Of a stretch of DNA of 64,000 bases, positions 1 through 64,000 are shown one piece after another. Origin of the DNA: Actinomyces johnsonii (GTDB taxonomy: Bacteria > Actinomycetota > Actinomycetes > Actinomycetales > Actinomycetaceae); NCBI RefSeq assembly GCF_006546835.1, contig NZ_VICB01000019.1, positions 3,070 through 67,069 on the forward strand, given 5' to 3'. Position 1 is the first letter of the stretch. Each line of letters starts with the position of its first letter. The notes beneath the pieces are model-generated. The model was not told the DNA's origin and searched no databases. It saw nothing but the letters and a program-made list of their open reading frames with translations. The translations under genes were made by a program, and so were the position numbers.

Positions 1-47
1 ACCCGGCCGCGTGACATGCCCCAGATCGTCTGCGGGCCGTGTGGGCC

Positions 48-1490
48 TCAGCCCTTCCGGTGCTCGACGACGTCGACCGGGGCCTTGCCCTGGTCTCCAT
101 CGGAGGAGCCGGAGTCCGGCAGGTGGCTGCCCACCATGTCGGTCAGGCCCGTGCCCACCAGGCTGCGCAGGATGACGTCGAGCTGCTCGACGTTGTTGGC
201 CACGGCCTTGGGCAGTGCCGAAGCGCCCTCGGTGGAGATGATCGACAGGTCGCGCACGCTGGCCAGCGGCTCGCTCAGGGCCCGCGCGATCTCGGGGGCC
301 TTGTCCAGCAGCATCTGGCGGGTGGCGGCGTCGCCGTACTTGGCCAGGGCGTCGGCCTTGTCGCTCATGGCCTTGGCCTCGGCCTCACCGGCGGCGCGGA
401 TCGTGTCGGCCTCGGCCTGACCGCGGGCGGCGATGGCGTCGGCCTCCGCGCGGGCCCTGGCCGCGGTCGCCTTGGCCTCGGCCTCGGCGCGGGCCACGGT
501 GGCCTGGGCCTGGGCCTCGGCGTCCAGGCGGGTGCGCTCGGCCTCGGCCTGTGCGCGCAGCAGCGCCTCGGTCTTGGAGGCCTGGGCCTCCTGCTCGCGC
601 TGGTAGCGGGCCGCATCAGCGGGCTTGCGCACCGTGGAGTCGAGCTCGCGCTCGGTCAGGGAGGCCTTGGCCTCGGCGGCCTCCTGGCCGATGATGGCGA
701 TCTCGCGCTCCTTGGCGGCGCGGGCGATCGGTCCGGCGGAGTCGGCGTCGGCCTGGGCCTTGTCCGTCTCGGCCTTGAGCTGGGCCTGACGCAGGGACAG
801 ATCGCGCTCGCGCTCGGCGATCTGCTGACGCGAGGTGACCTCGGCGTCGCGGGCCTCGCGCTCGGCGTTGGCCCGGGCGATGCGGGCGTCCTTCTCGACG
901 CGCTGCTGCTCGGGCACGCCCAGGGACTCGATGTAGCCGCCGGCGTCGGTGATCTCGGAGACCTGGAGCATGTCGATCTCCAGACCCATGTTGGCCATGA
1001 TGCTCTTGGCGTCGTCGAAGACGTTGCGCTGGAGAGCGTCACGGTCGGAGATGAGGTCGGTGACCGTCATGTGCCCGATGATCGAGCGCAGGGAGCCGAT
1101 GAGCGCCTCCCGGGCGGAGTCAGCGATCGCCTGGTCCGTGTTCTGCTTGCCCAGGAACCGCTTGGCCGCGGCGCGCACCTGCTCGTCGGAGTCACCCACC
1201 TTGACGGCGGCGACGGCGGCCACGTTGACGTTGATCTTGTTCTCGTCCTCGGCGGTGACCTTGAAGCCGATCGTGGTCTGGGTGAAGGGCAGGTACTGGA
1301 TGGACTGGATGACCGGCAGGACGAAGTCGCGCCCACCGGGGTGGATGATCTTGACCGCGCCCCGGTTCGATCCGGAGATCAGACCGGTGAGGTTGGAGGG
1401 GACGACGACGATCCGGCTGAACAGGTAGGCCAGAATCAGGAGCCCGATGATAACGATGACGACGATCGCACCGATGAGTGTTGGATCCAC
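48..1490 (-). CDS. Flotillin-like SPFH-domain membrane protein
   Basis: 480-residue member of the flotillin/FloT family, which scaffolds ordered membrane microdomains. A hydrophobic N-terminal anchor (residues about 5-28) is followed by the SPFH domain and then a long Ala/Glu/Arg-rich coiled coil (about residues 190-400) typical of flotillins. The C-terminus is a short acidic tail. The ATG start directly precedes the anchor. The next gene upstream in the same orientation encodes an NfeD-like protein, the usual genetic partner of flotillins, so the two are probably co-transcribed. What is seen: anchor, coiled coil and pairing. What is inferred: microdomain function. The gene is complete, with its stop 48 bases from the window edge. 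Confidence 0.88.
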   Translation of the reverse strand: MDPTLIGAIVVIVIIGLLILAYLFSRIVVVPSNLTGLISGSNRGAVKIIHPGGRDFVLPVIQSIQYLPFTQTTIGFKVTAEDENKINVNVAAVAAVKVGDSDEQVRAAAKRFLGKQNTDQAIADSAREALIGSLRSIIGHMTVTDLISDRDALQRNVFDDAKSIMANMGLEIDMLQVSEITDAGGYIESLGVPEQQRVEKDARIARANAEREARDAEVTSRQQIAERERDLSLRQAQLKAETDKAQADADSAGPIARAAKEREIAIIGQEAAEAKASLTERELDSTVRKPADAARYQREQEAQASKTEALLRAQAEAERTRLDAEAQAQATVARAEAEAKATAARARAEADAIAARGQAEADTIRAAGEAEAKAMSDKADALAKYGDAATRQMLLDKAPEIARALSEPLASVRDLSIISTEGASALPKAVANNVEQLDVILRSLVGTGLTDMVGSHLPDSGSSDGDQGKAPVDVVEHRKG

Positions 1491-1592
1491 GCTGTGTTCC
1501 TTTCTTTTCGGGGAGGCGGGGTGGGAGGCCGGGGCCGGGGCGGGCGACCGGCAGGAGGCGGATCGATACCGTCACCGGCGTCCGGTGGACGG

Positions 1593-2090
1593 TCAGCTCT
1601 CGATCTGCCCCCAGGGGGTAATGGTGAGGGTGGAGTCTTCGGCGTCGAGCACCCAGGCGCTCTGGCCCGAGTGCATCGGCTCCTCGGAGCGCGCCGGCAG
1701 AGTCAGCTGGTTGCCGCGCGTGATGGCGCGGACCTCGCCGCCGCCGTCCTTCCACCACAGGACGGTGACCCTCTCTCCGACGAGCTCTGCCGCGGTGGGC
1801 GGCGCCGTGTCCAGCGGCATGGTCCGCTTGAGGCGGTTCCACAGCCAGCGCGTGGCCGTCCCCGAGGCGAGCGCCAACGCTGTGGGAACGCCCCACAGCA
1901 CGGCTACCGGCACGGAGGCGGATCCCGACACGGCGGTTATGCCCATGCCGATCGCGCCGAATACGGCCACTGGAAGGGCGAGCACGGGAACCATCCCATC
2001 GGGTAGGAACGCGTCGAGCAGCCCATCGAAGAGGATGCCGACCAGGAGCGTGCCGCAGCCGATGATCGCGCACCAGGCGAAGATGCTCAC
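1593..2090 (-). CDS. NfeD-like membrane protein, flotillin partner
   Basis: A 165-residue protein starting at a GTG preceded by AGAAGGGAG at good spacing; the longer reading frame upstream has no comparable ribosome site. Two or three membrane segments in the first 80 residues (begins VSIFAWCAIIGCGTLLVGIL) are followed by a compact beta-rich region with a GERVTVLWW stretch, as in the OB-fold of NfeD proteins. NfeD proteins pair with flotillins or stomatins and are thought to act in membrane quality control or microdomain assembly. The gene lies about 100 bases upstream of the flotillin gene in the same orientation. Family assignment rests on layout and neighbour; sequence motifs are weak. Confidence 0.72.
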   Translation of the reverse strand: MSIFAWCAIIGCGTLLVGILFDGLLDAFLPDGMVPVLALPVAVFGAIGMGITAVSGSASVPVAVLWGVPTALALASGTATRWLWNRLKRTMPLDTAPPTAAELVGERVTVLWWKDGGGEVRAITRGNQLTLPARSEEPMHSGQSAWVLDAEDSTLTITPWGQIES

Positions 2091-2199
2091 GTCGGCTCCC
2101 TTCTGGGGAAGCCCGACCGGCTTCCCGCATCTGGATTCTGCCACGCGGGTCGCGCCAAGATCCCCGAGACGAGATGGGGAGTAGAACCCGGCGGTCCGC

Positions 2200-4407
2200 T
2201 CAGGCGCCGCGCGCCCGAGGGATCTCGGCGGAGTCCTGCAGGGACGGGGGAGCGAAGGACCATGCCGTCGCGTTCGGTGCGGCGGTGGGCACCGGGGTGC
2301 GGGGAGCCGTCGGAACAGTGACGGTCTCCTGCGTGTCCGGGTCGGTCGTGGGTACTGGGCTCGTCGGCACGGCTGCGCGTGCTGGGGCGGCCGCCGCCCG
2401 GTGGGCTCCGACGGCGCTGGTGGGGACCGCGCCGGCCGCGGCCACGGCGGAGGTCTGCTCGGCCGGCTGGGGCTCGGGGAGGTCGGGCAGGCCTGCCGGG
2501 TCGGGTGCAGGAAGGCCTGCCCGTCCCTGTGCTTGAGCGGGCGCCTGAGCTGTACCGGGGGTTGTGATGATCCCGTAGCCGCCCGTCTCGGCAGCACCGG
2601 CGGCGCGGGCGGACGCGGTCGGTGCTGCGGAGGCCCCGGACGGCTGAGGGCCTGGTGTCACCGTGACGGTACGGGCGGCCACCGCCACAGCTCTCACCGG
2701 TGAAGTGGTCGAGGGCGTGGAGCCCGAACGGGTTCGGGTCGGCCGTGGTTGTGGCTGCGGCCGCGTCGGCTGCTCAGTCGATGCCGCCCGTGAAGCGGGC
2801 GTCCTCGACGCGCCCGGCGCGGTCGACCCGCCCGGCTCGGCTGCGTGACTTCTGGCCGGAGCCGTGGGGAGGGTAGGGGCGCGGACGGCTTCGGTCTCCT
2901 TGGTGCTGGCCGACGCCGTCGGGATGTCGGAGGTCGGAGCCGTCGACGACGGCTCCCAGGACGCTGCCGAGGCCCTCACTGGTGCAGTGGTCGTCGGAGA
3001 GGTCGTCGTCTCGGGCGCTGCGGACGCCGTTCGCGTAGAGGGGACGGGCCGGGACTCCTGAGCGCGACGGCGCCGGGTGATGCGGCTGGGTGTCGGATCC
3101 TCGAAGGCACCGCTTCGGGTTTCGAGCGCCCGATGGCTCGTCGGGATCGTATCGGGCGGTTGAGTCGGGGCCGTGCGAGACGTCGTCTCCGCAGACGGCG
3201 TTTGCCGGGCCGCTGCCGCCTGCACCCGGGCGTCGGCAGAAGAGGCGGCGGATGGGCCATTGAGCGCGTCGGCCTGTGCCTCCTCAACGCTCGCAGCGGG
3301 CGATGGCTCGGTGTCGCTCGGCTGGTCGCCTTGCAGTGGGGCCAGGGGAGCAGGGATGGCTGATGCGGCCGCCGGCTCGTGAGGGGGAGCGAAGGAGGCT
3401 GCTGCGGAACTCATCACGTCAGTCGCCGCAGAAGTCCCGGTGTCCGCCGCGTGCGCCCCTCGATGCCCCGGGCTGAGGGGCGTCCACACGACGCCGGACT
3501 CGGGCAGTGCGGTGGATGCGGTGGTGGATGCGGTCGTCGCCCCGGTCGCCGCCGCGGCCGTTTCGGTCGCCTTCGCCGAGGCCTCCCGCGCGACCCGGCT
3601 CTGGACCCGCCGCGAGCGCCGTCGGTGCCCTCCGGTGCTACTCGCAGCGCCTGCGGAGCTCACGGATCCCGTGGGGGCGGTGGAGTCGGCAAATTCAGCG
3701 GGGCCCGGGTAGTCGGCGGGCTTGACGATGTGGTCGAGGTCGTAGTGGGTAGGATCCTGCCCGGCGTTGCGCAGTACGTCCTCCAGGGGGCTGAGCAGCG
3801 CCAGGCGGAAGGCGGGGTCGACGCAGCGGGCGTTGACCGCGCCCCAGATCTGGTCAGCGGTCAGGGACTCCTCGGAGGAGCCCAGGTCGTTGCGGATCGC
3901 GGTGACCAGGTCGGACTCCAGGCGCGCATAAGCCATGGCGTAGGCGCTGGGCCATGGTGCCTCGGGCCGATGGGTGCGCAGGAGGGCGAAGTTCCGCAGC
4001 GCCCGCAGCACCTCGTCCGAGCCGCCCACGAGCGCTCCCACCCGCAGGCGGTCCAGCGACTCGTTCTGCATCGTCCCCGTCCCTTCGGGGCCCAGCAGGT
4101 GCTTGGAGTCCTCGACGACCTCCTTCAGAAAGATTCGGTAGGCGGCGACGCTGTCGGGAGTCGTGCGCTCCTTGGTCATGGAGCGCAGCCTCTCGGCGGC
4201 ATGGCGCGCTGCCAGACGGGCGGAGCTTGCCTCGGACTGCACCTCGTTGATCCGCGAGATGCTGGCCCGGGAGATCCGCGACGCCTCCTTGAGGGCCAGG
4301 TCCGCGTGCGCCGTCGAGCGCCGCGCGGCGACGACGGCGGCGATGGCGACCAGGATGGAGACGCCGGCTGCGATGGAGGCCACGGCGGCGACAACGGACA
4401 GATCCAT
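2200..4407 (-). CDS. Membrane-anchored hypothetical protein with long Pro/Ala/Thr-rich tail
   Basis: 735 residues from an ATG that starts a clear N-terminal membrane segment (MDLSVVAAVASIAAGVSILV); the frame stays open for 28 codons upstream but without a good ribosome site. Residues about 40-260 look like a folded, helical cytoplasmic domain (Glu/Arg/Ala rich). From about residue 270 to the end the sequence is low-complexity Ala/Pro/Thr/Ser with many Arg clusters, predicted disordered. I do not recognise the family. It stands upstream of the NfeD/flotillin pair on the same strand, about 110 bases away, and could be in the same transcript. The tail gives strong spurious frames on the other strand. 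Confidence 0.7.
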   Translation of the reverse strand: MDLSVVAAVASIAAGVSILVAIAAVVAARRSTAHADLALKEASRISRASISRINEVQSEASSARLAARHAAERLRSMTKERTTPDSVAAYRIFLKEVVEDSKHLLGPEGTGTMQNESLDRLRVGALVGGSDEVLRALRNFALLRTHRPEAPWPSAYAMAYARLESDLVTAIRNDLGSSEESLTADQIWGAVNARCVDPAFRLALLSPLEDVLRNAGQDPTHYDLDHIVKPADYPGPAEFADSTAPTGSVSSAGAASSTGGHRRRSRRVQSRVAREASAKATETAAAATGATTASTTASTALPESGVVWTPLSPGHRGAHAADTGTSAATDVMSSAAASFAPPHEPAAASAIPAPLAPLQGDQPSDTEPSPAASVEEAQADALNGPSAASSADARVQAAAARQTPSAETTSRTAPTQPPDTIPTSHRALETRSGAFEDPTPSRITRRRRAQESRPVPSTRTASAAPETTTSPTTTAPVRASAASWEPSSTAPTSDIPTASASTKETEAVRAPTLPTAPARSHAAEPGGSTAPGASRTPASRAASTEQPTRPQPQPRPTRTRSGSTPSTTSPVRAVAVAARTVTVTPGPQPSGASAAPTASARAAGAAETGGYGIITTPGTAQAPAQAQGRAGLPAPDPAGLPDLPEPQPAEQTSAVAAAGAVPTSAVGAHRAAAAPARAAVPTSPVPTTDPDTQETVTVPTAPRTPVPTAAPNATAWSFAPPSLQDSAEIPRARGA

Positions 4408-4696
4408 GTCCCTATCCTGCCTGGAATCGGCTCGAGAATGCCGCGAAAAAGGACCTCCCCAGATAGTCCCCAGAATGTCTGCGGGACACATTCAGACAAG
4501 TTAGTGCCGACTCTCACATTCGGGAGGCTTTCAGTCGGTGAGTGGCGGTACTGGCGCTGGCGCTCCATGCGCCCCCGGCGCTTCGAGGCGCATCCGTTCC
4601 CATGAGACCGCTGTGACCTGCACCGATGTGCACGAACTCGAGTCCTTGGGACCTCTGGCGGTATGGGACGGCCGGCAGCACGGTAGCGTCGCCGTT

Positions 4697-5722
<1,026 letters not shown>

Positions 5723-5790
5723 GGACCTGGCACAATCGGTTCGCCCGCGGTTCGTGCGGGCGCCCCGGAGGGAACTGAAGGAGGAGTGAG

Positions 5791-6461
<671 letters not shown>

Positions 6462-6462
<1 letters not shown>

Positions 6463-6950
6463 TGCCCGTGAACCCCGCAAACCCTGCCGGCCCTGCGACG
6501 ACTTCTGGGACGGCGCAGTCGAGCGGCGCCCCGGTGAGCGTCGGCATCGTCCTGGTCTCCCACTCCCGTTCCCTGGCAGAGTCCGCCCTCGACCTGGCGC
6601 GCCGACTCATCGTGGCCGTCGACGTCCCCGTCGAGCTCGCCGCAGGGCTGGCCGACGGCGCGCTGGGCACCGATCCCGGCCTGATCGTCTCCGTCGTCGA
6701 GCAGCTCGTCGCCCGGTGCGCCGGTGTCCTGGTCCTGGCGGATCTGGGCAGCGGGATCATGAGCGCGGAGATGGCCCTCGAGATGCTCGACCCGGCCGTG
6801 GCAGAACGGGTTCGGCTCTCCGCGGCGCCCTTCGTTGAGGGTCTGCTGGGCGCCTACGGCGCAGCCGGGATCGGCAAGGACCTTGAGGCGGTGGTCGCCG
6901 AGGCCGACGGCGCCGCCGAGGCCAAGCGCTCCCAGGTCGCTGCCCTCTGA
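6462..6950 (+). CDS. dhaM: PTS-dependent DHA kinase phosphotransferase subunit DhaM
   Basis: 162 residues with only the EIIA-man-like domain, as in other Gram-positive bacteria; there are no fused HPr or EI modules. It accepts phosphate from HPr on His34 (VSHSRSLAES) and phosphorylates the ADP in DhaL. The first 25 residues are a Pro/Ala/Thr-rich extension before the domain starts at VGIVLVSHS. The ATG overlaps the dhaL stop; a GTG three bases earlier is the only alternative. Last gene of the operon, convergent with ktrA. Confidence 0.93.
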
Positions 6951-6970
6951 CGCCCTCTGAGAGCCTCTTG

Positions 6971-6999
6971 GAGCGGCGCTGAGTTACACCGTGCCGCTC
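6971..6999. terminator. Possible bidirectional hairpin between dhaM and ktrA
   Basis: GAGCGGC and GCCGCTC form a 7-bp stem around a 15-base loop in the short gap between convergent genes. It touches the ktrA stop codon and has no T-run, so it is weak. Confidence 0.3.
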
Positions 7000-7666
7000 A
7001 TGCGCGGTTGGCGAAGCGCTCCAGGAGGGCGGCGTCTCCGCCGACGACGAGCACGTCCTCGGCCGAGACCAGCGTATCCGGGGTGGCGTACTCGAAGGGC
7101 TCGCCCGGGCTCATCAGGCCGAAGACCGTCACCCCGTAGCGCGAGCGCACCTTGGACTGTCCGATGGTGAATCCGTGCAGCTCCATGGGCGGACGCATCT
7201 TGACGATGGTGAAGCCGCTCTTCTCCATCTCGATGTAGTCGAGCATGCGGCCCGAGACGAGGTGGGCGGCGCGCTGCCCGGCGTCGAACTCGGGGTAGAC
7301 GACGTGGTGGGCGCCGATACGCCGCAGGATGCGGCCGTGGGCCCGGGAGATCGCCTTGGCCCAGATCTGGGGGGTCTCCAGATCCACGAGGTTGCCGGTG
7401 ATGAGGACGGAGGCCTCCAAGGAGGTCGCCACCCCTACGACCGCCGTGCCGAACTCGGTGGCGCCCAGCTGCTCGAGGGCCTCCACGTCCGTGGCATCGG
7501 CCTCCACCAACGGGATGCGGCCGGTCCACTGGCGCACGATCGCGGGATTGGCCTCCACGGCCAGGACCTCGCGCCCCAGCCGGTCCAGGGTCGCGGCGAC
7601 GGCGGAGCCGAAGCGCCCCAGCCCTATGACGAGCGTGGAGTCGGTGCGCGAGGGCGGGGCAGGCAT
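6998..7666 (-). CDS. Potassium uptake regulatory subunit (KtrA/TrkA type)
   Basis: 222 residues. N-terminal RCK/TrkA-N Rossmann domain with the nucleotide motif LVIGLGRFGSAVA at residues about 12-24, followed by the acidic VEAN and VEADATD segments, then a TrkA-C domain in the last 80 residues. Such cytoplasmic proteins form rings that gate KtrB/TrkH channels in response to nucleotides. The matching membrane subunit is encoded on the same strand about 2.5 kb away, beyond an MFS/TetR pair, so the two-subunit system is split. The ATG at the frame's start fits the family length. Confidence 0.88.
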   Translation of the reverse strand: MPAPPSRTDSTLVIGLGRFGSAVAATLDRLGREVLAVEANPAIVRQWTGRIPLVEADATDVEALEQLGATEFGTAVVGVATSLEASVLITGNLVDLETPQIWAKAISRAHGRILRRIGAHHVVYPEFDAGQRAAHLVSGRMLDYIEMEKSGFTIVKMRPPMELHGFTIGQSKVRSRYGVTVFGLMSPGEPFEYATPDTLVSAEDVLVVGGDAALLERFANRA

Positions 7667-7706
7667 GAAGTCTCCTGAGGTCGGCCGTTGGACGGTGAGC
7701 CCTACG

Positions 7707-9341
7707 CTACCGCGTGCGGCGGCGGCGCAGGCTCAGGCCGATCCCACAGGCGACCAGCAACGCTGCGGCCCCGGCCAGGATCCAGGCCATCATCGTGAAG
7801 CCGCCGGCGTAGGCCTCGATCCGGGCCCGGTCGATGAGCTGGGCCTTGAGGGCCTCGATGATCTGTTTGCCCGCGGGCGACTGGGGCAGGGCCCGGGCCC
7901 GCATCATCGCCTCCATGGCGGCGGCCCTGACCTCTTCGGTGTGGTCGGCCACGTAGTCCTCGGCGTGCTGGGTGGCGTAGGAGGTCATGAGCGCGACCCC
8001 GAAGGATCCTCCGATCTGCTGGGCGGCGCTCAGGATCGCCGAGGCCAGCCCGGTCCGCTTGGCTTCCACCCCGCGGGTGCCGGAGTTGAAGGTGACCGGC
8101 ATCGTCAGCCCCAGGCCGATGCCGAAGACGATGAGGCCGGGCAGGGCGACCTGGGAGTAGGTCGAATCCGTCGTCATGCGCGAGAAGATGAGGAAGGAGC
8201 CGGTCAGGACCGCCAGCCCCAGCGGCAGAGTGCCGCGCGCTCCGAGCCTGGGCACGATGACGCGCCCGGCCGGGATGGCGGTGGCCACCAGGGCGGCGAC
8301 CATAGGTAGGAAGACCACTCCGCTCTTGAAGGGCGAGTAGCCGAAGTGGTTCTGCATGTAGTAGGTCAGGTAGATGATCGCCCCCATCTGGGCGGCCCCG
8401 GCGATGAACTGCGCGGCATAGGAGGCGGCCCGCACCGGCATCGCCATCATCGACAGGGGCAGTACCGGGCGGCTCGCGAAGCGCTCGCGGACCACGAACA
8501 GCACCGCAGCGACGCCGCCGAACGCAAGCCAGGTGACGGTCGACGTCGCGGTCCAGGAGGTCTGCTGAGCCCGGTCGAGCCCATAGACGGCGCTGAAGCA
8601 GGCCCCGCAGCCTAGGACCAGGCCGGTCAGGTCGTCGTAGATGCGCGAGCCGCGGTCGCGCTGGTCGGCCGGCGGCAGGCTGCGCTGCCCGATGAGCAGG
8701 GCCGCAGCGGCCAGGAAGATGTTGATGTAAAGCGCCCAGCGCCAGCTGAGCCAGTCGGTCAGGGCCCCGCCGACGAGTAGCCCGACAGCCGCCCCCAGCC
8801 CGCCAGTGGCGCCGAAGATCGCGAAGACCCGCTCGCGCTCGGTGCGCTCGGTGAAGGTGACGTTGAGCAGCGACTGCGAGGTGGGGGCCAGCAGTGCCCC
8901 GAAGCAGCCCTGGGCGACCCGGGCGACCAGTAGGACGGGGAAGGACGTCGCCATACCCGCCGCCAGGCTGGCCACGCCGAAACCGACCAAGCCGATCTGG
9001 TAGGAGCGGCGAATGCCCGCCACGGCGCAGAGCCTGCCGCCGAAGAGCACCAGGCCGCCGAAGGCCAGGCTGTAGCCGGTGACCGTCCAGGGGCTCTGGG
9101 ACACGGTCATTCCCAGGTCCTCCTGCATCCGCGGCAGGGCGATCGCGATGATCGTCAGATCCAGGACGATCATCAGCTGGGTGAGGACGGCGCTGACCAT
9201 GACCGCGCGGCGGTTGGGGCGTCGCTGCTGAGAAGAGGGGGCCGACGACGGTGCTGAGGAGGGCGCCGAGGGCTTCGGTGCCGCCTCCCCCTGTGCCTGC
9301 TCGCCGCGCTCCTTGAGGGCGGACTTCAACGTGGATGTCAT
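7707..9341 (-). CDS. MFS drug exporter, DHA2 (EmrB/QacA) family
   Basis: 544 residues with about 14 predicted membrane helices, the number typical of DHA2 proton-driven multidrug exporters. After a charged, low-complexity cytoplasmic start come RAVMVSAVLTQLMIVLDLTI (first helix), a motif-A-like loop (GGRLCAVAGIRRSYQIG) and LLVARVAQGCFGALLAPTSQ (helix 4 region). The ATG is preceded by GGAGG at 8 bases; a start six codons earlier is possible but poorer. The gene is divergent from a TetR regulator with palindromic sites between them, so it is most likely repressed by that regulator. The substrate is unknown. Confidence 0.9.
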   Translation of the reverse strand: MTSTLKSALKERGEQAQGEAAPKPSAPSSAPSSAPSSQQRRPNRRAVMVSAVLTQLMIVLDLTIIAIALPRMQEDLGMTVSQSPWTVTGYSLAFGGLVLFGGRLCAVAGIRRSYQIGLVGFGVASLAAGMATSFPVLLVARVAQGCFGALLAPTSQSLLNVTFTERTERERVFAIFGATGGLGAAVGLLVGGALTDWLSWRWALYINIFLAAAALLIGQRSLPPADQRDRGSRIYDDLTGLVLGCGACFSAVYGLDRAQQTSWTATSTVTWLAFGGVAAVLFVVRERFASRPVLPLSMMAMPVRAASYAAQFIAGAAQMGAIIYLTYYMQNHFGYSPFKSGVVFLPMVAALVATAIPAGRVIVPRLGARGTLPLGLAVLTGSFLIFSRMTTDSTYSQVALPGLIVFGIGLGLTMPVTFNSGTRGVEAKRTGLASAILSAAQQIGGSFGVALMTSYATQHAEDYVADHTEEVRAAAMEAMMRARALPQSPAGKQIIEALKAQLIDRARIEAYAGGFTMMAWILAGAAALLVACGIGLSLRRRRTR

Positions 9342-9357
9342 CGCGAACCTCCATAGC

Positions 9358-9425
9358 AAAATGATCGTTTTCGTTTGCGCTCGGGAGTCTAGGTTCGCCG
9401 CCGTCAGCAGTCAACAACGATCGTT
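9358..9425. promoter_or_regulatory. Candidate TetR operators between MFS and tetR genes
   Basis: The 121-base divergent spacer contains two GATC-centred palindromes: AAAATGATCGTTTT (first 14 bases of the span, one mismatched pair) and the perfect AACGATCGTT at its end. Both share the GATCGTTT-CG core and lie at the two promoters, as expected for a repressor controlling exporter and itself. Inference from symmetry and position. Confidence 0.6.
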
Positions 9426-9462
9426 TCGATTTGGAGTGTTCTGAGTCGCTTATCCTGAACTC

Positions 9463-10167
9463 ATGCCACGAGTGACCGCCGCTCATCGGAGACGTCAGAG
9501 AGTCCGAATCCTGCAGGCTGCCGAAGAGTGCTTCGCCCGCAGCGGCTTCCAGGCCGCCTCCATGGATGAGGTCATTGCCGCAGCCGGGATGTCGTCGTCG
9601 ACCGTGTACCGCTACTTCCCCGAGGGCAAGCGCTCTCTCATGCGTGAGGTGTTGACCCGGCGGATGGGCCCGCTCGTCGAGCGGATCAGACAGCTCGCTG
9701 AGTCCGAGGCACTGCCCGACTTCAAGCAGGGATTCATCGAGACGCTCGTCCTGCTCAATTTCGAGCACGACGACGTCGAGCAAGATGCCGTCGAGACCGC
9801 CTCAGGGCGGGCCTCCGCTCGGCGAGGCGAGGTCCGCCAAGATGCTGACGACGTCGAACTGAGCGCCTGGGCGCCACTGGCCTATCACGCCTGGGGCGAG
9901 CTGACTCGTGATCCCGAGATGCGCGTCATGGTCCAGGAGAACTACTACGATATCCGCAGTGGCCTCGTCCACCTGTGCCGCAACGGGCAGAGGGCTGGAA
10001 CGATCTCCGCTCGCTTGAACCCCGAGCAGCTGGCCTCCCTGATCCAGAGCGTGTCCTTCGGTCTGATCGTCGAGCAGCTCATCACTGGCCGCGCGGATGT
10101 GGATAGTGCGGCCGCGACCCTCGGACACCTGCTCGCCCCGGACGGGCCGGAACCCGAGGCGAGCTGA
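9463..10167 (+). CDS. TetR-family transcriptional regulator
   Basis: 234 residues. The N-terminal helix-turn-helix is clear: RRQRVRILQAAEECFARSGF, then SMDEVIAAAGMSSSTVYRYF, the standard TetR DNA-recognition layout. The C-terminal half is the ligand and dimer domain and carries a short Arg/Asp-rich insertion near residue 120. Divergent from the MFS exporter gene and therefore probably its local repressor, released by an unknown drug-like ligand. Confidence 0.92.
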   Translation: MPRVTAAHRRRQRVRILQAAEECFARSGFQAASMDEVIAAAGMSSSTVYRYFPEGKRSLMREVLTRRMGPLVERIRQLAESEALPDFKQGFIETLVLLNFEHDDVEQDAVETASGRASARRGEVRQDADDVELSAWAPLAYHAWGELTRDPEMRVMVQENYYDIRSGLVHLCRNGQRAGTISARLNPEQLASLIQSVSFGLIVEQLITGRADVDSAAATLGHLLAPDGPEPEAS

Positions 10168-10227
10168 TCGTTCCCGCTGGTGTTTGCGGGCCGCTGGGGC
10201 GAGCGAGTGCGGAATCGGCCGGCGGCG

Positions 10228-11829
10228 CTAGCCGATCATCGGGCTGGCCTCGGGCATCCGGATGACGCGGCGCCGCTCGCGCAGTGCCAGGGCGCTGGCT
10301 GCCGTCATCGTGCCCACGCGGCCGACGAACATGAGCGCCACGATGACGTACTTGGCGCTTGCGGGAAGAGTCGGAGTGATTCCCGTGGACAGGCCCACGG
10401 TTGCGAACGCGCTGATGACTTCGAAGAGGATCCGGTCCAGGGACAGATTGGTCATCTGCAGGAGCAGGAGCGTGGCGAGCCCGATGACACTGGCGCCGAT
10501 GAAGGCCACCGCCACGCTCAAGCGCACGGTCGAGGGCGTGATGCGCCGACCGAAGGCCTCGATGTCCTGGTCGCCACGAGCCTCGGCGAAGATCGCCAGG
10601 AGCAGGACCGCGAAAGTGGAGACCTTGATGCCGCCGGCCGTCGAGGCCGAGCCGCCGCCGACGAACATGAGGGCGTCCTGGAGGAACCAGGTGGCCTCGT
10701 GCATGTGCTCGGGCGGAATCGTGGACAGTCCCGAGGAGCGGGCGTTGACGCCGTTGATCAGAGCGGTCATGATCTTGCCGCCCGTGGGCAGTGCCCCGTA
10801 GGTAAGGGGGTTGTTCCACTCGAAGACGGCGATGGCGACGGTCGAGGCGATGGTGAGGGCCGCATAGGTCGTCAGGGTCAGCTTCGTGTGCAGGCTCCAC
10901 GTCCGGGGCCTGCGTCGTCGGCCCATGATGTCCAGGATGACGGGGAAACCGACGGCGCCCATAAAGGTCCCCAGGATGATCGGCAGGCCGATCCACCAGT
11001 CGGTGGCGTAGGCGCCCAGGCCCTCGGGCATGATGACGAAACCGGCATTGTTGAAGATCGACAGCCCCATGAAGGCCGCGTACCACAAGGCGTGCCCCAC
11101 ATCGAGGCCGTGACCCAGGAAGCGGGGCAGCAGCATGAGGGTGAGGAGGAGCTCGCAGCCGGTGGCCGTGTAGATGACGGCGCGCAGGAGACGGCCCACC
11201 TCGCCCAGGCGCGACTGGTTCTCCGAGGCGGCCAGCATCCGCTGAGTCAGTCCCACGTGGCGCGATACCGCCAGTGACAGCAGCGAGGCCAGGGTCATGA
11301 CTCCCAGGCCGCCCACGGCAGCGGCCAGGATAATGACGACGTGCCCGAAGGTGGACCAGTAGGCGGCCGTGTCCACAGTGCTCAGACCCGTGACGCACGC
11401 CGCTGAGGTGGCGGTGAACAGGGCGTCGAGGAAGTCGGCTTGCTTCCCACTCGCCGTGGCAATCGGAAGGCTGAGCAGAAGCGTGACCACCATGATGATG
11501 GCGGCGAAGACGGTAACCGCCAGCCGGGCCGGGTAGAACCTGGCCGCCCGCGCGATCTGGCCGAGCGGCTCCATGTGCCGAAGCAACCGGCGCAACCCGG
11601 TGGGCTCCGTGGCTGGCAGCGGGGGCCGAACGGGTGGCTCATCGGCCCTGTCGTCCTCGGCCGGGCGCTTCCTTCGCCCCTTCCACGGATGGCCGATGAC
11701 GCTCACGAACGGAGCGTGCCAGTGCGCCTGGCGGCGCCCGCCGGCGCGCGAGCCGTCTTCGGATCCGCCCTGGGACCCGCGGCGGGGCTCGGGCTCGTCT
11801 GCGGTGTCTGTCTGGGGCACGGTCGCCAT
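10228..11829 (-). CDS. Potassium transporter membrane subunit (KtrB/TrkH)
   Basis: 533 residues. After a 90-residue charged cytoplasmic start, the four pore-loop repeats of the Trk/Ktr superfamily are visible, including VTGLSTVDTAAYW, SIFNNAGFVIMPEG, GGGSASTAGGIKVS and ATVGLSTGITP. Each loop carries a glycine of the K+ filter. It imports potassium together with an RCK subunit such as the KtrA protein encoded nearby on the same strand. The N-terminal extension is longer than usual; internal starts are possible. Convergent with tetR. Confidence 0.93.
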   Translation of the reverse strand: MATVPQTDTADEPEPRRGSQGGSEDGSRAGGRRQAHWHAPFVSVIGHPWKGRRKRPAEDDRADEPPVRPPLPATEPTGLRRLLRHMEPLGQIARAARFYPARLAVTVFAAIIMVVTLLLSLPIATASGKQADFLDALFTATSAACVTGLSTVDTAAYWSTFGHVVIILAAAVGGLGVMTLASLLSLAVSRHVGLTQRMLAASENQSRLGEVGRLLRAVIYTATGCELLLTLMLLPRFLGHGLDVGHALWYAAFMGLSIFNNAGFVIMPEGLGAYATDWWIGLPIILGTFMGAVGFPVILDIMGRRRRPRTWSLHTKLTLTTYAALTIASTVAIAVFEWNNPLTYGALPTGGKIMTALINGVNARSSGLSTIPPEHMHEATWFLQDALMFVGGGSASTAGGIKVSTFAVLLLAIFAEARGDQDIEAFGRRITPSTVRLSVAVAFIGASVIGLATLLLLQMTNLSLDRILFEVISAFATVGLSTGITPTLPASAKYVIVALMFVGRVGTMTAASALALRERRRVIRMPEASPMIG

Positions 11830-12102
11830 TGTGGTCCTGTTGGTGCGGCTTCGTCACGTTCTCGGATGTCGGGTGTGGGCGGCGGGCGTGTCAGGGCTCC
11901 GTCGGGCCCGTGGGGAGGTGATGGTCGGCGCGGTCCTCGGCTGGGAAACTGAGGATGTGGCAGCGATAATTGATGCCCCAGTGTGAAATGCGACGCGTGT
12001 GGCGATTGGGGTCCAAGAATTCCTGTGCGATGGCTGGTACGGCGTTATATTGGCGGTGTTCCTGCCCCGTCGGGGCCCCTGCGACGAACGGACCTCAAGC
12101 TC
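11830..12102. other. Divergent intergenic region ktrB / HTH gene
   Basis: 273 bases with no convincing gene. A TATATT sequence near 12046 could be a -10 element for the HTH gene. The short frames here overlap each other and show no recognisable protein. Confidence 0.4.
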
Positions 12103-12345
12103 ATGGCACCGGGCCTTCCCACATCCCCCAGCGCCTCCGGCGCCCCCTCGTTCCTCACCGTGGCTGAGGTGGCGGCGATGCTGCGCGTGTCCAAGATGAC
12201 CGTCTACCGAATGGTGCACTCCGGCGACCTTCCTGCGATGCAGGTCGGGCGCTCCTTCCGCGTCCCCGAGCGCGCCGTTCACGAGTACCTGGCCGCCGGA
12301 CTGGGTGACTGGGGCCACGATGCGTCGGAGGCATCAGGGTCCTAG
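12103..12345 (+). CDS. Small excisionase-type helix-turn-helix protein
   Basis: 80 residues. Almost the whole protein is a MerR/excisionase-like winged helix: SFLTVAEVAAMLRVSKMTVYRMVH followed by the wing AMQVGRSFRVPERAV. In actinobacteria a small BldC-like HTH gene of this kind regularly precedes the bTHX/AURKAIP1 microprotein gene, as here. The ATG chosen gives the compact family size; the frame is open for 40 further codons without similarity. Its regulatory target is unknown. Confidence 0.85.
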   Translation: MAPGLPTSPSASGAPSFLTVAEVAAMLRVSKMTVYRMVHSGDLPAMQVGRSFRVPERAVHEYLAAGLGDWGHDASEASGS

Positions 12346-12352
12346 GACCCGC

Positions 12353-12358
12353 TAGACT
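12353..12358 (+). promoter_or_regulatory. Candidate -10 element of bTHXc gene
   Basis: TAGACT in the context ACCCGCTAGACTCGGG, a good actinobacterial -10, 134 bases upstream of the microprotein start and directly after the HTH stop. Confidence 0.45.
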
Positions 12359-12492
12359 CGGGCGGTCACCTGCGTGGTCGGCCGCTGAGCCTCACGCGCC
12401 GACCAATCGCCCCATGGCATAACCCTCGCCGGCCCGCCTCGGCCCGCAGGGAGGGTCTGCGGGCACTACGAAGCGAACTGCGAGGAGATCTC

Positions 12493-12591
12493 ATGGGATC
12501 CGTCATCAAGAAGCGCCGCAAGCGCATGGCCAAGAAGAAGCACCGCAAGCTGCTTCGCAAGACACGCCACCAGCGTCGCAACAAGAAGTGA
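12493..12591 (+). CDS. 32-residue ribosome-associated microprotein (bTHXc, AURKAIP1/COX24 domain)
   Basis: Entirely basic 32-residue protein beginning MGSVIKKRRKRMAKKKHRK and ending HQRRNKK. It matches the actinobacterial AURKAIP1/COX24-domain family, described as a small 30S ribosomal protein (bTHX-like). A GAGGAGATC ribosome site lies just upstream of the ATG. It is easily missed because of its size. Position directly behind the BldC-like HTH gene is the conserved neighbourhood. Confidence 0.9.
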   Translation: MGSVIKKRRKRMAKKKHRKLLRKTRHQRRNKK

Positions 12592-12696
12592 GGCGAGCGG
12601 CCCGTCCGCGCCTCGGGGCTCCGTGCACACCGCTGGTGTGAGCGGGGCCCTGCTTGTCTCTCATGAGAAACTGACCAGGAAGAGCGGAGACCTCCG

Positions 12697-13986
12697 TTGA
12701 CCACCGCCCCAGATGACCGCACCCCCATTGATCCGTCGGATGCTGCGCCGTCGAGAGAGCCGCAGCTGGTGGAGGGTGACTGCACCATCCCGCTGAGCGC
12801 CGACGTCGACCCCTCGGCCTGGCCCGAGCCCGTCCAGGCCCTGGCGCACGCGCCCGGGTCCGGCGTGCGGCCGACCAGGCTGGCCGAGCTGACCACCCTG
12901 CGCGTGGGCGGCCCGGTGGGCAGCTACGTCGAGGCCACCACCCAGAGCGAGTTGACCGAGGCGATCCGCGAAGCGGATGCCGCGGGCACCCCCGTCCTCG
13001 TCGTCGGAGGCGGCTCCAACATCATGGCCTCCGACGCCGGCTTCGACGGGCTCGTCATCCGCGACGCCCGCGCCGAGGTCTCGCTCGTCTCGGACTCGAT
13101 GTGCGGGGGCGTCGAGGTCACGGCCACCGCCGGCACCACCTGGGACGACCTGGTGCGCGAGGCCATCGCGAGCCAGTGGGCCGGATTTGCGCCCCTGTCC
13201 GGGATCCCCGGTACGGTCGGGGCCGCTCCGGTGCAGAACATCGGGGCCTACGGCGCCGAGGTCGCCGAGCTCATCGCCAGCGTGCGAGCCTGGGACCGCC
13301 TGCGCAACCGGGTGGTCTGGCTTGCCCTCGGCGAGCTGGGACTGGCCTACCGCGACTCCCGTCTCAAGCAGTCCCTCACCGACGCCGAGGCCGGCGGCGG
13401 GCGCCTGTGGGGGCCGACCGGGCGCTGGGTGGTCCTGGACGCCACCTTCGCCGTGCGGCAGGGCTCCCTGTCCTCCCGCGTCGCCTACTCCCAGTTGGCC
13501 GGTGCCCTCGGCGTCGAACTGGGCGAGCGCGTGCCCGAGCGCGAGCTGCGTGAGGCGGTCCTTGAGCTGCGCCGCTCCAAGGGGATGGTTCTCGACGACG
13601 CTGACCACGACACCTGGTCGGCCGGCTCCTTCTTCACTAACCCGATCCTGACTACGGCCGAGGCCGAGCGCTTGCCCGCAGATGCTCCCCGCTTCCCGGT
13701 CACCGACCACTCCCAGGTGGTGCTCGGCACCAAAGAAGCCCCCGTCGTCGAGGGTCTGGTCAAGACCAGTGCCGCCTGGCTCATCGACCACGCCGGCTTC
13801 ACCAAGGGCTTCACCGTGGAGGCCGGGGCTCCGGCCGGGCTGTCCACCAAGCACGTCCTGGCCCTGACCAACCGGGGTGGCGCCACCGGCGCGGACCTGG
13901 CACGCCTACGCGATACGGTGGTGGCCGGCGTCCGTGAGCGCTACGGCATCACCCTCGTGCCCGAGCCCGTCCAGGTCGGCTTCTAG
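12697..13986 (+). CDS. murB: UDP-N-acetylenolpyruvoylglucosamine reductase MurB
   Basis: 429 residues. FAD-dependent reductase making UDP-MurNAc for peptidoglycan. FAD-binding motifs TTLRVGGPVG (near residue 68) and VVGGGSNIMASDAGFDG (about residue 105), the GIPGTVGAAPVQNIGAYG segment, the catalytic serine region WSAGSFFTNPIL and the C-terminal AAWLIDHAGFTKGF are all present. The TTG start follows GGAAGAGCGGAGA; it gives an N-terminal extension of about 55 residues beyond the usual start, so a later start cannot be excluded. Convergent with add. Confidence 0.95.
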   Translation: MTTAPDDRTPIDPSDAAPSREPQLVEGDCTIPLSADVDPSAWPEPVQALAHAPGSGVRPTRLAELTTLRVGGPVGSYVEATTQSELTEAIREADAAGTPVLVVGGGSNIMASDAGFDGLVIRDARAEVSLVSDSMCGGVEVTATAGTTWDDLVREAIASQWAGFAPLSGIPGTVGAAPVQNIGAYGAEVAELIASVRAWDRLRNRVVWLALGELGLAYRDSRLKQSLTDAEAGGGRLWGPTGRWVVLDATFAVRQGSLSSRVAYSQLAGALGVELGERVPERELREAVLELRRSKGMVLDDADHDTWSAGSFFTNPILTTAEAERLPADAPRFPVTDHSQVVLGTKEAPVVEGLVKTSAAWLIDHAGFTKGFTVEAGAPAGLSTKHVLALTNRGGATGADLARLRDTVVAGVRERYGITLVPEPVQVGF

Positions 13987-14018
13987 ACTCCCGGCTCGAG
14001 CGGGCTGGAGGCCTCGGC

Positions 14019-15062
14019 TCAGTCGGTCTCGGGATTCGTGGCCGGGTCGGGAGCCGCCAGCCAGGCGTCCACCTCGGCCAGCCAGGCTCGCTTGGCCGTC
14101 GGCGAGGCCAATGAGGCGCGGATCGAGGCGCGGGCCAGCTCGGCCAACTCGACGTCGTCACAGCCCAGGGTCCGGGCGATCTCGTACTGGTCGACGAGTC
14201 GGGACTGGAAGAGCAGCGGATCGTCGGCGCTCAGGGCGATCTGCGCGCCGTGACTCATGAGCGTGCGCAGGGGGACGTCGTCGGGGCTGCGGTAGACGCC
14301 CAGGCTCACGTTGGAGGCGGGGCAGACCTCGAGGCTGATGCCGGCGGCGACGATCGCGTCCAGCAGCGCGGGATCCTCGCTGGCGCGCACCCCGTGGCCC
14401 AGTCGCGTGGGGCCGAGCGCGGAGACGACGTCGCGCAGGTGGTCGGGTCCCAGGAGCTCTCCGCCGTGCGGCATGGAGGCGAGGCCGCCCCTGCGGGCGA
14501 TGGCGAAAGCCCGCTCCCAGGAGGAGGTCTGTCCGGCGCGCTCGTCGTTGGACAGGCCGAAGCCGACCACCTCTCCCGGCTGATCCCCGGCGTAGCGCAC
14601 CGCCAGGCGGGCAAGCGTGCGGGCATCCAAGGGGTGGCGCATCCGGGAGGCCGCCACGATGACGGCCACCTCCACGCCGGTCAGGGTGGTGGCCTGTTCG
14701 GCGGCGTCGAGGATGACCTCCAGGGCGGGGGTGATCCCGCCGACGAAGGGGGCGTAGCTGGTGGGGTCGACCTGGATCTCCAAACGGCGCGAGCCCTCGG
14801 CGGCGTCATCGAGCGCGGCCTCCAGGACGATGCGTCGCATGACCTCCTCGGTGCGAACCAGAGCCCTGGCGGTGTCGTAGGCGCGCTGGAAGCGGAACCA
14901 GCCGCGCCGGTCAGCGGGTACGTGCAGAGGGTCTCCGTCCAGGAAGCTGGAGGGCAGGCGCGTGCGCGTGGAGGAGGCCAGCTCAATGAGGGTGTCCAGG
15001 CGCATCGAACCCGTGAAGTGCAGGTGCAGGTGCGCTTTGGGTAGGGCGGCGAGGTCGCGCAT
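14019..15062 (-). CDS. add: Adenosine deaminase
   Basis: 347 residues. Zinc enzyme converting adenosine or deoxyadenosine to inosine in purine salvage. Metal histidines His13 and His15 lie in KAHLHLHFTGS; the usual glutamate of ELHVHLEG is a histidine here. Further active-site motifs are MPHGGELLG (HAGE-type), LGHGVRA and SADDPLLFQ (catalytic aspartates). The length is normal. The gene stands alone between convergent murB and a divergent kinase-like gene. Confidence 0.9.
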   Translation of the reverse strand: MRDLAALPKAHLHLHFTGSMRLDTLIELASSTRTRLPSSFLDGDPLHVPADRRGWFRFQRAYDTARALVRTEEVMRRIVLEAALDDAAEGSRRLEIQVDPTSYAPFVGGITPALEVILDAAEQATTLTGVEVAVIVAASRMRHPLDARTLARLAVRYAGDQPGEVVGFGLSNDERAGQTSSWERAFAIARRGGLASMPHGGELLGPDHLRDVVSALGPTRLGHGVRASEDPALLDAIVAAGISLEVCPASNVSLGVYRSPDDVPLRTLMSHGAQIALSADDPLLFQSRLVDQYEIARTLGCDDVELAELARASIRASLASPTAKRAWLAEVDAWLAAPDPATNPETD

Positions 15063-15201
15063 GGGTGGATTCTTCCACGTTCCTGCCGATCGTCTCGCCC
15101 GCGACAGTCTTCAGCAGGGCAGGCGGGCTCTTCCGCTGTTGCCGAACACCAATGGTCGTTTTAGCGGCGAACCATCAGGTGGGTGGGGCACACTAACTGT
15201 C

Positions 15202-16449
15202 ATGAACCACTCGTCGGCGTCCCAGGAGCCCGAGGAGGTGGCCCTGTTGACGGGGCCGCGCGCAGCCTCCGTGCTCTCCGCCGCCCTCGCCCCGGCGGGT
15301 CAGCGTCTGGCCAGTTGGGAGGTCCACTCGGTCCATCACCGTCCCGGAGCGGGAGTGTCCGTGGGGTACACGGCCGTTGTCGTCGCCCCCAATGGGCGCT
15401 CCACCACTGAGTACCTGTGCGCGACGACGGCGCGCCTGTCCAACCCACATGCCCCGGGCCTGACCCGGGTGGCCCCCACCGGTGGGGACGGCCCTGCGGT
15501 CCACGTGTGGCGCCACCCGGCCGACCCCGAGCTGCCGGGGCTGGTGGTGGCCTGTACTCCTTCACTGCTCTCGGCACGGATCGGCACTCAGGTCAAGGCG
15601 ACCATGGTCGCCTACCGGCCCACGCGCCGTGCCGTCGTGCGCGCAACCTTCCCGGATGAGACGACCGCCTACGCCAAGGTCCTGCGTCCGAGTCAGGCAC
15701 CGTCCTTCGCCCAGCGCCACCGCCTGCTGACGGCCTCCGGAGTGCCGGCGCCCGAAGTCCTGCGAGAGGATCCTGACGGGCTCGTGCTCCTATCCACGGG
15801 GCGTGGTGTGGCCCTGTCGGGCCTGCTGTCCCAGGGGATGAGCGTCTCGCGCAGCGAGCGCGTCTTCAACGGCCTCATCTCGCTGCTGGACGCTCTGCCG
15901 GCCAGTGCCATGCAGCTGCCCGCACACGCCGCCTGGTCCGAGCGGGCCCGCCACTACGCGCACGCCGCCGCTACGGTCCTGCCCGAGCATGCCGCCCGAG
16001 CCCGGGCCGTGGCCGAGGGGGTCGAGCAGCTCATGGCCAGCTCCGACACCGGTCGGCCGATGCCGGTCCACGGAGACTTCTACGAGGCGAACGTCCTCAT
16101 GGAGGGAGAAGCCGTCACCAGCCTGCTCGATGTCGACTCCCTGGGACCCGGTTACCGGGTCGACGACCTGGCCTGCCTGCTCGGTCACGTCAGCGTCCTG
16201 GATCACCTGGCACCCGCCTCCTACCCGAAGCTGCGTCCCATCCTGGAGACCTGGACCCGTATGGCCGAGCAACAGGTCGACCCGGTCTCGCTGCGCGCTC
16301 GCTGTGCCGGTGTGGTCCTGTCCCTGGTGGCCGGGGCTCGGCGCGAGGACGGCGGCCCGTGGCGCCCCGACGCCGAGGGTCGCCTGGCCCGCGCCGAAAC
16401 CTGGCTAGCGCAGGGCCGTGAGATCCAGGCCCGCCGCGGCGCGCACTAA
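15202..16449 (+). CDS. Aminoglycoside phosphotransferase (APH)-fold kinase-like protein
   Basis: 415 residues. The C-terminal half has the APH catalytic loop VHGDFYEANVLM (near residue 290) and the metal-binding DVDSLGPGYRVDDLA that follows; the ATP-lobe segment AYAKVLRP carries the probable lysine. The N-terminal 120 residues are not assigned. Such proteins phosphorylate small molecules; drug resistance should not be assumed, since the substrate is unknown and the local context is housekeeping. The ATG gives the most plausible start; an 80-codon upstream extension overlaps add and looks spurious. Confidence 0.8.
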   Translation: MNHSSASQEPEEVALLTGPRAASVLSAALAPAGQRLASWEVHSVHHRPGAGVSVGYTAVVVAPNGRSTTEYLCATTARLSNPHAPGLTRVAPTGGDGPAVHVWRHPADPELPGLVVACTPSLLSARIGTQVKATMVAYRPTRRAVVRATFPDETTAYAKVLRPSQAPSFAQRHRLLTASGVPAPEVLREDPDGLVLLSTGRGVALSGLLSQGMSVSRSERVFNGLISLLDALPASAMQLPAHAAWSERARHYAHAAATVLPEHAARARAVAEGVEQLMASSDTGRPMPVHGDFYEANVLMEGEAVTSLLDVDSLGPGYRVDDLACLLGHVSVLDHLAPASYPKLRPILETWTRMAEQQVDPVSLRARCAGVVLSLVAGARREDGGPWRPDAEGRLARAETWLAQGREIQARRGAH

Positions 16450-16454
16450 GTCCG

Positions 16455-16524
16455 CGCCGAGCCGGGCATTTTTCGCGGTGCCCGACATAAATTCTGTTGG
16501 TCTCGGCGGAACATGCCCGGCTCG
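16455..16524. repeat. 70-bp palindromic repeat, copy 1 (probable bidirectional terminator)
   Basis: Nearly identical (66 of 70 bases) to a second copy 1,245 bases away in the same orientation. The ends CGAGCCGGGCAT and ATGCCCGGCTCG form a perfect 12-bp stem. It lies 6 bases after the kinase-like gene's stop and 7 bases after the stop of the convergent gene, so it could terminate both. Confidence 0.8.
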
Positions 16525-16530
16525 AGGAGA

Positions 16531-17637
16531 TCAGAACTCGACGTGAGACTCCCGGGAGAGGGTGAATCCGCGTCCGGTGATCGTGTTCCAACAGGTCATC
16601 CCCTTGGCCTGCGAGGCGCAGGCGTAGTCGGAGAACGTCGTGGTCTGCCCATACTGGAGCGTGTGGAAAGTGTCGCCCGGTTGTCCCAGAAATTTCTCGC
16701 CGCATCGGAGCCTGGGGCGGCCGGCGTCCACGGAGATGGAGAACTCCCGTTCAGAACAGTCCTGCATCCCGGAGGAGGCGTAGCTCCGCTCCAGGATCGA
16801 GCAGGCGACACCCGCCTCATAGAGTTCGCAGGAGATGTTCTTCGACGGGGTATCCACGTACTGGTAGGAGTACGTCTGAGCCTGCGGGGGAAGTGTCGGG
16901 ACTCCGGAGAGTGTTGGCGCGTCCTCAGCGGTGAATTCTGCGCTCGGCTCTGCGGCTGGCTCGGTGTTGGGCAGAGCTGCCTTCCCCGCCGAGGTGCCCT
17001 CAGTCGTCGTGGGTTCGGTGGTGATGGAAGGGACGGCGTCGGCTTTCGTCTCCAACGACCGCCCGCGGTTGGCCAGCAGCATCCCTGCGAAGGTCCCGGC
17101 CGTAGCCACCACGAGTACCAGCATGACGACAAGGGCGGCAATCAGTCCTGTGTGAGACCTGGGGCGGGAGTCGGGACCAGACCGGCGTAGATCGCCGGAT
17201 GGTGCTGGTGCGGCCATCGCCGCTAGCGCACCCCCTGAAGCCGGTAACGGAGGTATCGCCGCCGGTGGCACCGTTGGGGAGGTGCTCAGCGTCATGGTTG
17301 CCGGATCGGTCTGCGACGTCGTTCCCACAGGGGGCGCGGTGTACGGCGAGGCGCTGCAGGCGGCAGTTGAGACCGAGGGCAGTGCCGCGGTCTCCGCCGT
17401 CGCGAGCCTTCTCGATTCGGTTGGGGGCGGAGCGCTTACCGGGGATGCGGGCGATACATGAGGCGGGTCGGCCGTGTCCATCTGGAGAATCTGCTCGCGC
17501 AGCACTGCGGGGACGGCGGGATTGGCGGCGATGGTGGGCCGCAAGTCGGGAAAGGCCTTGGCAAGGTACTCCAGCACTTCGGGCTCGGTATTGGGATCAG
17601 AGGCACGACGTTCATCGTCGAAAGTGTGAGCGGGCAC
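16531..17637 (-). CDS. Membrane protein with N-terminal LRV-like motif and cysteine-containing outer domain
   Basis: 368 residues from a GTG with a poor ribosome site. Residues about 6-50 (ASDPNTEPEVLEYLAKAFPD, then LRPTIAANPAVP) resemble the variant leucine-rich repeat module seen in many actinobacterial membrane proteins. A Pro/Ala/Thr-rich stretch follows, one membrane segment (GLIAALVVMLVLVVATAGTF, about residue 165), a Thr/Glu/Pro linker, and an outer domain of about 110 residues with six cysteines (ISCELYEAGVACSI through GMTCWNT), probably disulfide-bonded. Orientation is inferred as N-in. The function is not known. The gene is bracketed by the two copies of a 70-bp repeat. Confidence 0.72.
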   Translation of the reverse strand: MPAHTFDDERRASDPNTEPEVLEYLAKAFPDLRPTIAANPAVPAVLREQILQMDTADPPHVSPASPVSAPPPTESRRLATAETAALPSVSTAACSASPYTAPPVGTTSQTDPATMTLSTSPTVPPAAIPPLPASGGALAAMAAPAPSGDLRRSGPDSRPRSHTGLIAALVVMLVLVVATAGTFAGMLLANRGRSLETKADAVPSITTEPTTTEGTSAGKAALPNTEPAAEPSAEFTAEDAPTLSGVPTLPPQAQTYSYQYVDTPSKNISCELYEAGVACSILERSYASSGMQDCSEREFSISVDAGRPRLRCGEKFLGQPGDTFHTLQYGQTTTFSDYACASQAKGMTCWNTITGRGFTLSRESHVEF

Positions 17638-17699
17638 GAGTTGAATGATAAATCTCGCAAGTGCGCGGAAGGCCTGCCCGCAACCACATTGGTATCAAA

Positions 17700-17769
17700 C
17701 GCCGAGCCGGGCATATTCCGCGGTGCCCGACAGAAAATCTGTTGGTCTCGGCGGAACATGCCCGGCTCG
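17700..17769. repeat. 70-bp palindromic repeat, copy 2 (probable terminator)
   Basis: Second copy of the palindromic element. Here the inner stem is also well formed (TTCCGC/GCGGAA and CAGA/TCTG inside the 12-bp outer stem). It begins 19 bases beyond the aminotransferase stop, as expected for a terminator of that minus-strand gene. Confidence 0.8.
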
Positions 17770-17788
17770 GGAAAATATGGTGCTTCTG

Positions 17789-19003
17789 CTACTCGACCTC
17801 TGCCAGGAGCGTCTGGATCCGCCCCACGCCCTCGGCCAGATCGTCGTCGCCCAGCGCGTAGGACAGCCGCAGGAAGCCGGAGGGCCCGAAGGCCTCACCG
17901 GGAACGACGGCGACCTCGGCGTGCTCCAGGATGAGCGCGGCCAGCGTGGCCGAGCTGTCGATCTCAGTGCCGCGCAGCGTGCGCCCGAGCAGCCCCTCGA
18001 TGCTGGGGTAGGCGTAGAAGGCGCCGCGTGGTACGGGGACAGTCAACCCTTCGATCTGCGAAAGCATCTTCACCATGGTGCGCCGGCGCCGATCGAAGGC
18101 GGCGCGCATCTGCTCGACCGCGGACAGGTCCCCGCTCACGGCCGCCAGCGCCGCGCGCTGCGAGACGTTGGCGACGTTGGAGGTCAGGTGGGACTGGAAG
18201 TTGGTGGCGGCCTTGATGACATCGCTCGGAGCGAGCATCCAGCCTACGCGCCATCCGGTCATGGCATAGGTCTTGGCCACACCGTTGAGGACGATCGTCT
18301 GCTCGGCCAGCTCGGGAACCAGCTTGACGATGTGCGCGACCTGGGCGCCGTCGTAGAGGAGGTGCTCGTAGATCTCGTCGGTGATGACCCAGATGCCCTG
18401 CTCCAGCGCCCATTGGCCGATCGCGGTCAGCTCCTCGGGCGTGTAGACCGAGCCGGTCGGGTTCGACGGCGAGCACAGCAGCAGCACCTTGGTGCGCTCC
18501 GTACGGGCGGCCTCGAGCTGGTCGACGCCGACCTTGTAGTCCTGGTCGGCGCCGGCGAAGACCTCCACGGTGGTGCCCCCGGCCAAAGCGATGGCCTCGG
18601 GATAGGTGGTCCAGTAGGGCGCGGGCAGCAGAACCTCGTCACCGGGGTCGACGAGCGCTGCGAAGGCCTGGAAGACGGCCTGCTTGCCGCCGTTGGTCAC
18701 CAGGATGTCGTCGGGGGAGACCTCGTAGCCGGAGTCGCGCAGCGTCTTGGTGGCGATGGCTTCGCGCAGGACCGGCAGACCCTTGGCGGGGGAGTACTTG
18801 TGGTTGGCCGGGTCCTTCGCGGCGGCGACGGCAGCCTCGACGATGTAGTCGGGGGTGGGGAAGTCGGGCTCGCCGGCGCCGAAGCCGATGACTGGGCGGC
18901 CGGCGGCCTTGAGGGCCTTGGCCTTGGCGTCGACGGCCAGGGTGGCGGAGGGGGCGATAGCGGACAGGCGGGCGGAAACGCGGTGTGCGGGTGCAGGTGT
19001 CAC
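17789..19003 (-). CDS. aspC: Pyridoxal-phosphate aminotransferase, aspartate aminotransferase type
   Basis: 404 residues, class I/II aminotransferase of the I-gamma aspartate type. Substrate-binding [13 protein letters not shown] near residue 40, [15 protein letters not shown] with the conserved Asn, [11 protein letters not shown], and the PLP lysine in [16 protein letters not shown] are present, with a C-terminal FLRLSYAL arginine. It would interconvert aspartate/oxaloacetate with glutamate/2-oxoglutarate; other amino-acid substrates are possible. The GTG giving [16 protein letters not shown] is preferred because homology starts there; an ATG 22 codons upstream is the alternative. Confidence 0.88.
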
Positions 19004-19170
19004 GCGACCAATGGTCCCACGAGCCGTGAAACCTGCACGTCGAAAACGCGTCCGCCCGGCGATTCGCACTCACGTGGACTCTCGTGATGCGGCCGGAGGC
19101 GGCGTGGCGCACCCCACGGCCTGTGGTTACCGCAAATGTCTGCTCGTGTGGCAGACTAGAGCACCGCTGA

Positions 19171-19243
19171 AGGGCAGTGGCGCAATTGGTAGCGCACCGG
19201 TCTCCAAAACCGGCGGTTGTGGGTTCGAGTCCCGCCTGCCCTG
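19171..19243 (+). tRNA. tRNA-Trp (CCA anticodon)
   Basis: 73-nt cloverleaf: acceptor AGGGCAG pairs with CTGCCCT, the anticodon loop TCTCCAAAA reads CCA, and the T-arm GGGTTCGAGTCCC is canonical. Discriminator base is G; the 3' CCA is not encoded. trnW upstream of secE-nusG is the common actinobacterial order. Confidence 0.97.
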
Positions 19244-19339
19244 CTGAGAACGGCGGATCTGTCGGGAGATCCCGTCGGTTTCGTCTTCTCCCCGCTGTGC
19301 GGGAACTGACCTGACCGTCGACCCTGAGGACCCAGATTC

Positions 19340-19576
19340 ATGAGCGAGAGCGCACGCGCCGCGGCAGGCAAGCCGGACAGGAAGCGCGGCTTCTTCGGGC
19401 GCATCGCCCTGTTCATCCGCCAGGTCATTGACGAGCTGCGCAAGGTGGTCTGGCCCACCATGAACGAGCTGTGGACCTACTTCACGGTGGTTGTCGTCTT
19501 CATCGTCGCCATCATGGCCTTCACCGGGGTGCTGGACTTCGCCTTCAACCGGGCCATCATGTGGCTCTTCGCCTGA
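19340..19576 (+). CDS. secE: Preprotein translocase subunit SecE
   Basis: 78 residues, the single-span form of SecE. The amphipathic helix with the conserved RQVIDELRKVVWPT precedes one membrane segment (FTVVVVFIVAIMAFTGVLDF). It clamps SecY in the SecYEG channel. The gene lies about 100 bases after tRNA-Trp and 132 bases before nusG, the usual gene order. Confidence 0.97.
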   Translation: MSESARAAAGKPDRKRGFFGRIALFIRQVIDELRKVVWPTMNELWTYFTVVVVFIVAIMAFTGVLDFAFNRAIMWLFA

Positions 19577-19708
19577 TTTCGCGGTTTCGGCGACCGCGCC
19601 CTCGTCGGGAGTGGCCGGTTCCGTCCCTGGCCGCTTCTCTCACCTCCGCTGCCGTCCGTGCAGCCCGTCGTAACCGCTCGTCTCACGCCACTGGAAAGCA
19701 GGTACACC

Positions 19709-20602
19709 ATGTCTGAGGACGTCTCCTCGCAGACCACCCCCGACGACGCCGAGGGCCTCACTGCGCTCGCCGCCGTTGACGAGCCGGCTGAGACTGACGA
19801 GGTAGTCGAGGCAGTCGAAGCCGACGCCGCCGCTGAGACGGCTGCCGCAATGACCGATGACGCCGTTGAGGCTGACGAGGCCGTTGAGCCCACCGAGCCG
19901 GCAGAACCGGCCGAGCCCGCCGAGCCTGCCCAGGAGGCGCCCGTCGTCGACCCGCTGGCCGAGTTCCGCCGCCAGATGTCCGTGCTTCCGGGGCAGTGGT
20001 ACGTGCTGCACACCTACTCCGGCTACGAGCGCCGCGTGGCCACCGACATCATGGCCCGCGCTGAGAACTTCGAGGTTGAGGACTACATCTTCGATGCCAC
20101 CGTCCCCATGGAGACGGTCATCGAGATCAAGAACGGCAACAAGAAGAAGGAAGTCTCCCGGGTGCGCATCCCCGGCTACGTGTTCGTGCGCATGGACCTG
20201 GATGACCCGGAGACCTCCGACAAGGTGTGGCGCACCATCAAGGACACTCCGGCCGTCACCGGCTTCGTGGGAGACCGCTACAACCCGGTGCCGCTGACCT
20301 TCGAGGAGGCTGTCGCCCAGCTCGGCCCCACGCCCGAGGAGATCGCCGCCAAGGAGACCGCGGCCGTCGAGACCGCCGCTCCCGAGTCTGGCGCCGGCAC
20401 CCAGATCGCCACGGGGGGTCAGGTCTTCGAGGTCGCCTTCGAGGTCGGCGAGTCCGTCATCGTCACCGACGGCCCCTTCGAGTCCCTGCCGGCCACGATC
20501 TCCGAGATCCACCCCGAGACCCAGAAGCTCCAGGTGCTCATCTCCCTGTTCGGCCGCGACACCCCGGCCGAGCTCTCCTTCACCCAGGTCGCCAAGATCT
20601 GA
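19709..20602 (+). CDS. nusG: Transcription termination/antitermination factor NusG
   Basis: 297 residues. The NGN domain starts at Trp97 ([19 protein letters not shown]), and the KOW domain follows around residue 250 ([20 protein letters not shown]), with an actinobacteria-type insertion in between. The first 90 residues are a very acidic Glu/Ala/Pro extension, common in this phylum. NusG binds RNA polymerase and affects pausing and Rho termination. The ATG is preceded by GGAAAGCAGG; an earlier frame start lacks similarity. Confidence 0.96.
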
Positions 20603-20632
20603 GACCGACCTCGAGATTCCCGTCATCCGCCG

Positions 20633-20667
20633 TGGCCCGACGATGCGCACTCTGCGTCGTCGGGCCA
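20633..20667 (+). terminator. Hairpin after nusG
   Basis: TGGCCCGACGA and TCGTCGGGCCA form a perfect 11-bp stem with a 13-base loop, 30 bases after the stop. There is no T-run; it may be an intrinsic or partial terminator separating secE-nusG from rplK-rplA. Confidence 0.55.
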
Positions 20668-20681
20668 CTGGTCGCCTGGGC

Positions 20682-20699
20682 CGACCGCCCGGGCGGTCG
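20682..20699. promoter_or_regulatory. Perfect 18-bp palindrome upstream of rplK
   Basis: CGACCGCCCGGGCGGTCG is fully self-complementary with no loop, which fits a dimeric protein site better than an RNA hairpin. A second symmetric site, TATCACA...TGTGATA, lies at 20712-20736. Confidence 0.4.
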
Positions 20700-20773
20700 A
20701 CGGGAGCCACGTATCACAGGCCGTTGTCATGTGATAACGCGCACCGGGGGCCCTGGGCCGCTCCGCGGAGGGC

Positions 20774-20779
20774 TACGAT
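20774..20779 (+). promoter_or_regulatory. Candidate -10 of rplK-rplA with structured leader
   Basis: TACGAT, 82 bases before the rplK start. The leader that follows contains two stems, GTGCGT/ACGCAC (20788-20803) and CTGCACG/CGTGCAG (20811-20829), possibly part of L1 autoregulation. Assignment by position only. Confidence 0.5.
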
Positions 20780-20861
20780 GAGCGCTTGTGCGTGTGTACG
20801 CACCCAACCGCTGCACGGCAGGCGTGCAGCACATCCGGACAAGTAAGAAGGACCCATTCCT

Positions 20862-21293
20862 ATGGCCCCTAAGAAGAAGGTCGCCGGGCTGATCAAGCTC
20901 CAGATCCAGGCCGGCCAGGCCAACCCCGCACCGCCGATCGGCCCCGCCCTGGGTGCCCACGGCGTCAACATCATGGAGTTCTGCAAGGCGTACAACGCGG
21001 CGACCGAGTCGCAGCGCGGCAACGTCATCCCCGTGGAGATCACCGTCTACGAGGATCGCTCCTTCACCTTCATCACCAAGACCCCGCCGGCCGCCGAGCT
21101 CATCAAGAAGGCCGCGGGCGTCCCCAAGGGATCCGCCACCCCCCACACCGTGAAGGTGGCCTCCCTGACCCAGGCTCAGGTGCGTGAGATCGCCGAGTCC
21201 AAGATGCCCGACCTCAACGCCAACGACGTCGAGGCCGCCGCCAAGATCATCGCCGGCACCGCCCGCTCCATGGGCATCACCGTCGAGGCCTGA
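20862..21293 (+). CDS. rplK: 50S ribosomal protein L11
   Basis: 143 residues, full length. N-terminal [20 protein letters not shown] with the proline-rich [20 protein letters not shown] is diagnostic. Part of the GTPase-associated centre on 23S rRNA, contacting elongation factors and RelA. Followed by rplA after a 97-base gap. Confidence 0.98.
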
Positions 21294-21390
21294 GGCACTC
21301 GCCGGCCTACCGGCTCTCTCAACTCAACCCCATACGAAACCGTGGAAGGGCCTCGCGCGGCCCGAACACCACGACTGCAAGGAGAAGCAG

Positions 21391-22080
21391 ATGACCAAGC
21401 GCTCCAAGGCCTACCGCGCCGCGGCCGAGAAGATCCAGTCCGGAGTCCTCTACACCCCGGCCGAGGCCATTCACCTGGCCAAGTCCACCTCCATTACCAA
21501 GTTCGACGCCACCGTGGATGTCGTCTTCCGCCTGGGCGTCGACCCCCGCAAGGCGGACCAGATGGTCCGTGGCACCGTGTCCCTGCCGCACGGTACCGGT
21601 AAGACCGCCCGCGTCGTCGTCTTCGCCCAGGGCGAGCGGGCCGAGCAGGCCCTCGCCGCCGGCGCGGACGAGGTCGGTGGCGACGAGCTCATCGAGAAGG
21701 TCGCCAAGGGCTACACGGACTTCGACGCCGCCGTGGCCACCCCCGACCTCATGGGTAAGGTCGGCCGCCTGGGTCGCGTCCTGGGCCCCCGCGGCCTCAT
21801 GCCCAACCCTCGCACCGGCACCGTGACGATGGACGTGGCCAAGGCCGTTTCCGACATCAAGGGCGGCCGCATCGAGTTCCGCGTGGACCGCGCCTCCAAC
21901 CTCCACTTCATCATCGGCAAGGTTTCCTTCTCCGAGGAGCAGCTGGAGACGAACTTCCAGGCCGCCCTGGAGGAGGTCCTGCGCCTCAAGCCTTCGACCT
22001 CGAAGGGCCGCTACATCCTCAAGGCCACCATGACTACCACCATGGGTCCCGGCATCCCGCTGGACGTCACCAAGGCCTGA
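21391..22080 (+). CDS. rplA: 50S ribosomal protein L1
   Basis: 229 residues. Signature segments [20 protein letters not shown] and [10 protein letters not shown] are present. L1 forms the stalk that helps release deacylated tRNA, and in many bacteria represses its own L11-L1 operon by binding the leader. The ATG follows GGAGAAGCAG. Confidence 0.98.
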
Positions 22081-22098
22081 GGCTCTTCATCCTTCATG

Positions 22099-22140
22099 AC
22101 GGTGTCGGCCGCCTCCCACATGGGAGGCGGCCGACACCGT
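22099..22140 (+). terminator. Strong hairpin terminator after rplA
   Basis: Two 20-base complementary arms (ACGGTGTCGGCC... and its complement) with a minimal loop, 19 bases after the stop. It also lies just beyond the stop of the convergent OmpA-lipoprotein gene and may serve both. Confidence 0.85.
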
Positions 22141-22150
22141 CGCTTGCGTT

Positions 22151-23839
22151 TCAGCTGCTGACGGGGATGTCGGTGAGGCGGTAGGCGTAGCTGCTGTCGC
22201 TACTCTTGCCCTGATGGTCCACTGTCACAGTGTCGCCGCCGGGATCGGGCCAGACGACGCAGACGGTGGTGACGGCTCCGCCCTTGAGCACGTCGCCGGT
22301 GTGCAGCTCGGTGAGGGGGATGTGGGCGTTGATGTCGGTCTGCTGGTAGTCGGCGGGGAAGACTCGTTCGGTGCCGGTGATAAGGGTCAGCCCGTCGGCA
22401 GCGCCGAAGGTGGCGATGACACCGTGATTCTCATCGCGCTGGTTGCCAAAAACGGTCTGCGGATCGCTGAGTAACGGTGTGAGTGGGGCGCCGGTGGAAC
22501 CGGATTTGACGGTGCAGGTCAGGGTTCCCAGGAGGAAGCCGCCGGTGCGGGTGACCTGGTCGATGCTGATGGTGACCTCGCCACTGGTGCCGGTCCCTTT
22601 GGACGTCAGGGTGACGCCCTCACTGCCCTTGGCGACGGCGCCTTGTGGGGTGGGTAGGGAGCCGCTTCCGCTGCCGGCAGTGGTAGTAGGAGACGCGCTT
22701 GAGCCGTCCTTCTTACTGGTGGTGCCGCCGGTGGGGGTGAGGGTGATCTCGACTCTTCGGTTGGCGGCCCTGGCCTCGTCGGTGGTGTCGTTGACTCGGG
22801 GCTCGCTCTCGCCCTTGCCGGTGGCGGTGGGGTTCCACTTGTCGAGTGAGGTGAGTTGTTCGAGCCTGCTTTTGACGGCGTTGGCGCGCTGTTCTGAGAG
22901 AGTTTGGTTGTAGGCGTCGTCCTGGATGTCATCGGTGTGGCCCACGATGGTGAGCGTTCCGCCGTTGGGGTACTGCTTCAACTGCCCGGCCACGATCTGC
23001 AACTGGGCCTCGGCCGCCGGAGCCAATTCGGCCGAGTCCGAGGCGAAGGTGACATCGCTGGCCAGGGTGACGGTGACGTCCTCATCGCCGGTATGGGTAC
23101 TCGTGGAACCGTCCAGGGTCCTCGTGTAGCGCTCGATCGCCGCGGGCTCAACGAGTTTCGGTTCGGGGGCGGGACGCTTGTCCAGCTCGGTCTGAGCGCT
23201 GGCGAGGTCGATATCGGCCTTCTGAGCGGAGTCCTTGTCCAGCACGGAAACAGTGGTGAAGCCGGTCTGGGGAACGAGGACGGTGACGGTGTCGGCGTCG
23301 ACCTTGCCGAAGGACAGATAGGAGGTCGCCTTTTCTCCCGGGGCCACCTTCAGGGAGGACCCGCTGCCATCGGTCGCGTTCCAGACCCGCCCCTGATCAA
23401 GATCCAGCAGGCGCACCCCTGCGGCGCCGGCACTGACCCACCATATCGATGTCGGGCCCAGGTAGTTGCTGAGGCTGAGATTGTTGTCCCCCGTGTTGAA
23501 AACGCTGACGGATGTGTCTGCCACGGAGGCGTCGTCCTCGGCTCGGGTCAGCTCCAGGGCCATGATCGAGGTGGACTCGTCCTTGCGGATGACGGGGGAG
23601 ACCCGCACCGTGACGTGGTGTCCGGAGATATGGGCGTCGAGCTCCTGCCAGTCAGTGCCGCTACCCTTAGCGTCGCCGCTGCCGGAGGACGCACCTGCTG
23701 ACGGAGAGACGGCGGCATCCTCATCGCACGCGGCAAGAACGGGAAGGCCCGCAGCGGCCAAGACTGAGAGTGCGAGGAAGGATCGGCGAGGAGGAATCAC
23801 CGGCGAGCAGCTGAGTAGGCGCGAGGATCGATGGGACAT
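22151..23839 (-). CDS. OmpA-domain lipoprotein (paralogue 1)
   Basis: 562 residues. Signal peptide with lipobox LAAC (lipidated Cys38), then a Ser/Gly-rich linker, a domain of about 200 residues unique to these paralogues, and an OmpA/MotB-type peptidoglycan-binding domain (VTFASDSAELAPAAEAQLQI; TIVGHTDDIQDDAYNQTLSE; AARAANRRVEITL-like end). A further 170-residue C-terminal domain follows. It is a close paralogue of the larger OmpA lipoprotein inside the tad operon, sharing the same layout and even the leader CTAGGAG before the start. Probably membrane-anchored and bound to the cell wall. Specific role unknown. Confidence 0.82.
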   Translation of the reverse strand: MSHRSSRLLSCSPVIPPRRSFLALSVLAAAGLPVLAACDEDAAVSPSAGASSGSGDAKGSGTDWQELDAHISGHHVTVRVSPVIRKDESTSIMALELTRAEDDASVADTSVSVFNTGDNNLSLSNYLGPTSIWWVSAGAAGVRLLDLDQGRVWNATDGSGSSLKVAPGEKATSYLSFGKVDADTVTVLVPQTGFTTVSVLDKDSAQKADIDLASAQTELDKRPAPEPKLVEPAAIERYTRTLDGSTSTHTGDEDVTVTLASDVTFASDSAELAPAAEAQLQIVAGQLKQYPNGGTLTIVGHTDDIQDDAYNQTLSEQRANAVKSRLEQLTSLDKWNPTATGKGESEPRVNDTTDEARAANRRVEITLTPTGGTTSKKDGSSASPTTTAGSGSGSLPTPQGAVAKGSEGVTLTSKGTGTSGEVTISIDQVTRTGGFLLGTLTCTVKSGSTGAPLTPLLSDPQTVFGNQRDENHGVIATFGAADGLTLITGTERVFPADYQQTDINAHIPLTELHTGDVLKGGAVTTVCVVWPDPGGDTVTVDHQGKSSDSSYAYRLTDIPVSS

Positions 23840-24009
23840 TGGGAGCTCCTAGGCGAGATCATCGGGAGAGTCCCTAAGACTTTAACCATGCGCAGCCCGT
23901 TGCGATAGTGATCCGACTACCTGTGGACTACTACCCATCTCCTTCCGAGTGAGCATGTCGATGACGCTCCGGTTGTCGGAAGGCTCCGAAGGATCCAACC
24001 GGACCGTAC

Positions 24010-24145
24010 GACCTTGGCCCTTGATGAGGATGTCGGTGAGGCTGTAGGTGCTGGTGTTGATGTCGTCGACGGAAGGCATCATCTTTGGCGCGGGTCAGTT
24101 TCAGTGCCATGATCGAGGTGGTTTCGTCCTTGCGGAACGTCATTG
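24010..24145 (-). pseudogene. Fragment of an OmpA-domain lipoprotein gene
   Basis: On the minus strand the sequence FRKDETTSIMALKLTRAKDD matches the N-terminal domain of both OmpA-lipoprotein paralogues (IRKDEKTSIIALKLTRAKDD in the tad copy). A frameshift later, SVDDINTSTYSLTDILIKGQ joins the paralogue's next residues (SIDDVN) directly to its extreme C-terminus (YRLTDIPIKN). The whole middle, including the OmpA domain, is deleted. This is a third, dead copy of the family. Confidence 0.75.
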
Positions 24146-24160
24146 TCCTAGTAAGAGGTG

Positions 24161-24275
24161 CTCCCCATGCACTCCCCATCGTTCCCCGGGGAGTCCCCAT
24201 GCATTCCCCGCTCCCCATGGGTACCCCGGGTGTATCCGTATACTACACGGTATTTCCCCGTGGGAGGCTCCCCAT
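24161..24275. repeat. Cluster of CTCCCCAT octamers
   Basis: Exact CTCCCCAT at 24161, 24172, 24211 and 24268, plus GTCCCCAT at 24193 and two TTCCCCG/TTCCCCGG relatives in between. All are in one orientation, upstream of a lipoprotein operon. It may be a regulatory array or a slippage-prone degenerate repeat. Confidence 0.6.
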
Positions 24276-24356
24276 TTTTCGGATGAAGATTTCTGCATAA
24301 GGTGTTGGCATTCCTCGGGCCGCTGTGGTCTGAGACCCAACAATGGAGGTCCCATC

Positions 24357-24983
24357 ATGATGACTATTTCTACGAGAGTCCTGGCCGTTGTGAGTGCCAT
24401 TGGTCTGGCGGCGACTCTGGCGTCCTGCCAGGACGAAAGGTCGGACTCGACAGGATCGGAAACTTCAACAGGATCAGGTGCTCCAACGTCAGCATCGGCT
24501 CCGAAATCCGCCTCCGGTACGAACGGTAGTGGAAATAATGGGACGGTCATTGAGTCACATTCCACGAGTGTTGACGGCAAGCCTGGAACTGTCTCTCTGA
24601 ACTCCGTATCCGGGACGGGGACAACGGTGACTGTCATGTTCTCCGTGACGAATGATGACAAGAAGAATGACATGTGGGTCAGTGACACATTCTCCGATGG
24701 AGACGACTCGATTCCTCAGGCCGGCGGGAGCGCGAGCCCGGGCGGGAGCAAGAGCAACGCCGACGGACTGACACTTATCGAGTCGTCCTCCTCAAACGTC
24801 TACCGTGTCTCCTATGACTCCCAAGGGGGCTGCCTGTGCTCCAGCGAGCTCGCCGAGTTCGTCAAACCCGGCGAGACACTCGCGCTCCAGGCGACCTTCA
24901 CCGGTGTTCCGGCGGATGCGAAGAGTGTCACCGTCACCATTCCAAATGGTGGATCCTTCAGCAATGTGGCGGTGTCTCGATGA
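24357..24983 (+). CDS. Secreted lipoprotein of unknown function
   Basis: 208 residues. Signal peptide MMTISTRVLAVVSAIGLAAT ending in lipobox LASC (Cys24), a Ser/Thr/Gly-rich linker of about 45 residues, then a beta-rich domain (residues about 65-205) with a CLCSSELAEFVKPGE segment. The first of two adjacent ATGs is preceded by TGGAGGT. Its stop overlaps the next gene's start (ATGA), so both are translated together. The domain resembles generic extracellular immunoglobulin-like lipoprotein domains, but I cannot name a family. Confidence 0.75.
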   Translation: MMTISTRVLAVVSAIGLAATLASCQDERSDSTGSETSTGSGAPTSASAPKSASGTNGSGNNGTVIESHSTSVDGKPGTVSLNSVSGTGTTVTVMFSVTNDDKKNDMWVSDTFSDGDDSIPQAGGSASPGGSKSNADGLTLIESSSSNVYRVSYDSQGGCLCSSELAEFVKPGETLALQATFTGVPADAKSVTVTIPNGGSFSNVAVSR

Positions 24984-25666
24984 GGTGGCAGACGCTTTGT
25001 GGAGCGCGGACGATGGGTGTGGAGCATCGCCGTCGGGCTGGGGCACGTGCTGCTGCTGTCGTCGCTGCGAGTGTCGCATCGTGGTTGGTTGCCGTTGGAG
25101 CTGCCGCCTCACCTGCAGCACCGCAGGCGGGCCGTCCGGTGGCGGCATCAGCCAACAGTGCCACAGCCGATCCGACGACGATCGTCAAACAGCCGGGAAG
25201 CGCCGGGCCCGGTAACCCCCGGGTGGTTCAGGCAGTGGATCGCCTCGTCGTCCCGGTGTCGCGATCGAGCAGCTCGGACAGTGCCGTCACCTACTCCTCG
25301 GACGGGAAGACGACCGTGGCCTCGTTATCCGGTGACGTCACCTTTGACGTCGACTCGGCCACCTTGACCGACCGCGCCAAGCAGGTACTCGACGAGATCG
25401 TCGCCCGCTGGAACGGCAAGCCGCCGGCAACGGTCACTGTGGTGGGGCACACCGACTCCGTGGCCGACGACGCCCACAACCAGACGCTCTCCGAGCAGCG
25501 GGCCAAGGCCGTGGCGGACTACCTGACCTCCAAGCTGCCGTCCCTGAACGTGCAGTCCTCCGGCAAGGGCGAGAGTGAGCCCGTGGCCTCCGAGACCAAT
25601 GAGGACGGCAGCGTCAACGAGGCCGGCAAGGCTGCCAATCGTCACGTGGACGTGCGCTGGGGGTGA
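24980..25666 (+). CDS. Exported OmpA-domain protein
   Basis: 228 residues. An N-terminal signal-type segment (AAAVVAASVASWLVAVGAAA) is followed by a linker and a C-terminal OmpA/MotB peptidoglycan-binding domain: VTFDVDSATLTDRAKQVLDE, VVGHTDSVADDAHNQTLSEQ, GKGESEPVASE and AANRHVDV. Unlike the two large paralogues it has no lipobox and no C-terminal extra domain. It is translationally coupled to the preceding lipoprotein through ATGA. The two probably form a wall-associated pair. Confidence 0.82.
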   Translation: MRWQTLCGARTMGVEHRRRAGARAAAVVAASVASWLVAVGAAASPAAPQAGRPVAASANSATADPTTIVKQPGSAGPGNPRVVQAVDRLVVPVSRSSSSDSAVTYSSDGKTTVASLSGDVTFDVDSATLTDRAKQVLDEIVARWNGKPPATVTVVGHTDSVADDAHNQTLSEQRAKAVADYLTSKLPSLNVQSSGKGESEPVASETNEDGSVNEAGKAANRHVDVRWG

Positions 25667-25691
25667 TGCGGAACGTATCTCGGTCGGGCAG

Positions 25692-26210
25692 TCAGCGCAA
25701 CTCGATCCACTGACCCACGGTGGCAATCTGCTTGTCGGTGATCTTCGCGCCTGCGAAGTCCACGAGGCAGATCTGTGAATCCCGGCTAATGGCCCAGAGA
25801 GACCCCTTCTTCTGGTAGGGCCAGGTGATCTGGTACTGCTGCTGTGCCAGGATAATGGTTCCGTTGGTAATGGCCGTTCGCGAGCCAATGGGCTCGTACC
25901 CGCGGGTGACAGCTCGGGCGCCATTCATTGCGAGGTTAAGAGCCTGGTAGGCGTCTTTTGCCTCGACAGACTGAGCTGTCATGAGGACGCCTGACTTGTC
26001 GGATGGATCAGTCCACTTGGTACCCCAGATACTTGACTGAGCCACCGACCGATCCCAGCCCTTGGGTACCGCGAGGAGCAGATCACCGTCGTCAAGACGG
26101 TCCCAGTCCCCGTCTGGGCCTGGATACTGACTCGACGAGCAGCCGGCAAGAATCGTAGCGGCTCCAGCAGTCGAAGCCGTGAGAAGTGCGCGTCGTCGTC
26201 CGATGGTCAT
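25692..26210 (-). CDS. Small lipoprotein with twin-arginine-like signal
   Basis: 172 residues. Signal MTIGRRRALLTASTAGAATI with lipobox LAGC (Cys24) and an RRR motif that could suit Tat export. The mature domain has aromatic-rich strands (WDRLDDGDLLLAVPKGWDRS) and no motif I recognise. Third of three lipoprotein genes joined by 4-base ATGA overlaps on this strand, hence one translational unit. Function unknown. Confidence 0.72.
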   Translation of the reverse strand: MTIGRRRALLTASTAGAATILAGCSSSQYPGPDGDWDRLDDGDLLLAVPKGWDRSVAQSSIWGTKWTDPSDKSGVLMTAQSVEAKDAYQALNLAMNGARAVTRGYEPIGSRTAITNGTIILAQQQYQITWPYQKKGSLWAISRDSQICLVDFAGAKITDKQIATVGQWIELR

Positions 26211-26815
26211 TGTTGCTGCCTCGTCAAAGTTAGAGAGTTCTCAATGCCGTTGCGAAGACCATCGTCCAGAGTGGTACTCAGGAGGGTGACAACGCCTACC
26301 CCCACATCCGAGGCAAGCAGCCAAGTCCACCCCAGCCAGGATGCTGCAGGGCCCCAGTAGAAGGCGACTCTCTCGGTGGCGGGCTTGCCCCCGCTGGCCT
26401 CCCAGGAGACCCGGCCAATCTCCGAGTAGTTCTCAAAGAGGTAGGAGCTCGTGAGATTGACGGTTTGCCTGATGCCGTCGGCGGTGGTGCTCGCGTCGAT
26501 GCCGGAGAGCAGGACCCGCTGCTCGAAGCTGGTATCGCTGGTCTGCAGGTCGTAGGAGACGGCATACGGGGGCCACCCGCTGCGCCGAGTGGGCCCCTTG
26601 AGGGAGGACAGCAGACTGAGAGAGATACCGGAGAAGTTAATACTGACCCAGTCCTGGGGAGCATCTTGTGGACTCTTGGACGGGGCTTGCGGCTGCTTCA
26701 CGTCATCGACCGAGGTCATTCCTGACACGGGTGTTTTCTCTGGTGATCTGCTGCACGACGCGACCGCGCTCAATGAGGCGATACCGCCGGCGGCTATGAG
26801 GAAACGGCGCTTCAT
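26207..26815 (-). CDS. Small lipoprotein of unknown function
   Basis: 202 residues. Signal MKRRFLIAAGGIASLSAVAS with a lipobox-like VASC (Cys21); a Pro/Gln/Ser linker; then a domain of about 140 residues rich in Ser/Thr and Trp. Overlaps its neighbours on both sides by 4 bases, in the middle of the lipoprotein trio. No family recognised; it may be a divergent relative of the flanking proteins. Confidence 0.72.
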   Translation of the reverse strand: MKRRFLIAAGGIASLSAVASCSRSPEKTPVSGMTSVDDVKQPQAPSKSPQDAPQDWVSINFSGISLSLLSSLKGPTRRSGWPPYAVSYDLQTSDTSFEQRVLLSGIDASTTADGIRQTVNLTSSYLFENYSEIGRVSWEASGGKPATERVAFYWGPAASWLGWTWLLASDVGVGVVTLLSTTLDDGLRNGIENSLTLTRQQQ

Positions 26816-27441
26816 GAGACAATCACCGTCACAGACGAGAGGACGGAAGATATGCGGTTAAGGCTCTCCTGATTCTTCGGATCGGCGAAGACATAGATGC
26901 CGTAGCTCTCCCCACTGGGGCCGTCAACGATGATTCCCGCGCACGTGATGGGAACCTCGGCGGTCTTACGGTCCTGCAGCCACGGCGGAATGGCCGTGGT
27001 CTGCCAGTCCAGACGGTTCCCGCCGGTTCCTCCTGGAACCTCTATGGGAGTCACCGTGGGCTGAATGGACTGCGCGGTTAGTGCCTGCTGTTCTGCGGCC
27101 AGGACACTTGCTGCTGGTTTGGTTCCGGTGGTGTAGTACTCAACGGCAACTGTGAGGGGGATGCCACCCCTGCTGTCGTAGTAGGTCTGTTGCATGCCGT
27201 CGTCGTACGTGGTGGTGGCCCCGGTGATGGCGTCCCCAGGTACCTGGATCATGAGGTTACCGGTAGGAAGAATCGTCATCATACCGTCCGACGACGTGAC
27301 GGTCGAACCGCTCGACGCCGATGGCTGAGATGCGGGTGCGGCGGCCGAGGTGGTGCTGGAGTCTGAGGCTCCTCTCTGGCCGCAGGCACACAAGGCGAGT
27401 ACGGCCATCGTTGCCGCCGCAGCTATTACAGGAGTCTTCAT
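26812..27441 (-). CDS. Small lipoprotein of unknown function
   Basis: 209 residues from the ATG giving MKTPVIAAAATMAVLALCAC (lipidated Cys20). A Ser/Ala/Thr linker precedes a domain of about 165 residues (ILPTGNLMIQVPGDAITGAT through SYGIYVFADPKNQESLNR). First gene of the overlapping lipoprotein trio. The longer frame upstream has no ribosome site and no signal peptide. Function unknown; the three products may assemble at the cell surface. Confidence 0.75.
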   Translation of the reverse strand: MKTPVIAAAATMAVLALCACGQRGASDSSTTSAAAPASQPSASSGSTVTSSDGMMTILPTGNLMIQVPGDAITGATTTYDDGMQQTYYDSRGGIPLTVAVEYYTTGTKPAASVLAAEQQALTAQSIQPTVTPIEVPGGTGGNRLDWQTTAIPPWLQDRKTAEVPITCAGIIVDGPSGESYGIYVFADPKNQESLNRISSVLSSVTVIVS

Positions 27442-27484
27442 GCGCTGTCCTTGCGTTGTCGTCAGGCGTCCAAAGAGGAACCGG

Positions 27485-28561
27485 CTAGTGGGTTTGACTT
27501 GCCAGCTGCTTCCGGTCCTTCGTGAGCTTGTCAGTGCTCCAGCTGTCGGAGAGGGCATCGAAGCCGCCGTTATCAGTAATCGCCGTGCCGTTGACAATGA
27601 GCTGCGTGGTGCGCGCCTTGGCAGCAAGGACTGCGGCGAATGTGCCACTGGCAGAGGAACCCGGCGGATCACCTACGGACAAAGAGGCCGTGGGGACGTT
27701 GATGGTACCCGACGAGATCAGGACAGTTGTGGCGTAGTCGTTGGCGAGATCACGATCGGATCCGCTGAGTGCTGAGACGTCAAGTGTTGTGGTGACCACC
27801 GTGGTGACTGCCGTGCCCGCAGAGACTTCAGAGATGCCACCGTTAGCAGATCCCTCAGTGACATGGGTGAAGGTCATCTTGTCGAGGTCGCCGCCGGTGT
27901 CGTAGGAGAGAACAACGTTGCCCAGGCAGACACGCTGACCCGCTGGGGGAGAGGTGATACCGAAGCTGTTCCATGCCGAGTCGACTTCCTGACTGTGCTC
28001 TGGAACCGGGACGTCGGCCTTGTAGGAGAGCGTGTGGCTGACGGCGCCGGTTCCATCGGGCTCAGCGGAGGTTGCTCTCCGGTACGTGATGTTGCCGCCG
28101 ATTATCAGAAACGGGTACGTGGCCGAGGGTTGGGACGCTGCTGCGCTGTCAGAGGCGTTGCCCGACGCCGTCGTGCCAACTGTCAGCCGGCTAGGTGACC
28201 ACTCGACCGTGGAATCGGGCGGAGCTGCCGCAGAAGGGTGAGAGTGCTTGACCCGACCGGCCCCCGTGTTCTCCGCCTGCTTGGTGACCTCCGAGGATGA
28301 GGGGGATGGGCAGGAGCGCTGGTGGGAGCACTGAGATGTCGCTCGTTTGGCCCGTGCGCCGGTGACCTGCGCGGTCACCGGGTTGGCTCCGGAACCTTCC
28401 GCGCTGTATCCGCTGGACAGTGACCGTGTGGTGTTGATGCTTTGGCGCGTTTCTGGGCCGGGGGCTGCCGCAACCGGGTGGGCGGTGCTCACCGCTGTAC
28501 TGACGAACAGCGCGAGGACGGCTGCCCACACCGGATGGGAAATGTGAAAACGGCGGCGCAC
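27485..28561 (-). CDS. Secreted hypothetical protein
   Basis: 358 residues from a GTG preceded by AAAGGA. Signal peptide RFHISHPVWAAVLALFVSTA with a likely AAA cleavage site; no lipobox, no sorting signal and no membrane anchor seen. Residues about 35-145 are Ser/Ala/Pro-rich, and the C-terminal 200 residues look like beta-rich extracellular repeats. Sits 43 bases upstream of the lipoprotein trio and is likely co-transcribed with it. No family recognised. Confidence 0.7.
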   Translation of the reverse strand: MRRRFHISHPVWAAVLALFVSTAVSTAHPVAAAPGPETRQSINTTRSLSSGYSAEGSGANPVTAQVTGARAKRATSQCSHQRSCPSPSSSEVTKQAENTGAGRVKHSHPSAAAPPDSTVEWSPSRLTVGTTASGNASDSAAASQPSATYPFLIIGGNITYRRATSAEPDGTGAVSHTLSYKADVPVPEHSQEVDSAWNSFGITSPPAGQRVCLGNVVLSYDTGGDLDKMTFTHVTEGSANGGISEVSAGTAVTTVVTTTLDVSALSGSDRDLANDYATTVLISSGTINVPTASLSVGDPPGSSASGTFAAVLAAKARTTQLIVNGTAITDNGGFDALSDSWSTDKLTKDRKQLASQTH

Positions 28562-28920
28562 GGAGTGCGTCCTTTCGGTGAGGCGACAGGTGTGGAGCGG
28601 TGTTGTCGGGGTCGATACCGTTATCTGTCCGAGACTCTACGGGCAGATGCGTGCCGGTGCCAATACGGGATCGTTCGTTCGGTGGTGGCGGAGGAGATGA
28701 TGCGAAGTGAGGACCACTGCCATAGGGCTGAATGAGGTACTCGTTGGAACTGCGTGAAAGGGCTACGATGGCGGGCGTTGGAGACGCGGCTGATCCGGTA
28801 TGTTTAGGATACCATCCGTCGGTGCGCCGAGGAGCTGGGCCCCGCTGCGAGGATTCTGCACCCCTGGGTGGAGTAGGTCGAAGCATCCAGAGCGTCCTGT
28901 CTGGCATCACCATGAACAGA
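28562..28920. other. Upstream region between secreted-protein gene and IS element
   Basis: 359 bases with no convincing gene. A GGTAT/ATACC stem around 28797-28813 is the only clear small structure. It probably contains the promoter of the minus-strand secreted protein and lipoprotein genes. Confidence 0.4.
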
Positions 28921-29818
28921 GAGGCTTATTCATAGGGTGTAGGTGAATATGATTCCGAGGACTGCTGTGATGGTTGTCTTGAAGGTTTCTAGTGGTCTTT
29001 TGTAGCCGGTGTGCAGGACTCTCCAGGTCTTGATGTTGGCGATGACTCTTTCGATCTTGTAGCGGACCTGGTTGACGGTGATGTTGTAGGCCTTGTCATC
29101 AGGGTGGAGCGGTAGGTTCGCGGGTTTTTTCTTTGGGGTGATCATGCCCAACCCGATGTAGCCCTTGTCGCCGATATGCCGCGGTGGTGATGCCCCTTCC
29201 GGGAGGTCGGCGGGTGGCACGTCAAGCAGTCCGCAGCGGCGTAAGGCCTCGGTGTCATGGACCCTTCCGTCGTGGGGGTCGGACACCCAGGCCAGGTGGC
29301 CCGTGAGGGTGCAGGCGACCTGGACGTTCAGTGCGGTGGTCCTGTGCTTGCCGGAGTACAGCTCAGGGTGTTCGGCCCAGGACCAGCACTGAAGGAGGGT
29401 GCCATCGACGATCAGCTGCACGGTGGGATCCAGATCCTCCACAGTCGGCACACTGATTTCCAAAGCCCGGGCAATCAGGGGTGTGTAGGCGGTGATGACT
29501 CGGGAGGCGGTGGCCTGCGAGACGCCGTAGAGCTCGGCGAGTTGCTCCTGGGGTAGGTTGTGCCTCAGGTATGTCAGTGTCAGACGCACGCACAGGTACA
29601 GCCCCAGCACCCGGGCCCCGAACGCCGGCAGGTCGGGGTTCTCGGCGAAAATGGTCTCGCACAGGTCCATAACCTCGCTGCGAGTGATCCTCGTGCTACT
29701 ATTCATGGCGGCGGTTTGTTCTTGGTTGAGTTGGCTTAGACACCAAAACTCTCTCAAGAACAAGCCGCCACCTTACTCAGCGACACACCCCCTTTAAACA
29801 CCCCTATGAATAAGCCTC
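28921..29818 (-). mobile_element. IS5-type insertion sequence, 898 bp, intact
   Basis: Perfect 17-bp terminal inverted repeats: GAGGCTTATTCATAGGG at the left end and its complement at the right end. One transposase gene fills the element. Flanks do not show a clean target duplication (AGA on the left, AGG on the right). It lies just past the tad operon and splits it from the lipoprotein genes, without obviously breaking a gene. Confidence 0.88.
28930..29706 (-). CDS. Transposase, IS5-like with DDE_Tnp_4 domain
   Basis: 258 residues from the ATG giving MNSSTRITRSEVMDLCETIF; a TTG 19 codons earlier is an alternative. An N-terminal helix-turn-helix (LPQEQLAELYGVSQATASRV) is followed by the catalytic DDE domain: Asp in LIVDGTLLQCW, Asp in WVSDPHDGRVHDTEA with GDKGYIGLG following, and Glu in RYKIERVIANIKTW. 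No internal stop or frameshift, so it may be active. Confidence 0.9.
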   Translation of the reverse strand: MNSSTRITRSEVMDLCETIFAENPDLPAFGARVLGLYLCVRLTLTYLRHNLPQEQLAELYGVSQATASRVITAYTPLIARALEISVPTVEDLDPTVQLIVDGTLLQCWSWAEHPELYSGKHRTTALNVQVACTLTGHLAWVSDPHDGRVHDTEALRRCGLLDVPPADLPEGASPPRHIGDKGYIGLGMITPKKKPANLPLHPDDKAYNITVNQVRYKIERVIANIKTWRVLHTGYKRPLETFKTTITAVLGIIFTYTL

Positions 29819-29953
29819 AGGGTGTCGATGCCTAGGGGCAGGAAAGACAAGCTTTATAGCAGGTGGCTAATGAGGAGACGGGGTCGAGGCTGTCTAACTA
29901 ATTAGCGTATTTGTGTTTGCTTGACCGTGTTGAGGTTACTTCTAAATCACGGG

Positions 29954-30634
29954 TCAGGTGCTGACTAGACGAGTGGAGACTCTGGCCTTCCTGCTCATTC
30001 CGGCGGGCACGTTGAAGGGTGTCGGCGTGGCGCTCGCACTGGGGGCGGACTTGGCGTCCTTCTTCTGAACAGGGGCCTTTGCCTGGGAGCGTTTTGTCAC
30101 ACACGTTCCATTGATCTCGAAACCGACTTGGCCGTCGCTGAGGCAGGCTCCATCCTCAGGCACGATCTTGGCGGTTGAGGTTGCAGTGAGTCGCTGGTCT
30201 GTGCCGGTCACGGCCGACTTGGTACGGACCGACACGGTGACAGTTCCCTGGGTCGTGTCCACGGAGTATGCTGTGAGTGTTGCCCCGTCCAGTGAGGCGT
30301 AGCGTTCCGCCGCTCGCTTAGCTCCCGGACCGGCGAAGGTGCCGAGTCCCCTGCCGGCATTACTCCAGAGACCGTCCTCGCTGGTGGCGTCCACGGCGTT
30401 TCCGTAGGTCGACTCGATGGAGCCAGCCCAGGCCCGTGCGGCGGCCAAGGCAGCCGCATCTGCCGCGTTGCTTGCATCGCGACGGTGGAGGATCGCATCC
30501 CCCAAGCCGGTCATGAGGCCCAGCGCCACAAATGCCACAAGTGCAGCGGCTACGCTGACGTAGGGGAGGATACTGCCACGTTCGTTAGACACCGTTTGAG
30601 AAAGCCGGATGTGTTTGCGTGGTGTTTGAGACAT
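29954..30634 (-). CDS. TadG-like Flp pilus assembly protein
   Basis: 226 residues. A short basic start, then the membrane helix GSILPYVSVAAALVAFVALG and the TadE/G-type HRRDASNAADAAALAAARAW that follows it in this family. The rest is extracytoplasmic, ending in a Lys/Ser/Pro-rich tail. The glutamate at position 5 after the processing glycine in TadE proteins is absent here, consistent with a TadG-like minor component. Last gene of the tad operon, 9 bases after the OmpA lipoprotein gene. Confidence 0.75.
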   Translation of the reverse strand: MSQTPRKHIRLSQTVSNERGSILPYVSVAAALVAFVALGLMTGLGDAILHRRDASNAADAAALAAARAWAGSIESTYGNAVDATSEDGLWSNAGRGLGTFAGPGAKRAAERYASLDGATLTAYSVDTTQGTVTVSVRTKSAVTGTDQRLTATSTAKIVPEDGACLSDGQVGFEINGTCVTKRSQAKAPVQKKDAKSAPSASATPTPFNVPAGMSRKARVSTRLVST

Positions 30635-30643
30635 AGTGGTTCC

Positions 30644-32350
30644 TCAGCTGTTCTTGATGGGGATGTCGGTGAGGCGGTAGGCGGTGTCTTTGAGGGAGTA
30701 CTTGCCTTCGAGGTGGTCGAGGATGATGGTGTCGCCGCCGGGGTCGGGCCAGGTGACGCAGATGGTGGTGGTGCCGGCTTTGAGGTGGTCGAGGAGGCGT
30801 AGTTCGGTCAGGGGGAGGTGCTGCTCGGCGTAGGCGTCGAGGTAGTCGGCAGGGAAGATGCGTTCGCCTCCGGCGATGAGGGTCAGGCCGTCGCTGGCGA
30901 GGAAGGTTGGTAGGGCTCCGCCGTCCTCGGATCGTTGGTTGGCCAGGAATGTCTGGGAGTCCTGGAGGAGGGGGTGCAATGGTGCGCCGGTGGAGCCGTC
31001 TTTGACGGTGCAGATGACGGTACCCAGGAGGTAACCGCCGGTTCGCGTGACGTAGTCGAGGCTGATGGTGACCTCTCCGCTGGTGCTGCTGCTCTTGGAA
31101 GTGAGGGTGACGCCCTCGGAGCCCTTGGCGACGGGGCCCTGTGGGTCCGGCAGCTTGCCGCTGCCATTGCTGGGGGTGGTGGTGGTATTGCTGTCTTTGG
31201 GGGTGGCGCCGCCGATGGGGGTGAGGGTGATCTCGACGCGGCGGTTGGTGGCTCGGGCCTGGTCGGTGGTGTCTTTGACCTTGGGCTGGCTCTCGCCCTT
31301 GCCGGACACACTGGTCTTCCACTTGTCGAGGCTGGTGAGCTGCTGGAGCCGGTCCTTGACGGCGTTGGCGCGTTTGTCGGAGAGGGTCTGGTTGTAGGCG
31401 TCGTCCTGGATGTCGTCGGTGTGGCCCACGATGGTGAGTGTCCCGCCGTCGGGGTGCTGCTTGAGCTGTCCGGCCACGGTCTGGAGCTGGGTGTCGGCGG
31501 CGGGGGTGAGGTCGGCAGAGTCGGGGGTGAAGGTGACATCGCTGGCTAGGGTGACGGTGATGTCCTTGCCGCCGGCCTGGGTGCTGGTGGAGTCGTCCAG
31601 GGTGCGGGTGTAGCGCTCGATGGCGACGGGGGCGGCGAGCTCGGTGGCGGCGCGTGGGTATTGGTCGATCACGGTTTGGGCGGTGCTCAGGTCGATGCCG
31701 GTCTTTTTGGCGGCGTCGGCTTCCAGGACCGAGACGGTGGTGAAGCCGGCCATGGGGACCAGGACGGTGACGGTATCGGTGTCGACCTTGCCGAAAGACA
31801 GATAGGAGGTGGTCTTCTCGCCGGGGGTGACCTCCAGGAATCCGTCGTTGTCGGCGCCGCTGCCGTCGGTGGCGCTCCACACGCGCCCGGAGCCCAGGTC
31901 GAGGAGCTTGACTCCGGAGGCCCCGGTGCCGGGGCGGAAGATGGACGGGACTCCCAGGTAACTCGAGATATTGAGCTTGTTGCTGTTTCCGCTGTGGGAG
32001 TTGGCGTTGACGTCGTCGATGGAGGCGTCGTCCTTGGCGCGGGTCAGCTTCAGCGCGATGATCGAGGTCTTCTCGTCCTTGCGGATGACGGGGGAGACCT
32101 CCACGGTCACGTTGTGGCCCATGATGTGGGCGTCGAGCTTCTGCCAGTCGGTGTTGCCGGCCTTGGCCGTGCCCTTGGCTGAGGCTGACCCGCTTGCCGG
32201 GGCCGAGCCCTTGCCTCTCGACGCGCCCGGCAGGTCGCAGCCCGCCAGCACCGACAGCCCGAGTCCCGCCAGGACCGAGAAGACCACAAAGGACCGACGA
32301 GGCAGCGCCCTCGAAGGGACACTGAGCGAACGGAAGAACACAGAGGACAC
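30644..32350 (-). CDS. OmpA-domain lipoprotein in the tad operon (paralogue 2)
   Basis: 568 residues from a GTG with CTAGGAG upstream. Lipobox LAGC (Cys38); family-specific N-terminal domain (TDWQKLDAHIMGHNVTVEVS); OmpA/MotB domain (VTFTPDSADLTPAADTQLQT, TIVGHTDDIQDDAYNQTLSD, ATNRRVEITL); then a C-terminal domain ending TAYRLTDIPIKNS. Known OmpA domains bind peptidoglycan, so it may tether the pilus machine to the wall. In Gram-negative tad loci an OmpA-like domain occurs on TadG-type components; finding it as a lipoprotein beside a TadG-like gene suggests a split of the same job. Paralogous to the copy downstream of rplA. Confidence 0.83.
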   Translation of the reverse strand: MSSVFFRSLSVPSRALPRRSFVVFSVLAGLGLSVLAGCDLPGASRGKGSAPASGSASAKGTAKAGNTDWQKLDAHIMGHNVTVEVSPVIRKDEKTSIIALKLTRAKDDASIDDVNANSHSGNSNKLNISSYLGVPSIFRPGTGASGVKLLDLGSGRVWSATDGSGADNDGFLEVTPGEKTTSYLSFGKVDTDTVTVLVPMAGFTTVSVLEADAAKKTGIDLSTAQTVIDQYPRAATELAAPVAIERYTRTLDDSTSTQAGGKDITVTLASDVTFTPDSADLTPAADTQLQTVAGQLKQHPDGGTLTIVGHTDDIQDDAYNQTLSDKRANAVKDRLQQLTSLDKWKTSVSGKGESQPKVKDTTDQARATNRRVEITLTPIGGATPKDSNTTTTPSNGSGKLPDPQGPVAKGSEGVTLTSKSSSTSGEVTISLDYVTRTGGYLLGTVICTVKDGSTGAPLHPLLQDSQTFLANQRSEDGGALPTFLASDGLTLIAGGERIFPADYLDAYAEQHLPLTELRLLDHLKAGTTTICVTWPDPGGDTIILDHLEGKYSLKDTAYRLTDIPIKNS

Positions 32351-32379
32351 AAGAACTCCTAGGCGAGAATATGCAGAAC

Positions 32380-32413
32380 TTCCTCATCAGAGACGATCAT
32401 CTCCGATGAGGAA
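32380..32413 (-). terminator. Hairpin between flp pilin and OmpA-lipoprotein genes
   Basis: TTCCTCATC and GATGAGGAA form a 9-bp stem with an inner GAGA/TCTC pairing. It lies 44 bases after the pilin stop on the minus strand. Probably a partial terminator that raises pilin mRNA over downstream genes. Confidence 0.55.
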
Positions 32414-32456
32414 ACTCTGTTGCATACAAACAAGCGGTGGTAGGCAAATGATGGAA

Positions 32457-32672
32457 TTACTTCAAATTCTCGATAGCATCCTTGATCTTTTTGATGACGG
32501 CGTCTCCGATACCAGACCCGTTTGCGGCGGCGATAACAAGGCCAATAATCGCTGCCGCGACGAGGGCAATGCCGGCGTACTCGACCATTGTCTGACCGCG
32601 CTCTCCATTGCGAAGGTTGATCCAGGCCTGCTGGAGACGAACCTGAAGGCGGAGAAGTGCGTTGTTGTTCAT
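32457..32672 (-). CDS. flp: Flp-type major pilin
   Basis: 71 residues. A basic leader ends in GERG, and the mature protein starts QTMVEYAGIALVAAAIIGLV: cleavage after Gly gives Glu at +5 and Tyr at +6, the Flp pilin signature. One hydrophobic helix and a short C-terminal helix complete it. The ATG has the best ribosome site in the locus (GGAGGTTACCC). Assembled by TadA/B/C into the Flp pilus after processing by the prepilin peptidase encoded upstream. It has its own 113-base leader, and its expression is probably the highest of the locus. Confidence 0.93.
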   Translation of the reverse strand: MNNNALLRLQVRLQQAWINLRNGERGQTMVEYAGIALVAAAIIGLVIAAANGSGIGDAVIKKIKDAIENLK

Positions 32673-32785
32673 GGGTAACCTCCGTGAGTGATCGGCGCCG
32701 TGCTTGGCGCCCGGTGTTGTTGACAACTCTTAAGGTAGGGGGATGATCGCCCCGCTCGATAGGGGCATACGCCCTGTCCTGCGGC
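32673..32785 (-). promoter_or_regulatory. Leader/promoter region of flp pilin gene
   Basis: 113-base gap between response-regulator stop and flp start. On the minus strand it contains TTGTCA (possible -35) and a GGCGCC...GGCGCC stem (about 32694-32709). It is the largest gap in the core tad genes and the natural place for control by the adjacent two-component system. Confidence 0.4.
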
Positions 32786-33415
32786 CTACTGAGCAGAGGG
32801 CGGCGACAACCAGACGGCGACCGCCTCAGCGCGGCTGTGGACGTGCAGTTTAGGGTAGGAACTGTTGAGGTAATTTTTAACTGTACGCTCTGACAGAAAA
32901 AGTTGCTGGGCGATCCTGTGGTTAGACATGCCGGTCGCAGCCAGGTCGAGGATCTCAGCCTCCCTTTCCGAGACCCGCGCACGCAAAGGGTTACTAGAAA
33001 CGTTATGAGCCGACGGATTGAGCACGACATCGGCGGCTTCCTTACCGAGCACCAGGCCTCCGTTGCGGCAGGTCTCAATGGCGCTGGTCACCTCATTGAT
33101 ACCCAACTGACCATGAACCAAATAGCCGCGTGCGCCGGTGTCAAGCGCCTGGCGGATAGTGCCGGGGTCTCGATTTGAAGTGAGCATAATGACCGAGGCG
33201 TCGGTACTCAGTTCTGGGAGGATGTCAAGTCCGCTGCGCCCTGGAGGCATGGAAACGTCAAGTAGGATGATGTCGGGGTAGTGTATGTGGTGTGCCTCGA
33301 GTGCGGAGAACGCATCCTCCGCCTCGATGACCTCATTCACAGCATCAATATGGTCGAGTACCGAGCGGAGTCCGATGCGGACAATAGCGTTGTCGTCAAC
33401 GACCATCACTTTCAT
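32786..33415 (-). CDS. NarL/LuxR-family response regulator of the tad locus
   Basis: 209 residues. Receiver domain with Asp7/Asp8 acidic pocket, phospho-acceptor Asp53 (DIILLDVSMPPG) and Thr79 (MLTSNRD); the usual switch lysine of GYLLKD is His101 (GYLVHGQ). The C-terminal LuxR-type HTH is RVSEREAEILDLAATGMSNH RIAQQLFLSERTVKNY. Overlaps the histidine-kinase gene by 4 bases, so they are a cognate pair. By position it probably controls the pilin gene that follows directly. The His-for-Lys change is unusual and may alter activation. Confidence 0.88.
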   Translation of the reverse strand: MKVMVVDDNAIVRIGLRSVLDHIDAVNEVIEAEDAFSALEAHHIHYPDIILLDVSMPPGRSGLDILPELSTDASVIMLTSNRDPGTIRQALDTGARGYLVHGQLGINEVTSAIETCRNGGLVLGKEAADVVLNPSAHNVSSNPLRARVSEREAEILDLAATGMSNHRIAQQLFLSERTVKNYLNSSYPKLHVHSRAEAVAVWLSPPSAQ

Positions 33416-34650
33416 ATTATCTTCTCCTTGTTAGTAGTGGTGTGAAGCGATGCGATAGGGACGCGAAGTCGAACACGGGTCCCCGCAGTCAGTTCGGAGA
33501 GCGAATCGATACTGAAGGCGCCGTTCAGTGTTAAAGAACGTTCCTTTAAACCTGCCAGTCCGTAATGCCCCTCTCGGTAGAGGTCTTTGACATCCTTTCC
33601 GAGACCGATGCCGTTATCGCGGACGTCGAGGCGGAAGCAGCTGTCGTCGTGGAGTATTGAGAGGTCAACTGACGTGGCATGGGCGTGTTTCTCAATATTG
33701 GCAAGGATCTCGCCCAGGATGCGCTGAAGCTGCCACATCGCCTCGGTCGAGCAGGGGAGAGGTGCGTTCGAGTCGGTGTGATTGATGGAGATCGATATGC
33801 CTGTGCGCGCTCCCCATCTGGTGGCTTCCTCGACAAGAGCGCCAACAATATCCTCGCCGCCCCCGGAACGCAGCCCGTCAAGGACGAGCCGGGCTTCCCT
33901 GCTCGCTTCGTCCGCGGACTCGAGAAGCGTGTGACTGAGTGGGGTTTCTGGGTGGTTCTCAGCGCTGAGAGAGCTTTCCAGGGATTCGGCGAGCATGCGA
34001 ATACCGTGGACGCTCTTAGCGAGCGAGTCGTGCAAATCTCTGGCAATCGTGAGTCTCTCGGCGGTGGCGCGTTCTTCTGCTCGGGCGAATGCAGCTTCGG
34101 CGGAGAGGCAACTGATTTCCATGAACTGGCTGTTCAGTCGGTTCCCGAGCAGAACACTAAAGAAGATTCCGGCAACCATGGTGGCGGCCACAACTGTGGA
34201 AATTGAGGCGTCATGTAACTTAAGGAGTGCGAGTGATAGGGTGGCGCCGACGCTCCACAATGATGCCCAGAAGGCTTGGCTTACAAGGCCGATGAGTACC
34301 GATGATGCGATAAGATAGGCAAGAGAAAGAGCAAGGCCTCCCGGGAATGTTGCAGGAAGAGTGCTGGTGATGACGCAAGTAATGACAAGGTCAGTGCATA
34401 TGTAAATCCAGTTGTCGACAATGAGGTCTGGGTGTTTATTGAACACTCTCAAAGTTGCCCAGTTGATGCTTAGTCCCAGGAGGGGAACCGCAACAGCTCC
34501 TCTGTCGGCGCTTGATGCAATGATTCCGAGTTCGCAAGCCAGGATGAGTCCAAGCCGTATGTCGCAGATCAGAGCCACTGCGGTAAAAAGGGCGTGGTGG
34601 TGAATGAATCTTGATGGGGGTTGAGAGTCTTGTGAATTAGTTTCCTGCAT
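33412..34650 (-). CDS. Membrane sensor histidine kinase (HisKA_3 type)
   Basis: 412 residues. Six or so membrane segments (residues about 20-175) with very short loops, no large outer sensor domain; then a helix with the phospho-acceptor His207 in ERLTIARDLHDSLAKSVHGI, and an HATPase domain with DVRDNGIGLG and GHYGLAGLKER. This is the NarX/DesK-like class. The ATG starts one base past the tadC stop (TGAAATG); a TTG four codons earlier is possible. Membrane state or pilus assembly status may be sensed, but no ligand is evident. Confidence 0.88.
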   Translation of the reverse strand: MQETNSQDSQPPSRFIHHHALFTAVALICDIRLGLILACELGIIASSADRGAVAVPLLGLSINWATLRVFNKHPDLIVDNWIYICTDLVITCVITSTLPATFPGGLALSLAYLIASSVLIGLVSQAFWASLWSVGATLSLALLKLHDASISTVVAATMVAGIFFSVLLGNRLNSQFMEISCLSAEAAFARAEERATAERLTIARDLHDSLAKSVHGIRMLAESLESSLSAENHPETPLSHTLLESADEASREARLVLDGLRSGGGEDIVGALVEEATRWGARTGISISINHTDSNAPLPCSTEAMWQLQRILGEILANIEKHAHATSVDLSILHDDSCFRLDVRDNGIGLGKDVKDLYREGHYGLAGLKERSLTLNGAFSIDSLSELTAGTRVRLRVPIASLHTTTNKEKII

Positions 34651-34651
34651 T

Positions 34652-35542
34652 TCATCCGCCAAATAGTTTCGCGATAGTGTCCTGATTGGCGAACACCATT
34701 CCTCCGAGCATGAGGATCATGGCGCCTGGAACCATGGTGGTCGTGGCGATGAGTGCTACCTTGGGCTGTGCCTTAGCCGCAGCGCGGCGGACCTGCTGGG
34801 CGCGTTCGCGACGAATCTCCTTGACGATCGACGTAAGGGCGTCGCCGATAGGGGTTCCTAATTCTTCGGACTGGAGGAGTGTGGTGACGAAGTTGTCGAT
34901 ATTGTTGGAACGGCAGCGTTTCTTGAGAGACGTGAAGGCGTCGCGTCGAGAAACTCCGAGTCGCATCTCATGAAGTGTTTTGCGCATTTCCTCGGCAATG
35001 GGGCCATCGAAATGGTTGCAAACTCGTTCTAGTGAACTACGAAATGGCATTCCTGAACGTACTGTAATGGCAAGAATGTCCAGGAAGTCGGGTAGGTCTC
35101 GGTCGATCGCTGTCTGTCGCTTCTGAATAGTTTGAAAAAGCCAGAGGTACATCCATCCTGAGAATACCGTCCCAAATGTTAATCCGTAGATGGGGTGGCC
35201 TAACAGAGTGAACACTGCTACAAGAAGGACGCTGAGGGAAATGAATCCCGCCTCCCTCTGGATGAATAGGTCGAGGGTGAGGCCTTCTGGGTTACCTGCA
35301 TTTTTCAGGTGTCGATCGAGTGTTTTTCGGTGGAGTGGCCCATAGAGGCGGCGGAGAGTCTGCTGTGTTCTGATGCCAAGTGCGTCAACCAGTAGGACAA
35401 ATCCGCTTTTTCGTTCGACCTTCATGTCGTCGTTGGCGGCGATTCCAAGCTGGCTAGTGCCGTCATCCTTGATGAGGTGGATTCCGTAGGCGGCAAGGAG
35501 TACCACGAATGCCGCTGTGGCGGAATATACTATTGCGGGCAT
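34652..35542 (-). CDS. tadC: Flp pilus inner-membrane platform protein TadC
   Basis: 296 residues of the T2SS-F family. N-terminal helix, a cytoplasmic segment, paired helices (SLSVLLVAVFTLLGHPIYGL), the GspF-like core (DLPDFLDILAITVRSGMPFR; GVSRRDAFTSLKKRC) and a C-terminal helix MVPGAMILMLGGMVF. Works with TadB as the platform that TadA acts on. One base separates it from tadB on one side and from the kinase gene on the other. Confidence 0.9.
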   Translation of the reverse strand: MPAIVYSATAAFVVLLAAYGIHLIKDDGTSQLGIAANDDMKVERKSGFVLLVDALGIRTQQTLRRLYGPLHRKTLDRHLKNAGNPEGLTLDLFIQREAGFISLSVLLVAVFTLLGHPIYGLTFGTVFSGWMYLWLFQTIQKRQTAIDRDLPDFLDILAITVRSGMPFRSSLERVCNHFDGPIAEEMRKTLHEMRLGVSRRDAFTSLKKRCRSNNIDNFVTTLLQSEELGTPIGDALTSIVKEIRRERAQQVRRAAAKAQPKVALIATTTMVPGAMILMLGGMVFANQDTIAKLFGG

Positions 35543-35543
35543 G

Positions 35544-36470
35544 CTACACCTCCACCCGGGAGACGATCTTCATGAGCAGGGCTCCGATTCCAAAACAGAT
35601 GAGTGACACGGCAAGGATGATTCGACCGATGGATGACGATGCCATTTCGTCTAAGACTCCCGGTTTCATCATGTTCATGAGGATGATGGCCACGAGGCCG
35701 ATGATTGGGACCAGGTAGGCGCTGAAGGCTGAACCGATGATGGCGGTCCGGACTTCGCGGTGCAACTGCTTGCGGTCCTCAAGGGCGAGGGCGATGTCAT
35801 GCAGTGCGCCGGCCAATGCTCCTCCCGCTGTGGACTGGATGATGATCGTACGTACAAGGACATTCAGTTCGCGTGAGGGCATCCGTTGAGCGAGGTCGGA
35901 GAGCGTCCCGTCCAAGGACCATCCAAGCGCGAGCTGTGATGTGGCCCGGCTGAGTTCGGCTCGTGCCGGATCCGACATCTCTTGCGCAGCCAGAGCGAGG
36001 GATCGTTCTATGGACACTCCCGCGGATGTGCCGTTAGATAATATGCGGGAGACCTCCGGGAGCTGGGCGATGAATCGTTCCACTCGTTGAGCCGTGCGGC
36101 GACGCAACCATCGGAAGAACACCAAGGGAATGAGTGCCGCCAGGATGCTGCCGGCTATCTGTCCGATTAACGGGCGCGCCAGGAAGAACGTTGCGATGAT
36201 TGCCGTGATGAGAACCAGTTCGGTGATGGCTATATCCCAGCTCAGCCCGGCGCCGGACATCTTGCGCTTCAGTGGTTTACTGAAGGGCAGATGGCGAATC
36301 AAGACGAGAATACTGCTCCCCGCCCCCACTCCCTGGGCGATATCTGTGGCTCCGAGGCCTTGCGCGAGCTCGGTGGTGCGCCCCGCGTTGGCGGACATGG
36401 TGATGACTGCGGCGCTTCCGATAATGATGGTGACCGCGCCACACAGATAGATCGTGAAAGCGCTGTTCAT
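35544..36470 (-). CDS. tadB: Flp pilus inner-membrane platform protein TadB
   Basis: 308 residues of the T2SS-F family. N-terminal helix, two central helices (ELVLITAIIATFFLARPLIG), the cytoplasmic GspF domain (RFIAQLPEVSRILSNGTSAG; TSQLALGWSLDGTLSDLAQR) and C-terminal helices. Overlaps tadA by 4 bases. Partner of TadC in the membrane platform. Confidence 0.9.
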   Translation of the reverse strand: MNSAFTIYLCGAVTIIIGSAAVITMSANAGRTTELAQGLGATDIAQGVGAGSSILVLIRHLPFSKPLKRKMSGAGLSWDIAITELVLITAIIATFFLARPLIGQIAGSILAALIPLVFFRWLRRRTAQRVERFIAQLPEVSRILSNGTSAGVSIERSLALAAQEMSDPARAELSRATSQLALGWSLDGTLSDLAQRMPSRELNVLVRTIIIQSTAGGALAGALHDIALALEDRKQLHREVRTAIIGSAFSAYLVPIIGLVAIILMNMMKPGVLDEMASSSIGRIILAVSLICFGIGALLMKIVSRVEV

Positions 36471-37774
36471 TGTACCACCTCTTTGATGAGAAGATTTCTG
36501 GGGAGTGTTAGTCCGTGCTGGTGAATCCGATCCGCCATGGTCTGAGATATGCCATGGAACTCGAAGCGTCCCTGATCTCGCTGGACGGTGTGGACGTATC
36601 GCATCATGAGTGAGGTCGTATAGTTCTCATGGTGTCGCGAGGTCACTGCCTCGATCGTGTTGACCCGCCTTATGCCGGCGGAGTCGCGTTCCAGCTGGAT
36701 AATGACATCGATGGCGCCGTTGATCTGATCTCTGACGGTCTCGACCGGCAGCGTGACATCAGACATGGAGGACAGCGTCTCCAGACGGCTTAGCGCATCG
36801 GTTGCGGAGTTGGCGTGCACGGTGGTCAGTGAGCCCTCGTGACCGGTGTTCATCGCCTGGAGCATGTCGAGTGTCTCTCCGCCGCGGACCTCGCCAACGA
36901 TGATGCGATCGGGGCGCATACGCAGTGAGTTTCTCACCAGATCCCGAATCGTCACCTGCCCTGTGCCCTCGGTATTGGCCGGACGCGCCTCCAAACGGAC
37001 CACGTGGGGCTGCTGCAGGGATAGCTCGGCGGCGTCCTCAATAGTGATGATCCGCTCTCGATCCGAGATCATCCCGGACAGTGCATTGAGGAAGGTGGTT
37101 TTTCCGGATCCGGTCCCGCCGGAGACGAGAATGTTGAACCGAGCGGCTACCAGCGCGCCCAGGAGATTAGCGGCTTCCTGGGGCAAGCTGTTTCGAGCGA
37201 CGAGATCGGAGAGACGGAAGGGCTGAGGGAACCGTCGGATGGTAATGGTCGGTCCGTCGAGCGCCAGCGGCGGAATGATGACATTGACACGTTCTCCGCC
37301 GGGGAGACGTGCGTCCACCATGGGGCTGGACTCGTCCACGCGGCGGTTGACCGAGGAGACGATGCGGTCAATGAGCTGATACAGCTCGGCCTCGGATGTG
37401 AAGCGAGTGGGGACTCTTTCGATCCGTCCGGATCGCTCAATGAAGACGTCCTCCACACCGTTGACCATGATCTCGGTGACGGAATGATCTGCGATGAGGG
37501 GTTCGAGCACCCCTAGCCCAACGGCGTCGTCGATCACTCGTTTGACGAGCCAGGCCCGCTCGCGGGGCGACATGACAGGGCCCTCGAGGGACAAAAGTCG
37601 TGAGAGCACCCGTTCCAGACGGGCTCGCTGCTGGGCGAGCTCTAGCCCGGCGACCTCTTCAAGGTCGATCTCATCCAGCAGCCGGGTTCGGTAGAGGGCC
37701 ACTAGGTCCTCTCGGCTGCCAGTTGACTGCCGTTTTCCTCCTTGGGGCTGGGCGACCCGATCTCGTAGTGCCAT
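36467..37774 (-). CDS. tadA: Flp pilus assembly ATPase TadA (CpaF)
   Basis: 435 residues, secretion-type ATPase of the TadA/CpaF branch. Walker A SGGTGSGKTTFLNAL; Asp box ITIEDAAELSLQQPHVVRLE; Walker B region RPDRIIVGEVRGGE; the conserved NTGHEGSLTTVHANSATDAL. The N-terminal helical domain and PMVDARLPGGERVNV motif are typical. Drives pilin polymerisation on TadB/TadC. Only one base separates it from the preceding tadE-like gene. Confidence 0.95.
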   Translation of the reverse strand: MALRDRVAQPQGGKRQSTGSREDLVALYRTRLLDEIDLEEVAGLELAQQRARLERVLSRLLSLEGPVMSPRERAWLVKRVIDDAVGLGVLEPLIADHSVTEIMVNGVEDVFIERSGRIERVPTRFTSEAELYQLIDRIVSSVNRRVDESSPMVDARLPGGERVNVIIPPLALDGPTITIRRFPQPFRLSDLVARNSLPQEAANLLGALVAARFNILVSGGTGSGKTTFLNALSGMISDRERIITIEDAAELSLQQPHVVRLEARPANTEGTGQVTIRDLVRNSLRMRPDRIIVGEVRGGETLDMLQAMNTGHEGSLTTVHANSATDALSRLETLSSMSDVTLPVETVRDQINGAIDVIIQLERDSAGIRRVNTIEAVTSRHHENYTTSLMMRYVHTVQRDQGRFEFHGISQTMADRIHQHGLTLPRNLLIKEVVQ

Positions 37775-37775
37775 C

Positions 37776-38192
37776 TCAGCGCTCAGGGAAGTAGGCCGTG
37801 CGTGTCACGGTGATGTGCTTACTGGTAATCGATGGGATGCCGATCGGAACCCGAGCGGTGACCTGAACACAGTGACCGGAACCGCAATCGTCCGACACGG
37901 ACTCCAGCCGTACCCAGGCAGGTAGGGCTTTGTGTGCTGCCTGCTCGGGTGAACGCCCCAGCATTGCCGCGCGAGCGCCGTCTCGGGCGGCTGCGCTGAC
38001 GGAGGTGACCGTGGAGACGGCGAGGAAGCCCTGAACGAGGAACATGGTGACCAGGACCAGAATCGGCACGAACCCAATGAGTTCAATATCAAGGACGCCT
38101 TGCTCATCGTGACGTAGGCGGTTGATCAGGCGCTTCGGGGACGAGGTGAGACAGGTAGAGCGGGCGGCTGTGGTTGTGGTCGTAGTACTCAT
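37776..38192 (-). CDS. TadE-like minor pseudopilin
   Basis: 138 residues. A Thr-rich basic start, then the cleavage-type motif EQGVLDIELIGFVPILVLVT: with cleavage after Gly, Glu is at +5 as in TadE/TadF pseudopilins. The outer domain has two cysteines (DDCGSGHCVQV), probably a disulfide. The ATG overlaps the preceding fusion gene's stop by one base (TGATG); the longer upstream frame is the shadow of that gene. Expected substrate of the TadV-type peptidase. Confidence 0.83.
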   Translation of the reverse strand: MSTTTTTTAARSTCLTSSPKRLINRLRHDEQGVLDIELIGFVPILVLVTMFLVQGFLAVSTVTSVSAAARDGARAAMLGRSPEQAAHKALPAWVRLESVSDDCGSGHCVQVTARVPIGIPSITSKHITVTRTAYFPER

Positions 38193-39730
38193 CACTTCTC
38201 CCAGACGATTCCGGCACTTGCAGACGTATCCATATCGACAACGGAGAGGACCGGTAACGTGACGGTCACCCTGTCCGCGCCGGAGCGTGTCACCTTGGTG
38301 CGTGCGGCATAGCTGTTGGGCAGGCGACTGGTGACCTCCTGCTGCACCTGACCCGGGCTCTTCCCGATGCCGTAGGCGTGAGCCGCCTCGTTGGCGGCAT
38401 GTGTGGCGTACATGTAAGAGACTCCGATGCTGAGTGCTTGGATGCACATCAGAATCACGACGGTGGCCAAGGCGAAGACCACAGGGAACTCCACCGTGAT
38501 CTGGCCCCGCTCCGAGCGGCGACGCTTGCGACCTCGTCGCGAGACCTTGGTCGAGCTGTCCGCCATGCTCCGATCGGGAGCACTGCCAGGGCTTGGCGCC
38601 GTTCCAGCCACGATGGCGCCGGCAATGGACCGGGTGGCTTTAGCCATGGCGGGAACCTTCGATGTCAGCAAGGTATTGGAGTTGACGGCCATCTCGATCT
38701 GAGTCGTCAGATCGGGAATGCTGGCCGTCAGCGCCACTCCCGTCATTTTCGCGGCGGTGGCCGGCTGGATCTCACGTTGCCGGCTGGTCAGGTTGACCAC
38801 CAGTCCGAAGGGGCGTCCACGGGCGATATCGAGACGGTCGAGCGCGTCGCTCAGTCTGCGTACCGAGCGCAGAGCGGGCGCATCGGGGGTTGCGACGATG
38901 AGGGCTCGATCGGCGGAGTCGAGTGCCATGGCCAGGATGTCGTCAAGCCGGTTGCCGCAGTCCAGGACCACGTGGTCGAACTGGTATCGCAACATGGTGA
39001 GGATCTGCCGCGTGGCCGACTCCGTCAGCATCTCACCGGCCTCTCCCTGCTCCGGGGCGGGCAGGAGCGCGATCCCACCGGGGAGGGGATACATGACCTC
39101 GGAGATCTCTCTGGCGCTGACTTCCGCCGCGATGTCGGCCAGGTCGGCGATGGACCGGCGCACCGAGATCCCGGTCATGGCGGCGAGATCACCACCGCGG
39201 ACGTCGAGATCTACCAGGCAGGTGCGAGCTTCCTGAGCGAGCTGAGCGGCAGCCATGAGCGCGACCGTCGAGGTGCCCACGCCGCCCTTGGCACCGACGA
39301 CGGCAGTAATCGTGCCTTGGCGACGAGCGGTGACCTCTTCCCGGCTCGAGGCTTCGCTGCGAACCGCCCGCGACCACGCCAGGACCGGGAGCAGGCGGTT
39401 CGTGATCTCCTCAAGCGACAAAGGTAGCCCCAGCACGGTCCGTGCCCCGGCGTCCATCGCCGCCACAACGCTTTCGGAGGTGCGAGTCCGGCTTAGCAGA
39501 ACAATGGGAATGAGTGGGTAGGTGCGGGAGAGTTCTTGAACAGTGGGCAGGGCGATGCGCCCCTCCAACGCCTCGTCGACCAGAATGCACGATGCGACGT
39601 CCGGCTCCAGAAACCCTCTCAGCTTCTCAGGCGATGCGACAGTACGGACTTCGCCAAGTTCCTCAGCCTCGGCCATAGCCGCCAGCACCTGTTGGCGGGT
39701 CTCCTCATGATCGGTCATCAGGTACTGCAT
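38192..39730 (-). CDS. TadZ (CpaE-like) ATPase fused to a TadE pseudopilin
   Basis: 512 residues in one open frame. Residues 1-120: atypical receiver-like domain. Residues 140-380: MinD/ParA-type ATPase with deviant Walker A AVVGAKGGVGTSTVAL (residues 143-158), CLVDLDVRGGDLAAMTG and HVVLDCGNRLDDI. Residues 388-410: Lys/Arg-rich linker. Residues 410-512: TadE-like pseudopilin RGQITVEFPVVFALATVVIL with Glu at +5 after the processing glycine. TadZ localises the pilus machine in the cytoplasm and TadE is a membrane pseudopilin; normally they are separate genes. An internal ATG at Met389 exists but its GGAG lies one base away, too close for normal initiation. Peptidase cleavage after Gly409 would separate the two parts. 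Confidence 0.88.
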   Translation of the reverse strand: MQYLMTDHEETRQQVLAAMAEAEELGEVRTVASPEKLRGFLEPDVASCILVDEALEGRIALPTVQELSRTYPLIPIVLLSRTRTSESVVAAMDAGARTVLGLPLSLEEITNRLLPVLAWSRAVRSEASSREEVTARRQGTITAVVGAKGGVGTSTVALMAAAQLAQEARTCLVDLDVRGGDLAAMTGISVRRSIADLADIAAEVSAREISEVMYPLPGGIALLPAPEQGEAGEMLTESATRQILTMLRYQFDHVVLDCGNRLDDILAMALDSADRALIVATPDAPALRSVRRLSDALDRLDIARGRPFGLVVNLTSRQREIQPATAAKMTGVALTASIPDLTTQIEMAVNSNTLLTSKVPAMAKATRSIAGAIVAGTAPSPGSAPDRSMADSSTKVSRRGRKRRRSERGQITVEFPVVFALATVVILMCIQALSIGVSYMYATHAANEAAHAYGIGKSPGQVQQEVTSRLPNSYAARTKVTRSGADRVTVTLPVLSVVDMDTSASAGIVWEK

Positions 39731-40449
39731 CAGTTTGCTCCTTGGGCGGGAGTTCCGGGGTTGGCGGAGTACTCGGGGATTTGGGCGCTGCCCTGGTCGC
39801 CGTCCCGGCGCAGAAGGAGACGGACCTTCGTAGAGAAGCTCTCGGCGTAGGCGAGCTTGAGCGACTGCTCGGGTGTCAGCGAGAAGGTCACCGGGACGCT
39901 GTCCTTCTCCTCGGAGAAGTTCCCATTCTCGTCCTTGTCCTGGACCTTCGTGGTCACACCGACCTCGGTGATGAGCGCGTTCTGGATGATGATCTCGGCC
40001 TTCTGCCCCTTGGTGTTGGGGTCCTCCACCGTTGAGACGATGTCGACTCGGGAACCCGGAGTGACCTTGCCGGCGACGCCGGTTTCGGCGTCGATCATGA
40101 TCGACACCTCGCGATATCCCTCCGCCAGCTGTGGAGGGTCCTGCAGCATGCTGGTCTGCAGCACCGCTCCCTTGTTGTAGGTGGACGCTGCCACCTTGCC
40201 CTTGAGGTCATTGACGTCATGGATGGCATCGTCGGGAACCCACCGCTTGGGAACCTGTTCGGTTACCACGTCGGCCGCAGTGACCTCCTTGAGCTCGTTC
40301 ACCTGCTGCGACAGTTTGAGGACGGTCGTCATCGGGCCGACTTGCGATGAGATCGACTGGACGTAGCTGAACATGGCCACGAAGGTGACCACTGCTCCGA
40401 GGGCTGTGACGAGGATGAGTAGGACGCCTCGCCGTTGACGCGGATTCAT
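39730..40449 (-). CDS. CpaB/RcpC-like Flp pilus assembly protein
   Basis: 239 residues from the ATG giving MNPRQRRGVLLILVTALGAV (one membrane helix). A SAF-like domain follows (VTAADVVTEQVPKRWVPDDA and AASTYNKGAVLQTSMLQDPP), then the RcpC/CpaB segment REVSIMIDAETGVAGKVTPG SRVDIVST. Such proteins sit outside the membrane and help pilus assembly, perhaps binding wall glycans. Overlaps both neighbours (1 and 4 bases). Confidence 0.85.
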   Translation of the reverse strand: MNPRQRRGVLLILVTALGAVVTFVAMFSYVQSISSQVGPMTTVLKLSQQVNELKEVTAADVVTEQVPKRWVPDDAIHDVNDLKGKVAASTYNKGAVLQTSMLQDPPQLAEGYREVSIMIDAETGVAGKVTPGSRVDIVSTVEDPNTKGQKAEIIIQNALITEVGVTTKVQDKDENGNFSEEKDSVPVTFSLTPEQSLKLAYAESFSTKVRLLLRRDGDQGSAQIPEYSANPGTPAQGAN

Positions 40450-41306
40450 TGGGACTCCTTGATTGGGTGGGGGGCGGAAGCGCGGGGCGCCCGTGTGGAT
40501 ACGTTGGGCCATGTGCCGCACAGGAGACATCCCTGTGGGACGGCCAGTTGACCGCAGTAGGGGCAGAAGGTCCGGGTGAGGGGCGCAAGCGCCTGCGACA
40601 CAAGAGGACCGGGGTCGGTGATGAGCATGGTCATTTCCGCCCAAGACTTGGCCGGCCAGGTGCGAGACATGGGGAGCAGGGGTTCTCGGTGGAGCCCCAG
40701 AGAGGGCAGGCTGCCTGTGACTCGGTTCTGCTCGTCGTCCGCGGCCCAGATCGCCAGGCCTCCCTGAGGCGGCTTGTTCCAGACCACGTCTTTGACCTTG
40801 GTGACACTGCTTTGCGCCTCACCCAGGTCGAGGGTGAAACAAGAACCCGGCATCATCGACTGCAGGTGCTGCCCGATGGTGGGTGAAGGGCTGGTGAGCC
40901 TGCTGACCGAGCTGAGAGCGACCCTTGTGCGTAATGCGGGCTGCAACGCGTTGACCACTGTCTGCGCTTGACCGTAGGCCCGGGGGTGAAGCTGCAGCAG
41001 GCAGTAGGCCAGCGCGCGAAAACGCGTCTCTGGTTCATTCAGAGCCAGGATGCCGAGGTCCTTGCGTTTGAGGATCCCCCGAACCATGCGAGCGGCGTGC
41101 TCCTCCTCCCCGGTGCGGCACAGCAGTAGGGCTGGTCCCTGACCGGACCGCTGGAGGATGGTGACGGCTTGCCCCATGTCCCAGTCCTTAGTGGCGTCCG
41201 GGCGGGGCCGGGAGTCGGCGAGTACAAGCATGAGAGGCCTTACGGTGTCGTGACTCTGCAAGGGGAGGAGTCGATGGGATCGGGTGGGTGGAAGGGGAGG
41301 CGGCAT
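40446..41306 (-). CDS. Zinc-ribbon protein of the tad operon, function unknown
   Basis: 286 residues from the ATG chosen; a TTG 16 codons earlier and an ATG 25 codons later (MLVLADSRPRP) are alternatives. The main body is soluble with no membrane helix and looks alpha/beta (QAVTILQRSGQGPALLLCRT; KRKDLGILALNEPETRFRAL). The C-terminus carries a four-cysteine zinc ribbon, FCPYCGQLAVPQGCLLCGTW. It overlaps cpaB by 4 bases, so belongs to the tad transcript. I know no named Tad component of this shape. Confidence 0.7.
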   Translation of the reverse strand: MPPPLPPTRSHRLLPLQSHDTVRPLMLVLADSRPRPDATKDWDMGQAVTILQRSGQGPALLLCRTGEEEHAARMVRGILKRKDLGILALNEPETRFRALAYCLLQLHPRAYGQAQTVVNALQPALRTRVALSSVSRLTSPSPTIGQHLQSMMPGSCFTLDLGEAQSSVTKVKDVVWNKPPQGGLAIWAADDEQNRVTGSLPSLGLHREPLLPMSRTWPAKSWAEMTMLITDPGPLVSQALAPLTRTFCPYCGQLAVPQGCLLCGTWPNVSTRAPRASAPHPIKESQ

Positions 41307-41371
41307 GGTTCTGAGCGGTGGTCGTCGCTGGGCCAGAAAGTTACGAAACGGCAACGATTAGGTGGTGTGAC

Positions 41372-41391
41372 ATGAAGTATTATGAAGTATT
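41372..41391. repeat. Tandem ATGAAGTATT pair in AT-rich spacer
   Basis: Two exact copies of a 10-mer side by side in a very AT-rich 136-base gap between the prepilin-peptidase and zinc-ribbon genes. On the minus strand they give TAATACTT/AATACTTCAT, which could supply an internal -10 for the operon. Confidence 0.5.
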
Positions 41392-41442
41392 ACTTATGAT
41401 TCTGTGTAGTTCTTCCCATGAGATGTGGTGTCGTTCTTTGTG

Positions 41443-42255
41443 TCAGACGATTGTCAGCGGCCAGGTGAGCAGGGTGCCGGCGATGAGGTAGGGGCCGTAG
41501 GCCATGGGGTCTTTGCGTGACGCCCGGTGGGTGATGAGCAGGAACAATGCGCCGATCCCACCCAGGAAGACTCCGGTACACAGTCCGAAGACGAGCAGCC
41601 AGGGGTTGAGCCACCCCAGCCAGAGGCCGATCACTGCGCCGAGCTTGACGTCTCCTAGCCCTAGGCCGGTGTGGGCGAACGCCAGGGCCAGGCTGATGCC
41701 GCCCACTGCCAGTGCGCAGAGCGCTGCGGTGAGGGCGGTGTGAGTCCTGTCGGGATCTAGGACGACGGCGACCACACCGCATATGGCCAGCCAGGCGGCG
41801 GTGGCGCCCAGCAGGCGGTTGGGGAGGAGGTGTGCCACGGCGTCGACGCTTCCGGCGCATCCGAGCAGTGCGTACACGGGGATGGCGGTGAGTGTTGTGG
41901 TGGTGGCGCCTATCCGTCCCCCCCACCAGGCGCAGATGAGGCATAGGGTCAGGGCCAGCAGTCCTTGGGGTACTGCGTTGAGGAGGCCGGGATGTTTCAG
42001 TGTCGGACACTTGGGTGAAGCGGGAGGGGCGGAGGAGGTCCGTGAAGGCGTCCGGGTGTCCTCTCGTGCGTCGGTCGTGACGTCGTTCGCGGCGTCTTGC
42101 GGGGCGTCCGCCGCGGAGCGGACGCCGGTATCAGTCGTGTTCTCGTTGTTGAAGGGCTCTCGCACGTAGCGCCTTGTCCACGCGGAGACCGGACCGGCGA
42201 TGAGTGCGACGGAGCCGAGTGCCGCAGCGCCGAGTAACCAGGGTTGGAGAGACAT
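41443..42255 (-). CDS. Prepilin peptidase, TadV/CpaA type (A24 family)
   Basis: 270 residues. N-terminal helix, an unusual hydrophilic insert of about 60 Asp/Asn/Thr-rich residues (30-90), then six hydrophobic helices. The two catalytic aspartates of A24 peptidases are visible in GSVDAVAHLLPNRLL and in the GxGD motif GLGLGDVKLGAVIGLWLG. It would cleave the Flp pilin and TadE-like leaders after the conserved Gly. No methyltransferase domain, as usual for TadV. Confidence 0.88.
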   Translation of the reverse strand: MSLQPWLLGAAALGSVALIAGPVSAWTRRYVREPFNNENTTDTGVRSAADAPQDAANDVTTDAREDTRTPSRTSSAPPASPKCPTLKHPGLLNAVPQGLLALTLCLICAWWGGRIGATTTTLTAIPVYALLGCAGSVDAVAHLLPNRLLGATAAWLAICGVVAVVLDPDRTHTALTAALCALAVGGISLALAFAHTGLGLGDVKLGAVIGLWLGWLNPWLLVFGLCTGVFLGGIGALFLLITHRASRKDPMAYGPYLIAGTLLTWPLTIV

Positions 42256-42266
42256 GGAGGAGCCTT

Positions 42267-42713
42267 TTAGTGAACCGAGTGGAGAATGTTGTTTTGGCGT
42301 CCCTCTGAGTCGGGGGCGGACGGCGGGGGCGGTTCAGTAGGGGGTGCCGTCAGGACACTCCCCTTGCGGATTCCCAGGCGAGAGGCATCTCCCTGTCGCA
42401 TCTCGACGACAGCCGTCGCGAGCAATCGGGGCATTCCCATCCGGTTCGGCGGCATTGTTGTCACCGCGACGACCTTCCCTCTGCGTCCCACGTAGACAAT
42501 GTCGATCGTGTGGCGCATGCGGAAGGAGTGCACCCAGTTGCAGTGAGTGATCCACAGGGCTCCGTCAATCGAGTCGGTGCCGAGCAGGCCGATGTTGCGT
42601 TCGCGCCGAGTGTGCGCGATCCACAACGCCAGCCCGGTGTCTTGCCCGTCCACGGTGAGGTGGGGGAGGCCGTCTGCCGAAACGGTGGACCAGGTGGGTG
42701 TCGTCGTGCTCAT
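42267..42713 (-). CDS. DUF192-family protein at the head of the tad operon
   Basis: 148 residues. The DUF192 core is clear: RRERNIGLLGTDSIDGALWI, then CNWVHSFRMRHTIDIVYVGR with following VVAVTTMPPNRMG, and the closing VVEMRQGDASRLGIRKG. No signal peptide is seen, unlike many DUF192 proteins. DUF192 genes often accompany actinobacterial tad loci, but their role is unknown. The gene is 11 bases upstream of the peptidase gene and divergent from the str operon. Confidence 0.82.
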   Translation of the reverse strand: MSTTTPTWSTVSADGLPHLTVDGQDTGLALWIAHTRRERNIGLLGTDSIDGALWITHCNWVHSFRMRHTIDIVYVGRRGKVVAVTTMPPNRMGMPRLLATAVVEMRQGDASRLGIRKGSVLTAPPTEPPPPSAPDSEGRQNNILHSVH

Positions 42714-43170
42714 GTTTAGTGATGGTAGAAGAGATGATTTGAGTTTTGTCAGGGGGTGTTCGCCCCATCGTCATGGGATAAGGCGGGCAGTACGGTTCAT
42801 TTTTGGCGTGTCCAGCACCACGCCCTCGCTTCGCCGTCCGCCCTGGCGCAATCCCGCGGCACACGGGTACCCTGGCCGGCGGTGCCCGCTGAAGGGTTAC
42901 CGCATCTCCATTCCGTTCCCAGCGACGTCGGCTCCGGCCCAGGCCCCCAGGGCCTGCTCGGCTCAAGCACGATATCGTGACGCGGGTCTGCCGCGGCGGG
43001 AACCGACGGGCCCCTGACTGCGGGGCTCCGGACGTCGCATCGGGCGTGCCCCGATCCTGGCGGGCCGGCCCTCTCCGCGGTGGTGTGCGCCGTCGAGCCA
43101 CCGGTGGGGGAGCGGCCCGGCATGCAGGCAGCAGCCAGAAACAGACTCACGTCCTGATGGAGAATCAGTA
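42714..43170. other. Divergent region between tad and str operons
   Basis: 457 bases without a gene. It holds the promoters of the tad operon (minus) and of rpsL (plus). The rpsL-proximal part is GC-rich, with a perfect 12-bp palindrome CACGATATCGTG at 42968-42979 and several GC stems typical of a structured leader. The tad-proximal 80 bases are AT-richer. Confidence 0.5.
42968..42979. promoter_or_regulatory. Perfect 12-bp palindrome upstream of rpsL
   Basis: CACGATATCGTG, about 190 bases before rpsL. Could overlap a -10 (TATCGT) or be a dimeric regulator site. Seen in sequence only. Confidence 0.35.
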
Positions 43171-43545
43171 GTGCCCACTATTCAGCAGCTGGTCCGTAAG
43201 GGCCGCTCGACGAAGCGCTCCGCGTCCAAGACGCCGGCGCTCAAGGCCAGCCCGCAGCGCCGTGGCGTGTGCACCCGTGTGTACACCACGACCCCCAAGA
43301 AGCCGAACTCCGCCCTCCGTAAGGTCGCCCGTGTGCGCCTGTCCACCGGTATCGAGGTCACGGCCTACATCCCCGGTGAGGGCCACAACCTCCAGGAGCA
43401 CTCCATCGTGCTGGTGCGCGGTGGTCGTGTGAAGGACCTTCCCGGTGTCCGCTACCACATCGTGCGCGGCGCCCTCGACACCCAGGGTGTCAAGGGCCGC
43501 CAGCAGGCGCGTTCCAAGTACGGCGCCAAGAAGGAGAAGAAGTAA
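43171..43545 (+). CDS. rpsL: 30S ribosomal protein S12
   Basis: 124 residues from GTG. Diagnostic [31 protein letters not shown] with the decoding-site lysine (the streptomycin-sensitive residue type), and [30 protein letters not shown]. First gene of the str operon; one-base overlap with rpsG. Confidence 0.98.
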
Positions 43546-44015
43546 TGCCTCGTAAGGGTCCCGCACCCAAGCGCCCGCTCGTCGTCGACCCCGTCTACGG
43601 CTCGCCGGTCGTCACCCAGCTCGTCAACCGCGTCCTGCTGGACGGCAAGAAGTCCACCGCCGAGCGCATCGTCTACGGCGCCCTGGAGGGTGTGCGCTCC
43701 AAGACGGACCAGGACCCGGTCTCCGTCCTCAAGCGCGCGCTGGACAACATCCGCCCCGCACTGGAGGTCCGCTCCCGTCGCGTCGGCGGCGCCACCTACC
43801 AGGTGCCCGTCGAGGTTCGCCCCAGCCGCGCCACCACCCTGGCGCTGCGCTGGCTCGTGGACTTCTCCCGCCAGCGCCGCGAGAACACCATGACCGAGCG
43901 TCTCATGAACGAGATCCTCGACGCTTCCAACGGCCTGGGCGCCGCGGTCAAGCGTCGCGAGGACATGCACCGCATGGCCGAGTCCAACAGGGCCTTCGCC
44001 CACTACCGCTGGTAA
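43545..44015 (+). CDS. rpsG: 30S ribosomal protein S7
   Basis: 156 residues, standard length. [20 protein letters not shown] at the start and the [18 protein letters not shown] and AFAHYRW motifs fix the assignment. Organises the 3' head domain of 16S rRNA; in E. coli it also represses the str operon. Overlaps the rpsL stop by one base (TAATG). Confidence 0.98.
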
Positions 44016-44060
44016 TACCGGTAGCAACTCCGCACCCCACACGAACGAAGGACACCACCA

Positions 44061-46202
<2,142 letters not shown>

Positions 46203-46340
46203 CGTCCGTGCACCGGGGGCCCGCACCGGTTGCACGAACCGCGGCGGACCCCCGGCCCGGCGGCGCCCTGCGCGCAGGCCGGGACCCAGTTCAGTAAGAT
46301 TTCCAACATCCACCAGTAGAGACTCTCGACGCCCGGACGG

Positions 46341-46356
46341 CTAGCATGTGTGCTAG
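46341..46356 (+). promoter_or_regulatory. Hairpin in tuf leader
   Basis: CTAGCA and TGCTAG pair around a TGTG loop, 45 bases before the tuf start, in a 199-base fusA-tuf spacer. May be part of a promoter (GCTAGCAT) or leader structure; tuf often has its own promoter. Confidence 0.35.
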
Positions 46357-46401
46357 TCGAATCCCGACGAAGAGAACTACCCGAGTCCCAGGAGGACACC
46401 A

Positions 46402-47592
<1,191 letters not shown>

Positions 47593-47624
47593 CCTACTGA
47601 CGCCCCGCGCCTCCGCGTAGCACC

Positions 47625-47670
47625 AGACCTCCCCGGTCGGAACAGCCGTTCCGACCGGGGAGGTCTTTTT
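47625..47670 (+). terminator. Rho-independent terminator of the str operon
   Basis: 19-bp perfect stem (AGACCTCCCCGGTCGGAAC and its complement), 4-base AGCC loop and a T5 tail, 33 bases after the tuf stop. The clearest intrinsic terminator in the window; it insulates fimQ. Confidence 0.95.
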
Positions 47671-47927
47671 CGGGCTCCATCGAACCCGACGGAACTGTTG
47701 ACCGAAAATGCGAATAGTCACGCGAACGACACCATTTCTGCGAATCCGTGACGTCTGCGTAACGAATGGCGTCGCAATGCAGTAACGGACGATTTCAGAT
47801 CCATTACTGATCCTGATTTTGCTCGCTCTTCCGACTAGTTTATCGACTGTATCCGGGCGCGTGGACGCCGACGCATATTAGCGAGTGATTCCAGCGCCGT
47901 TCCGTTTCGTGATATGGAGCCTTAATC
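47671..47927 (+). promoter_or_regulatory. Promoter region of the fimbrial cluster
   Basis: 257 bases, clearly richer in AT than the flanks. TGCGAAT occurs twice exactly 30 bases apart (47709 and 47739), each followed by a GTCACG/GTGACG-type hexamer; a third looser TGCGTAACGAAT follows. TTGCTC (47819) and TATCGA (47841) are a possible -35/-10 pair with 16-base spacing. TATGGAG precedes the fimQ start. Confidence 0.45.
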
Positions 47928-50789
47928 TTGCTGCGTCGTCGTACCGTCGTCTCGCGCCTGCGCAAACTCGTCGCCAGCGCCGCGGTGCTCACCTGTGCGG
48001 CAGCCGCTTTCGCGGGCATCGAGAGGCCTTCGGCCGCCGCAGCCCCTCCTGGCCTGCCCTCCGACGCCCTGCCGGCGGTCTTCGCCCAGGGCGGTACCAG
48101 CCGCTACCGGGACACGATCCAGTGGCTCCAGTGGGCGGACTACGGAAGCAACTTCGCCGGCAAGACCAAGCCGAATGTTCCCGTACTCGACTACGGGCAG
48201 CGCAAGACGTTCACCAACTATCGAGATATGGGAGAAGCAGGATATCTGGTCACCACCTGCAATCTGTCCAATCTCAAGCACATCGGTCACCAACGGGGAT
48301 TTCCTGACGATCTTGCTCGCGGCCCGCTGGTGGCGACTATTCCGGGGACCTGGGCTGGCGACATTCTCGACAACCTCTATAACATCGGAGGAGCCGGGGG
48401 CTGGAGCGACGGCGGCTCGGAGTGGCATGCCGGCCTGAGTTACCCGGCCAACTATGTCAACAACAACCAGATGGTCATCGGCCTGGCCAACGGCTACGCC
48501 TACAACGGGGACAAGACTTGGGACGGCAAGGACAAGAACGACCGCCGCGCCGACCGCACCCCGACCGGCGGCTACTCGCGGATCAGCTTCGATGTCTCCT
48601 GTTCGGCTGCCCTTCAGGCCCCCGACGGCAGTTCCACGCCAGTGGCCCTCAATGGTCTGGTCTTCGCCGATGCCGAGGCCTCCAACCCCAGTGGTAGTGG
48701 CGACCCCTTCGACGGCGAGTGGATCCAGGCCCAAGTTCCCCGCGACCAGCGAGTCACCTGGCGCCTCCTCGACGGCGGACGCTCCACGAACTGCCTCGAC
48801 ACCCGTGGAGGCAGCTGGGAGCCCGTCACCACCCGCGCAACTCTGTCGAACGGGAACCGCACTCTGCGGCTGGACAACACGGCGCAGGAGTGCGTCTATC
48901 AGAATGGCGGAGGCTACTCCAAGCCCAACGGTATCGGAGGGCCGGCGGTCTCCATGTTCATGGAGGGGGCTACCAGCGCCACCATCACCATGCAGGGATC
49001 CGGTTACTCCGCCGTCGCCCTGGGCCTGGTCCTGGCCACCGACTTCGGTGACGCGCCGGCGTCCTACGGCAGTGCCTCCGCTCTCCTGCAGCCCACCTGG
49101 CAGGGTGGCGAGGTGACCGCGCACAACGGCAACGACTTGTTCGGAGGTCGCCTCATCAACTCCACCCGCATGTACGCCTCCGGACCGTACCTGGGCTCCT
49201 CGATCGACGCCGAGTCCCAGCAGCGTTTCAGCGACGGCGCCGACGGCGATGACAACGATGGCTGGTACGGCAACGACGAGGACGGTGTCTCCATCTCGTC
49301 CGCGGGCATCTCGACCGCGCCCGGGCAGAACGTCACCATGAACGTCCGCTGCGGCGGTGGGGGAGCGGTCGCCGGCTGGATCGACTGGAACCACAACGGC
49401 GTCTTCGACTCTGCAGAGAAGAGCAGCCAGGCCGTCTGCGACAGCCGAGCGAACGCGAGGCTGAAATGGACTGTGCCCGAGGATGTCGTGCGCAGCATCG
49501 ACGGAGAGGCCGGCTCCTATCCCCACACCTACTTGCGTGTGCGGACAGCCAAGGCAGACGAGGACCTCAAACCGACCGGAAGCACTGTGGGGGGTGAGGT
49601 GGAGGACTACCGGCTCGCGGTGCGCGTCCCCACCATCCAGCTCGTTAAAGAGGTGCAGGCGCCCTACGCGGGGCAGGTCGGGGCTCTAAAGGCCGATCAG
49701 TGGACGCTCAAGGCCCAGCAGGGCAATGGCGCTTCCTCCTCCCAGCTGGTGACCGGCACCGTCGACACCGGGATCAAGACGGCGCGTCAAGGTCAGTACC
49801 TCCTGTCCGAGTCCTCCGACAACCCCCAGGCCACTGGATACGAGGCCGGCGGGTGGCAGTGCTACCAGACTCCTGGAACCGCTGGAAACTGGAACAACTC
49901 GACTTATGGATCCCAGACCGTCATGTTCAAAGGGCCTGACCGCATCACCTGCGCCATCACCAACACGACCAAGCCCGGTGCGCTGACCTGGACCAAGACC
50001 GACCAGGATGGGAAGACGCCCCTGGGCGGAACGTCCTGGGAGCTCAGCGGTCCCGATGTTCCAGCCGGCACCGTCATCGAGGACTGTCAGGCGGCCGGCT
50101 GCCCAGCTGGCGCCTATCAAGACACCAACCCGGCTCCGGGTGCCTTCGATGTCGGCGGGCTGCCGTGGGGCAGCTACTCCATCACCGAGCAGACCGCTCC
50201 GAGTGGCTACCAGCGCCTCGGGACGACACTGGTCTTCGACGATGTCTCCGGAGCGAACCTCACGGCCCGGCTCAAAGACACCACCGGCGTCACCAAGGGG
50301 GCTGTGACGAACCAACGCCTCACCGGATCGGTGTCCTGGAAGAAGCAGGACACCACCGGCAACGCGCTCAAGGATTCCGAGTGGACGCTCAGCGGCCCGG
50401 GGGTCCCGGCCAAGACCACCATCGTTGACTGCGTCGTCACCGGAGCCAAGGGGCAGTGCCCGAGCGGTCCCTATGCGGACACCGACCCAGCGGTCGGCTC
50501 CTTCACGGTCAGCGGGCTGCCCTGGGACTCCCGCTCCTACTCCCTCGTGGAGAAGCGAGCCCCTGCCGGGTACCGGCTTGACACGACGAGCCGCTCCTTC
50601 GTCATCAAGCCCGATGCCCTCCAGTACTCCTTCTCGAAGGCCTTCACCAACGAGAAGGCGCCCACCCCCCGCCTGCCGCTGACGGGCGGACGCGGTGCGC
50701 ACATCTTCCTGATTGCGGGAGCGGTCGTCTCCGGCCTCGCAATCCTCACCGGACTCCTAAGGAGGCGCCGTCACCGCAACCTCGACTGA
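47928..50789 (+). CDS. fimQ: Fimbrial tip adhesin, FimQ-like
   Basis: 953 residues from TTG behind TATGGAG. Signal peptide LRKLVASAAVLTCAAAAFAG; a unique N-terminal region of about 330 residues (likely the adhesive part); an FGDAPASYG...GEVEDYRL module (GEVED-type domain, with acidic DGDDNDGWYGNDEDGV); then two or three SpaA/Cna-B-like domains with E-boxes ITEQTAPSGYQ and LVEKRAPAGYR; finally LPLTG (residues 916-920), a membrane helix and an RRRRHR tail. There is no YPKN pilin motif, so it cannot be polymerised as a shaft and fits the tip position. Family knowledge: type 1 fimbriae of oral Actinomyces bind salivary proline-rich proteins. Exact ligand here is inferred. Confidence 0.85.
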   Translation: MLRRRTVVSRLRKLVASAAVLTCAAAAFAGIERPSAAAAPPGLPSDALPAVFAQGGTSRYRDTIQWLQWADYGSNFAGKTKPNVPVLDYGQRKTFTNYRDMGEAGYLVTTCNLSNLKHIGHQRGFPDDLARGPLVATIPGTWAGDILDNLYNIGGAGGWSDGGSEWHAGLSYPANYVNNNQMVIGLANGYAYNGDKTWDGKDKNDRRADRTPTGGYSRISFDVSCSAALQAPDGSSTPVALNGLVFADAEASNPSGSGDPFDGEWIQAQVPRDQRVTWRLLDGGRSTNCLDTRGGSWEPVTTRATLSNGNRTLRLDNTAQECVYQNGGGYSKPNGIGGPAVSMFMEGATSATITMQGSGYSAVALGLVLATDFGDAPASYGSASALLQPTWQGGEVTAHNGNDLFGGRLINSTRMYASGPYLGSSIDAESQQRFSDGADGDDNDGWYGNDEDGVSISSAGISTAPGQNVTMNVRCGGGGAVAGWIDWNHNGVFDSAEKSSQAVCDSRANARLKWTVPEDVVRSIDGEAGSYPHTYLRVRTAKADEDLKPTGSTVGGEVEDYRLAVRVPTIQLVKEVQAPYAGQVGALKADQWTLKAQQGNGASSSQLVTGTVDTGIKTARQGQYLLSESSDNPQATGYEAGGWQCYQTPGTAGNWNNSTYGSQTVMFKGPDRITCAITNTTKPGALTWTKTDQDGKTPLGGTSWELSGPDVPAGTVIEDCQAAGCPAGAYQDTNPAPGAFDVGGLPWGSYSITEQTAPSGYQRLGTTLVFDDVSGANLTARLKDTTGVTKGAVTNQRLTGSVSWKKQDTTGNALKDSEWTLSGPGVPAKTTIVDCVVTGAKGQCPSGPYADTDPAVGSFTVSGLPWDSRSYSLVEKRAPAGYRLDTTSRSFVIKPDALQYSFSKAFTNEKAPTPRLPLTGGRGAHIFLIAGAVVSGLAILTGLLRRRRHRNLD

Positions 50790-50940
50790 GCCGCCCGTCG
50801 GCATCCGCAAGGAGCACCGGAGACGCCAGTAATGCCGTCGGATACGACGGAGCCGTCCACCGGAGAACACACTCCCTATCCATGCCTCTGCCATGCGTCC
50901 GCATCTCCCCGCGGCGCACAGTGAAAGGAAATCCCAACCC

Positions 50941-52551
50941 ATGAAGTACAACGCCAGCACGCTGGGGCGTCGGGCTGCTGCCGCAGCCGGCGTCCTCACC
51001 CTGGCCTTCCTCGGCCTGGCCCCCATGGCCCAGGCTGAGGATGCCAACTACGGAAACATCAAAGAGGATGCGAAGGGTTCCCTGATCATCCACAAGCACC
51101 TCAACGGGGACGGCAACCCCATCGGTGCCGCCGACGGTACTGAGGTGCCGAACGCCAACAAGGGCGAGCCCGTTCAGGGTGTCGTGTTCACCGCCTACCC
51201 GATCACCGACATCAATCTGACGAAGTCGGAGGACTGGACCAAGATCAGCGCACTGTCCGCGCCCGGAGCGATTCCGGACAGCGCTTGCGCCAACCCCACC
51301 GCTCCCACACTGGCAGGGCACACGCTGGGCAGCGGCATGCCCTCCTCCGAGACCGACGGCCAGGGCTCCGCCACGATCATGCAAATGCCCGTCAAGGCCT
51401 ACCTCGTCTGCGAGACGAAAGCTCCCAGTGACATCGTCCAGAAGGCCAAGCCCTTCGTCGTGACGATTCCTCACCCGAACACCGCTGCCGAAGACGCTAA
51501 CGGCAAATGGCTCTACGACGTCAACGTCTACCCCAAGAACGAAGCCATTGACCTTGAGAAGACCATTGAGGAGCAGAAGACCAACGGCTACGGCATCGGC
51601 TCCCTGGTGAAATTCCCGGTGAGCTCCGAGCTGCCAACCCTCGACGCCAAGTCCTACTACAAGTACTACCAGCTCAAGGACACTCTGGACTCTCGGCTCT
51701 CGGAGGTGACTGCCACTAACGTGACTGTCGATGGAAACGCGCTCGACCCCGCCGACTACGTTGTCGCAACCAACAACCAGACGGTGACCGTTACCTTCAC
51801 CGCCTCTGGCTTGGCCAAGCTCAAGGCCGCCCCGAACAAGAAGGTGTCGGCCACCTTCCAGGGCAAGGTGACTTCGATCACTGACGGCGACATCAAGAAC
51901 ACCGCCCAGCTCATCTCCGACACTGTCTACGCTGAGCAGCCCCCGACTCCCGAGACCCCGCCGACCGACCCCGTCGATCCTCCGAAGAGTAACGAGGTAA
52001 TCAGCCACTGGGGCGACCTGACGATCAAGAAGGTCGATGCCAAGGACAAGGCTCAGAACAAGGCCGGCCTCAAGGGTGCCGAGTTCCAGCTCTTCAAGGC
52101 CAAGAACGCCTATGCGGGTACCTGCACCAAGGAGCCGGAAGGCAATGCGATCTCCGTTGACGGCAAGACCACTCTTACCACCGACGGCGACGGCGCCATC
52201 AATATCAAGGGCCTGTTCGTCTCCGACTCCATCGACGGGGTGAACCGCGACAACCAGGTCAATGCCACCGAGCGCTGCTACGTCCTGGTCGAAACCAAGG
52301 CGCCCACCGGATTCGTCCTGCCCTCGGGCCAAGACGCCATGACTGCTGTCAAGGTCCAGGCCGGTGCCGTGACCACTGACAACGTCACCATCGAGAACAG
52401 CAAGCAGGCGGTTCCGGGTCTGCCTCTGACCGGTGCTAACGGCATGCTCATCCTGACCGCCTCCGGCGCGGCTCTGCTGATGATCGCCGTCGGCTCCGTC
52501 CTCGTGGCCCGCTACCGCGAGCGCAAGCAGACCGCGAACCTCGCCGTCTGA
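50941..52551 (+). CDS. fimP: Major fimbrial shaft pilin, FimP-like
   Basis: 536 residues. The ATG follows AAAGGAAATCCCAACCC; signal peptide RAAAAAGVLTLAFLGLAPMA with AQA cleavage. Class C-sortase pilin features: pilin motif YPKN with acceptor Lys199, E-box YVLVETKAPTGF with Glu451, sorting signal LPLTG at 494-498, hydrophobic helix and RYRERKQ tail. The Glu in the E-box marks an isopeptide-stabilised Ig-like domain. Polymerised by SrtC1 through Lys199-Thr bonds, then wall-anchored. Length and order match type 1 fimbrillin of A. oris. Two perfect hairpins follow the stop. Confidence 0.9.
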   Translation: MKYNASTLGRRAAAAAGVLTLAFLGLAPMAQAEDANYGNIKEDAKGSLIIHKHLNGDGNPIGAADGTEVPNANKGEPVQGVVFTAYPITDINLTKSEDWTKISALSAPGAIPDSACANPTAPTLAGHTLGSGMPSSETDGQGSATIMQMPVKAYLVCETKAPSDIVQKAKPFVVTIPHPNTAAEDANGKWLYDVNVYPKNEAIDLEKTIEEQKTNGYGIGSLVKFPVSSELPTLDAKSYYKYYQLKDTLDSRLSEVTATNVTVDGNALDPADYVVATNNQTVTVTFTASGLAKLKAAPNKKVSATFQGKVTSITDGDIKNTAQLISDTVYAEQPPTPETPPTDPVDPPKSNEVISHWGDLTIKKVDAKDKAQNKAGLKGAEFQLFKAKNAYAGTCTKEPEGNAISVDGKTTLTTDGDGAINIKGLFVSDSIDGVNRDNQVNATERCYVLVETKAPTGFVLPSGQDAMTAVKVQAGAVTTDNVTIENSKQAVPGLPLTGANGMLILTASGAALLMIAVGSVLVARYRERKQTANLAV

Positions 52552-52557
52552 GGATGA

Positions 52558-52597
52558 CCGGCGGGGGCCGGGCCCCGTGGAGTCCGGCCCCCGCCGG
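52558..52597 (+). terminator. GC-rich hairpin immediately after fimP
   Basis: CCGGCGGGGGCCGG and CCGGCCCCCGCCGG, a perfect 14-bp stem with a 12-base loop, starting 6 bases after the stop. No T-run. Likely partial terminator or 3'-end protector of the pilin mRNA. Confidence 0.7.
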
Positions 52598-52665
52598 AAC
52601 GATCCCGCCGGAACGGTCTCGCCTCAGTGCCGTGGTGACTATGAGGCCGTGACCTGAGCGGCAAC

Positions 52666-52707
52666 GTGCAGGCGCTCGACGAACCTCGATCCGTCGAGCG
52701 CCTGCAC
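52666..52707 (+). terminator. Second perfect hairpin between fimP and srtC1
   Basis: GTGCAGGCGCTCGACG and CGTCGAGCGCCTGCAC form a 16-bp perfect stem with a 10-base loop, 63 bases before the sortase start. With the hairpin after fimP it probably limits read-through into the sortase gene. Confidence 0.7.
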
Positions 52708-52770
52708 CTTCATGTGCGAACCTGCACCATCTCCACCCCGGACACCGACCCTGGAAGCGCACGAGGCCCC

Positions 52771-54018
52771 ATGATCTCCCGCACCGCACGCAAACCCCGC
52801 ACCTCCCGGACCCCGCGCACACGCGCCTCGAGCACCCAGAAGCACCGCCGTCCCCGCGTCTGGCGCCTGTCGATCTCCGCCCTGGTCACCTCCATCATGG
52901 CGATCGCCGGCATGGGGCTCCTGGCCTATCCGACGGCGGCATCCTGGATCTCCCAGTACAACCAGTCGAAGGTGACTGCCGACTACTCCGCCCAGGTCGA
53001 CGACGCCCGGCCCGATGCCAAGACCCAGATCGCCCAGGCCCACGCCTACAACGAGGCGCTCTCCGCCGGCGCGGTCCTCGAGGCCAACAACCATGTCCCC
53101 ACCGGAGCCGGCTCCAGCTCCGACAGTTCCCTGAGCTACGCCTCGATCCTCAAGGCCAACGAAGAGGGCCTCATGGCCCGTCTCAAGATTCCCTCCATCT
53201 CCCTGGACCTGCCCGTCTATCACGGAACCGCTGACGACACCCTGCTCAAGGGGCTGGGACACCTGGAGGGCACCTCACTGCCGGTCGGGGGAGAGGGGAC
53301 CCGCTCGGTCATCACCGGGCACCGCGGCCTGGCCGAGGCCACCATGTTCACCAACCTGGACAAGGTGAAGAACGGCGACAGCCTCATCATCGAGGTTTTC
53401 GGTGAGGTCCTCACCTACCGAGTCATCAGCACTAAGGTCGTTGAGCCCGAGGAGACCGAGGCACTGCGCGCCGAGGACGGCAAGGACCTGCTCACCCTGG
53501 TGACCTGCACGCCGCTGGGTATCAACACCCACCGCATCCTGCTGACCGGCGAGCGCATCTACCCGACCCCGGCCAAGGACATCGCGGCAGCGGGCAAACG
53601 CCCCGACGTTCCCCATTTCCCCTGGTGGGCCGTCGCGCTGGCGGGTGGCCTCATCGTCGTGGGGCTGTACCTGTGGCGCTCGGGCTATGCGGCTGCCCGG
53701 GCCAAGGAGCGCAAGGAACGAGCGTTGGCCCGCAAGCGGGACGAGGAGCAGGAGCCGCGCCCCCAGACCTGGGAGGAACAGATGCAGAAATGGATGGACG
53801 ACGACGCCGGCGTCGAGCCCCGGCGCTGGTTCACCGACCTGCCGATCCCGCCGCAGCCCTCCGAGGCGGAGAACCTGGAGCTTCTGGAGGAGATCGCGTC
53901 TCTGTCGAAGCCGTCGGGTAGGTCGGATGTTCAGGAGCTCATCGACACCACGGAGATCCCGGTGATAGGTGCGACACGCCCGAGCGCGGGTGCCAGTGGG
54001 CGGACTCACAGGCCCTAG
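52771..54018 (+). CDS. srtC1: Pilin-specific class C sortase, SrtC1-like
   Basis: 415 residues. N-terminal membrane helix (SALVTSIMAIAGMGLLAYPT), catalytic domain with His184 (ITGHRG), Cys246 (LVTCTP) and Arg255 (NTHRILLTGER), a C-terminal helix (WWAVALAGGLIVVGLYLW) and a charged cytoplasmic tail of about 120 residues, unusually long. The lid region after AYNEAL lacks an obvious DPW/DPF motif. Polymerises FimP and adds FimQ. The ATG chosen fits a signal-like start; an in-frame GTG 35 codons upstream lies inside the hairpin and is rejected. Confidence 0.9.
   Translation: MISRTARKPRTSRTPRTRASSTQKHRRPRVWRLSISALVTSIMAIAGMGLLAYPTAASWISQYNQSKVTADYSAQVDDARPDAKTQIAQAHAYNEALSAGAVLEANNHVPTGAGSSSDSSLSYASILKANEEGLMARLKIPSISLDLPVYHGTADDTLLKGLGHLEGTSLPVGGEGTRSVITGHRGLAEATMFTNLDKVKNGDSLIIEVFGEVLTYRVISTKVVEPEETEALRAEDGKDLLTLVTCTPLGINTHRILLTGERIYPTPAKDIAAAGKRPDVPHFPWWAVALAGGLIVVGLYLWRSGYAAARAKERKERALARKRDEEQEPRPQTWEEQMQKWMDDDAGVEPRRWFTDLPIPPQPSEAENLELLEEIASLSKPSGRSDVQELIDTTEIPVIGATRPSAGASGRTHRP
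53970..53988 (+). repeat. 19-bp direct repeat, copy 1 (srtC1 3' end)
   Basis: TGCGACACGCCCGAGCGCG lies inside the final codons of the sortase gene; an exact copy occurs 250 bases downstream in the rpsJ leader. Confidence 0.7.
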
Positions 54019-54277
54019 GCCCCTTCTTGGGTTCCGCTGCCGGTGCGGGCCCTGATAGCGTAATGCGGCCGGCTACGGGCGTGCTCCTGCATGCTCCCGA
54101 GCTGTGCCACCCCGGGGGTCACCCGGGATTCATTCTGACGGACCCGTTCCTCCTGAACGGGTTTCCGTGTGTCCAGACCGGTCACCGCCTCCCGCCAACG
54201 GGAGAGGTGCGCGTCGCCCTGCGACACGCCCGAGCGCGTGGACCGGCCAGAAGCAAGTACAAGAGAGGTTAGGCGCC
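54019..54277 (+). promoter_or_regulatory. S10 operon promoter and structured leader
   Basis: 259 bases between sortase and rpsJ. TGATAGCGTAAT near 54053 is a plausible -10 region. Three stems follow (CCGGG/CCCGG near 54110, ACCCGTT/AACGGGT near 54142-54162, CTCCCG/CGGGAG near 54189-54205), as expected for an autoregulated ribosomal leader. Confidence 0.5.
54220..54238 (+). repeat. 19-bp direct repeat, copy 2 (rpsJ leader)
   Basis: Exact copy of the sequence in the sortase 3' end, 40 bases before rpsJ. The leader between holds hairpins ACCCGTT/AACGGGT and CTCCCG/CGGGAG. Confidence 0.7.
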
Positions 54278-54586
54278 ATGGCGGGACAGAAGATCCGCAT
54301 CCGGCTCAAGTCCTACGACCACGAGGTCATCGACTCCTCGGCGCGCAAGATCGTCGACGTCGTGACCCGCGCTGGTGCGACGGTCGTGGGCCCGGTGCCG
54401 TTGCCGACCGAGAAGAACGTGTTCTGCGTGATCCGGTCGCCGCACAAGTACAAGGACAGCCGCGAGCACTTCGAGATGCGCACGCACAAGCGGCTGATCG
54501 ACATCGTCGACCCGACGCCCAAGGCCGTCGACTCGCTCATGCGTCTCGACCTGCCCGCTGACGTCAACATCGAGATCAAGCTCTGA
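54278..54586 (+). CDS. rpsJ: 30S ribosomal protein S10
   Basis: 102 residues, exact family length. [20 protein letters not shown], the PVPLPTEKN loop and [17 protein letters not shown] are diagnostic. Binds the 30S head and, as NusE, RNA polymerase antitermination complexes. First gene of the S10 operon. AGAGAGG precedes the ATG. Confidence 0.98.
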
Positions 54587-54594
54587 GGACTGCC

Positions 54595-55263
54595 ATGACA
54601 ACGCTTAACACGCCGGCTGCCGCCGCGCCTGCCAAGGCGCTGCTCGGCACCAAGCTCGGCATGACGCAGATCTGGGACGAGAACGGGGTCCTGCGCCCGG
54701 TGACCGTCGTCCGGGTCGACACCAACGTCGTGACCCAGGTCCGCACCATCGAGACCGATGGCTACGAGGCCGTTCAGCTCGCCTTCGGCGACATCGACGC
54801 CCGCAAGGTCACCAAGCCGCTCGCCGGCCACTTCGCCAAGGCCGGGGTTGCCCCCCGTCGCCACGTGGCCGAGGTGCGCACCTCCCTGGCGTCGGAGTTC
54901 ACCCCCGGCCAGGAGCTGGCCGCAGACACCTTCGAGGTCGGCCAGCTGGTCGACGTCACCGGAACCTCCAAGGGCAAGGGGTTCGCCGGTGTCATGAAGC
55001 GCCACGGCTTCGCCGGTGTGGGCGCCTCCCACGGTGCTCACCGCAACCACCGCAAGCCCGGCTCCATCGGCGCCTGCGCCACCCCCGGCCGCATCTTCAA
55101 GGGGCTGCGCATGGCCGGCCGCATGGGCCACGCGCGCCGCACCGTCCAGAACCTCAAGATCCGCGGCATCGACGTTGACAAGGGCGTTCTGCTCGTCAAC
55201 GGCGCGATCCCCGGCCCCAAGGGCTCGGTCGTCGTCGTCCGCACCGCCGTGAAGGGAGCCTGA
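54595..55263 (+). CDS. rplC: 50S ribosomal protein L3
   Basis: 222 residues. [20 protein letters not shown] and the peptidyl-transferase-facing loop [20 protein letters not shown] identify it. Eight bases after rpsJ. An early assembly protein of the large subunit. Confidence 0.98.
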
Positions 55264-55267
55264 GACC

Positions 55268-55912
55268 ATGACTGAGGCACTCACCGTCGACGTCGTCGAC
55301 TCCGCGGGCAAGAAGACCGGCAGCGTCGAGCTGCCCGCCGAGGTCTTCGACGCCCCCCTCAACATTCCGCTCATGCACCAGGTGGTCGTCGGCCAGCTCG
55401 CCGCGGCCCGGCAGGGCACCCACGCCACCAAGACCCGCGGCGATGTCCGCGGCGGCGGCCGCAAGCCCTACCGCCAGAAGGGCACCGGTCGTGCCCGTCA
55501 GGGCTCGACCCGCGCCCCGCAGTTCGTCGGAGGCGGCACCGTCCACGGCCCCCAGCCACGCGACTACACCCAGCGGACCCCCAAGAAGATGAAGGCCGCC
55601 GCCCTGCGCAGCGCCCTGTCCGACCGCGCCCGCAATGGCCGCGTCCACGTCATCACCGAGTTCGTCACCACCGCAGTGCCCTCCACCAAGAACGCCCTGG
55701 TCGCGCTGCGCAACCTCACCGACCGCAAGGCCCTGGTGATCGTGGACCGTCAGGACGACCTGTCCAGGCTCAGCCTGCGCAACGCCCCCGAGGCGCACGT
55801 CCTGTGGGCCGACCAGCTCAACACCTACGACGTTCTCAAGTCCGACGACGTTGTCTTCACGGCCTCTGGCCTGGACGCGTTCCTGGGCAAGGGTGAGGAG
55901 GAGTCCAAGTGA
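55268..55912 (+). CDS. rplD: 50S ribosomal protein L4
   Basis: 214 residues. The tunnel loop [20 protein letters not shown] is intact. L4 lines the exit tunnel and represses the S10 operon in some bacteria. Stop overlaps the rplW start by four bases (GTGA). Confidence 0.98.
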
Positions 55913-56211
55913 GCCTCGAGAAGTCCAAGAACCCCCGCGACGTCATCATCGCGCCGGTGGTCTCCGAGAAGTCCTACGCCTGCATGGACCGTGGCCAGTA
56001 CACGTTCATCGTGGCGCCGGGCTCCAACAAGACCGAGATCAAGCAGGCCGTCGAGGCCATCTTCAACGTCAAGGTCTCCTCGGTGAACACCATCAACCGC
56101 AAGGGCAAGACGCACCGCACCCGCACCGGGATCGGCAAGTCCAAGGACACCCGCCGTGCGATCGTCACCCTGCGCGAGGGGACCATCGACATCTTCGGTG
56201 ATGTGGCCTAG
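55909..56211 (+). CDS. rplW: 50S ribosomal protein L23
   Basis: 100 residues from GTG, coupled to rpl[21 protein letters not shown] and [13 protein letters not shown] are family motifs. Sits at the exit tunnel and docks trigger factor and SRP. Confidence 0.97.
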
Positions 56212-56237
56212 TGCGCCACGGAAGGTAAAGGACCGAT

Positions 56238-57074
56238 ATGGGAATCCGTAAGTACAAGCCCACGACCCCGGGTCGTCGCGGCGCCTCCGTGGCCGACTTC
56301 GTGGAGATCACGCGCAGCACGCCCGAGAAGTCGCTGGTGCGCCCGCTGAGCAAGTCCGGTGGACGTAACTCCTCCGGCCGCATCACCACCCGCCACAAGG
56401 GCGGTGGCCACAAGCGCGCCTACCGTCTCATCGACTTCCGTCGTCACGACAAGGACGGCGTGCCCGCCAAGGTCGCTCACATCGAGTACGACCCCAACCG
56501 CACCGCGCGCATCGCCCTGCTGCACTACGTCGACGGCGAGAAGCGCTACATCATCGCCCCGAACAAGCTCCGTCAGGGCGACGTCGTCGAGGCCGGTCCG
56601 GGCGCGGACATCAAGCCCGGCAACAACCTGCAGCTGCGTCACATCCCCACCGGTACGGTCGTCCACGCGGTCGAGCTGCGTCCTGGCGGCGGAGCCAAGA
56701 TCGCCCGCAGCGCCGGCACCTCCGTCCAGCTGGTTGCCAAGGAGGGCAAGTACGCGCAGCTGCGCATGCCCTCCGGCGAGATCCGTAACGTGGAGGCCGC
56801 CTGCCGCGCCACCATCGGCGAGGTCGGCAACGCCGAGCAGTCCAACATCAACTGGGGTAAGGCCGGCCGCATGCGCTGGAAGGGCGTGCGCCCGACTGTC
56901 CGCGGTGTCGTCATGAACCCGGTGGACCACCCGCACGGTGGTGGTGAGGGCAAGACCTCCGGTGGTCGTCACCCCGTCTCGCCGTGGGGCAAGCCCGAGG
57001 GCCGCACCCGTCGTCCCAACAAGTCCAGCGACCGCCTCATCGTGCGTCGTCGTCGGACCGGCAAGAAGCGCTGA
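56238..57074 (+). CDS. rplB: 50S ribosomal protein L2
   Basis: 278 residues. [35 protein letters not shown] and the active-centre [20 protein letters not shown] with its conserved histidine are present. Needed for subunit association and peptidyl transfer. Confidence 0.98.
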
Positions 57075-57088
57075 TAGGAGCCTGAATC

Positions 57089-57367
57089 ATGCCGCGTAGT
57101 CTGAAGAAGGGTCCCTTCGTCGACGACCACCTCCTCAAGAAGGTGGACGCTCAGAACGAGAAGGGCACCAAGAACGTTATTAAGACCTGGTCCCGCCGTT
57201 CGGTCATCACGCCGGACTTCCTGGGGCACACCTTCGCCGTCCACGACGGTCGCAAGCACGTGCCGGTCTTCGTTACCGAGTCCATGGTGGGCCACAAGCT
57301 CGGTGAGTTCGCTCCGACCCGCACCTTCCGCGGGCACGTCAAGGACGACCGCAAGTCGCGTCGCTGA
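57089..57367 (+). CDS. rpsS: 30S ribosomal protein S19
   Basis: 92 residues. [20 protein letters not shown] and [14 protein letters not shown] are diagnostic. Head protein contacting S13 and the intersubunit bridge. ATAGGAG lies upstream. Confidence 0.98.
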
Positions 57368-57398
57368 CGGACGTCGGAAAGTTTGAGAGGCAGAGAAC

Positions 57399-57776
57399 AT
57401 GGAAGCCAAGGCGCAGGCCAAGTACGTGCGCTGCACGCCGATGAAGGCGCGCCGGGTCGTGGACGTCGTCCGCGGCAAGCGCGCCGTCGAGGCCGTCAAC
57501 GTGCTCCGTTTCGCCCCGCAGGCCGCTGCGGTGCCGGTGCGCAAGGTCCTCGAGTCCGCAATCGCCAATGCCCGGTTCAAGGCTGAGCGTGACGGTGAGC
57601 GTTTCGATGAGAACGACCTGTTCATCATCGAGGCGTTCGCCGACGAGGGTCCCACCCTCAAGCGGTTCCGTCCCCGGGCACAGGGCCGGGCCAGCAGGAT
57701 CCTCAAGCGCACCAGCCACATCACCGTCATCGTCGGGGACAAATCCGACGCCGCAACGAAGGAAGGAGCCCGGTAA
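57399..57776 (+). CDS. rplV: 50S ribosomal protein L22
   Basis: 125 residues. [20 protein letters not shown] at the start and the tunnel hairpin [20 protein letters not shown] near the end. Stop overlaps rpsC by one base (TAATG). Confidence 0.98.
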
Positions 57777-58597
57777 TGGGGCAGAAGGTCAACCCGACCG
57801 GGTTCCGCCTGGGCATCACCACGGACCACCGCTCGCGCTGGTTCGCCGACTCCACCAAGCCCGGTCAGCGTTACCGCGACTTCGTGGAGGAGGATGTCAA
57901 AATCCGCCGCCTCATGGAGGACGGCATGGAGCGGGCCGGTATCTCCAAGGTCGACATCGAGCGCACCCGTGACCGCGTGCGCGTCGACCTGCACACCGCC
58001 CGCCCCGGTATCGTCATCGGTCGCCGCGGAGCCGAGGCCGAGCGCCTGCGCGGTCAGCTCGAGAAGCTGACCGGCAAGCAGGTCCAGCTCAACATCCTCG
58101 AGGTCAAGAGCCCCGACCTGGACGCCCAGCTGGTCGCCCAGGGCATCGCCGAGCAGCTCGCTTCGCGCGTGTCCTTCCGCCGCGCGATGCGCAAGGGCAT
58201 GCAGTCCGCGATGCGCGCCGGCGCCAAGGGCATCCGGGTCCAGTGCTCCGGCCGCCTGGGCGGCGCCGAGATGAGCCGCAGCGAGTTCTACCGCGAGGGG
58301 CGCGTGCCGCTGCACACCCTGCGCGCGAACATCGACTACGGCTTCTACGAGGCCAAGACCACCTTCGGCCGCCTCGGCGTCAAGGTGTGGATCTACAAGG
58401 GCGACATCACCGAGCGCGAGTTCGCCCGCCAGCAGGCCGAGTCCGGCTCCCGTGGCCGGGGCCGGGGCGAGCGCCGCGGCGGCCGTCGTGGCGACCGCGG
58501 TGAGCGCGGTTCGCGTCAGAACACCGAGCAGCAGCAGGCAGCCGAGCAGACGCCGGCCGCCGAGACCGCTGCCGCAGACCAGGGAACGGAGGCCTGA
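57776..58597 (+). CDS. rpsC: 30S ribosomal protein S3
   Basis: 273 residues. [20 protein letters not shown] and the KH domain ([20 protein letters not shown]) are present; the helicase-site arginines lie in the C-terminal domain. After about residue 215 comes an extension rich in Arg/Gly ([20 protein letters not shown]) and then Gln/Ala/Glu, lengthening the protein by about 40 residues compared with E. coli, as in many actinobacteria. Confidence 0.98.
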
Positions 58598-58600
58598 GCC

Positions 58601-59020
58601 GTGCTCATCCCCCGCCGGACCAAGTTCCGCAAGCAGCACCGCCCGCACCGCACGGGCCTTTCCAAGGGCGGCAACCAGATCGCCTTCGGTGAGTACGGCA
58701 TCCAGGCTCTCGAGCCCGCCTACATCACCAACCGCCAGATCGAGGCGGCCCGTATCGCCATGACCCGCCACATCAAGCGTGGCGGCAAGGTGTGGATCAA
58801 CATCTTCCCGGACCGCCCCCTGACCAAGAAGCCCGCCGAGACCCGTATGGGTTCCGGTAAGGGTGCACCCGAGTGGTGGATCGCCAACGTCAAGCCCGGA
58901 CGCATCCTGTTCGAGCTCGGCGGCGTCGACGAGGCCCTCGCCCGCGAGGCCATGCGCCGCGCACAGCACAAGCTTCCGATGAAGACCCGTTTCGTGACTC
59001 GTGAGGGTGGTGACGTCTGA
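58601..59020 (+). CDS. rplP: 50S ribosomal protein L16
   Basis: 139 residues from [23 protein letters not shown] (start translated as Met), and [20 protein letters not shown] identify it. Near the A-site; overlaps rpmC by one base (TGATG). Confidence 0.98.
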
Positions 59021-59265
59021 TGGCAATCGGTTCCAAGGGCCTGACCCCCGCCGACCTCGACGGCATGGACAACGAGCGCCTCGCCGAGGAGCTCTCCAAG
59101 GCCAAGGCCGAGCTGTTCAACCTCCGGTTCGCCTCGGCGACCGGCCAGCTCGAGGACCACGGACGTCTCAAGGCTGTGCGTCGCGACATCGCCCGTATCT
59201 ACACGATCGTGCGCGAGCGTGAGCTCGGTATCCGCACCGCCCCGAGCACGGAGGAGTCCAAGTGA
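59020..59265 (+). CDS. rpmC: 50S ribosomal protein L29
   Basis: 81 residues, slightly longer than average. [40 protein letters not shown] are typical. Located at the tunnel exit. Stop overlaps the rpsQ GTG start (GTGA). Confidence 0.97.
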
Positions 59266-59555
59266 GCGAGCAGACCAGCACCGAGAACGTCGAGCAGGCC
59301 ACCGAGCGCCCCCAGCGCAAGGTGCGTCGCGGCTACGTCGTCTCCGACAAGATGGACAAGACGGTTGTCGTCCTCGTCGAGGAGCGCTACAAGCACTCCC
59401 TGTACGGCAAGGTCCTCCGTCGTTCCAAGAAGGTCAAGGTCCACGACGAGCACAACGAGGCCGGCGTCGGCGACCTCGTCTCCATCATGGAGACCCGTCC
59501 GCTGAGCGCCACCAAGCACTTCCGCCTCCTGGAAATCCTCGAGCGCGCCAAGTGA
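59262..59555 (+). CDS. rpsQ: 30S ribosomal protein S17
   Basis: 97 residues from GTG. An acidic/Gln-rich start of 15 residues precedes the core [20 protein letters not shown] and [20 protein letters not shown]. Last gene of the S10 operon here; a hairpin terminator follows. Confidence 0.97.
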
Positions 59556-59596
59556 CCCTCGGCTGAACGCCGCTCTCGACGACATCGGGACGGCTT

Positions 59597-59636
59597 CCGA
59601 CGCCGCAGCATCCCACCCGGGAGGCTGCGGCGTCGG
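59597..59636 (+). terminator. Terminator of the S10 operon
   Basis: CCGACGCCGCAGC and GCTGCGGCGTCGG pair perfectly (13 bp, 14-base loop), followed by CGTTGTTG. It separates the S10 and spc operons. Confidence 0.8.
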
Positions 59637-60352
59637 CGTTGTTGCCGTGTGTGCCTAGCGTCTTCCCTCCTGTTCGTAGGAGGGGCTCTGGGCACGTACC
59701 TTGGAGGGATCGCTTCAGTAGGTGGGGTGGGCGCGAGCGACTCGGGACGCGAACACCCCCGTGCAGTCGCGCTCAGCCTCGGCTGGGAGCGCTCTGCAGC
59801 GTTGCTCTGCTTGGAAGTCGCTGGGTCTGCGACGCCGTCGGCCGGCATCTTCGGGAACCGGACCTGGAGCGTGCCGCTCCTGGCTGGTCCCGGCCGTGGT
59901 GCAAGGCTGCTAGTCAGGCGGATCGGGAACTGCGTTCTCCGGCCAGAACGTACTTCTCCCGCAAACGATGGTGCTGGTACCCCAGTTGTCTGCAGGAAAG
60001 CGCAGTCCTCGATGGAAAGGTAAGTTGCCGATCAGGGCCGGCCCGGGGCATCAATGCCGGAAGGCCGGGAAAAGCCGGTGAGCAAAGGCACAGGGCGGGG
60101 TGTCGGTCTCAGGTACCGCTCGATGCGGCGGCTGGACTAGGCTAATGGAGTTGTGCGCGTCCTCGGTGCGCCCGGCAGAGACCTCGTGCAGTCTGCGCCT
60201 GTGTCTGCCGGGAGAGCGTACCGCGGACATCCCCTATCCCTGGGTCGGCCTCGTGCGGCCTGCGGCCGGGGGAGACGTGTGCAAGACCAGAAGAACGTTC
60301 GGCCAGGCTCGGGAGCTTCCTGAGAACCGGCTCGACGACAGGAGAACACTCA
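59637..60352. other. Gap between S10 and spc operons with spc promoter and leader
   Basis: About 700 bases without a convincing gene. Several short plus-strand frames exist (for example a 124-codon one at 59649) but show no family motifs, and their codon use is not gene-like. The distal third holds the spc promoter and leader: TAGGCTAAT near 60138 as a likely -10, then CCCGGCAGA (60171-60179) pairing with TCTGCCGGG (60204-60212) around inner structure, then a CGGCC/GGCCG stem near 60255. The first 450 bases are unexplained. Confidence 0.6.
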
Positions 60353-60721
60353 ATGATCCAGCAGGAGTCGCGACTGAAGGTCGCCGACAACACCGGTGCC
60401 AAGGAGATCCTTTGCATCCGTGTTCTCGGTGGATCGGGTCGGCGCTATGCGGGTATCGGCGACACCATCGTCGCCACCGTCAAGGACGCCATTCCCGGCG
60501 GCAACGTGAAGAAGGGCGAGGTCGTCAAGGCCGTCGTCGTGCGCGCCCGCAAGGAGCGTCGTCGTCCTGACGGCTCGTACATCCGCTTCGACGAGAACGC
60601 CGCCGTCATCCTCAAGAACGATGGGGAGCCGCGCGGTACGCGCATCTTCGGCCCCGTCGGCCGTGAGCTTCGCGAGAAGAAGTTCATGCGCATCGTCTCG
60701 CTCGCCCCGGAGGTGATCTGA
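60353..60721 (+). CDS. rplN: 50S ribosomal protein L14
   Basis: 122 residues, exact family length. [20 protein letters not shown], the basic [20 protein letters not shown] and [20 protein letters not shown] are diagnostic. First gene of the spc operon; ACAGGAGAACACTCA precedes the ATG. Confidence 0.98.
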
Positions 60722-60723
60722 AC

Positions 60724-61068
60724 ATGGCACGCATCAAGAAGGGCGACCAGGTCATCGTCATCGCCGGTAAGGACAAGGGCAAGACCGGCCGCGTCCTGGA
60801 AGTCCTCAAGGACGCTGACCGCGTCATCGTCGAGGGCGTCCAGCGCGTTACCAAGCACACCAAGGTGGGGCAGTCCCAGCAGGGAGCCCGCACCGGCGGT
60901 ATCGAGACCGTTGAGGCGCCGATCCACGCCTCCAACGTCATGCCCGTCGACCCCAAGACCAAGAAGCGCACCCGCGTGGGCTTCCGCGTCGAGGAGGGCG
61001 TGCGTCCCGACGGCCGCAAGCGCACCGTCCGCGTGCGCTACGCCAAGAAGAGCGGGGAGGACCTGTGA
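60724..61068 (+). CDS. rplX: 50S ribosomal protein L24
   Basis: 114 residues. The KOW motif [20 protein letters not shown] leads the protein. Assembly initiator of 50S. Two bases after rplN; stop overlaps rplE's GTG (GTGA). Confidence 0.98.
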
Positions 61069-61628
61069 CCATGGCCGATAAGATCACCCCCCGTCTCAAG
61101 ACGAAGTACACCGAGGAGGTGCGCCCCGCCCTGCTTAAGGAGTTCCACCACGAGAACGTGATGGAGGTTGGGCGCGTCGTCAAGGTCGTCGTCAACATGG
61201 GTGTGGGCGAGGCCGCCCACGACTCCAAGATGATCGAGGGCGCCGTGCGCGACCTCGCTGCCATCACGGGTCAGAAGCCCCAGGTCACCCGGGCCCGCAA
61301 GTCCATCGCGCAGTTCAAGCTGCGTGAGGGCATGCCGATCGGCGCGCACTCGACGCTGCGCGGCGACCGCATGTGGGAGTTCCTGGACCGCCTGGTGTCC
61401 ATCTCCCTGCCCCGCATCCGCGACTTCCGCGGTCTGAGCCCCAAGCAGTTCGACGGGAACGGCAACTACACCTTCGGGCTGACCGAGCAGGCCGTCTTCC
61501 ACGAAATCGACCAGGACCAGATCGACCGCGTCCGCGGCATGGACATCACCGTGGTGACCACGGCCAAGACCGATGAGGAGGCCCGCTCGCTGCTCAAGCA
61601 GCTCGGCTTCCCCTTCAAGGAGAAGTGA
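61065..61628 (+). CDS. rplE: 50S ribosomal protein L5
   Basis: 187 residues from the GTG, or 185 from the ATG two codons later; GGGGAGG spacing slightly favours the [48 protein letters not shown] and [16 protein letters not shown] are family motifs. Binds 5S rRNA and the P-site tRNA. Confidence 0.97.
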
Positions 61629-61629
61629 C

Positions 61630-61815
61630 ATGGCGAAGACCGCTCTGATTGAGAAGGCGAACCGCAAGCCCAAGTTCGGTGTCCGTGCCTACACGCGCTG
61701 CCAGCGCTGCGGCCGCCCGCACTCGGTGTACCGCAAGTTCGGCCTGTGCCGTATCTGCCTGCGCGAGATGGCCCTTCGTGGCGAGCTCCCGGGCGTGAGC
61801 AAGTCCAGCTGGTAA
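61630..61815 (+). CDS. rpsZ: 30S ribosomal protein S14, zinc-ribbon (type Z)
   Basis: 61 residues. Two CxxC pairs ([26 protein letters not shown]) bind zinc, marking the short zinc-containing form. Start ATG is one base after the rplE stop (TGACATGG context). Many actinobacteria also have a zinc-free paralogue elsewhere; none lies here. Confidence 0.97.
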
Positions 61816-61873
61816 GAACTTACGTCGCAGGTCCGGTAAGGAAACCACGACGAGGAAGGGCCAAGGCCCACTC

Positions 61874-62272
61874 ATGACAATGACAGACCCCATCGCAGAC
61901 ATGCTGACCCGTCTGCGCAACGCAAACAGCGCCTACCACGACACCGTGTCGATGCCGTCGAGCAAGCTCAAGGTGAACATCGCTGAGATGCTCAAGGCCG
62001 AGGGCTACATCGCCGGCTACGAGGTCACGGACGCCGAGGTCGGCAAGACGCTCACGCTGAGCCTCAAGTACGGAGCCAACCGCCAGCGGGCCATTCAGGG
62101 CCTGCGCCGGATCTCCAAGCCCGGCCTGCGCGTCTACGCCAAGTCCACCAACCTGCCCAAGGTCCTCGGCGGCCTGGGAGTGGCGATCCTGTCCACCTCC
62201 TCCGGCCTCCTGACCGACAAGCAGGCCGAGTCGCGCGGCGTGGGCGGCGAAGTCCTCGCCTACGTCTGGTAA
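61874..62272 (+). CDS. rpsH: 30S ribosomal protein S8
   Basis: 132 residues. [20 protein letters not shown] at the start and [25 protein letters not shown] near the end. Binds the 16S central domain; in E. coli it represses the spc operon. An ATG two codons later is also possible. Confidence 0.98.
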
Positions 62273-62293
62273 GAGAAGGAACGGAGGAAAACC

Positions 62294-62833
62294 ATGTCTC
62301 GTATTGGACGGCTCCCCGTTCCGGTCCCTGCCGGAGTGGACGTCACCATCGACGGCCAGGATGTGACGGTCAAGGGCCCCAAGGGCACCCTGTCCCGCAC
62401 GATCAGCGAGCCCCTGAGCGTCACCCGCCAGGAGGACGGCTCCATCCTGGTCACGCGTCCCGACGACGAGCGCCGCTCGCGCTCGCTCCACGGACTGTCG
62501 CGCACCCTCATCAACAATATGGTGATCGGCGTCACCGAGGGCTACTCCAAGAAGCTCGAGATCGTCGGCACCGGTTACCGCGTCGCCGCAAAGGGCCAGG
62601 GCATCGAGCTCTCCCTCGGCTTCTCCCACACCGTGACCGTCGAGCCCCCCGAGGGCATCACCTTCACGGTCGACGGCAACTTGAAGATCACCGTCTCCGG
62701 TATCTCCAAGGAGCAGGTCGGCGAGGTCGCGGCGAACATCCGCAAGATCCGTCCGCCGGAGCCCTACAAGGGCAAGGGCGTGCGCTACGCCGGCGAGAAC
62801 GTGCGCCGCAAGGTCGGAAAGGCTGGTAAGTGA
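62294..62833 (+). CDS. rplF: 50S ribosomal protein L6
   Basis: 179 residues. [33 protein letters not shown] and the C-terminal [20 protein letters not shown] are diagnostic. Located near the factor-binding site. GAGGAAAACC precedes the ATG; overlaps rplR by four bases. Confidence 0.98.
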
Positions 62834-63216
62834 CCATGGCTTACTCGATCAAGAGGGGCAAGGGCAATTCACGCGCCATCGCCCGCAAGATCCGCCACCA
62901 GCGCGTGCGCAAGCACATCTCCGGTACGCCCGAGCGCCCCCGCCTGGTGGTCACCCGGTCAAACCGTCACATGGTGGCTCAGGTCGTGGACGACACCATC
63001 GGCCACACCCTGTGCGCCGCCTCCACCCTGGAGGAGGCCGCCAAGGGCGTCGAGGGCCACAAGGTGGGCGCCGCCCGCAAGGTCGGCGAGCTCATCGCCG
63101 AGCGCGCCAAGGCGCTGGGCATCGAGGCAGTCGTGTTCGACCGCGGCGGCAACAAGTACCACGGCCGTGTCGCGGCCGTCGCCGAGGGCGCCCGTGAGGG
63201 CGGCCTGAAGCTGTGA
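62830..63216 (+). CDS. rplR: 50S ribosomal protein L18
   Basis: 128 residues from GTG (126 from the ATG two codons later). The basic [20 protein letters not shown] is followed by [15 protein letters not shown] and [20 protein letters not shown]. Binds 5S rRNA with L5. Confidence 0.97.
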
Positions 63217-63250
63217 GCACTAAGACGACGAGAAAGCAGAGGAACATCTG

Positions 63251-63958
63251 ATGGCTGCACCGCAGCGAGACAGGTCCGCGTCGTCCGACGGCTCGGCCCA
63301 GCGCGAGAACGACGAGCGCCGGGGCGAGGGCCGCGGCCGCCGCGACCGCAACAACGACCGCCGCGACCGTGGTCGCGGCAACGACGACAAGTACATCGAG
63401 CGCGTCGTCACCATCAACCGCGTGTCCAAGGTCGTCAAGGGCGGCCGCCGCTTCACTTTCACGGCCCTCGTGGTCGTCGGTGACGGCGAGGGCACCGTCG
63501 GCGTGGGCTACGGCAAGGCGAAGGAAGTCCCCGCCGCCATCGCCAAGGCCGTCGAGATCGCGAAGAAGAACTTCTTCCACGTCCCGATGATCCGCCGCAC
63601 CATCCCGCACCTGGTTCAGGGCGAGGACTCCGCCGGAGTCGTCCTTCTGCGCCCGGCGTCCCCCGGTACCGGTGTTATCGCCGGCGGCCCGGTGCGCGCC
63701 GTGCTGGACTGCGCCGGTGTCCACGACATCCTGTCCAAGTCGCTGGGCTCCTCCAACGCGATCAACATCGTGCACGCCACGGTGGACGCCCTCAAGCAGC
63801 TCGAGCAGCCCGAGGCCGTCGCGGCCCGCCGCGGCCTGCCCCTGGAGGACGTCGCCCCGCAGTCCATGCTGCGGGCCCGCGCCGAGGGCGAGGCCGACAA
63901 GCGCGCTCAGGCCGAGAAGCAGGAGGCCGAGAAGGCCGCTGAAGGAGTGGGTGCGTGA
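63251..63958 (+). CDS. rpsE: 30S ribosomal protein S5
   Basis: 235 residues. A low-complexity N-terminal extension of about 48 residues (Arg/Asp/Asn/Gly-rich, [19 protein letters not shown]) precedes the normal S5 core: [37 protein letters not shown] and the C-terminal [17 protein letters not shown]. The Lys/Glu tail is also long. Accuracy of decoding and mRNA entry. Stop overlaps rpmD by one base. Confidence 0.97.
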
Positions 63959-64000
63959 TGGCTGAGTCCGCATCGAAGCAGATGACCAAGCAGCTCAAGG
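63958..64000 (+). CDS. rpmD: 50S ribosomal protein L30, 5' end (cut by window)
   Basis: The ATG shares a base with the rpsE stop (TGATG). The 14 visible residues ([14 protein letters not shown]) include the TKQLK that leads into the L30 core; together with spc gene order this supports rpmD. The rest lies outside the window. Confidence 0.75.
   Translation, partial: MAESASKQMTKQLK

Follow-up and report, generated by a model that had tools for sequence, protein, structure and literature searches.

The window analysed here, a 64,000-nucleotide stretch of an Actinomyces johnsonii contig (NZ_VICB01000019.1), carries a tad pilus gene cluster in which tadZ and tadE are joined in one gene (38192..39730, minus strand). 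This gene reads as a single 512-residue frame (54.4 kDa) from an ATG, with AAGGAG lying 7 nt on its 5' side, to a TGA stop, which bears out the intact frame claimed in a preliminary description that gave no strand. One-base TGATG overlaps connect it to cpaB upstream and to a tadE-like second pseudopilin gene downstream.

The encoded protein is ordered as a receiver-like domain, a ParA/MinD-type ATPase domain of the TadZ/CpaE kind, a lysine- and arginine-rich linker, and a TadE-type pseudopilin. The receiver-like domain (residues 7-113; 39392..39712, minus strand) scores 35.8 bits with Pfam Response_reg (cut-off 30.2), and the PDB entries that match this part in sequence, 4dad (residues 1-113) and 4dn6 (residues 1-108), are named pilus assembly-related or CpaE. 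The ATPase domain (residues 141-315; 38786..39310, minus strand) lies above the cut-off of Pfam ParA, matches AAA_31 over residues 141-299 with 47 bits (cut-off 27), and carries the P-loop GAKGGVGTST; residues G146, K148 (the P-loop lysine), G149, G150, D174 and D176 are invariant in a 27-row alignment. The N-terminal part thus has a receiver-like N-terminus, an ATPase with the signature lysine and a tad cluster setting, all features of TadZ/CpaE. NCBIfam model TIGR03815 (Ssd, CpaE_hom_Actino) gives the window protein 62.8 bits, below the curated cut-off of 154.45, and, judged by this score, its TadZ part is not that equivalog.

The variable linker (residues about 381-408; 38507..38590, minus strand) ends in a K/R-rich tail ahead of Gly409 (codon 38504..38506, minus strand), after which a prepilin peptidase is predicted to cut (RG/QITVEF, the slash marking the cut here and below); motif and basic linker are both present as the preliminary description had them. 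Cleavage at this point would give a TadZ piece of 43.5 kDa and a mature TadE of 10.9 kDa (residues 410-512; 38195..38503, minus strand). The class III site, G/xxxxE, is followed by a hydrophobic stretch with a mean hydropathy of 2.39 over 18 residues, and the 409 residues ahead of the predicted cut fall outside the short-leader range of 6-51 residues given in the available part of a review (PMC6916266). Pfam PF07811 (TadE) reaches 17.2 bits on residues 409-450, under its gathering score of 22.9. Because this score is sub-threshold, the TadE assignment rests on homologues: PF07811 scores 32.4 bits on the fused relative L044, and the TadE half occupies the place of the free TadE-type gene of unfused relatives. 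On another fused relative, L066, PF07811 gives 20.9 bits. The mature part is also covered by a TadE profile derived from our own alignment, which includes the window protein.

Surrounding tad cluster

The cluster lies on the minus strand and begins upstream with an A24 prepilin peptidase gene (41443..42255; PF01478, 31.3 bits, cut-off 26.5), followed by an ORF that lacks a Pfam match, a cpaB/rcpC-like gene (39730..40449; RcpC 71.3 bits, TIGR03177 108.6 bits with a cut-off of 71; start picked by eye), the fused gene, the second pseudopilin gene in the TadE2/TadF position (37776..38192; 138 residues, EQG/VLDIEL), and the motor ATPase gene tadA, or cpaF (36467..37774; T2SSE 238.6 bits; best match TIGR03819 with 342.2 bits, under the cut-off of 373.15). 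Downstream of tadA come genes for a tadB-type platform protein (35544..36470; T2SSF 62.5 bits), a tadC-type platform protein (34652..35542; T2SSF 81.6 bits), a histidine kinase (33412-34662) and a LuxR-type response regulator (32786-33415), both assigned with Pfam and placed between tadC and the pilin, then a Flp-like major pilin, an OmpA-family lipoprotein-like protein and a TadG-like protein (29954..30634; PF13400, the Pfam family Tad, 32.8 bits, cut-off 22.3). The Flp-like pilin (32457..32672) was recognized by its motif, NGERG/QTMVEYAG, behind a 26-residue leader; it lies above the cut-off of no Pfam family, the best being DUF4244 with 19.1 of 27 bits.

PF01478 is matched once in the genome of the window, by the peptidase of this cluster, 1.7 kb upstream of the fused gene, and an A24 peptidase is present in all 37 genomes picked among carriers of fused or separate genes. 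The 302-residue ORF between the peptidase and cpaB genes (40446-41354), which has no Pfam match, may encode a Tad component of actinobacteria that has yet to be described. The histidine kinase and LuxR-type regulator within the cluster (32786-34662) suggest dedicated control of the pilus. The OmpA-family gene (30644..32350; PF00691, 70 bits), with a lipobox-like LAGC by eye, sits between the genes of the Flp-like pilin and the TadG-like protein.

Fused and separate genes in relatives

Relatives were collected by searches of the family (213 genomes), class (148), order (297) and phylum (198; seeded with a Solirubrobacterales homologue), with loci taken as best matches, and by a scan of named genomes covering the best 80 of 518 relatives. 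Loci were scored with two profiles, for the TadZ and the TadE part, made from the 27-row alignment (A1); a TadZ score of at least 250 and the removal of identical TadZ stretches reduced 194 loci with a TadZ match to 94 genes. The same stop-free frame carries TadE in 66 of these 94 distinct genes of the Actinomycetota TadZ subfamily, the window gene among them, a share that is not a prevalence since the set was seeded with fused proteins and drawn from lists of best matches. TadZ is separate in 27 genes, and in one (L161) the frame runs off the contig end and is hence scored neither as fused nor as separate. Two of the 27 (L061 and L063) lie on contigs that end after tadZ; the 25 split relatives with the region in view all have the order tadZ, tadE1, tadE2.

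Counting best matches, at least 27 of the 213 genomes of the window's family have a fused locus. Named members with a fused gene belong to Actinomyces, Cellulomonas, Isoptericola, Actinotalea, Aeromicrobium, Actinomadura, Kineosporia, Nocardioides, Janibacter and Phycicoccus, and metagenome-assembled genomes (MAGs) of Solirubrobacterales and Egibacteraceae have fused genes as well. The closest named relatives among the matches listed, from which nearer records may be left out, are three strains of Actinomyces oris, with 92-93% identity at the protein level. The preliminary description had assumed a fusion confined to Actinomyces, which is ruled out by the fused genes in several families. It had also held that related genomes with two genes and a stop between them would speak against a true fusion. 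Such relatives exist (27 of the 94, mostly in the Streptomyces group), but they do not refute it, because the fused state is the one found in 66 of the 94 and is represented in every main branch of the tree described below. The claim of a true TadZ-TadE fusion holds, with TadE in the same frame in these 66 genes and the prepilin-peptidase site conserved.

Two further observations concern individual loci. Genome G537 (97% complete, 7% contaminated) contains two different fused TadZ-TadE genes, L148 and L164, at a distance of about 13 kb on a single contig. In a Solirubrobacterales MAG (L066:7950-10103), the fused protein extends at least 207 residues beyond the TadE match, up to the contig end, and includes by eye a stretch resembling NlpC/P60 peptidoglycan hydrolases, YDCSGSTSFV, for which Pfam gives no match; L044, from the same order, has 160 residues beyond TadE, in which no motif of this type was seen by eye. 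A plasmid collection, searched at E 1e-10, contained no match.

The TadZ parts were placed in a quick maximum-likelihood tree (104 rows, including 10 outgroup rows; support by one method), and every main branch of the subfamily contains fused genes. Fused genes make up 28 of 31 in one branch; in the other, its groups have 3 of 3, 3 of 6, 6 of 6, 23 of 24 (the 24th being L161, labelled separate in the tree although its frame runs off the contig) and, for the Streptomyces group, 3 of 24. Of the remaining separate genes, family f20 has three and family f44 a pair; the last is L025, which has a very long branch and shares its genus with the fused L029. The three fused genes nested by the tree among the largely split genes of the Streptomyces group (L114, L115 and L127) are again or still fused, and could serve as pairs for a comparison of the two states. 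With L161 left aside, parsimony needs at least 6 state changes, or 7 if the outgroup is counted as separate. With equal costs, the root of the subfamily comes out as fused (6 versus 8 steps), and it does so too when losses cost double (10 versus 11), which suggests, short of proof, that fused is the older state within the subfamily. A recent chance fusion in the strain of the window is ruled out by this tree, within the limits of a quick reconstruction with one support method.

The predicted cut site and the fate of the fusion

Aligned to the TadE profile, all 66 fused proteins have glycine immediately ahead of the cut (P1), with glutamate at +5 in 65 and aspartate in one. The same pattern is found in the free TadE1 proteins (glycine and +5 glutamate in 25 of 25) and in the second pseudopilins (glycine in 90 of 90, +5 glutamate in 89 of 90), a tally that leans to the fused relatives because the profile was built from them. 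A cruder regular-expression pass had found no motif in two of the 66 (L058 and L155) and chosen another nearby residue in nine; the profile-guided pass places a glycine in all. The linker beyond the end of the TadZ profile varies from 6 to 234 residues (median 28) among the 66, and the cut site is kept throughout. Counted from the start of the TadZ profile, 387 to 617 residues precede the cut in the fused set, compared with leaders of 6-51 residues in the accessible text of the review (PMC6916266), a length that counts against the cleavage proposed below.

The 24 residues ahead of the glycine have a median net charge of +5 in the fused proteins (range -4 to 11). The C-termini of the 27 separate TadZ proteins also have a median of +5, and those of 78 other TadZ proteins +2; the separate TadZ of L118, L120, L122, L151 and L152 lack a strongly basic tail (-2 to +2). 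By the positive-inside rule, basic residues are expected before a membrane helix. The similar tail charge of fused and free TadZ is weakly consistent with a TadZ that would end near the cut point, as the positive-inside rule alone would ask for basic residues there.

We consider it likely that the gene makes a TadZ-TadE polyprotein cut by prepilin peptidase, in which the "leader" is the 409-residue ATPase. TadZ, with its receiver-like domain and ParA/MinD-type ATPase, would be made first and remain in the cytoplasm. The hydrophobic stretch of TadE would then insert with its N-terminus inside and its C-terminus outside, leaving the basic linker on the cytoplasmic face, and the cluster's own A24 prepilin peptidase would cut behind Gly409. 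The products, released 1:1, would be a mature TadE of 103 residues and a TadZ of 409 residues that ends in a basic tail, and TadZ would be born at the membrane, beside the peptidase and the assembly platform. From the topology it follows that the ATPase would be membrane-bound until cleavage. The preliminary description had gone further and proposed cleavage as a regulatory switch, for which we find no support, a plain peptidase-cut polyprotein explaining the same data.

A peptidase-cut polyprotein may have no benefit. The fusion could be the outcome of neutral operon drift, in which the peptidase splits the product anyway, stops are gained or lost without effect, and the fused state has no function of its own. 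This account shares cleavage with the polyprotein reading and differs from it only on benefit, so that the confidence placed in the two overlaps. The state has changed at least six times (seven with the outgroup), counting in the fused L114, L115 and L127 within the Streptomyces group; the linker is hypervariable; and in 13 of the 25 unfused relatives a candidate tadE1 start overlaps the tadZ stop (nine of ATGA/GTGA type, four of TGATG type). The fused state nevertheless prevails over most of the tree, and drift alone is not obviously able to keep it. Repeated change of state points to neutrality, wide retention of the fusion to a benefit; overall, we regard neutral drift as a serious possibility with rather less than an even chance of being right.

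If TadE were instead a bare membrane anchor for TadZ, the topology would fit, and a parallel would exist in the PilM-PilN fusion of Clostridioides difficile reported in the review, which in the part available also asks what keeps the monoderm Tad sub-complex together (PMC6916266). A pure anchor should need neither the P1 glycine nor the +5 glutamate, and would have no need to keep them; the glycine is present in 66 of 66 fused proteins, as is an acidic +5 residue, and their conservation speaks for a cut site over an anchor. Sister lineages, moreover, possess free TadE1 genes. Some of the fused protein may nonetheless stay uncut. We think it unlikely that the TadE half acts as an anchor alone.

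Ribosomes could also begin a normal short-leader TadE inside the gene, next to the full fusion. The preliminary description had named Met389 as the only internal start and called separate translation poor, since GGAG lies one base from it. GGAG is indeed 1 nt upstream, but Met389 has company, with in-frame ATG347, TTG354, ATG362 and GTG374 also preceding the cut. Of these, ATG362, preceded by a weak AAGG at 8 nt, would leave TadE with a 48-residue leader; better sites occur in a few relatives, such as L154 (AGGAGGT, GTG) and L147 (AGGAG, ATG). When a Shine-Dalgarno-like start is defined by at least 4 pattern bases at a spacing of 5-10 nt within the 56 codons ahead of the cut, 18 of the 66 fused genes have one; with other stretches of these genes as background, 24.8 would be expected. 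No single site recurs across the 66. The separate tadE1 genes, a positive control, have such a start in 15 of 25. At a threshold of 5 bases the figures are 5 of 66 (6.4 expected) and 11 of 25. In the split genes, a candidate tadE1 start gives a leader of 10-23 residues in 23 of 25, the exceptions being L055 and L121. Nine of the 66 fused genes have no ATG, GTG or TTG at all in the 56 codons, where 1.6 would be expected, a scarcity for which the amino-acid make-up of the linker may account.

Counted per ATG, a small excess appears: 8 of 31 ATG codons ahead of the cut have a 4-base match, compared with 50 of 436 elsewhere. At 5 bases the counts are 1 of 31 versus 7 of 436, and when ATG, GTG and TTG are taken together, 22 of 137 ahead of the cut have a 4-base match versus 238 of 1642 elsewhere. 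The eight sites are in L001, L003, L005, L065, L145, L146, L147 and L160, with ATG362 of the window one of the eight, and since L001, L003 and L005 are close relatives, related sites are counted more than once. Measured by gene counts, with the same genes as background and the split genes as control, the idea that TadE generally arises from an internal start is unsupported. The earlier verdict on separate translation is thus upheld as a general rule and qualified by the excess per ATG, and we hold internal initiation to be improbable. A lost stop or frameshift that joins two genes by an annotation or sequencing error has next to no chance of being the explanation; the relatives refute it, with 66 distinct fused genes from many assemblies of the phylum, none of them interrupted by a stop between the TadZ and TadE parts.

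Relation to known pilus systems

Both halves belong to known families, and the fusion is a variant within the Tad system, not a new kind of system. With the TadZ/CpaE pilus-localisation ATPases, the window protein shares the receiver-like N-terminus, the ParA/MinD-type ATPase with a deviant P-loop, and the tad context; unlike them it is not free and continues into a pseudopilin. TadE and TadF pseudopilins are reportedly cut by TadV, as Tomich and colleagues are said to have described in 2006. The window protein has their G/xxxxE site, hydrophobic stretch, small C-terminal part and neighbouring second pseudopilin, but its pre-cut part is a whole 409-residue ATPase, not a leader of tens of residues.

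PilM is a cytoplasmic protein and PilN spans the membrane. The PilM-PilN fusion in the type IVa pili of C. difficile likewise joins a cytoplasmic to a membrane protein, although the families differ from TadZ and TadE, and the review, in its available part, mentions no prepilin-peptidase site between them (PMC6916266). Another actinobacterial fusion in a Tad operon is the TadB-TadC protein of Micrococcus luteus tad-2, in an organism described as having no TadZ orthologue (PMC4322843, in the portion at hand); there the partners are both platform proteins instead of an ATPase and a pilin. In Mycobacterium tuberculosis, tadZ and tadE are separate genes, according to the accessible text of PMC9531140. 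A search of full-text literature, outside which most subscription papers and preprints fall, returned no description of a TadZ-TadE fusion, which is not proof that none has been published; nor is one described in the available parts of PMC3244431, PMC6916266, PMC4322843, PMC10191384, PMC11300603, PMC5696575 and PMC9531140.

If the cut happens, a prepilin peptidase would accept a leader about eight times the longest of the 6-51 residues covered by the portion of the review at hand (PMC6916266), and a folded ATPase at that. The definition of a class III signal peptide would then change, and signal-peptide tools that focus on the N-terminus could miss such pilins. What keeps the parts of the monoderm Tad assembly complex together, and whether TadZ takes part, is named as an open question in the same available text (PMC6916266); cleavage of the fusion would give a direct handle on both the cohesion of this assembly and the role of TadZ. 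As fused and split genes occur in sister lineages, what the fusion does can be tested directly.

A wider reading can be offered tentatively, and we would call it doubtful as it stands: prepilin peptidase may also mature TadZ-TadE in much of Actinomycetota, the pseudopilin ferrying TadZ to the membrane, where it would be freed only at an active peptidase, and the placement of the pilus would thereby be tied, molecule for molecule, to pseudopilin maturation. If release by the peptidase is true, it may explain how the Tad machines of monoderms, which do without the additional Tad proteins found in diderms, keep the ATPase together with the platform.
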